Of a DNA stretch of 25,465 nucleotides, positions 1 to 25,465 are shown piece by piece (positions within the stretch are counted from its first letter, which is position 1; every line of letters starts with the position of its first letter). Source of the DNA: a virus; the IMG/VR virus record IMGVR_UViG_3300021960_000465, positions 1-25,465 of that record. One strand, written 5' to 3'. The notes under the pieces were generated by a model. The model was not told the origin of the DNA. It saw only the letters and a program-made list of their open reading frames with translations, and did not search any database. A program made the position numbers and the translations under genes.

Positions 1-135
1 TTTTGCATTAATTTCATTTTCTAATTCTTGAAGTTTAATTTTGATTTGACCTTTTTCTTCTTCTGAAGTGTGGACACTGTCGATAACCTTACCAACAGTG
101 TCTACTAAAGATCCGCCTAATAATTTTGAAAGCAT
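1..135 (-). CDS. Holin-like protein, GTA_holin_3TM type (N-terminal part, cut by window edge)
   Basis: The visible 45 codons start MLSKLLGGSLVDTVGKVID and continue with HTSEEEKGQIKIKLQELE. This matches the opening of the three-transmembrane holins of gene transfer agents and marine phages, in which a short amphipathic start is followed by the conserved HTSEEEK segment and then by membrane helices. Those helices would lie beyond base 1. Family members permeabilise the inner membrane so that lysin or particles can escape. The ATG at 135-133 is the first in frame. A 37-residue membrane peptide lies just upstream, which fits a lysis cassette. Family assignment comes from remembered sequence pattern and cannot be confirmed with so little of the protein. 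Confidence 0.7.
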   Translation of the reverse strand, partial: MLSKLLGGSLVDTVGKVIDSVHTSEEEKGQIKIKLQELENEINAK

Positions 136-143
136 TAATTAAT

Positions 144-257
144 TTATGCAACCCACCATTGGTAGACTGCAACAGCCACTATGATAGTGACTATCCATTT
201 TGCGTGTGTATTTAGTTTATTCCATAAACCAAATGTCCAATCCCATATTTTTTTCAT
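144..257 (-). CDS. Small membrane peptide (37 aa) next to holin
   Basis: This short ORF encodes MKKIWDWTFGLWNKLNTHAK followed by a hydrophobic run (WIVTIIVAVAVYQWW) that would span a membrane once, ending in VA. Its ATG overlaps the stop of the 50-residue gene upstream in a TAATG junction, which suggests translational coupling. The holin-type gene follows 8 bases downstream. A one-pass peptide with a basic N-terminus beside a holin could be an accessory lysis protein or a second holin. That role is inferred from position only. Confidence 0.65.
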   Translation of the reverse strand: MKKIWDWTFGLWNKLNTHAKWIVTIIVAVAVYQWWVA

Positions 258-409
258 TAGAATACCCCCTTGAAAGGAACTTTCTTGACTTGTACCGCAT
301 ACTGACCTTGAGTCTTTGACTTAGCTGGATCAGTAGGAGCTAACTTAAAAGGCACTTTTGCCTTATCTGTCATTTGATATTGGCCTTTGTCTATACTTTT
401 TTCTTTCAT
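257..409 (-). CDS. Small basic hypothetical protein (50 aa)
   Basis: The gene encodes a lysine-rich 50-residue protein, beginning MKEKSIDKGQYQMTDKAK and ending VKKVPFKGVF. It has no membrane segment and no cysteines. The sequence is low in complexity but not repetitive, and it fills the space between its neighbours with a 1-base overlap on the downstream side, as expected of a real phage gene. I do not recognise a family. Short basic proteins between portal and lysis genes in marine phages are often minor virion components, but nothing here proves that. Confidence 0.6.
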   Translation of the reverse strand: MKEKSIDKGQYQMTDKAKVPFKLAPTDPAKSKTQGQYAVQVKKVPFKGVF

Positions 410-422
410 TTTAAAATACCTC

Positions 423-638
423 TTAATGTACTGTCGGTTTTACCCACTGTACCTTGCTTCCACCTATGGTGTCAATCAAATTTATTGCCATTTCAGTGCC
501 ATAATTTTCTTCATAGATCATTCTTGTTGTATATAACATTGCAGTTGCAATAATGACTTGTTCTTCAGGTGTTGTATCTGTTTTTTTAAAATATTTAGAT
601 AATTCTTCCATATATTTTTGTAATTTTATATCTGACAT
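423..638 (-). CDS. Hypothetical protein (71 aa)
   Basis: A 71-residue protein predicted to be mainly helical (KLQKYMEELSKYFKK, then EEQVIIATAMLYTTRMIYEE). The start overlaps the upstream DUF6496-like stop by one base in an ATTA junction. There are no transmembrane segments, although the central helix is hydrophobic on one face. I do not recognise the family. Its position between the portal and the lysis genes suggests a late gene. Confidence 0.65.
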   Translation of the reverse strand: MSDIKLQKYMEELSKYFKKTDTTPEEQVIIATAMLYTTRMIYEENYGTEMAINLIDTIGGSKVQWVKPTVH

Positions 639-787
639 TATTTTTTCTTGGATAATCCAGCCTCAGAAAGTGCTATAGCAATAGCTTGTTTACGATTTTT
701 CACCTTTTTCTTTGATTTTCCAATATTTAATTTTTTATTTTTAAATTCTTTCATCACTTTTTCGACTTTTTTCTGTTTTTTATCCAT
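638..787 (-). CDS. DUF6496-like small basic protein (49 aa)
   Basis: The 49-residue product starts MDKKQKKVEKVMKEFKNKKL and ends with KVKNRKQAIAIALSEAGLSKKK. The order, a KVMxEF-type helix, a short Lys/Gly linker and then V-K-x-R-K-Q-A-I-A-I-A-L-S-E-A, is the signature I associate with DUF6496, a family of very small proteins in phages and bacterial genomes. Its function is unknown, though the high lysine content would suit binding to nucleic acid. It overlaps the following gene by one base. Confidence 0.75.
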   Translation of the reverse strand: MDKKQKKVEKVMKEFKNKKLNIGKSKKKVKNRKQAIAIALSEAGLSKKK

Positions 788-789
788 TT

Positions 790-996
790 TTAGCCTTTCT
801 TGGTGTTGTAAAGAACATTTTTTATTAAAGTAGCTCTTAGATCTTTGTCTAAAGATGTTCCTTTTCTATTTTTTTTCAAGCTTGCATACTTTTTCATCAA
901 GTCTGCACGTGTAGGAGCTTTATATCTTTTGTTAGAAGTAGTTGTGTTGGTAGTGTTGCTACTTTTTGTGTTTAATTTAGGAACTTTAATACTCAT
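790..996 (-). CDS. Hypothetical basic protein (68 aa)
   Basis: A 68-residue, lysine- and threonine-rich protein with a low-complexity Asn/Thr stretch (SSNTTNTTTSNKRYK) near the N-terminus and a likely helix (RADLMKKYASLKK) in the middle. It lies 4 bases downstream of the portal gene. No family is recognised. Its charge and place suggest a DNA-associated or connector-associated late protein, which is inference. Confidence 0.6.
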   Translation of the reverse strand: MSIKVPKLNTKSSNTTNTTTSNKRYKAPTRADLMKKYASLKKNRKGTSLDKDLRATLIKNVLYNTKKG

Positions 997-1000
997 GTTA

Positions 1001-3370
1001 TTAGCCTAACATGTTTTTTGCTATGTTGATAGCATTTCTCTCCCTTGAAACTTCAATTTTTTCTTTATCAACTTGGTCCTTTTGTGCAAGTCGAGCAAGG
1101 TCGAGTGTTTGACTGTTCTGATCTTCTTGTGTTCTACGTAATAAATCAGCTTTTCTTATATCTAACTCATCTTCTTTTAAAGCAACTAAAGGATCTTTAC
1201 CTGCATCAGGCATCATTTGTTGTTCTTGTTGTACTAATTGTTCTGTTAATTCCACAATTCTATTAGCAATCGCTTTTTGTGATTCTACTTGAATTGCTTG
1301 CATCTCTTCAGGAGACATTTGGATACCTTGTTGCTGTGCTTCCATCATCTTCTGTTGTGCTGCTTGTTGTATTTCTTCATTCGCCATGGCAGAAATGTGA
1401 TCAGAGATATGAGCTTGTAAAGCCATCAAGACTACTAAATTACTTTTAACTAATTGAGAGCTCATAAAAACTTGGTGAGCTTTAATATGAGCCATGTGAT
1501 CTTGTCCAGGAAATACTTGAGCGGGCATATTACGTAAGGCATTACCATTCTCGATACCTGGATCGAGTGGTTGTGGTTGAGGTGGTTCTGGTAAAATTTG
1601 TTCAATATTAGAAACTCGTAAAGCCACATACATTCTTCTATATGCTTCTCTTAAATTATGTAACTGAGGTGCAGATTGTGCCATTTGTAATTGTGTCTGA
1701 GCCATCGCAATACGCTGTGACATAGAGAACATACTAGGATCACTAACAGGCATGATGTCAATTCGATCATCAAAATCTGCTTGTTTAATATTAGGATTAA
1801 TGTTTCCCACACTGTAAGGATAAACAGGGGGTAAATAGATTTGAAAAGTTTTTGCCAATAATGCAAATTCTTGTTTTTGTGCATTGTGTAATCTTTTGTG
1901 AATAGAACTTATAACCATCGTGCCTCGTTCCATTAAGGCAACAGTTGTTCCTACAGGAGCATTTTGATTAATCTGAGCATCACCAATTTTTGAATCAGCT
2001 ACAGAAACAAATCTCTTAGCTGCATCGACACAGAAACCTAAAAGAGCGAATAATGTTTGATCGGGTCCTTTGTAAGGAAGATTGATGAGAGCACCTTGAA
2101 TCGTGCCACTCGGCGCATCCACATCTCTAAACTCACCGGGTTGTAAAGGTTGATCATCATCTCTAATACGAATGCCTCTTGCTTTAAAACCAGCAGGTAA
2201 ATTACTTAGGGTTCCCGCATCAAGTAACTGACGCAAAGCGAGAGTAGCTGTTTTTGATAAGCCACCTATCATATGAATAAGACCAAAACCATAGAACCCT
2301 AATCCAGGAAGGAATTTGTAATGAACAAAATAAGCTTTCTTTTTTCTTAATGGATCTCCTTTTTCATAATTTCTGTAGATAGATAATATTTTATTGCTAC
2401 CTTCATCAATAGTTACAATGTAAGGAAGTTTTTGACCTTGTTCATCTTCATATCCTGGTAAGTCTAAGTAACAATGACACTCATACAAAGTATACATATC
2501 AGATGTATATCCACTTGATTTTGTACCTTCGATAGAATCATATTTGTCTTGGACTTGGTTATCATTATTGTATGGTTGTATTTCAACATCCCTATACAAA
2601 CCAAATATTTGTTTTTTCTTTAACTCAATCTCATTCATCTTGATGATGTGTGTTACTCTTTCTGCATCATCTAAATAACTAGCACCATAAGTAACAACTA
2701 AATCTTCTGCGGGTACAAATTGAGAACGAGCTCTTTCTTCTGTGGAATCATAAAAAACTTTTCTAAAAGCAGAACCTGCCAAAGGTAAATAAAATAACAT
2801 CTGGTCAGTTTCTGTTTCATAATCTTTCATCACATAAGTAATTTGATAATTCATATAATCTTGAACACGTTGTGCTTGTTCTTCTAACTGTTCATTAGAG
2901 GCACCAATGATTGCTGTCTTAACAGGACCATTAGCAGGTAATAATTCTTTGTAAGCTTGAGATTGAAACTGTACGGCTGCTTCGGAGAGTACAGGATGTG
3001 TTACAGAAGAGGCCCCTCTAAATGGTCTTGTACGCTCTTCATATTTAAATCCTAAAAGATCTAAACCTTTTGTATATTGTGTTTCCCAATCTTCTCTGGA
3101 AGTTTTGTCATCTTCAATAGAGGACATTAGATCAATAGAGATATTATCTAAATCTTCATCAGTTAAATATTCTGCTAAGTTAGAATTAAAATCTTCTTCG
3201 CCTAGTGGCTCTTCTGTCATGGGTTGCATATTACCCATATCATCTTCTACAAACTCTGTAATAACTTCTTCGGATCCTGGTTGAATAATCTCTAGTGGAT
3301 CACCTTCAATTTCAATTTTATCTTCGTTATAATTTATATCGGTTGTTACTCTTTTATCGACTGCCATCAT
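1001..3370 (-). CDS. Portal protein (head-tail connector)
   Basis: At 789 residues this is the size of the large portal proteins of podovirus-type and related marine phages. Portals form the dodecameric ring at one capsid vertex through which DNA is packaged. The N-terminus (about 1-90) is acidic. A conserved stretch at about 94-150 contains GLDLLGFKYEERTRPFRGAS and then THPVLSEAAVQFQSQAYKEL, typical of this portal group. The C-terminal quarter (about 640-760) is glutamine-rich and helical, as in the barrel or crown of large portals. The start is ATGATG; either codon may be used, after an AAGGA-type ribosome site. It is one gene away from terL, the usual packaging order. The assignment is by recognised sequence pattern and context. 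Confidence 0.88.
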   Translation of the reverse strand: MMAVDKRVTTDINYNEDKIEIEGDPLEIIQPGSEEVITEFVEDDMGNMQPMTEEPLGEEDFNSNLAEYLTDEDLDNISIDLMSSIEDDKTSREDWETQYTKGLDLLGFKYEERTRPFRGASSVTHPVLSEAAVQFQSQAYKELLPANGPVKTAIIGASNEQLEEQAQRVQDYMNYQITYVMKDYETETDQMLFYLPLAGSAFRKVFYDSTEERARSQFVPAEDLVVTYGASYLDDAERVTHIIKMNEIELKKKQIFGLYRDVEIQPYNNDNQVQDKYDSIEGTKSSGYTSDMYTLYECHCYLDLPGYEDEQGQKLPYIVTIDEGSNKILSIYRNYEKGDPLRKKKAYFVHYKFLPGLGFYGFGLIHMIGGLSKTATLALRQLLDAGTLSNLPAGFKARGIRIRDDDQPLQPGEFRDVDAPSGTIQGALINLPYKGPDQTLFALLGFCVDAAKRFVSVADSKIGDAQINQNAPVGTTVALMERGTMVISSIHKRLHNAQKQEFALLAKTFQIYLPPVYPYSVGNINPNIKQADFDDRIDIMPVSDPSMFSMSQRIAMAQTQLQMAQSAPQLHNLREAYRRMYVALRVSNIEQILPEPPQPQPLDPGIENGNALRNMPAQVFPGQDHMAHIKAHQVFMSSQLVKSNLVVLMALQAHISDHISAMANEEIQQAAQQKMMEAQQQGIQMSPEEMQAIQVESQKAIANRIVELTEQLVQQEQQMMPDAGKDPLVALKEDELDIRKADLLRRTQEDQNSQTLDLARLAQKDQVDKEKIEVSRERNAINIAKNMLG

Positions 3371-3470
3371 ACATCCTTGTGTTTGGTCTTTTGTTTGGTT
3401 TCATTAGTTCAAATCCTCTTGGTCTAACTATTCTAACGGGCTTTTTCTTTTTTACGATCTTTTTTTTCAT
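3354..3470 (-). CDS. Small very basic protein (38 aa) overlapping portal start
   Basis: A 38-residue ORF, starting MKKKIVKKKKPVRIVRPRGF and ending NTRMYDGSR, about 40% Lys/Arg. It overlaps the upstream 397-residue gene by 4 bases (ATGA) and the portal start by 17 bases in another frame. Tight overlap on both sides is typical of coupled phage genes and argues that it is real. There is no known function. I recall similar Lys/Arg-rich mini-genes with an RPRGFE core beside the portal in uncultured marine phage contigs. Confidence 0.65.
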   Translation of the reverse strand: MKKKIVKKKKPVRIVRPRGFELMKPNKRPNTRMYDGSR

Positions 3471-4660
3471 AGTGAGTCAATTCCAAATTTTTGTTTTATA
3501 CGCATTTGCCCTAATTCTTCAGGAGTAAAGTACTCAGCTGCTTCTGCCTCACTAGGAAAAGCTAATTCTAAGGGAACACCTAACATAGCTCCTGTTCCTG
3601 ATCTTAGTAACTCAGAAGCTCCTCCTGATTTAATAATACCTAAAAAACTAGCTAAAAATGGTTTCATGTATTTTGGTCTTACTTTTTTGTAAATGTTTTC
3701 AGCTACCGCTTCTGCATTAACAGAAGAAAAACTTCCTCTCATTTTTTCCATTACTTCTTTAACCATTTCAGGTTTAATTTCTTGATTAAAGTATTTAGAA
3801 AGAGCAAATAAAAATCTTGTTTTGATAGCACTTTTCATTTGTGTTTTTGTATAAGGTTTTCCTGTATCAGGATTTACTTGAAATTGTTTTTCTATATCTT
3901 GTGGATAATTATCAATTAATTCTTCAATAGCAGAATCAATTGCTTTGGTATCTGACTTAGTTATATAACCCGCTTGTTCTAAAGCTTCTGTTGTAAAACC
4001 TCTCATACCAGAAGTGGTGGATGATTTAACCTTCATTCCTTTTTCATAAGTGCCACCTACATATTCTTCTGGGTTAATATTTTTTTCGGATAATATGGCT
4101 TCTAGTAGATCAGGATTTTTTGCTAATTGTTTGTACTCAGGAAACTTAATAGCATATTGTTTAGCCGCTTCTTTTTTTAAAGCTTCCATACTAGCAGGAT
4201 TAGGAAAATCTTTTTTTACTTTTTCAAAATAGGATTCAAAACTTTCTCCTGGTTTTACTTCTGTAAAAACAGTTCCTGCGGGTAAATCTTTTTCAATACG
4301 AGGTCTAGATTCCTGTATCTTTTGTTCTAATTCTACTGTGGCATCTTCAGGGGGAATAATAGATCCAGGCTCTGCTATTTGTTTTCCTAAATTTTGAATT
4401 TCTTTACTACCTGTTTCCGCTAAACCTAAAAAAGTTTTTCCTGTCTTACCTGTTTTAATTCCTGTTTCTTTAATTCTACTTGTACCCACAGGTGTTTCAG
4501 ATGTGGGTGATAAAGTAGATTGAGTAGAGAAAGGTAATTCTTTTTCATATGTACCTGCTTTTTCAATATCAAAAATATCTATTGTTGTAGGTTTAACTTC
4601 GGAAGGTTTAATTCCAATAACCTTGTTTAAATAATCTTGTATGTCTTTAGTAAATGGCAT
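3467..4660 (-). CDS. Hypothetical virion-associated protein (397 aa)
   Basis: This gene sits between terL and the portal. The first 120 residues are rich in Thr, Ser, Pro and Gly and probably disordered; residues about 130-330 look helical. Near the C-terminus a Gly/Ala-rich hydrophobic segment (SGTGAMLGVPLELAFPS) is followed by EAEAAEYFTPEELGQMRIKQ. Such tail segments occur in internal or ejected virion proteins that interact with membrane, but no catalytic motif is visible. The gene overlaps terL by one base (stop/start) and the 38-residue gene by four. No family is recognised, so the virion role is inferred from position. Confidence 0.75.
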   Translation of the reverse strand: MPFTKDIQDYLNKVIGIKPSEVKPTTIDIFDIEKAGTYEKELPFSTQSTLSPTSETPVGTSRIKETGIKTGKTGKTFLGLAETGSKEIQNLGKQIAEPGSIIPPEDATVELEQKIQESRPRIEKDLPAGTVFTEVKPGESFESYFEKVKKDFPNPASMEALKKEAAKQYAIKFPEYKQLAKNPDLLEAILSEKNINPEEYVGGTYEKGMKVKSSTTSGMRGFTTEALEQAGYITKSDTKAIDSAIEELIDNYPQDIEKQFQVNPDTGKPYTKTQMKSAIKTRFLFALSKYFNQEIKPEMVKEVMEKMRGSFSSVNAEAVAENIYKKVRPKYMKPFLASFLGIIKSGGASELLRSGTGAMLGVPLELAFPSEAEAAEYFTPEELGQMRIKQKFGIDSL

Positions 4661-6129
4661 CAGTTATAATACTCATATGTTCTATAGTCCTTGCTGTCAT
4701 CTCGATAATCATCCTCGAGATCCACAAAGTTTCCAGCACGGTAACGCATCAATGCCTGTGTCGTGCTGTCCACATAGTCATCGTGTTCGCCATACGGGAA
4801 CGCTGCGCATTCTTCAATTAACTCTTGCGACCATTCTCGATCCACATAAAATACTTTACCCGACTCAAAGATCGGTGCAATTGCGTTAACTCTTGACAAC
4901 TTATCATTCCCTCTACTAGGTGTAAAGTTAGATATAGGTATTCCTAGTCTATTTAATTCTTGTGTCAAAGGAGCTCCCGAGGCTTTTTGTTCAATGATAA
5001 CTGTATCAGGATCCCAGTACTTATATTGATTTAAAGCAACTTTTTTCAATTCAGGAAAATCCCATCTTCCTTTTAAAGCATCGAGAAGCAAGACTCCTGT
5101 GCCTAGCATCCCTTCATGTTGAAACACACCCCATGTTGTAATAGCCGAATAGTCCGCTGTTTCTTTTTGGGAATAAGCAGTGTCATAGGATTGTATTTTA
5201 TGAAGTAATGTAGGAAGAGGTTTTTTCCATTCTTTCCACCACTCTCTTTTTAAAATAGCTGTTTCTTCTGAAGTAGGATTCTGTTGATATTGAGCTTGCC
5301 ATTTACTTTCACTAATCGCTGCTTTTACTTTTAATAATTCTTCTGCTTTCCAATACTCGGGCCAAACAGGATTACCACTGGGTAAGATAGCAGGAAACTC
5401 GATAACTTCCCATTTATCCCCTCGATCACTTTTTGCTTGAGCTCTGACTAACTGACCTGTCAAATCTTTCTCTGACCACCTCGTCATCACCACCACAATC
5501 GCACCACCGGGTTGTAAACGCTGACGAGGACCTGAGGTATACCATTCATACGCATTGTCCATAGCAGTTGAACTCAGGACATCTTGTTCTGTATGCGGAT
5601 CATCAATAATCAATAGATCTGCACCACGACCTGTAATCGCTCCCCCTACACCCGCTGCATAATATTCTCCCCCGTGATTGGTTTCCCATCGACCCGAAGC
5701 TTTCGAGTCAGTGGCAATCTGGACATCATAAAAGACTTGTTGGAATAAAGGATCATCGACTAAGTTTTTCATCTTACGACCGAAGCGTGTAGCGAGTTCC
5801 GAGTTGTGAGAAGTTTGAATTATTTTAAGTTTAGGATTTCTACCAATCATCCATGCAGGAAACAGATAGGATGCAAATTCTGATTTTGTATGACGAGGGG
5901 GCATGTTAACAATCAATCGTTTTATTTCGCCTGTGGCTATCTTCTCAAACATCTCTGCAATTTTACGATGATGAGCACCATCGATAAACTCGGGCCAAAC
6001 ATGTTTGACAAAAGGAATAAATTTTTTCTCACAACTCTCTAAGAACTTTAATCTCTCTGTGATGAGTTGTTGTTCGAGTTCTTCTCGTTGAAGAGTTTCG
6101 AGATCCGTGTTGCTTGCTACTTGGTTCAT
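4660..6129 (-). CDS. terL: Terminase large subunit (packaging ATPase-nuclease)
   Basis: The 489-residue product has both TerL domains. The ATPase shows a variant Walker A (MPPRHTKSE, about 76-84), a Walker B (LLIIDDPH, about 172-179) and a coupling motif (MTRW, about 215-218). The C-terminal RNase H-like nuclease shows three acidic positions: YDTAYS (D316), VIIEQKASG (E380) and HDDYVDS (D450/D451). The enzyme cuts concatemeric DNA and pumps it through the portal. Length is normal for the family. It starts at the ATG at 6129, overlapping the upstream 98-residue gene by 4 bases. Its small subunit is not adjacent but lies at 16908-17399, which is unusual. Confidence 0.95.
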   Translation of the reverse strand: MNQVASNTDLETLQREELEQQLITERLKFLESCEKKFIPFVKHVWPEFIDGAHHRKIAEMFEKIATGEIKRLIVNMPPRHTKSEFASYLFPAWMIGRNPKLKIIQTSHNSELATRFGRKMKNLVDDPLFQQVFYDVQIATDSKASGRWETNHGGEYYAAGVGGAITGRGADLLIIDDPHTEQDVLSSTAMDNAYEWYTSGPRQRLQPGGAIVVVMTRWSEKDLTGQLVRAQAKSDRGDKWEVIEFPAILPSGNPVWPEYWKAEELLKVKAAISESKWQAQYQQNPTSEETAILKREWWKEWKKPLPTLLHKIQSYDTAYSQKETADYSAITTWGVFQHEGMLGTGVLLLDALKGRWDFPELKKVALNQYKYWDPDTVIIEQKASGAPLTQELNRLGIPISNFTPSRGNDKLSRVNAIAPIFESGKVFYVDREWSQELIEECAAFPYGEHDDYVDSTTQALMRYRAGNFVDLEDDYRDDSKDYRTYEYYN

Positions 6130-6422
6130 TCTTGTATGTAGTTCATCACGAACTGTATCTTCTTGTTGCCATCTTCAATTTGTTTTGCAAAGTGGTCGAA
6201 GTAATCACGCATCATGTGGCAAAATTTTAATTTATGTTTTTTACTACCCTCAATCATCTCTACTAGATTCTTTGAATCAGAATAGATAACCGCATCAGGA
6301 TGTAAACCAAAATAATCATCTGTGTCTTGCATCACATCAAATATAATATGAACTTCAGGAACCAGTCCTTCTCTCTCTTCTGCTAATTTCTGTCTGCGAT
6401 GAAAATCTAGATCAATGATCAT
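6126..6422 (-). CDS. Hypothetical protein (98 aa) upstream of terL
   Basis: A 98-residue soluble protein, with a likely beta-strand core (VPEVHIIFDVMQ, then PDAVIYSDSKNLVEMIEG) and a C-terminal helix. It overlaps terL by 4 bases (ATGA), so the two are probably co-translated. I do not recognise the family. In this place one might expect a terminase small subunit, but there is no helix-turn-helix signature, and a better small-subunit candidate exists at 16908-17399. Confidence 0.7.
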   Translation of the reverse strand: MIIDLDFHRRQKLAEEREGLVPEVHIIFDVMQDTDDYFGLHPDAVIYSDSKNLVEMIEGSKKHKLKFCHMMRDYFDHFAKQIEDGNKKIQFVMNYIQE

Positions 6423-6431
6423 AGAAGTTAT

Positions 6432-7409
6432 TTAAACTCCACCCATACCGCCTCGTTTGCTGACTCTATCTTTTAAACTATTAATGCCTCTATTATCTCT
6501 TACCATTTTTGACAATATGGTTCTGCCCTTATCATCTGTGGCTCCTGTGCCAATATAATTTTCTCTCATAATACCATCGGGTCCTTTAAATAATGTAGGT
6601 CCTTTACCGCCCCCTGAAGATTGACTAGGGGTACTTATTTGTTCCCCACCCCCTATAGTTCCTTGATCCGTGGTTCCTGCTAGGGTACCTTGATCTTTCT
6701 TCTTAAAGTATTTTAAAACACCCATCTTATCTTCTGCACCAAACTTCTTCCAGTTCTCTAGTGCATCGGGTCTAATCTTTCCTGAACGATCCACATACTT
6801 TGACCAACTCGTGGGATTACCAAATAAATCTGTTTGAAAGAATTCTCCTTTAGTCGTGTAAGCAATCTGATCGAGGTATCGAGCCAAATCACTCGCATCA
6901 CCGTATTGTGATTTATACTGTGATTCAAAATATTCTTTAGGTGTACCACCTGATGATTCAATAGCTAATTCTACAGCGGGAGATAGTCTATACTCTCCTG
7001 TACCAGGAGTATAATCATAACCCATAAACTTCCTGAATCCTGAAGAAGCTTCTGCGGGTGTAATAGTTTGTAGGATACCTTGATTAGCAAGAGTCTCTAA
7101 AGCTTCTGCATTACGACCGCTTATCGCACCACGGGTTAGCAAACCGAATATAGGGTTAATGTAGCCCATACCAAGAGTCGTGGCTCCTTCTCCAGTAGGT
7201 AAAAGATCAAATGGTCCACCTGATGTAAAAGGACTTCTGCTAGTTAAGTTTTCGTAATTATAAGTTGATTTAGGATATAAGGTACCTGCTAATAGGGCTT
7301 TGTAAGCACCTGCTGGATCCGATGGATCTAACAAATAACTCATCGCTCCTGTACCACCACCGAGTGCAGGATCTTGTGTAAAGTAACCTTGTGGATTTAT
7401 TTCAGCCAT
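6432..7409 (-). CDS. Hypothetical virion-type protein (325 aa)
   Basis: The N-terminus is rich in Gly, Pro, Tyr and Thr (for example QDPALGGGTGAMSYLLDPSD), the middle (about 95-235) is mixed helix, and the C-terminal 80 residues are Gly/Ser/Thr-rich, ending in a basic tail, SKRGGMGGV. This composition is typical of structural or ejected phage proteins. It is the first gene after the non-coding island at 7410-7778, so it probably opens the late transcription unit that contains terL and the portal. No catalytic motif or named family is recognised. Confidence 0.75.
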   Translation of the reverse strand: MAEINPQGYFTQDPALGGGTGAMSYLLDPSDPAGAYKALLAGTLYPKSTYNYENLTSRSPFTSGGPFDLLPTGEGATTLGMGYINPIFGLLTRGAISGRNAEALETLANQGILQTITPAEASSGFRKFMGYDYTPGTGEYRLSPAVELAIESSGGTPKEYFESQYKSQYGDASDLARYLDQIAYTTKGEFFQTDLFGNPTSWSKYVDRSGKIRPDALENWKKFGAEDKMGVLKYFKKKDQGTLAGTTDQGTIGGGEQISTPSQSSGGGKGPTLFKGPDGIMRENYIGTGATDDKGRTILSKMVRDNRGINSLKDRVSKRGGMGGV

Positions 7410-7595
7410 ATACGAAAAATATACAAATGTAGAACAGTTTCAAGTGTAAATGTTTCTATGAATTAGGGCCTTAGGGTAAATATAAAAAAATAGGGCTAAG
7501 AAATGGTCCCCCCAGGTATCCAGTTCCTGCTCATCTGGTCGGGCTAGGGTACCTTAAATCATTTTAACCAGAGCCCAGAGCTTCAGCTCAAGGGT

Positions 7596-7612
7596 GGGGG
7601 TGCAGCTCCCCC
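7596..7612. repeat. Hairpin with G5/C5 stem
   Basis: Five G bases and five C bases flank a 7-base centre (TGCAGCT). Bases 7601-7617 share a 16-base core with the palindrome region at 7755-7770, apart from one inserted A. No U-run follows on either strand, so it is not a classical terminator. Confidence 0.6.
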
Positions 7613-7716
7613 AGACCGAGAAAATCGTTTGGGGGTCTTGTCGTAGTTTGCATGATGCTCGCTCCTGGTCACACTAAACGAGGCAGCTCTGGGAATTCGC
7701 CAGGTGTTTTTTTCCT

Positions 7717-7735
7717 GATGCGAAGCACCAGGGCA
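7717..7735. repeat. Eight-bp hairpin, not a standard terminator
   Basis: Read on the minus strand, CCTGGTGC and GCATCAGG pair around TTC, with one G-U pair. It is followed there by a run of A, and on the plus strand it is preceded by a run of T, so neither orientation gives a hairpin followed by U. It may be a binding site or a DNA secondary-structure element. Confidence 0.5.
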
Positions 7736-7747
7736 CAAATTGCGACA

Positions 7748-7765
7748 GGGGAGCTGCAGCTCCCC
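7748..7765. repeat. Perfect 18-bp palindrome
   Basis: GGGGAGCTGCAGCTCCCC reads the same on both strands with no spacer. It stands out in an AT-rich genome. It lies 14 bases past the stop of the gene ending at 7779. A dimeric DNA-binding protein or a cut or packaging site are possible readings. Confidence 0.8.
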
Positions 7766-7778
7766 CGACCAGATTAAT

Positions 7779-8039
7779 TTAATTTTGGATTAGTTTTTTT
7801 ATCCTGTTGAGTTGATCTTTTAGATAAGACTTAGGATAATCGTTTAATAGCTCTTGGATCTCGGCTCTAAAAGTTTCAGGGTCAAGATCATCAAAGAACG
7901 ATTTTAAATCTTCCAGAGAAAAATTAATAATTGATCTTCTGGTCTCTTCTGGAATTAGATCATCATCAACCCAGTCGTAATGCTCCAGAGCTTTGAGTTG
8001 ATAAAGATCTAATTCGGTTAATGAATTAATATTCGTCAT
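7779..8039 (-). CDS. Hypothetical acidic protein (86 aa)
   Basis: An acidic, helical protein that starts MTNINSLTELDLYQLKALEH and has FSLEDLKSFFDDLDPETFR in the middle and a basic C-terminal helix. I chose the ATG at 8039, preceded by GGGTGAG at about 7 bases; an in-frame GTG at 8051 would add four residues. It overlaps the end of the upstream Cys-rich gene in another frame. No family is recognised. It is the last gene before the non-coding island. Confidence 0.65.
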   Translation of the reverse strand: MTNINSLTELDLYQLKALEHYDWVDDDLIPEETRRSIINFSLEDLKSFFDDLDPETFRAEIQELLNDYPKSYLKDQLNRIKKLIQN

Positions 8040-8268
8040 CGATGTTCTCACCCATCTCGGTCATGAGCTCACGATACTCGGAGCTATCACCAAAGATCTC
8101 TGGGCGATATTGTGAACGCAAAGTATCTTCGCACTTATCACAACACCAACCACAAGAGATACCCATGGAGTCGGTTAATTCATACCTTGGATAATCCTCA
8201 GGGGATTTACAAGGCTTCTCATCATTGAAAGCCATACGGCATTCATCAGGTTGTCTAAAATCAAACAT
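8026..8268 (-). CDS. Hypothetical Cys-rich protein (80 aa)
   Basis: This 80-residue protein contains a compact cysteine cluster, CGWCCDKCED (about 39-48), and two further cysteines near the N-terminus (DECRMAF, KPCKSPED). That could bind one zinc ion. The C-terminus is acidic. It follows the DUF3846-like gene by 2 bases and overlaps the next gene. I do not recognise a named family; small zinc-ribbon-like proteins of this kind are common in phage early regions. Confidence 0.65.
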   Translation of the reverse strand: MFDFRQPDECRMAFNDEKPCKSPEDYPRYELTDSMGISCGWCCDKCEDTLRSQYRPEIFGDSSEYRELMTEMGENIDDEY

Positions 8269-8270
8269 GA

Positions 8271-8579
8271 CTAATGCTTCAAAGTATTCTTAACAGGATT
8301 AAGAACATCCTGAGGTTGCAACTTGTCGAATTGTTTTTTAGTCTGGACTACTACGACATCACCTACCAGAGGCTCTCCCGCAATAACAGATGCTAAAATA
8401 TTCATCGGCAATTTAAGAGCTAGTCCATCTTCATTGACTGCGAGCTCTCCTGAAATTTGTTTAGGATGTCTAACAAAGGCGACATATCCACCAACAAGTT
8501 TACGAATATCCTCAAAGCTAGTCTCAGGAGCTAGGCTCTCGAAACTGCCATTGGATTTTATTAACGTATAATGTTTCAT
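8271..8579 (-). CDS. DUF3846-like protein (102 aa)
   Basis: The pattern ELAVNEDGLALKLPMNILAS followed by GEPLVGDVVVV (about 45-80) matches the DUF3846 family, phage and plasmid proteins with the N-E-D/E-G-L, P-x-N-x-x-A and GDVVVV signatures. The function of that family is unknown. The ribosome site AAGGAG lies 9 bases before the ATG. The gene is immediately downstream of the structured RNA region at 8621-8916, so it is the likely target if that region acts in cis. Confidence 0.75.
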   Translation of the reverse strand: MKHYTLIKSNGSFESLAPETSFEDIRKLVGGYVAFVRHPKQISGELAVNEDGLALKLPMNILASVIAGEPLVGDVVVVQTKKQFDKLQPQDVLNPVKNTLKH

Positions 8580-8620
8580 AATTAATTTCTCCTTATCCTA
8601 AATTTATATTTTTTTATTTA

Positions 8621-8648
8621 GAAAGTCTAGTAGCCCGAAGGCTACCAG
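8621..8648 (-). terminator. UUCG-capped hairpin, possible terminator or attenuator
   Basis: In minus-strand RNA, CUGGUAGCC and GGCUACUAG form nine pairs (one G-U) around a UUCG tetraloop closed by C-G, an exceptionally stable cap (bases 8627-8648). The bases that follow are ACUUUCUAAAU, a weak U-run, so termination may be partial. It lies 48 bases before the DUF3846-like start codon, and could end the RNA made from 8916 or attenuate the downstream gene. Confidence 0.55.
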
Positions 8649-8653
8649 TAATC

Positions 8654-8680
8654 TAGGTCAATAATTATTATCATAACCTA
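8654..8680 (-). repeat. Seven-bp RNA hairpin between ncRNA domain and UUCG hairpin
   Basis: UAGGUUA and UGACCUA pair with one U-G wobble; inside, AUAA and UUAU can continue the stem around a UAA loop after a 2-base bulge. The wobble pairs only on the minus-strand RNA, in line with the direction of transcription. Confidence 0.5.
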
Positions 8681-8697
8681 TCCCCTTTCTTGAAATC

Positions 8698-8916
8698 TAG
8701 GAGAACTTAAGAGCATTCGTGGGATTTGAACTTATTACCCACAACTTTCGGTAGAACAGATGGTTTCTCATCTACTTGAACCTACTCCTCAAGACCTCAG
8801 ACATTTGTCCATACTTCTTGAGCCCTGTACCTTACGACTCTGTTTTAAAATCGTTATTCAGTCAGAATGCCTCAAAGTAGCTTGCAATCTATTTTGTTTT
8901 AAGTTCTCCTATATTT
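8698..8916 (-). ncRNA. Candidate structured RNA closed by a 13-bp stem
   Basis: Bases 8899-8911 and 8698-8710 are perfect complements (13 bp) enclosing about 190 bases. Just inside, 8865-8873 pairs with 8711-8718 (8 pairs, one bulge). Within that junction lie four hairpins: 8834-8854 (6 bp), 8788-8822 (7 bp, CUCAAGA with UCUUGAG), 8750-8782 (about 11 pairs with wobbles) and 8719-8742 (GUGGG with CCCAC). A predicted promoter would start the RNA at about 8916. This is what a compact multi-branched RNA looks like. I could not match it to tRNA, tmRNA, RNase P or group I intron signatures. It may be a free RNA or a leader of the DUF3846-like gene. Confidence 0.65.
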
Positions 8917-8922
8917 CTAATT

Positions 8923-8952
8923 ACTATATCGAGCCAATCTCGAAAAATTCAA
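8923..8952 (-). promoter_or_regulatory. Promoter with inverted-repeat operator, upstream of structured RNA
   Basis: On the minus strand TTGAAT (8952-8947) is followed after 18 bases by TATAGT (8928-8923). The spacer contains TCGAG-N5-CTCGA (8943-8929), a perfect inverted repeat placed where a repressor would block polymerase. Transcription from here would start at about 8916, five bases before the 13-bp stem. The hexamers match the sigma-70 consensus at 4 of 6 and 5 of 6 positions. Confidence 0.5.
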
Positions 8953-9004
8953 CTTTTTTTTTCAAAAAAATTAAAAATAGTTTCATATAAAGTTTATGGG
9001 TAGT

Positions 9005-9024
9005 TTGGTTTTTTTTTCAACCAA
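9005..9024. repeat. Six-bp inverted repeat with T/A-rich loop
   Basis: TTGGTT and AACCAA flank an 8-base T-rich centre. It lies about 90 bases upstream of the predicted RNA start. It could be an operator or chance structure in AT-rich DNA. Confidence 0.35.
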
Positions 9025-9060
9025 CTTAATTAATTTTTTTTGGAGATAGCCAGGGGGGAG

Positions 9061-9087
9061 GCTCTGGCCGATTTAATCGACCAGAGC
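9061..9087 (-). repeat. Strong 12-bp RNA hairpin past the 68-aa gene
   Basis: Minus-strand RNA folds GCUCUGGUCGAU against AUCGGCCAGAGC around a UAA loop: 12 pairs with one U-G. The same position is a C-A mismatch on the plus strand, so the structure belongs to the minus-strand transcript. It lies 11 bases after the stop at 9099. It is followed by CUCCCCCC and not by U, so it is not a classical terminator; a 3' end stabiliser or protein-binding site is possible. Confidence 0.6.
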
Positions 9088-9098
9088 AGAGATATTAA

Positions 9099-9305
9099 TT
9101 ATAAAGTTTTATTGTAAAAACGAGCTCCCTCAAGAGCCTCGTCAAAAGATAATTTACTATTTAACATTCTATCGACCAGATGCCTAAGTGCTCCCATGTC
9201 GGTTGAATAATCATTAACATTAGCTTCTGGGCTCTTGTCAAAAGTGGTTATTAATTTAACTAAAAGTTTCCAGTAGTTAGCTTCATAATCATAATTATTT
9301 TTCAT
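9099..9305 (-). CDS. Hypothetical protein (68 aa)
   Basis: I chose the ATG at 9305, which gives 68 residues beginning MKNNYDYEANYWKLLVKLIT, because GGAAG sits 7-10 bases before it; a longer frame to 9428 would overlap the upstream gene by over 130 bases. The protein is helical, with an acidic centre. It overlaps the upstream gene by 11 bases. No family is recognised. Confidence 0.65.
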   Translation of the reverse strand: MKNNYDYEANYWKLLVKLITTFDKSPEANVNDYSTDMGALRHLVDRMLNSKLSFDEALEGARFYNKTL

Positions 9306-9642
9306 GATAATACTTCCAAACATCTTTGGCCCGGAGAGCCTTTGGTGCATAAGCTTTAACCATTCGACCAATCCACTTGGAGCGAGAGGAATAACCAGCA
9401 TTACATTTGTATCCCATAAATCTTTCAAACCTCGCCCAGTCGTAAGTATCTTTTCTCGATTTAGCTAGATGCTCGTATAAGTTTAATCTGAAATAAAGTT
9501 CTCTAACTGTTTCAGAATGAATTACGGGTACCTCGAGAACAGTGAGCAACAAACCAAGATTAAAATCATTATTGTTGCGTGCTTCAAGAAACCTGCGACC
9601 CACCTTATCTGTGACGGCTCGCCAATCAGTATTTAAAGTCAT
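9295..9642 (-). CDS. Hypothetical protein (115 aa)
   Basis: A basic, helical 115-residue protein containing WRAVTDKVGRRFLEARNNND at the N-terminus and YDWARFERFMGYKCNAGYSS in the middle. The ATG is preceded by AGGAG at about 8 bases. There are no catalytic residues or cysteine pairs. The terminator-like hairpin at 9676-9714 lies just upstream, so this gene may begin its own unit or be read through. No family is recognised. Confidence 0.7.
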   Translation of the reverse strand: MTLNTDWRAVTDKVGRRFLEARNNNDFNLGLLLTVLEVPVIHSETVRELYFRLNLYEHLAKSRKDTYDWARFERFMGYKCNAGYSSRSKWIGRMVKAYAPKALRAKDVWKYYHEK

Positions 9643-9675
9643 GTTAATATTCTCCTATATTCTTAGAATAATGTA

Positions 9676-9714
9676 CCAAATAAAATGAGCAGTACAACCT
9701 TAATTATACTGCTC
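9676..9714 (-). terminator. Probable rho-independent terminator
   Basis: On the minus strand GAGCAGTA and TACTGCTC (9707-9714 and 9687-9694) pair perfectly over 8 bp around a 12-base loop, followed by ATTTTATTT. It lies 39 bases past the stop of the 144-residue gene at 9753, as expected for the end of that transcript. Confidence 0.65.
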
Positions 9715-9752
9715 CGTGTTTCTCGCCTCTCGGCTCTTTCTTTGGTTGTCAC

Positions 9753-10187
9753 TTAAGCTACTTTAAGATTTTCATCAATAATTAGTTTAAGTTTCTCCGA
9801 TACGACCTTTGGCTCCAGTGGTTCAATATTCTCGTTAATGATCTCTCTCCAACTAGATGAGTGATTTACATCTCCAAAGTCTATGCGTTCTTGCACTAGA
9901 AAATTAACCCCAGTTTTTGACCAAGTGCCAAAAAAATTTATTCTATATAGGTATTCAATATCGCCATGCATTCCAGTTGTAAATTCATATATTGGTTCCG
10001 CATCTCGGTAAGTGGTTGGCTCGTGCTTCTGGTCTAATAGTTTAGTCATAAATTCATTTATGTTTTTTGAATTACATAAACAAGAAGCTAGGTTGTAGCC
10101 AGTTTCTTTTAAGTAGCCGTCATAATGACGATAGAGCCAAATTTTAGTCATCTTGTTGGTTATATAAATATTCGTTCTTGTACTCAT
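9753..10187 (-). CDS. Hypothetical phage protein with STRTNIYI...YRHYDGY pattern (144 aa)
   Basis: The protein begins MSTRTNIYITNK and continues KIWLYRHYDGYLKETGYNLA. An N-terminal TRxNIY strand followed by YRHxDGYxxxxG is a conserved pattern I have seen in many phage and prophage proteins of unknown role. The rest is mixed alpha and beta. Upstream AGAAACGGAG gives a ribosome site about 10 bases before the ATG. It precedes the terminator-like hairpin at 9676-9714, so it probably ends a transcription unit. Confidence 0.75.
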   Translation of the reverse strand: MSTRTNIYITNKMTKIWLYRHYDGYLKETGYNLASCLCNSKNINEFMTKLLDQKHEPTTYRDAEPIYEFTTGMHGDIEYLYRINFFGTWSKTGVNFLVQERIDFGDVNHSSSWREIINENIEPLEPKVVSEKLKLIIDENLKVA

Positions 10188-10216
10188 GTTAATATTCTCC
10201 GTTTCTATTGTGGGAG

Positions 10217-10237
10217 ATTATAGGAACTTTAAATAAT
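10217..10237 (-). promoter_or_regulatory. Possible promoter for the 144-aa gene
   Basis: TATAAT (10222-10217), a perfect -10 hexamer, is followed by a TCTCC tract and the ribosome site of the 144-residue gene. The nearest -35-like word, TTGATA, begins 21 bases upstream, giving a spacer of only 15, so strength is doubtful. It overlaps the stop of the VRR-NUC gene. Confidence 0.3.
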
Positions 10238-10607
10238 TATCAAGTTTCAAAAAATCTTTTTTTACTGGCTCTAGTTCCAAGATACAAGGAACACGATCAA
10301 AGCCAAGAGAGATCAGTTCCTTGCCTCTGTTCCCCTCAAAGAGTTTAAAGCATCTTGCTTCTAGGCTCTCGACTATATAAAAATTTATAGGACATTTGGT
10401 AAAATGATTATAATTCCAAGATATTTGTAAGGGTGAGATAATAACTTTTTTCATCTTGCTACATTTAAATTCAAGCCAAAAACATTTTCCATTGTCATAG
10501 AAGCCGTAGATATCAGGTACTCCCCTTTTTAAATAAAGTTCCATTGGGGTAGTTTCAGCAGTAAGATTTTTGATTATTTTAGCTTTGAATTTATTTTCAG
10601 GTTTCAC
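10218..10607 (-). CDS. VRR-NUC type nuclease (129 aa)
   Basis: The motif KRGVPDIYGFYDNG followed by CFWLEFKCSK is the VRR-NUC signature: R-G-x-P-D and then a strand with E-x-K (D32, E46, K48). VRR-NUC enzymes are PD-(D/E)XK nucleases; stand-alone phage versions are thought to cut branched or flap DNA in replication or recombination. The start is uncertain: the best is GTG at 10607, which lies in the arm of a hairpin (10605-10629); the next ATG is 21 codons in and would leave out the N-terminal helix. The substrate in this phage is unknown. Confidence 0.75.
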   Translation of the reverse strand: MKPENKFKAKIIKNLTAETTPMELYLKRGVPDIYGFYDNGKCFWLEFKCSKMKKVIISPLQISWNYNHFTKCPINFYIVESLEARCFKLFEGNRGKELISLGFDRVPCILELEPVKKDFLKLDNYLKFL

Positions 10608-10629
10608 TAGGGCTATAATAACCCTAGTG
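10605..10629 (-). promoter_or_regulatory. Perfect 8-bp hairpin covering the nuclease start codon
   Basis: In minus-strand RNA, CACUAGGG and CCCUAGUG pair over 8 bp around a 9-base loop. The GUG of the 3' arm is the likely start codon of the VRR-NUC gene, and the AGGG of the 5' arm is the only ribosome-site-like word nearby. A U-run comes before it and none after, so it does not look like a terminator. It would limit translation of the nuclease. Confidence 0.5.
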
Positions 10630-10644
10630 AAAAAAAATCAAGTT

Positions 10645-10926
10645 TTAATTTGGGCTAGGTATTTTAGCCTGAGGTAATGCGTTGAAATCGTCAATCAAGA
10701 TATCCAACCAACCTTTGACATCTTCGATAATTTCAATATTAGCCCTGATTATATTAGCATCATCAACTGGAATACTAAAATGGACTGGGCTATTGTTATG
10801 GTCAGGAAGAGCCTCTAGCATAACCTGATTAAAAGTCCTATTAAATTTAAGCCTGATAGCTTTTTTATTTAAATAGCATAAATCAGATTTAGGTAGATAA
10901 GTTATATTAACTGTTTTATTTTCCAT
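10645..10926 (-). CDS. Hypothetical protein (93 aa)
   Basis: The 93-residue product has N-terminal beta strands (TVNITYLPKSDLCYLNKKAI) and a C-terminal helix (WLDILIDDFNALPQ). It overlaps the DUF2958 gene by 11 bases, so the two are likely co-expressed. No family is recognised, and no catalytic pattern or membrane segment is visible. Confidence 0.65.
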   Translation of the reverse strand: MENKTVNITYLPKSDLCYLNKKAIRLKFNRTFNQVMLEALPDHNNSPVHFSIPVDDANIIRANIEIIEDVKGWLDILIDDFNALPQAKIPSPN

Positions 10927-11248
10927 GACACATATCCAAACATTCTTGCAAGGTATATTTATTCTCAGGGAAATGACGATCTCTTTCCAAAGGCATATTA
11001 AAAGGTTTAACTCTAAGTTTTTCTAATTCCCAAAAGGAAAAACTCCCCATTTCAGGAAAGCCAAGATCAGCTACTCCAAAAGCAAGTTGAAGTTCAGGAT
11101 CATATTCAGATAAAAACCAAGTACCAGTTCCATAAGGATTAAAAATCTTAGCAACGACTTTCATATCCTCTATTTCTCCATTGTTAGCCTCTTGTAAATG
11201 ATGATTAGCAATTAGCTTTTCTTTTTGTGCTTTAGTTAATAACTTCAT
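10916..11248 (-). CDS. DUF2958 protein (110 aa)
   Basis: The order of motifs, an opening LLTKAQKEKL, then AKIFNPYGTGTWFLSEYDPE, then AFGVADLGFPEMGSFSFWEL, then PLERDRHF, is that of DUF2958, which is frequent on plasmids and integrative elements of Proteobacteria and in some phages. The function is unknown. I chose the ATG at 11248 since GGAG lies 9 bases before it and the family starts here; an ATG at 11263 would add five residues and lacks a ribosome site. Confidence 0.85.
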   Translation of the reverse strand: MKLLTKAQKEKLIANHHLQEANNGEIEDMKVVAKIFNPYGTGTWFLSEYDPELQLAFGVADLGFPEMGSFSFWELEKLRVKPFNMPLERDRHFPENKYTLQECLDMCHGK

Positions 11249-11282
11249 GTTTAACTTCTCCATTTCTAAGTAAATTTATATC

Positions 11283-12083
11283 CTAATTATCTAGGATAAA
11301 CAACTTTTCTTTTAGCTTGGATATTTTATTAAAGAATACCACCAAATTCTCCACAAGGTATTTCCTCTTGGTGTTAAATTCATAATTGGTATTACTAATT
11401 TTAAACCTGATTGGCTCGTCAAAATTATTAACTCTTTTATTGGTGATAGACATAATCAGCATTAGTAGTTTTTTTAATGCATTATATTTATCTTTGTTTT
11501 TACAATTAATCTTTAAATACTCTATTCGCTCTTCAAAAGAATAGTTTTTAGTCCTACAAAAAATTATTCTCTTTCTCAGGGTATCGTAGTTATCAGCCAG
11601 TATCTCGTCTGTTTCAGTCCAGTCAAAAGGAACAGTCCGTTCTCTTTTGGGTAATTCTTTTTCTCGCTCTTCATTATAACCACTAAGATTAACTAACTGC
11701 TCTTTTTTTCTATCCTGATCGCAAAGTAAAGGCTCTTCGTCAGGTCTTTCTTCAGGCTCTTCTTCCTCTTCCCAGTCATCATCATCTTCTTCTTCCTCAT
11801 CTTCTTCATAAGGATTACTGTCATCATCTTCATCAGGTAATTCTAAAGGTTTGTTTAATTCTTCCTGTTCCTTTTCAAATTCCTGTTCATACTCTTCATC
11901 TAGTTCTTCCTCAGGCTCTTCTTGAACTGGTGTTTGCGTAGGCTTTGATAGTTTATCCACTAAAAGATTAACTGCGTCTGTTAATGTAGAAATTTCTTTT
12001 TCCAAGTATGCAACTCTTTTTGAACTCTCAATTTGAATTTGTATCGTTTGGATTTTCTTATGTAAATCTCTAGCCAATACCAT
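11283..12083 (-). CDS. Coiled-coil protein with long acidic stretch (266 aa)
   Basis: Residues about 1-48 form a predicted coiled coil (leucine-spaced, for example YLEKEISTLTDAVNLLVDKL). Residues about 55-120 are almost entirely Asp and Glu with some Pro, and the C-terminal 100 residues are basic and hydrophobic, ending in FNKISKLKEKLFILDN. The acidic part could mimic DNA or be a flexible linker. The start has GGGGAG 8 bases upstream. I do not recognise the C-terminal domain. It lies in a run of small genes with close spacing. Confidence 0.7.
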   Translation of the reverse strand: MVLARDLHKKIQTIQIQIESSKRVAYLEKEISTLTDAVNLLVDKLSKPTQTPVQEEPEEELDEEYEQEFEKEQEELNKPLELPDEDDDSNPYEEDEEEEDDDDWEEEEEPEERPDEEPLLCDQDRKKEQLVNLSGYNEEREKELPKRERTVPFDWTETDEILADNYDTLRKRIIFCRTKNYSFEERIEYLKINCKNKDKYNALKKLLMLIMSITNKRVNNFDEPIRFKISNTNYEFNTKRKYLVENLVVFFNKISKLKEKLFILDN

Positions 12084-12368
12084 TTATTTCTCCCCTAAAT
12101 CTCTTGCTACACTATCAATACAGTCATAACAAAAAACATTGTCCTCAAAAGTTATATTATGTTTTTTTTCGTATTGTTTTATTTTTCTATAATCGAAGTC
12201 AAAGTCGTCTAAATGATAATAGTTAGCCTCATCAGGTCTTTCATTAGAGCAACCACCAAGATCAAAATAATCTCCACACTTGGTACACTCCCTATAAGAA
12301 AATGGCTCGTCTGTTAATTCTTCCTGAGTTTTTTCAGAGAAACTTTTAAAAAAATCTCTAGTTATCAT
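12084..12368 (-). CDS. Hypothetical zinc-ribbon-like protein (94 aa)
   Basis: Two cysteine pairs, C28/C31 (RECTKCGDYF) and C80/C83 (FCYDC), are spaced as in a zinc ribbon, with an extra C40 (GGCSNERPD). The middle is acidic and aromatic (YYHLDDFDFDYRK). The upstream 41-residue gene overlaps it by 4 bases (ATGA). Zinc ribbons of this kind often bind nucleic acid or partner proteins, but the role is unknown. Confidence 0.7.
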   Translation of the reverse strand: MITRDFFKSFSEKTQEELTDEPFSYRECTKCGDYFDLGGCSNERPDEANYYHLDDFDFDYRKIKQYEKKHNITFEDNVFCYDCIDSVARDLGEK

Positions 12369-12490
12369 TTATTCCTCGCTTTCTTTTTCCATATTTCACA
12401 AATTTGTTGTCCTGTGCTATCATCTATATAATAGACAATTCCATTTATAGTAATGTAAACACAATTTTCTGATTTAACTTCAATTTTCAT
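12365..12490 (-). CDS. Small hypothetical protein (41 aa)
   Basis: A 41-residue ORF encodes MKIEVKSENCVYITINGIVY and then YIDDSTGQQICEIWKKKARNK. The alternating strand pattern (two or three short beta strands) and the YYID-x-x-TG-x-x turn look like a genuine folded mini-protein and not random translation. It overlaps the 63-residue gene upstream by 11 bases and the zinc-ribbon gene by 4. No function is known. Confidence 0.65.
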   Translation of the reverse strand: MKIEVKSENCVYITINGIVYYIDDSTGQQICEIWKKKARNK

Positions 12491-12671
12491 TTCTCATAAC
12501 CCTGTTGTATTCTGTTAATTCAACTTTTTGGTCAAAGTAGGTAGGAATAGTATGAAAATGTCCGTTCTCATCTTCTTTAATAATTAATTCTCCCACTACA
12601 TATTTTGTTTTAGATTGTATTAACCATGAGGGCATGGATTCTCTTATTGGTAGTCTTTTGATTGTTTTCAT
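12480..12671 (-). CDS. Hypothetical protein (63 aa)
   Basis: A 63-residue protein, beginning MKTIKRLPIRESMPSWLIQ, with predicted beta strands (TKYVVGELIIKED). CTGGGAGAAAAAAC precedes the ATG and gives a good ribosome site (GGGAG). It overlaps the 41-residue gene by 11 bases. No family is recognised. Confidence 0.6.
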   Translation of the reverse strand: MKTIKRLPIRESMPSWLIQSKTKYVVGELIIKEDENGHFHTIPTYFDQKVELTEYNRVMRNEN

Positions 12672-12702
12672 GTTTTTTCTCCCAGTATTTTTATATCACA
12701 AT

Positions 12703-12780
12703 TTAGTCGTCTTTAAAAATATTAATTCCTATCATTATAAGAATTATTAGGATTATAGTTATACTAAAATATAGTGTCAT
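12703..12780 (-). CDS. Putative 25-aa membrane peptide
   Basis: The peptide MTLYFSITIILIILIMIGIN followed by IFKDD is a single hydrophobic helix with a short charged C-terminus. Its ATG overlaps the stop of the 12777-12965 gene (ATGA), the coupling seen for other genes here. A peptide this short could arise by chance in AT-rich DNA, where hydrophobic codons are common, so the overlap is the main argument. Confidence 0.45.
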   Translation of the reverse strand: MTLYFSITIILIILIMIGINIFKDD

Positions 12781-12965
12781 TCTTCATATATCCAATCTAA
12801 TTCTAATTCTGAGTGGATACAATCTCGGTCTATCTCTTCCCATGTAAAATCACTCATTGGGCTTTCCAATAAATCTCTAGCTTCTTCTTCACTATCAGCC
12901 TGTATCTCAGCATCATACCTAATATTAGTCATTTCCAGTTTTTTAAATTTAAATGTCTTTGTCAT
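12777..12965 (-). CDS. Small acidic protein (62 aa)
   Basis: I chose the ATG at 12965, with GGGGGTGG 4 bases before it; a TTG at 12986 would add seven Gly-rich residues. The protein begins MTKTFKFKKLEMTNIRYDAE and has ADSEEEARDLL, then an acidic tail. The strand plus A-x-S/D-x-E-E-A pattern is that of small phage and plasmid proteins with one beta hairpin and a helix (compare the gene at 16324-16506). Its function is unknown. Confidence 0.65.
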   Translation of the reverse strand: MTKTFKFKKLEMTNIRYDAEIQADSEEEARDLLESPMSDFTWEEIDRDCIHSELELDWIYEE

Positions 12966-13185
12966 CAGTCCACCCCCACTCATCAATCTCGTCTAACGAA
13001 TTTCTAAAAGGATAATTATTAATAAAAAATTTAAGATCATTAATATCTTTCCCTGAGTGTGCCTCATAATTAAAAACTGCTCCATTTAATTTTTTGATAG
13101 CATCACTGATAGTGATCATATGATCAATTATTTCTAATTCATATTTTTTGATTAGCCTTATCTTATCTAGTCTTATGCTTGTCAT
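12949..13185 (-). CDS. Hypothetical protein (78 aa)
   Basis: The ATG at 13185 is preferred because GGGAG lies 5 bases upstream; an ATG at 13197 would add four residues. The product starts MTSIRLDKIRLIKKYELEII and is helical, with a Trp-containing acidic C-terminus (EIDEWGWTDDKDI). It overlaps both neighbours by 17-23 bases. No family is recognised. Confidence 0.6.
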   Translation of the reverse strand: MTSIRLDKIRLIKKYELEIIDHMITISDAIKKLNGAVFNYEAHSGKDINDLKFFINNYPFRNSLDEIDEWGWTDDKDI

Positions 13186-13366
13186 GATCGCTCCCATAGT
13201 TTTTTTCTTCAGATATTATCTCTTGTAATATGTCATCTAAGTCATATTCAATTTCTTCTGCACATCTATCACTAATTTGACAATTTAAATTTTTGTCATA
13301 TGTTTTTCCGTCTTTAGTTTCAAAATGTCCAATTACTGTAAATCCAGTCCATTGTTTAGTAGTCAT
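13163..13366 (-). CDS. Hypothetical acidic protein (67 aa)
   Basis: The 67-residue product begins MTTKQWTGFTVIGHFETKDG and has an acidic middle (EEIEYDLDDILQEIISEE). Two cysteines (NCQISDRC) lie six residues apart. A GGGGGAAACT tract precedes the ATG and serves as ribosome site. It overlaps the next gene by 23 bases. The function is unknown. Confidence 0.6.
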   Translation of the reverse strand: MTTKQWTGFTVIGHFETKDGKTYDKNLNCQISDRCAEEIEYDLDDILQEIISEEKNYGSDHDKHKTR

Positions 13367-13377
13367 AGTTTCCCCCT

Positions 13378-13623
13378 TTAGAAAACATAATGTTTAACAT
13401 CTACTTTAGTCCACTTCCTCTCACCTTGTAATTTATATTTTAATTTATTTGGATATTTTCCCCAGTTCTTAAAAAAATCATCACAAGTTTTTCTGACAAA
13501 GTAGTCTGAGTGGTGGTATTCATCAAAATCATGTTCAGAGATTAATGTATGAATATCATCATTAGCTTCCAAATATATTTTGTAAATACCCTCACTCTTT
13601 TCCAACTCAGTAGGAATATACAT
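13378..13623 (-). CDS. Hypothetical protein (81 aa)
   Basis: An 81-residue protein, with an acidic, His/Tyr-rich first half (for example SEHDFDEYHHSDYFVRK) and a basic second half (YKLQGERKWTKVDVKHY). The ATG overlaps the stop of the upstream gene by one base. No family is recognised. Confidence 0.6.
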   Translation of the reverse strand: MYIPTELEKSEGIYKIYLEANDDIHTLISEHDFDEYHHSDYFVRKTCDDFFKNWGKYPNKLKYKLQGERKWTKVDVKHYVF

Positions 13624-13916
13624 TAAGATATAATTTCCCCTGTCTGAGCATTACGATCAATTCCTAGATATTCTTTTTCATAAATCACATCTAAGTTTTG
13701 TCGCTCTAGTTCTCTCCAAACTTCACCTTTGATGTTGTCGGAAAGTTCACTAACAATATAAGAAAGTTTTTGTAAATCTTTCTTCTCTACTGTTTTTTCG
13801 TGGTAGTCATCTAATTCGCCAGTCAGTTCTAATAGTCCTGATATAAAGTCGAAAAAGATTTTTCTATGAGTATCACTTAACTCACATTTTTTTACTAAAT
13901 GATCGTATGAGTACAT
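13623..13916 (-). CDS. Hypothetical helical protein (97 aa)
   Basis: The 97-residue product is mostly helical (for example KIFFDFISGLLELTGELDDY and LQKLSYIVSELSDNIKGEVW), soluble and mildly acidic. TGGAGAAATAAA supplies a ribosome site before the ATG. No motif or family is recognised. It is coupled to the next gene by a stop/start overlap. Confidence 0.6.
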   Translation of the reverse strand: MYSYDHLVKKCELSDTHRKIFFDFISGLLELTGELDDYHEKTVEKKDLQKLSYIVSELSDNIKGEVWRELERQNLDVIYEKEYLGIDRNAQTGEIIS

Positions 13917-13946
13917 TTTATTTCTCCATTTATTATATCTGGGATA

Positions 13947-14330
13947 TTATGGGAATTCTTCTCCATAGACAAGACTTTTATAACAAGGACTTATGGTGTC
14001 AGGTCTAGGAAATTCTAGTGTTGTTTCCAATAATTCCTTATGTTGCTTTTTTTCATAAGCAAGATCAAAATTTATAATAAAAGACTCAATATCTTCATCA
14101 TGCCAAAATGTATAAAGTTTGTCCTTTAATGGATGCCAAAACAATGTCTTGTCTGTATGAACAGATATTACATCTCCCCTATGAAGAATATATGGATATA
14201 AAACATTTATTTTATAATCTTCAGGCTTTACTCCGAGAAATTTCTCTACCATAGCTAAAGCAACTGGACAACAACCAGTGGAACTTTCTCCATACTCTAA
14301 ATGAACATCTCTAATATCTAAATTAAACAT
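13947..14330 (-). CDS. Hypothetical protein (127 aa)
   Basis: A 127-residue protein. Near the N-terminus, GESSTGCCPVALAMVEKFLG places two cysteines before a helix, and the C-terminal half carries His and Trp residues (DKTLFWHPLKDKLYTFWHDE). A Cys at the start of a helix and a later His are features of papain-like folds, but spacing and other motifs are not convincing, so I make no enzyme call. It overlaps the upstream gene by one base. Confidence 0.65.
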   Translation of the reverse strand: MFNLDIRDVHLEYGESSTGCCPVALAMVEKFLGVKPEDYKINVLYPYILHRGDVISVHTDKTLFWHPLKDKLYTFWHDEDIESFIINFDLAYEKKQHKELLETTLEFPRPDTISPCYKSLVYGEEFP

Positions 14331-14551
14331 TATTCATCCACCTCTTCATATCCAACTATTTCAATTTCAGGACTACCACTCATAAAATTGTATTCCCAAC
14401 TATCATCAAAATTATTGTAATGAGTTTCTTGAAAATCCTCATAGGCTTGTTCTTTAATATCACCTGAAAGAGCATCTTCATCTACTTCGATAACTTTGAC
14501 ATATTCTTCAATAGCATTCATTCGTACTCTAATTTTTTTCTTCTTAGTCAT
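14330..14551 (-). CDS. Small acidic protein (73 aa)
   Basis: The product starts MTKKKKIRVRMNAIEEYVKV and ends in a long acidic part (EIEIVGYEEVDE). The opening beta strand, an A-x-x-E-x-A type helix and a closing strand resemble the gene at 12777-12965 and those at 15962 and 16324, so these may be distant relatives. It overlaps the upstream gene by 8 bases. The function is unknown. Confidence 0.65.
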   Translation of the reverse strand: MTKKKKIRVRMNAIEEYVKVIEVDEDALSGDIKEQAYEDFQETHYNNFDDSWEYNFMSGSPEIEIVGYEEVDE

Positions 14552-14912
14552 TTTTTTCTCCCTTTATTTTTTTAGCTTCAATAATGAAGTAAACATCATC
14601 TTTATTTGGTTTATCTATCGTATGACAAATAAACTCATACTCAGGATATTTTTCTCCCAAGTACATGGCATAATAATTATAAAAAGTTTCATCATCATCA
14701 CCAAAGTCAGTAATAAAGGTATCAAAGTCCTCTTCATCTTTTATTTCAGATAAAATGCTCTTATCCCAATCTTCTTCATCCTTGACATAATGTTCAGCGA
14801 AACTTCTCTCATCTTCGTCTGCATAATTAAAGTCGTAAATACTATCCCATTCACCAAAAACATTTAGTTCAGTATCAATAGGATGAGTTTCTTTGTAGGT
14901 TTTTAGTTCCAT
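14544..14912 (-). CDS. Very acidic protein (122 aa), possible DNA mimic
   Basis: I chose the ATG at 14912, which overlaps the upstream stop in a TAATG junction and has GGAAGGA 6 bases before it; an ATG at 14939 lacks a ribosome site. By eye, about 37 of 122 residues are Asp or Glu and about 13 Lys or Arg, with acidic runs such as EEDFDTFITDFGDDDE. No cysteine cluster or catalytic motif is seen. Acidic proteins of this size in phages include DNA mimics that block host restriction, but the composition alone does not prove that. Confidence 0.7.
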   Translation of the reverse strand: MELKTYKETHPIDTELNVFGEWDSIYDFNYADEDERSFAEHYVKDEEDWDKSILSEIKDEEDFDTFITDFGDDDETFYNYYAMYLGEKYPEYEFICHTIDKPNKDDVYFIIEAKKIKGEKND

Positions 14913-15241
14913 TATATTTTCCTTCCTCGCATAGCCCATTTAGGAGTATTTAAATTTTCAAACCAATCTTTAACAGTAGGTATAAAACCTAAATCTTCCA
15001 TAATGTGTTGCTCTGCTATTAATCGAACAGGAATTTCTTTTCCTGTCGAAATTGTAATTGTCTTACCAAACTTTTCTTCACACCAATAACAACCTAAGGA
15101 GTGGTGTTTTAATGCTCGGTGATTTTGAAAAGCATAGTGAGATTTAGTATCATCAAACCAATCATGGATAGCTTGATAATCTTCAGGAGTTCCCCCAAAC
15201 TTTTTAGAGGAACTCAAAGAGTGATGATAAGGATGAGCCAT
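14912..15241 (-). CDS. DUF6915 protein (109 aa)
   Basis: The opening MAHPYHHSLSSSKKFGGTPE, then IHDWFDDTKSHYA, HRALKHHSLGCYWCEEKFG, a PVRLIAEQHIMEDLG block and an IPTVKDWF end are all hallmarks of the DUF6915 family, found on proteobacterial chromosomes, integrative elements and phages. The many conserved histidines (HPYHH, HRALKHH, EQH) suggest metal binding, but no activity is established. The gene follows the DUF6878 gene with a one-base overlap. I have seen these families together in mobile elements. Confidence 0.85.
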   Translation of the reverse strand: MAHPYHHSLSSSKKFGGTPEDYQAIHDWFDDTKSHYAFQNHRALKHHSLGCYWCEEKFGKTITISTGKEIPVRLIAEQHIMEDLGFIPTVKDWFENLNTPKWAMRGRKI

Positions 15242-15783
15242 TAATATTCTTCGTTCCCACTTTCACTGTCACTAAAGTATCTAGTGTATTCATGAGAAAT
15301 TAATTTTTTGTCATCCATACAATTAAATTCAAATTTACCTGATTGTCCGTCATTAATTTCCCAACCACCATGATTAGCTTCCAGTAAATCGTAAACACAA
15401 TCTTCCAAGTAAACTATAACTTTGTCTATTTGACTGATTGTATTCTCTATTTTTTGTTTAAGTTCATCTGTCATCTTTTCTGAAAAAAGAAATTTTTTAT
15501 CTGCGTATGCACCCAAATAAACAAAATGATTGTTGTCAGATAAATTAAAAGTGTAATCGTCTATACAACCACTATCACCACTACCTGAATAATCTACTTC
15601 GACAGAAGTAATATCTTCTTCTAGGTAAAATTTTAACTCATCTAACCTTTGAAAAATTCTTTGCTTATTGACTTCTGCTCTAACAGATGCTTCTTCTTTT
15701 CTTTTTTTCCACTCAGCTTCCCAATCAGTATGGACAATCTGATTGATGACTTCTTCTTTATTAGTTTGTGTAGTTTCCGACAT
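15241..15783 (-). CDS. DUF6878 protein (180 aa)
   Basis: The strand VEVDYSGSGDSGCIDDYTF (about 61-79) and the later DLLEANHGGWEINDGQSGKF are the two signatures of DUF6878, where Y-x-G-x-G-D-S-G and HGGWE-x-N-(D/E)-G are strongly conserved. The function is unknown. This is the first gene after the promoter at 15812-15840; TAGGAG lies 9 bases before the ATG. It is probably the head of an operon running towards 12 kb. Confidence 0.85.
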   Translation of the reverse strand: MSETTQTNKEEVINQIVHTDWEAEWKKRKEEASVRAEVNKQRIFQRLDELKFYLEEDITSVEVDYSGSGDSGCIDDYTFNLSDNNHFVYLGAYADKKFLFSEKMTDELKQKIENTISQIDKVIVYLEDCVYDLLEANHGGWEINDGQSGKFEFNCMDDKKLISHEYTRYFSDSESGNEEY

Positions 15784-15811
15784 AATAATACTCCTATATT
15801 AATTAGTTAGG

Positions 15812-15840
15812 AGATTATGGGATATAAATTAAATTGTCAA
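15812..15840 (-). promoter_or_regulatory. Consensus-like sigma-70 promoter for the 15.8-kb operon
   Basis: TTGACA (15840-15835), a 17-base spacer and TAATCT (15817-15812) on the minus strand. The -35 is perfect, the spacing ideal, and the DUF6878 start lies about 20 bases after the expected start point. It directly follows the terminator at 15843-15873, so it restarts transcription at a unit boundary. Confidence 0.75.
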
Positions 15841-15842
15841 AT

Positions 15843-15873
15843 AAAAAAAGCCCACCTAGTAAAAGTGGGCTTT
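15843..15873 (-). terminator. Rho-independent terminator
   Basis: Minus-strand AAAGCCCAC and GTGGGCTTT form a 9-bp stem around a 9-base loop, followed by a run of T (the Ts of the stem plus four more). This is a textbook terminator and ends the unit that includes the genes at 16506-15909. Confidence 0.85.
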
Positions 15874-15908
15874 ATGTCAAAGTTAGGAATTAAGCAAGTA
15901 ATATCAAA

Positions 15909-15965
15909 TTACATTAACTTTTCAATAAGTCTTGCTATCTTTTTTAATAACCATTCTAAAATCAT
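15909..15965 (-). CDS. Putative 18-aa amphipathic peptide
   Basis: The codons encode MILEWLLKKIARLIEKLM, which on a helical wheel has a hydrophobic face and a lysine/arginine/glutamate face. Its ATG overlaps the stop of the 66-residue gene by 4 bases (ATGA), and the terminator follows 35 bases later. Either it is a real translated peptide, of membrane-active type, or a chance frame; the overlap favours the former only mildly. Confidence 0.35.
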   Translation of the reverse strand: MILEWLLKKIARLIEKLM

Positions 15966-16162
15966 ATTTGTTTTGCCTCTTCTATTCTAAATTCTTCTAT
16001 TTTAATAGATGTTGGAAATATCTTATCCTCTCCCTCATCAACTAATCTGTTTCCATTTTGTTCAACCTGTATGATTGCACCAATTTCAGTATTATCTTCC
16101 ACAGTATAAACTTTGGTATATGCTTCATAAACATAGACCTTGTATTTTTTCTTAGCCGACAT
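15962..16162 (-). CDS. Small hypothetical protein (66 aa)
   Basis: The protein begins MSAKKKYKVYVYEAYTKVYT and has a short helix (NTEIGAIIQVEQ) and a closing strand region (FPTSIKIEEFRIEE). This strand-helix-strand layout resembles the 14330 and 16324 genes. It overlaps the 59-residue gene by 11 bases. The function is unknown. Confidence 0.6.
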   Translation of the reverse strand: MSAKKKYKVYVYEAYTKVYTVEDNTEIGAIIQVEQNGNRLVDEGEDKIFPTSIKIEEFRIEEAKQI

Positions 16163-16331
16163 CTATAAAGTTCTCCAAAAAATTTTTTATTCTTTCTTTA
16201 ATATCTTCATATTCCTCAAACGCAGGGGACATCTCATCTATTTCAATTCTGTCCTGAGAAACTTCTTGAATTAACTCTTGTAGCTTTTCATCTAAAAGTA
16301 TTTCTAAATGGTCATTAAAAAATTTACTCAT
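16152..16331 (-). CDS. Small acidic helical protein (59 aa)
   Basis: This 59-residue ORF encodes MSKFFNDHLEILLDEKLQEL and onward, with FEEYEDIKERIKNFLENFID near the end. It is amphipathic and acidic, most likely a helical hairpin. It overlaps the upstream 60-residue gene by 8 bases and the downstream gene by 11, filling a space that would otherwise be empty in a dense operon. No family is recognised. Confidence 0.65.
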   Translation of the reverse strand: MSKFFNDHLEILLDEKLQELIQEVSQDRIEIDEMSPAFEEYEDIKERIKNFLENFIDVG

Positions 16332-16506
16332 CTTTAACCTCTTCTACACTTTCAACAAAATACCACTCTTTTTTAACTTCATTATCTTCACCTGATATTA
16401 TTCCCATACCATTTTCAGCTTTATGTTCAGCTTCATCACGATCATTAGCTTCAATAATAAGATCATACCAAGTTTTGACATATACTCGTGTTTTGTAGTG
16501 TTTCAT
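16324..16506 (-). CDS. Small acidic protein (60 aa)
   Basis: The product begins MKHYKTRVYVKTWYDLIIEA and continues with NDRDEAEHKAENG, then a strand and acidic tail. A strand, then A-N/D-x-x-D/E-E-A, then helix is a pattern shared with the 12777-12965 gene, and with many small phage proteins. It is the first gene after the leader at 16514-16862; TAGGAG gives a ribosome site 7 bases upstream. Confidence 0.65.
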   Translation of the reverse strand: MKHYKTRVYVKTWYDLIIEANDRDEAEHKAENGMGIISGEDNEVKKEWYFVESVEEVKDE

Positions 16507-16513
16507 TTGATCT

Positions 16514-16586
16514 CCTATTAAAAAGTGCTAAACCCTACCCAGTGTAAAGAAATGATTAACAAGGAAGGAACTGAGCAAGGTTTAGC
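16514..16586 (-). terminator. Terminator hairpin with 17-bp stem in leader
   Basis: In minus-strand RNA, 16586-16570 (GCUAAACCUUGCUCAGU) pairs at all 17 positions with 16543-16527, including three G-U pairs, around a 26-base pyrimidine-rich loop, and is followed by ACUUUUUAAU. The G-U pairs would be mismatches on the other strand. It lies just before the ribosome site of the 60-residue gene, so it would cut off transcription before that operon unless something prevents folding. Confidence 0.7.
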
Positions 16587-16862
16587 GACTTGCAGTTTAA
16601 GTTTGCTTTTTTTAAAGTGGTTGTGAAAAACTTAGAGGCAACCTCTGAAACCAATCCACCCATGAAGTAAAAAGACATCACAAATATTTGAACAATTTTG
16701 CTAGTAGTTAAAAGCGAGGAGAAATTAACATAAGATGTATTGCTCAAATTCAAAGATCGACCAGAGCTCAAGGGAGTTCCAACCTGTGCCGACCACATTG
16801 GAAATGTGTTTTGAGAACTTGTGATTGTGTCTTTTCTCCTTTCTGACTTCATGAATATTTTT
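16514..16862 (-). promoter_or_regulatory. Leader RNA or doubtful 98-codon gene, with attenuator layout
   Basis: Between the promoter-like sequence at 16865-16888 and the 60-residue gene lies about 350 bases. A 98-codon frame (16852-16556) is open, but the product is Ser/Thr-rich, unlike its neighbours, and lacks a ribosome site before its ATG. The RNA has structure: hairpins at 16794-16808 (6 bp, CACAUU with AAUGUG) and 16634-16646 (5 bp), a 17-bp terminator (16527-16586), and 16780-16766 (GGAACU...GAGC), which can pair with GCUCAGUUCC at 16576-16567, part of the terminator stem. That is an anti-terminator arrangement. A translated product cannot be excluded. Confidence 0.5.
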
Positions 16863-16864
16863 GT

Positions 16865-16888
16865 ATTATAACTTTATGGGATTGTCAA
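16865..16888 (-). promoter_or_regulatory. Possible promoter of the leader
   Basis: TATAAT (16870-16865) is a perfect -10. TTGACA (16888-16883) is also present, but only 12 bases away, too close for normal sigma-70 spacing. Either another -35 (TTAGTT, 17 bases away) is used, or TTGACA belongs to an operator. The sequence TCCCATAA between the two recurs beside the 15.8-kb promoter. Confidence 0.4.
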
Positions 16889-16907
16889 ACTAATTTTTCA
16901 AAAAAAA

Positions 16908-17399
16908 TTAATTTTCTATTTCTTTAAATTCTGCGTCTTGAATTAATTGATTTTCTTGTCTGTATTTTTCTAATTTTTCTCTGAGTTCTTTTCTCGACAT
17001 ATTGTCCAGTGAAGCAGTCACTACTTCTTTTCGATCTACATAAAATCCACCCAGTAGTCCTCTTCTATACTCGGCATTAATCGCAGCACTGTACTGGTCT
17101 TTCTCAATAGCCAAATCTCTTAGCCTAGCTAATTCTCTTGCATGTTTCATAAATTCTATTTTAGCTGATTGGGCATAGTCTTTGGTTAGGGTATCAATAT
17201 ATTCTACTACCCTAGGAAACATCTTAGGATTTTGTAAATTACAAGCTATCTGAGTTGCACTATGTTCTGAGTACCCTGCCAGTTTAGCACACTCAGTGGG
17301 AGTGGCTCTCCCATTTTCTTTTACAAGGATTTGTGCAAAGGCTCGTTGCCTTCTGGTCAAACCATCTTCTTCTACTACATCACCTAATCGTTTAGACAT
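16908..17399 (-). CDS. terS: Terminase small subunit
   Basis: The 163-residue protein shows the small-terminase opening LTRRQRAFAQILVKENG (about 14-30) followed by a helix-turn-helix region ATPTECAKLAGYSEHSATQI (about 32-51), which fits the Terminase_2-type N-terminal domain. The remainder is helical, with a charged C-terminus, as expected of the oligomerisation part. Small subunits recognise the packaging site on phage DNA and stimulate TerL. Unusually, terL is more than 10 kb away at 4660-6129. A repeat-rich control region lies just upstream at 17468-17622. Confidence 0.85.
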   Translation of the reverse strand: MSKRLGDVVEEDGLTRRQRAFAQILVKENGRATPTECAKLAGYSEHSATQIACNLQNPKMFPRVVEYIDTLTKDYAQSAKIEFMKHARELARLRDLAIEKDQYSAAINAEYRRGLLGGFYVDRKEVVTASLDNMSRKELREKLEKYRQENQLIQDAEFKEIEN

Positions 17400-17467
17400 T
17401 CACATTCCTCTATTTCTTGTGTACATAAGGGGCAATATTCAAGTAGTTCGTCAATAAAATCAAGCAT
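17384..17467 (-). CDS. 27-aa Cys-rich mini-protein upstream of terS
   Basis: The frame encodes MLDFIDELLEYCPLCTQEIE and then ECECLND, with C-x2-C and C-x-C pairs able to hold one zinc ion. AGGAG lies 8 bases before the ATG, a better ribosome site than most genes here have, and the stop overlaps the terS start by 16 bases, so it probably couples translation of terS. It has no known family. Confidence 0.6.
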   Translation of the reverse strand: MLDFIDELLEYCPLCTQEIEECECLND

Positions 17468-17622
17468 TTTTATTTCTCCTGAAGTAATGAAGTAAGGCTA
17501 ACGTATTGGCTAGGTAATGGCTAAAACCATTGAAATATATATATAATATATACATCATTACTCCATTACGTGAAAAAAATGAAATGAAAAAATTTTTTAT
17601 ATAATAATAGTTATAAAAATAA
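17468..17622. promoter_or_regulatory. AT-rich control region with tandem and inverted repeats
   Basis: This non-coding stretch upstream of the terS unit holds three tandem GGCTA repeats (17492-17523), an imperfect inverted repeat GTAATGrAGTAA (17484-17495 and 17558-17569), a 5-bp hairpin (17516-17531) and a TATATATA-rich tract (17535-17552). A 75-codon frame across it is A/T-biased and overlaps the upstream gene, so I discount it. Promoter, operator, origin or packaging-site functions all fit; none is proven. Confidence 0.55.
17492..17523. repeat. Three imperfect tandem repeats (GTAWTGGCTA)
   Basis: GTAAGGCTA, GTATTGGCTA and GTAATGGCTA occur at 17492, 17503 and 17514, in the same orientation with an 11-base period, one helical turn. 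Regular spacing on one face of the helix is what an oligomeric DNA-binding protein would recognise. It lies about 90 bases from the terS start. Confidence 0.6.
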
Positions 17623-17626
17623 CTAT
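17607..17626 (-). terminator. Weak terminator-like hairpin after 320-aa gene
   Basis: ATAGTTAT and ATAACTAT form an 8-bp, all but GC-free stem around a 4-base loop and overlap the stop codon of the 17623-18585 gene. On the minus strand the following bases are TATTATATAAAAAATTTTTT. The low stability makes it a poor terminator. Confidence 0.35.
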
Positions 17627-18585
17627 ATATTGTTTTTCTTTTTGAATTCTGCAATGCTTTTCTCCAGTTTCTTTGCTTCATCATCAATTCCTCTTGATTT
17701 ATAATACTCTAATTGTTCCATAGCATCCTTAAGTTTTTTCATGTTTTCTGAAGATTCTACCAAAATATCTTCAAAAGACCCTTGTTCCAAGGTGCTAGGA
17801 TCATAATCCTCTCTTTTCGCTAATTCTTTATTGATCGCATCCAATCGAGCATGAGCCAAATGCATTCTTCTGGTATTGATATCTAACTTACTGTTCCATT
17901 TTTTGGAAATTAGATCTCTTATAGTTAAATCCTGTGGCATTTCCTTAACATTAGCTAAAGCTGTTTTCCAACGCTGTGGACTAGCCCAAGAGGTAGGCGA
18001 ATTAAAAGCATTAAAATACTCCCTTCTTTGTTTATTAAGTTCAGCCGTAGATAATTTAGAAACCTCATTAGCTAAATCGACATCCGTAATAGGTTTACCA
18101 TCCACATTATAAGAAACAGTATAAGGTTTCTTCACTTCCACCTCTAATTCTTCTTCTATCTCCACAGGCTTGGGTTTTTCTTGGGTTGTTTCTTCAACAA
18201 CTTTCTCAATTTCATTCCACATGTTTTGTTCTCTGGCAACTCTTTCCATTTCACTTAAAGTCCCATAAGGTAAATTTGTTCTAGGCTCTATAGTTTTTGT
18301 TTCTTTGTCAAAATCAAAACCCTCTTTTTTTGATTTCTGTCTCAAGCTGTCCATCCAGTCTAAAAAATCAACTAAACTGCTAAACTTACCATCATCATCA
18401 TCAGGTGGCTCTTGATTCGAGTTCCCTGATTCTTGCTTCTCGACCACCTTTTTCTTATCCTTATCCTTGTTCCCCATAGCCATAATCGTTGTTTGGCTAC
18501 CTATTTCTGCGTTCGCGACACTCGGAACATCCAACAATAATCGTAAATAAGGGGGAAGTGGTAAAAATCGTTTAGAATCAGCCAT
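17623..18585 (-). CDS. Hypothetical charged protein (320 aa)
   Basis: The first 25 residues are hydrophobic and Pro/Leu-rich (FLPLPPYLRLLLDVPSVANA) and the rest is hydrophilic, with a Lys/Asp-rich low-complexity part (about 38-66) and long helices towards the C-terminus (MKKLKDAMEQLEYYKSRGID), probably a coiled coil. No catalytic motif is seen. Its place between the protease-like gene and terS suggests a virion or scaffold-like protein, which is inference. It overlaps the upstream gene by one base. Confidence 0.7.
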   Translation of the reverse strand: MADSKRFLPLPPYLRLLLDVPSVANAEIGSQTTIMAMGNKDKDKKKVVEKQESGNSNQEPPDDDDGKFSSLVDFLDWMDSLRQKSKKEGFDFDKETKTIEPRTNLPYGTLSEMERVAREQNMWNEIEKVVEETTQEKPKPVEIEEELEVEVKKPYTVSYNVDGKPITDVDLANEVSKLSTAELNKQRREYFNAFNSPTSWASPQRWKTALANVKEMPQDLTIRDLISKKWNSKLDINTRRMHLAHARLDAINKELAKREDYDPSTLEQGSFEDILVESSENMKKLKDAMEQLEYYKSRGIDDEAKKLEKSIAEFKKKNNI

Positions 18586-19349
18586 TATGATCTCTCGTAT
18601 AAAGGTTTATCCACTAGCCCACCCATAGCCTTTTTTTCGGTTTTAAGAGGCACTGAGGGGGTTTCTAGCTTTTTTGTGAGTTCTTCCTTAGCATCTGCCT
18701 GTCTTTCTTCAAAGATTCTATATAAAGTTTCTAAATCTACCTTATCGCCGTCACGAGTTCTTACCTTTTTGAAAAAATCATCAAAATCATATCCTATAGA
18801 TTTATAATATTTGATAAGAGGTTTTTGGTATTTTTTATCAGCTTCTAATATTTCAACGGCACCCGTAAAAAAATGATCATCAGCAGGTAAAACTCTTTTT
18901 CCTTTAATCTCACTTAAATTATAAATACCTGAATGGATTAATTCATGTCGTATGACATCCTCTCTGGGCAAATTACCAAAATATTCATCTAATAATTTTA
19001 TTTCTTTTTTAGAAAAATCATCGCCATATTGATATTCTTTAGGTCTTTCATACATAGTATCAGGCTCAACATAAACGGCTTTTAAAAGATTGCGTCTTTG
19101 CATTTCTTTTTCTACAGGATCGGTAGGAGTGTCCTCAGGATTATAAACACCGGGGGGATAATATAATCCTTCCTTAGTTAATTTTTGAAAAGGTTGAGAA
19201 GTGTCGGTAATTTGTTGAATTATTATTTTAGGATCATAACCTAATTGGGCGAGAGGATTATTGCGTAAAGCTGTATCTAATCCTGGGTACATGATGCCGA
19301 GCTTTTCTACGGCACGAAAGCTTGGGTGAGGTGTTTTATCCTCAGCCAT
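18585..19349 (-). CDS. Protein with HELIH zinc-metalloprotease motif (254 aa)
   Basis: Residues 130-141 read EDVIRHELIHSG: the classic H-E-x-x-H zinc motif (H135, E136, H139), set in a predicted helix. A third ligand could be H159 or E166 in DDHFFTGAVEILEAD. The C-terminus ends in KKAMGGLVDKPLYERS, a basic Gly-containing tail that I associate with structural-region proteins of marine phages. The N-terminal 100 residues are Pro/Tyr-rich. A peptidase used in head maturation, lysis or cell entry is plausible, but no named family was recognised and activity is not proven. Confidence 0.65.
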   Translation of the reverse strand: MAEDKTPHPSFRAVEKLGIMYPGLDTALRNNPLAQLGYDPKIIIQQITDTSQPFQKLTKEGLYYPPGVYNPEDTPTDPVEKEMQRRNLLKAVYVEPDTMYERPKEYQYGDDFSKKEIKLLDEYFGNLPREDVIRHELIHSGIYNLSEIKGKRVLPADDHFFTGAVEILEADKKYQKPLIKYYKSIGYDFDDFFKKVRTRDGDKVDLETLYRIFEERQADAKEELTKKLETPSVPLKTEKKAMGGLVDKPLYERS

Positions 19350-19350
19350 T

Positions 19351-19731
19351 TTACTTTCCTTTGAAGGCTTTACCGTACCCTCTTGAAGCTAATCTTCCTG
19401 CCACTCTTGGTTTATTGCTTCGTGATGCAGGTTTATTTCTTTTTGTAGCCATGCCACCACTCTTCATTTTCATAACGGCACCACCATTTTTGCCTTTATC
19501 AGGTTTCTCTTGTTTATCCATTTGATTAAGGATTGATTTAAATTTGTTAAAATCTTCCTGAGTATCTATGTCCTTCCAACTTTTTATTTCATAATTGGTT
19601 TCAGCATCAAGAGCATTTACTGCATTGTTAATATCTTCTTGACTATATTTTAAACCACCACCGAAAGTTAAAGTCTTATCTAAGAACAAACCAATCTTTT
19701 CTATCAAACCTGATTTTTTTTCGTCAGCCAT
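19351..19731 (-). CDS. Hypothetical protein with basic Gly-rich tail (126 aa)
   Basis: The N-terminal half is mixed and acidic (IKSWKDIDTQEDFNKFKS); the C-terminal 45 residues are highly basic (KMKSGGMATKRNKPASRSNK, then RVAGRLASRGYGKAFKGK). The K-x-GGM tail recurs in marine phage proteins from the structural region. It may bind DNA or act as a packaging tag. The gene is coupled to the EF-hand gene by a one-base overlap. No catalytic motif is present. Confidence 0.7.
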   Translation of the reverse strand: MADEKKSGLIEKIGLFLDKTLTFGGGLKYSQEDINNAVNALDAETNYEIKSWKDIDTQEDFNKFKSILNQMDKQEKPDKGKNGGAVMKMKSGGMATKRNKPASRSNKPRVAGRLASRGYGKAFKGK

Positions 19732-19871
19732 TATTTTTTACCCTTCTTTTTAGATTTTTTCATCATCTTGAAATCAGCACCGGTGATCTTGCCATCTTTG
19801 TTTTTATCCAATTTCTTTTGATTGCCCACCAGGCCACCTAATTTCATACAAATACCAAAGTCATTACGCAT
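19731..19871 (-). CDS. EF-hand mini-protein (46 aa)
   Basis: The 46-residue frame contains LDKNKDGKITGADF (21-34), a canonical EF-hand or dockerin calcium loop: Asp at 1, Asn at 3, Asp at 5, Gly at 6, Ile at 8 and Asp at 12. It is followed by a lysine-rich tail. A second start eight codons in (MKLGGLVGNQ) is equally possible; neither has a strong ribosome site. The stop overlaps the next gene by one base. One EF-hand loop alone would need to dimerise to bind calcium well. Confidence 0.7.
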   Translation of the reverse strand: MRNDFGICMKLGGLVGNQKKLDKNKDGKITGADFKMMKKSKKKGKK

Positions 19872-19886
19872 GACTTATTAGTACCA

Positions 19887-20057
19887 CTAATGCAAGGTTT
19901 TTTCTATAATTTTTTTCTTGACACAAGGACAGGGAAGCACCACGAAAGTTTCCCCAAATTCGACAATAGAATAGCCCTCTCCTAAACAGAGAGAGCAATC
20001 CTTAACTATCTTGTTGCGTTTTCGTGAGGGAGATATTTTTTTCCTGTTTTCAGCCAT
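19887..20057 (-). CDS. Zinc-finger-like mini-protein (56 aa)
   Basis: The frame encodes MAENRKKISPSRKRNKIVKD and then CSLCLGEGYSIVEFGE and VLPCPCVKKKII. A basic N-terminus and C-x2-C ... C-x-C with a Gly turn make a small treble-clef or knuckle-like zinc site likely. It overlaps the 62-residue gene by 52 bases in a different frame, which is long, but the ordered composition (basic arm, Cys pairs, beta strand) is hard to reach by chance. Its role is unknown; DNA or RNA binding is plausible. Confidence 0.65.
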   Translation of the reverse strand: MAENRKKISPSRKRNKIVKDCSLCLGEGYSIVEFGETFVVLPCPCVKKKIIEKTLH

Positions 20058-20194
20058 GCACTTTTACCTAATGCAATACACTGTTTTAAAATAGTCTTAA
20101 CAGGGAGTCCTGTGGTTTGTCTTATTTCTGCCACGATTGCATAATCTTCTAAATCAGCCGCTAGGGATTTATACTTGTTAATATCAGTCATCAT
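20006..20194 (-). CDS. Hypothetical protein (62 aa)
   Basis: The product begins MMTDINKYKSLAADLEDYAI and has AEIRQTTGLPVKTILKQCIA, a helix-turn-helix or ribbon-helix-like pattern (a short polar turn TGLP between two helices). That would suit a small DNA-binding regulator, but the match is weak. Its start overlaps the stop of the upstream gene by 4 bases. AAAGGA lies close to the ATG. Confidence 0.65.
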   Translation of the reverse strand: MMTDINKYKSLAADLEDYAIVAEIRQTTGLPVKTILKQCIALGKSAWLKTGKKYLPHENATR

Positions 20195-20409
20195 ATGTCC
20201 TTTCTTTCAAAATTAATGATATTGGATTTGTTGCAGAATACACTGGTGTAGTAACCTTCGTAAGACAACTGTTCGGAGATTGCTTTTCCAAGATCCAAGC
20301 ATTCATCCAAACTAGTATAAGGTGTCTTATCCACAAACTGTTTACACAAATCTTTATGTGGCAAAACAGTACTGGCTACACAAATCGTTAATACCATTAC
20401 ATAATACAT
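20191..20409 (-). CDS. Hypothetical protein with N-terminal signal or anchor (72 aa)
   Basis: The N-terminus MYYVMVLTICVASTVLPHKD is hydrophobic with a small-residue end (VAS), suiting a signal peptide or membrane anchor. The mature part has three cysteines (DLCKQF, DECLDLG, VFCNKS) that could form disulphides outside the cytoplasm. A periplasmic or envelope-facing role, for example in superinfection exclusion or lysis control, is possible but not shown. It lies between polA and a small gene. Confidence 0.65.
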   Translation of the reverse strand: MYYVMVLTICVASTVLPHKDLCKQFVDKTPYTSLDECLDLGKAISEQLSYEGYYTSVFCNKSNIINFERKDI

Positions 20410-20412
20410 TCA

Positions 20413-22287
20413 TTACTTACCTGCTTCTCCCCAGGTCTTGCCTCTTCTCTCATTAACCACACTGGGAACTTTTAATTTATCAACACAGTTTTCCATAATT
20501 TCCTTGACTTTATCAACTTCTTGGGAGTTTTCAAGACTAATATCTAATTCGTCATGAATAGCAATTTCAGGAATAAAACCTTCTTTGTATAAATCTAGCA
20601 TAGCTTTCTTTGTTTGATCGGCTGCACTGCCCTGAATTAATCTGTTTAAAGCTTTAAAAGTATAGGCTCTACGAATATCATTTCCATATTCTATTTCTGC
20701 TTCTTCACGAGGAAGTGGTTTAGAGATACCCCATCGATTGGGTTCCCATAAAGGGAAGCGACATTTTCGACCAAGTAAAGTTCTAATGTGACCATGTTTA
20801 CTAGCCGTACGAGAAGCAATTTCTTGCAACTCTTTTACAAAGGGAACTGTTTGATGATACTTATTTAAGATAACTTCAGCATCACTTACTTCTAATCCTA
20901 GTTCAGTGGCCATCTTTCCTTTACCCATACCATACATAATTCCTAAGTTAATACTCTTTGCTTCATTACGACTAATGTTTGCCATGTCAGCCACCATCTG
21001 GTGAAAGTCTACATCTGCACCTTGATTATATTGTTCTTCAATTTTATCACTGCCTGTGAGTCCACCTTTAGAACTCAAAGCATAGTGAACCAAGATGCGT
21101 GGTTCTTGTTGCGAGTAATCAAACACATGCCACTTCTTTCCTTCTTCAGGAATAAAAATATTTTTAATCATGTCCGCAATCACTTTGTTGCGTGCAGGCA
21201 TTTGTTGAAGATTCGGATTCTGATAACTCATTCGACCCGATACAGTGCCACCACTTTCACTTCGTAGCTGATTGATCTCAGCATGAATTTTTCCTTTATA
21301 AGTATGTTTCTTTATAGTTTCGAGAAACGTGGTACGTGCTTTATTAATCTCTCGACATTTTACCACTAACTGAGGAAGCTCGTGAACATGAGTCGATAAA
21401 AAATTTTTCGCAAAACTCGGTGCCTCACTTTTCGGAGTTCGATCATAAGGAATACCTAACGCATCAAAAGCTTTCGCTACCGAAGCGGCCGCCCATATTT
21501 CGACATCGACACCTGAGAGTGATTTAATTTGTTTCAGGATATTTTTTTCTTCGGCTAAAAGTTTTTTCTCCAGTTGTTCTAGATTCTTTTCATCGATGCA
21601 GACACCTTTTTTCTTCATCGCATAAGTCAAAGGAATGAGATCTGTTTCCAGTTCTAAGATATGACCACACTCTTCTTTTTCTATTTCGTGTTTAAGTCGA
21701 TGGTAGAGTTTAAGCGTGAGCAGGGTATCTTGTTCTGCATACCCGCCGACATACATCGGTGGCAATTTGTACATTTCGGCTTTGGCGTCAACCCCAAACT
21801 CCGCAGCAGCTTCCTGTAAAGCCGTCTCATTTTTCGTTTCACCACAGTAATCATAACCCAGTGAATTTAGATTATACCATCTACGATTTTCGTCAATGAG
21901 GGGAGCCATAATCATTGTATCATGAACACGACCATTCAGGGTAAAACCCTCCGCCTCTAACCACCCTATGTCGTAGGAGGAGTTGTGGAAGAGTTTAGGG
22001 GTATCAGAGGCGAAGATTTTTTGTAAAGGTCCACGTATAATTTCTAAATCAAAATTACCACCGCCTTCATGACGGATAGGGAAATATCCCTTCCAACCAT
22101 CTACAGCGATTGCAATTCCAGCAACATAACCATCATTTCGACAGTAGCCTGGACCGAGGCTTTTAATATTTGGATCACAAGTTTCCACATCGATACAGAT
22201 CATTTCTGCATTAGCAAGATTAGGTACTTCTTGTGGTGGCACCCACTCAGGGGGTGTTTGAAATGGTTTCGGTTTATCCTCGGACAT
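20413..22287 (-). CDS. polA: DNA polymerase family A with 3'-5' exonuclease, Leu at position 762
   Basis: The 624-residue protein copies phage DNA. The exonuclease has D33/E35 (CIDVET), D106 (NSSYD) and D187 (YAEQD). The polymerase has motif A at D390 (FDYSQQEP), the O-helix motif B RNEAKSINLGIMYG (R440, K444, L448, Y452) and motif C HDE (578-580). There is no 5'-3' nuclease domain. The residue eight after the O-helix Arg is Leu where E. coli Pol I has F762; Leu here is known in marine viruses and changes speed and fidelity. The upstream neighbour is a 75-residue gene overlapping by 14 bases; the helicase follows in the same operon. Confidence 0.95.
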   Translation of the reverse strand: MSEDKPKPFQTPPEWVPPQEVPNLANAEMICIDVETCDPNIKSLGPGYCRNDGYVAGIAIAVDGWKGYFPIRHEGGGNFDLEIIRGPLQKIFASDTPKLFHNSSYDIGWLEAEGFTLNGRVHDTMIMAPLIDENRRWYNLNSLGYDYCGETKNETALQEAAAEFGVDAKAEMYKLPPMYVGGYAEQDTLLTLKLYHRLKHEIEKEECGHILELETDLIPLTYAMKKKGVCIDEKNLEQLEKKLLAEEKNILKQIKSLSGVDVEIWAAASVAKAFDALGIPYDRTPKSEAPSFAKNFLSTHVHELPQLVVKCREINKARTTFLETIKKHTYKGKIHAEINQLRSESGGTVSGRMSYQNPNLQQMPARNKVIADMIKNIFIPEEGKKWHVFDYSQQEPRILVHYALSSKGGLTGSDKIEEQYNQGADVDFHQMVADMANISRNEAKSINLGIMYGMGKGKMATELGLEVSDAEVILNKYHQTVPFVKELQEIASRTASKHGHIRTLLGRKCRFPLWEPNRWGISKPLPREEAEIEYGNDIRRAYTFKALNRLIQGSAADQTKKAMLDLYKEGFIPEIAIHDELDISLENSQEVDKVKEIMENCVDKLKVPSVVNERRGKTWGEAGK

Positions 22288-22501
22288 TGTTTACCTTATT
22301 GTTTTTAAAGAACTCTTTATTTAAAACACGAGTGATAACTTGTTCCTCTCTTTTTAATTCTTCTTGTCTTTTACCATCACGATAACCTTGGTTATAGATT
22401 AAAGTAAAATAAACTTTTAAATTTTTATATTGTTCTTTTCGAATCATTGAGAATAATTCGTCTTTTGTGTAGTCTTGGATAGTTCTAGGTTTCTTCGGCA
22501 T
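22274..22501 (-). CDS. Hypothetical basic helical protein (75 aa)
   Basis: The product begins MPKKPRTIQDYTKDELFSMI and is rich in Lys, Arg and Glu, with a long helix (YRDGKRQEELKREEQVITRV). It lies between the helicase-side genes and polA and overlaps both neighbours. I do not recognise it. An accessory replication role is inferred from position only. Confidence 0.6.
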   Translation of the reverse strand: MPKKPRTIQDYTKDELFSMIRKEQYKNLKVYFTLIYNQGYRDGKRQEELKREEQVITRVLNKEFFKNNKVNNVRG

Positions 22502-22673
22502 CGTCTTTCTCCTTTTTAAAATGTTGTTGAATAGCTAAACTAATATCTTCATGTAAGACAAGTAGTTGGCCAATAGGTAATTCCACAGGGGAATGTTTGT
22601 TTTCATAAAAATCATAAACTTCTTGGTCTGTTAGGGACACATAAAGTTTACCATCTTGATAAACAATTCTCAT
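22485..22673 (-). CDS. Hypothetical protein (62 aa)
   Basis: A small protein starting MRIVYQDGKLYVSLTDQEVY, with a beta hairpin followed by a helix (LGI-type QLLVLHEDISLAIQQHFKKE). The ATG overlaps the helicase stop by 4 bases. No family is recognised. Confidence 0.6.
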   Translation of the reverse strand: MRIVYQDGKLYVSLTDQEVYDFYENKHSPVELPIGQLLVLHEDISLAIQQHFKKEKDDAEET

Positions 22674-24193
22674 TGAAAGATCTCCGTAAATTCTTTGGAG
22701 CTATTACTACGAATTATATGTAAAGATTTTTTGGCACGTGTTGCACCAACATAAAAAACTCTTCTCTCACTATCACGATTAGTCATAAAGTTATTATCGG
22801 CCTTACGAGAAAGATCGGTTAATAACATCACATGATCTGCTTCTCCCCCTTTGGCTCCATGAATCGTAGATAGTTTTATTCTGGGTTCCTCTTTTAATTC
22901 ATTTTTATTGCGAGATAAAATAGCACGTAAATAAATTGTACGAGTGTTGGGAACCTTATCAAGAGCATATTCCCATGGCATATTCGGTTTAGCTAATAGT
23001 CCATACTTATCTCTTAATTCTTCATAAGTAAATGTTTGCCCAGGCATGACCTGAACATTCATTCCTTTAAAACCTCTTTTTACATTAACACCAACGGACA
23101 TGTAATAATAAATAGATTTGACTTCCTCTAAGTTTAATTCTTGTCTAGTTTGTAATTTGTACCAAGCAAAAACGGCTGTATATAATTTAGAAGCAATGGA
23201 AGGTTGATTACCTCTAGAATAGAAATGTCCATACTGTCTTAGATCATGTTCTATCTGGTCTAATAAATAATTTGTTCTTGCTAAGATTAACCATTGTCCA
23301 TGATTAAAACTATCGGTAGATAATCGATAAGCATAACTATTAGTAAAGCCACGATAATTTCTCGGTTTCCATAATTTAGGCTGACGATGATTAATGCGTG
23401 ATATTAAACGATCTGCTATATAATGTGTTGTTTTAGGAATACGATACGACTGTTCTAGTATTTCTTTTTCCCAATCTTTAGCATCAATTAATCGAGAAGG
23501 GTCTGCTCCTGCCCAATCAAAAATAGCTTGGTCATCATCACCTGCTAGATAGATCCTTGATGCGTGTTTCATAATTTTATCAATCACTTTCCATTGTAAC
23601 CATGACATGTCTTGAGCTTCATCCACAATGAGTACTTCTAATTTAGGAGCCGTTCCTTCATTCACAAAGTCCACTAAAAGATCTGTATAATCTTTTACAT
23701 ACATGGTTTCTTTATATTTAATCAATGACTTGATGATGTATTCTGTTTTGGGAAAGCCTCCATCTAGCTGACCAAAGCGATTGTATTCTTGTTCTAATGT
23801 GGTTCCCCTAGCCCTTGAGAGATCGTAAATATGGAGATGTTCGTTATTATGTATAGAAACGCCGATCTCATCAGCCGATGTGACCGAGACTAGGGGAACT
23901 TTTATTAATTCCGACAATTCAGAATAATGAGCTGATTTCATTATTTCATCTTGAGAATAATTCATACTTTTAAAAACAAAGGAATGAATTGTACGAAACC
24001 AAGGTAAATCTTTTTTAGTAATTTTAAATTTTGTACAAGCACGATGGATAGCTTCTTGTGCCGCTTTACGAGTAAAAGCTAAATATGCAATACGATCAGG
24101 GGGAACACCTTTGGCTAGTTCTTCTTCTACAATTTTTAAAAGGCGTGTTGTTTTGCCTGTGCCGGGGGGACCGAAGATTATTTTTCTAGACAT
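22670..24193 (-). CDS. UvrD/PcrA-like superfamily 1 DNA helicase
   Basis: The 507-residue protein has the SF1 helicase motifs in order: Walker A GPPGTGKTT (8-16), motif Ia AYLAFTRKAAQEA (36-48), motif II DEAQD (191-195), motif III GDDDQAIF (218-225), motif IV QSYRIP (248-253), motif V STIHGAKGGEADHV (442-455) and motif VI FYVGATRAKKSL (480-491). It should unwind DNA with ATP, 3' to 5'. It is shorter than UvrD, since the accessory subdomains 1B and 2B are reduced. It is next to polA, a pairing reported for marine viruses with Leu762 polymerases. Confidence 0.93.
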   Translation of the reverse strand: MSRKIIFGPPGTGKTTRLLKIVEEELAKGVPPDRIAYLAFTRKAAQEAIHRACTKFKITKKDLPWFRTIHSFVFKSMNYSQDEIMKSAHYSELSELIKVPLVSVTSADEIGVSIHNNEHLHIYDLSRARGTTLEQEYNRFGQLDGGFPKTEYIIKSLIKYKETMYVKDYTDLLVDFVNEGTAPKLEVLIVDEAQDMSWLQWKVIDKIMKHASRIYLAGDDDQAIFDWAGADPSRLIDAKDWEKEILEQSYRIPKTTHYIADRLISRINHRQPKLWKPRNYRGFTNSYAYRLSTDSFNHGQWLILARTNYLLDQIEHDLRQYGHFYSRGNQPSIASKLYTAVFAWYKLQTRQELNLEEVKSIYYYMSVGVNVKRGFKGMNVQVMPGQTFTYEELRDKYGLLAKPNMPWEYALDKVPNTRTIYLRAILSRNKNELKEEPRIKLSTIHGAKGGEADHVMLLTDLSRKADNNFMTNRDSERRVFYVGATRAKKSLHIIRSNSSKEFTEIFQ

Positions 24194-24417
24194 AAACCAT
24201 TATCCAATACAACTTTTTCTTCTGTTTCAATCCAGACACGAGCTCCACAAGGAAGAGGTTTGTCAGGGCTATAGATTACTTTCGAGGGTCCTTCAATAAT
24301 AACTTCGTGAGCATAGTTATTTGACTTAGATGTCTTAACTGTAATAACGGGTTCTTTCGTACCATTCTTTTTATTTGATTTAATCTTGTGTTGATTAATG
24401 TGAATTCTTTTTTTCAT
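24178..24417 (-). CDS. Hypothetical conserved marine-phage protein (79 aa)
   Basis: The protein begins MKKRIHINQHKIKSNKKNGT and has PVITVKTSKSNNYAHEVIIE, GPSKVIYSPDKPLPCGARVW and ETEEKVVL. The NQHxIK, KTSKSNxYAHEV and CGARVWxETE segments form a strongly conserved small protein that I recall from many marine and cyanophage replication regions. It appears to be all-beta and its function is not known. It overlaps the helicase start by 16 bases and the nuclease gene stop by 4. Confidence 0.75.
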   Translation of the reverse strand: MKKRIHINQHKIKSNKKNGTKEPVITVKTSKSNNYAHEVIIEGPSKVIYSPDKPLPCGARVWIETEEKVVLDNGLCLEK

Positions 24418-24713
24418 ACTATTCTACAATCTCCTTCGGGATCGACATAAATGAATTTTACACCCAACTCCTTCTGCCTGTCATTCTTTATTCGATAAAT
24501 AATTCTTCCTCTCATCTTTTTTGTCTTGACATCATCGCTATACCTGTTTACGGACTTCACATCAAACAAATGGACTTCTTTATCTTTCAATGCAACCAAA
24601 TCAACTGGGCCTACTTTGTAGATATTGTCAAAAACTATATAACCATTCTCTGCGAGCCAGAGGGTTGCCATTTGATGACTAATTACCCCTTTTAGATGTG
24701 TTCTAGGGATCAC
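24414..24713 (-). CDS. PD-(D/E)XK nuclease, resolvase-like (99 aa)
   Basis: A GPVDLVALKDKEVHLFDVKS stretch carries the PD-(D/E)XK core: D38, D51 and K53, with a K-V-G-x-V-D-L opening; the upstream helix (HQMATLWLAENGYIVF) is the usual alpha helix of the fold. Similar small phage enzymes act as Holliday junction resolvases or structure-specific nucleases. The start is GTG at 24713, which overlaps the upstream stop as GTGA. It sits between the primase-like and helicase genes. I do not know its exact substrate. Confidence 0.75.
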   Translation of the reverse strand: MIPRTHLKGVISHQMATLWLAENGYIVFDNIYKVGPVDLVALKDKEVHLFDVKSVNRYSDDVKTKKMRGRIIYRIKNDRQKELGVKFIYVDPEGDCRIV

Positions 24714-25465
24714 AGTAAAGCCTCCGATCCATCATCCATATCAGGAACCGAGAAGCTTGTTTCGTGTGACCTGTCGTGAGGAACCATCCACACAAATTCT
24801 GTTTTATTGTTTATGGATAAACGATGATCGCCCCCTCTTCTTTTAAGTCGAATGTGGGCAGCCATTTCCGTTGTTGTCATACCTTTAAACTTTTTCTTTT
24901 CTTCTAAAAAATTAATCAAGAATTCCATTTTAAAATAAGCTTTCATGACACCTGATTTTTCATCTTGTTCATATAAAACATTACCTAGTTTTATTTGTTC
25001 ACGACTATCCGCCATGGGTGTTTCATCTAAGAAAGAATTTAATAAAGAATCAAAACGACCTGCTTTTGTAATCTCTCTCGGCATCTCTATTACTTGAACC
25101 TTACTTAATAATTCATTTAGGAGTCTAATCCATTTCTTTTGAGCAATAGGTTCAGGAAAAGGAATGACGTTAATCTCATCAATACATTTCTTCATAAATA
25201 AAGACTGGGAATATAATTCATCGGTGCTCAGTTCAATAGGTTTGCCATCGATGTTCATAAACCAAATAGATTGATCGGATTGAAACTTTCTTAAGTCTGA
25301 TAATTGAGAGGCATAATCTTCTCCAATACCAAATTTACGAACACTACACTCTGTGGAATTACAATGATTACACATAGGCGGAACTTTACATTTATATTGA
25401 TAGTCTTGTTTCTTATGCTGATTAATTGTTTTCATGACTTGGGCAGAACTTAAAGGGGGTTTCAT
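24710..25465 (-). CDS. C-terminal part of probable primase (cut by window edge)
   Basis: The 251 visible residues begin PPLSSAQVMKTINQHKK, reminiscent of the PriCT domain end, then KCKVPPMCNHCNSTEC and VRKFGIG, a cysteine-rich pattern found in the C-terminal halves of archaeo-eukaryotic-type phage primases. C26, C32, C35 and C40 could hold zinc. Downstream, TTEMAAHIRLKRRGGDHRLS resembles a winged-helix region. The first codon lies at the last bases of the window, so the start is probably beyond it and the catalytic domain is missing here. The order primase, nuclease, helicase, polymerase supports the call, though a different primase-helicase family remains possible. Confidence 0.5.
   Translation of the reverse strand: MKPPLSSAQVMKTINQHKKQDYQYKCKVPPMCNHCNSTECSVRKFGIGEDYASQLSDLRKFQSDQSIWFMNIDGKPIELSTDELYSQSLFMKKCIDEINVIPFPEPIAQKKWIRLLNELLSKVQVIEMPREITKAGRFDSLLNSFLDETPMADSREQIKLGNVLYEQDEKSGVMKAYFKMEFLINFLEEKKKFKGMTTTEMAAHIRLKRRGGDHRLSINNKTEFVWMVPHDRSHETSFSVPDMDDGSEALL

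Follow-up and report, generated by a model that had tools for sequence, protein, structure and literature searches.

The manA RNA (Rfam RF01745), which is mostly marine and occurs in cyanophages, has been rated cis-regulatory and a probable riboswitch (Weinberg et al. 2010, PMC2864571), and its regulatory role was still described as unverified in a 2023 cyanophage paper (PMC9964418). The manA RNAs of the T4-like cyanophages S-SSM7, S-SSM4, P-TIM40, and S-CREM1 are phage-borne and have a core in common with the RNA described here; the three that were examined adjoin a tRNA or sit in operons, and a unit of promoter, micro-ORF, and terminator was not seen in them. Phage T4 makes two stable RNAs of unknown function, C and D, from its tRNA operon, which we cite as an analogy only. 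In leader-peptide attenuators, such as the tna and erm leaders, a Shine-Dalgarno sequence precedes a short ORF that stops beside an RNA hairpin.

Here, we analyzed a marine phage stretch of 25,465 nucleotides (the window; positions 1 to 25,465 of IMG/VR record IMGVR_UViG_3300021960_000465) that encodes a structured RNA on its minus strand. A sequence-only reading had described this RNA as compact, promoter-led, and unlike known families, and had proposed either an independent phage small RNA or a leader for the neighboring DUF3846-like gene. Scanning IMG/VR for the pattern TGACTGAATAA-N-GTAAGGT gave 89 stretches, comprising many whole elements and some chance matches (inside coding sequence, without a closing stem, and without a match to model R1), which were excluded; since pattern scans demand exact matches, divergent members are undercounted. 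L numbers (e.g., L026, L115) denote individual loci, and the contigs are metagenomic. Model R1 was built from the close relatives of the window, an intermediate clade, L067, and L102, with Rfam-passing manA excluded.

Fold of the window RNA and its relation to manA

The segment 8916-8621 (minus strand) folds with a minimum free energy of -86.6 kcal/mol (z -4.36), and none of 200 shuffles was as low. The perfect 13-bp stem between 8899-8911 and 8698-8710 is present where it had been placed, its arms reaching 19 nt at 95% complementarity, and the view that such a match is improbable by chance holds: 13 bp was reached in 0 of 200 dinucleotide shuffles (maximum 11) and in 0 of 167 other 296-nt tiles of the window (maximum 12). 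The inverted repeat is conserved in relatives, where the stem covaries (Table 1). A second helix does lie inside it, with 7 bp and not the 8 originally counted, and the junction hairpins are where they had been noted, although five inner hairpins were resolved instead of four, namely P1a, P3, P4 with its inner helix, P5 (weakly), and P6.

Table 1. Features of the window RNA, its transcription unit, and the neighboring gene.
Feature	Positions	Strand	Evidence
Predicted sigma-70-like promoter TTGAAT-N18-TATAGT, predicted start ~8916-8917	8923..8952	-	Scan and conservation
manA-like RNA including outer stem	8693..8916	-	Fold z -4.36; RF01745 28.0 bits, full length; covariation
P1 5' strand (13-bp stem and 4 further bp outside it), partner 8693-8710	8899..8916	-	17 sequences: 97.6% of cells paired, two-sided change in 9/17 pairs
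P1a, 5' hairpin with UUGCAA-type loop (5' hairpin of manA)	8873..8896	-	Two-sided change in 4/7 pairs, 17 sequences
P2 5' strand, core closing stem immediately 5' of UGACUGAAUAAC	8865..8871	-	Two-sided changes in 7/7 pairs, 54 sequences
Conserved single-stranded UGACUGAAUAAC	8853..8864	-	Invariant in alignment A1; present in Rfam manA consensus
P3 hairpin	8834..8854	-	97.2% paired over 6 modelled pairs, two-sided changes in 6/6, 54 sequences
Conserved GUAAGGUA	8828..8835	-	Alignment of relatives; Rfam manA match
P4 stem with inner UGGAC/GUCUG hairpin (motif AUGGnCAAAUGnCUGAGG)	8788..8822	-	100% paired; two-sided change in 4/6 and 1/5 pairs, 17 sequences
P6, 3' hairpin GUGGGUAAUAAGUUCAAAUCCCAC (T-arm-like)	8719..8742	-	100% paired, two-sided change in 4/5 pairs, 54 sequences
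P2 3' strand	8712..8718	-	54-sequence covariation
P1 3' strand	8693..8710	-	Complementarity and covariation
Shine-Dalgarno AAAGGGG (AAAGGAGG in most relatives)	8682..8688	-	Comparison of units
Micro-ORF MIIIIDLDYW, start codon within a small hairpin	8642..8674	-	16 units; pN/pS
UUCG hairpin, 9 bp, over the last codons of the micro-ORF (TGG TAG)	8627..8648	-	Fold; most relatives have a terminator with T-run
Downstream DUF3846 gene	8271..8579	-	PF12957 33.5 bits, cut-off 27.5; not conserved with the unit

Covariation supports this fold at three depths. Among ten close-relative sequences, two-sided changes occur in 23 of 80 pairs, against 9.2 for shuffled sequences, and the signal collapses in slid controls. 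Across 17 relatives, 98.2% of cells pair, with two-sided changes in 26 of 55 pairs. In the wider clan, 54 homologues with E < 0.001 (the majority of those scanned being below the Rfam cut-off) gave 94.9% paired cells versus 67.1% in shuffles and a score of 0.631 versus 0.182, in an alignment that was fitted to the model and so leans towards it. As judged from these alignments, the 13-bp P1 is a clade-specific outer stem, while the conserved manA core consists of P2 and the part that it encloses.

The claim that the RNA matches no known family is correct only at the Rfam gathering cut-off, where we found zero matches. With permissive filters, a search of 8560-8990 returned manA as the best match (28.0 bits, E 2e-5, model positions 1-192), and the matched RNA contains UGACUGAAUAA, GUAAGGU, and the 3' hairpin GUGGGUA...AAUCCCAC. 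The likeness extends to order and spacing. UGACUGAAUAA and GUAAGGU flank the P3 hairpin as in manA, P1a corresponds to the hairpin that manA has just 5' of its closing stem, and the closing stem and adjacent 3' hairpin GGGUA...AAUCCC covary in the 54 sequences, which include Rfam-passing manA. Intermediates were also scored by the Rfam model, L032 with 42.2 bits (E 2.6e-9) and another with 33.6 bits. Conversely, R1 recovers the Rfam-passing manA loci L050, L019, L012, L076, L004, and L065, with E-values from 1e-8 to 4e-5 that are rough owing to a shortened calibration. Because the Rfam model finds the window RNA and the intermediates, and R1 finds Rfam-passing manA, homology is supported in both directions.

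The window RNA also differs from manA. The score falls short of the gathering score of RF01745 (55.2 bits), therefore the RNA is a homologous relative but no member by the cut of Rfam itself. In the multi-helix middle region of the Rfam consensus, the alignment skips blocks and has many non-standard pairs; the window type has its own P4 and P5 there, including the AUGGnCAAAUGnCUGAGG hairpin. It also has the extra outer stem. It does not occupy the 5' UTR of a metabolic gene, the position that goes with the cis-regulatory annotation of manA, but has its own predicted promoter and a micro-ORF, with DUF3846 as neighbor and convergent genes in relatives. On comparative grounds, the window RNA is thus a divergent, previously unrecognized manA homologue, yet outside the Rfam cut-off.

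The hairpin carrying UUCAAAUCCC, which had been likened to a tRNA T-arm within an RNA that is otherwise no tRNA, is the conserved manA 3' hairpin. This resemblance is what speaks for a tRNA-, tmRNA-, or intron-like RNA, a reading that we regard as virtually out of the question: other members show no T-loop likeness in that hairpin, and manA is the sole noteworthy Rfam match. A tRNA or tmRNA origin was rejected, as ARAGORN called none and no Rfam tRNA or tmRNA match was obtained.

A self-contained unit with a conserved micro-ORF

The window and 15 close relatives have the same order of parts, that is, a predicted sigma-70-like promoter, the manA-like RNA with its outer stem, a Shine-Dalgarno sequence, a micro-ORF, and a hairpin over its stop codon (window, L016, L026, L029, L030, L037, L039, L060, L061, L090, L114-L117, L121, and L122). 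The promoter-like site is found where the sequence-only reading had put it; the site alone is not rare, as a scan of the region found 2 sites against 1.4 expected by chance, but both boxes are invariant or nearly so in relatives, with TTGAATTTTT and CGATAT unchanged in 10 of them and present once more in L115-L117.

The micro-ORF, which was not part of the earlier description, lies 3' of P1 at all 16 loci, spans 8-10 codons, and ends in TGG TAG. Its typical peptide is MLIIVLDPW, with MFIVLDPW, MIVIVIDDW, MLIIVLDYW, and MLIIVFDDW as variants besides that of the window. Over codons 2-8, pN/pS is 0.29 in frame versus 0.79 and 1.72 in the other frames, for a small sample, 12 distinct sequences of 9 codons, which RNA hairpins constrain in part as well; by this measure, the micro-ORF is under protein-level constraint. 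The stop codon lies within a hairpin (GGTAGCC..GGCTACC) in 16 of 16 units, followed by a T-run in most relatives. In the window, the UUCG-capped 9-bp hairpin is real as described; it has no clear T-run, and no terminator was called there.

Two explanations place the function in this part of the unit. The first holds that the nonapeptide is the functional product and the RNA mainly a leader that stabilizes it or controls its expression. The conserved M-hydrophobic-V-L-D-x-W pattern, the low in-frame pN/pS, and the strong Shine-Dalgarno sequence are in its favor. However, L111 keeps the RNA and lacks the micro-ORF, and the peptide is absent from all wider manA-like RNAs examined, the RNA core being far more widely conserved, so that we consider this explanation improbable. 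The second is an attenuator, in which translation of the micro-ORF would govern the hairpin over the stop codon and hence read-through to the next gene. Like leader-peptide attenuators, the unit has a short ORF behind a Shine-Dalgarno sequence, and this ORF ends at a hairpin; the invariant position of that stop codon, a start codon in a small hairpin, and a constrained peptide would all suit this mechanism. Unlike those attenuators, it has no conserved downstream target gene, and read-through in L115-L117 would meet no co-directional gene. In addition, since only ~30 nt separate the start codon from the hairpin, RNA polymerase would probably be past the hairpin before a ribosome arrives. An attenuator therefore has, in our estimate, as small a probability as a nonapeptide leader.

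The downstream genes bear on the second proposal of the sequence-only reading. While the neighbor is indeed DUF3846-like (Table 1), the genes 3' of the unit in relatives are small, mutually unrelated ORFs, and the next gene is convergent in L115, L116, and L117. As relatives retain the unit beside different or convergent genes, its role as a leader regulating DUF3846 is not supported, and this candidate was ruled out. The unit is independent of any particular downstream gene. The first proposal, an independent phage small RNA, fared better, with the conserved promoter, the terminators in relatives, the convergent genes in three of them, and the covariation all in its support.

Genomic contexts of the wider manA-like clan

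Many manA-like loci lie ~17-35 nt upstream of assorted ORFs preceded by a Shine-Dalgarno sequence. This position, together with the cis-regulatory, candidate-riboswitch status that manA has in Rfam and in Weinberg et al. 2010 (PMC2864571), is consistent with a cis-acting leader, in which the manA-like fold would sense a metabolite and control translation of the next ORF, either the micro-ORF or a real gene. The Shine-Dalgarno sequence was also modelled as more paired when the 5' strand of P1 is left out, but for most sequences this signal is within shuffled controls, and pairing of the P1 3' strand with the Shine-Dalgarno sequence is not conserved in L115 and L117. The genes downstream are mutually unrelated, convergent in L115-L117, and absent in tRNA clusters. 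Moreover, the evidence for cis-regulation from an ORF-upstream position is weak because compact phage genomes would put any inserted RNA there. We therefore consider a cis-acting leader or riboswitch unlikely, though less so than the attenuator or the nonapeptide.

Three other contexts are hard to square with a leader of the next gene. In L076, an Rfam-passing manA (8280-8478) sits flush between two tRNAs (8207-8278 and 8480-8551) with a permuted tmRNA alongside; the Rfam-passing manA of L065 is likewise flush between tRNAs, and the element of S-SSM7 ends 2 nt before tRNA-Gly. An intrinsic terminator immediately follows the manA-like RNA in L018, L034, and L020. In the pelagiphage 023Pt_psg01, which is related to the phage of the window by its terminase (65% identity), the manA-like RNA and the genes on either side of it run in opposite directions. 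Elsewhere, manA-like RNAs also occur within arrays of other putative structured RNAs of 80-97 nt that begin with AAGTTT. These contexts suggest that manA-type RNAs are stand-alone phage RNAs and not switches of one neighboring gene.

The AAGTTT arrays (L032 3300-4300; L011 2450-3350; and around the manA-like RNA in L003, L044, L047, L053, L057, L066, and L084) consist of different putative RNAs in tandem, which combine with the manA-like cassette in a mosaic fashion. One array RNA, GAGGATG...GTAGCTTGATCTCTAC...CATCCTC, is found in 6 contigs and shows compensatory changes in L011; some array RNAs fold better than shuffles, others do not, and Rfam matches none of them. Several further observations concern single contigs. 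The tmRNA of the phage contig L076 (7904-8231), in the tRNA array adjoining manA, is of the permuted cyanobacterial type. In L107 (2556-2687; S-SSM7 151441-151572), the ORF annotated as hypothetical protein SSSM7_180 coincides almost completely with the manA RNA, and its call is probably spurious. The closing stem GGAAGG/CCTTCC of the manA-like RNA in L125 (4451-4630, minus strand) is followed almost immediately by a T-run, so that the stem itself resembles an intrinsic terminator. A Type II hammerhead ribozyme (40 bits) is present in L067 (5296-5358, minus strand), whose contig also has a manA-like RNA. In the window itself, 7490-7770 (minus strand) is GC-rich and noncoding, in a phage that is otherwise AT-rich. 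This stretch contains GGGGGAGCTGCA twice, forms a long domain of paired bases (minimum free energy -101.7, z -1.79), and ends in a T-run; it may be a second structured RNA, and it had no match in phages or IMG/VR.

Searching a phage collection by blastn with the window element, L026, L003, and L117 gave no useful match, and the isolate relatives HTVC027P and HTVC023P gave no significant one. A search for a cellular origin, run with strict filters on 289 genomes from the class that includes Tabrizicola, gave no match. The sole match in a metagenome-assembled genome, labelled WOR-3 (L102), is on a contig whose ORFs resemble phage structural genes by eye. A literature search, with most subscription journals outside its coverage, found no paper on the manA-type contexts seen here.

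A probable stand-alone phage RNA and its meaning for manA

The explanation that we favor, and consider probable from the comparative evidence, is that the locus makes a stand-alone, structured phage RNA containing its own micro-ORF, a self-contained unit of ~300 nt that would act in trans. A host-type promoter would drive a folded, manA-homologous RNA whose last part carries the Shine-Dalgarno sequence and the micro-ORF of 8-10 codons, with the stop codon in a terminator-like hairpin. The RNA would accumulate as a stable, stand-alone species. Within the infected cell, its conserved unpaired core, UGACUGAAUAAC and GUAAGGUA, may mediate an action in trans, with a host protein or the translation machinery as the most plausible binding partner. 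Translation of the micro-ORF would take place on the finished transcript, and its outcome would be a functional nonapeptide or else a regulated stop of the ribosome; in tRNA clusters, tRNA-processing enzymes presumably excise the manA-like RNA. Against the stand-alone explanation, the position 17-35 nt upstream of ORFs also fits a 5'-UTR element, the window hairpin has no T-run, and the window RNA is under the Rfam gathering threshold.

On a wider view, manA-type RNAs may be a broad, phage-borne clan of stand-alone, trans-acting RNAs that move as cassettes, whether as self-contained units, between tRNAs, or next to further unknown structured RNAs in tandem arrays. The window type would then be dual-function in that it also encodes a conserved nonapeptide. 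If the clan is stand-alone and the window type dual-function, the label of cis-regulatory riboswitch candidate would therefore be wrong for the clan; we put this forward tentatively, with somewhat less than even confidence. The 54 homologues supply the covariation needed for an improved manA model, and the short, conserved micro-ORF lends itself to testing. Since 2010, manA has had the status of an orphan riboswitch candidate, and the tRNA-flush, opposite-strand, and promoter-to-terminator contexts shift the question from which metabolite it senses to which partner a stable phage RNA would bind.
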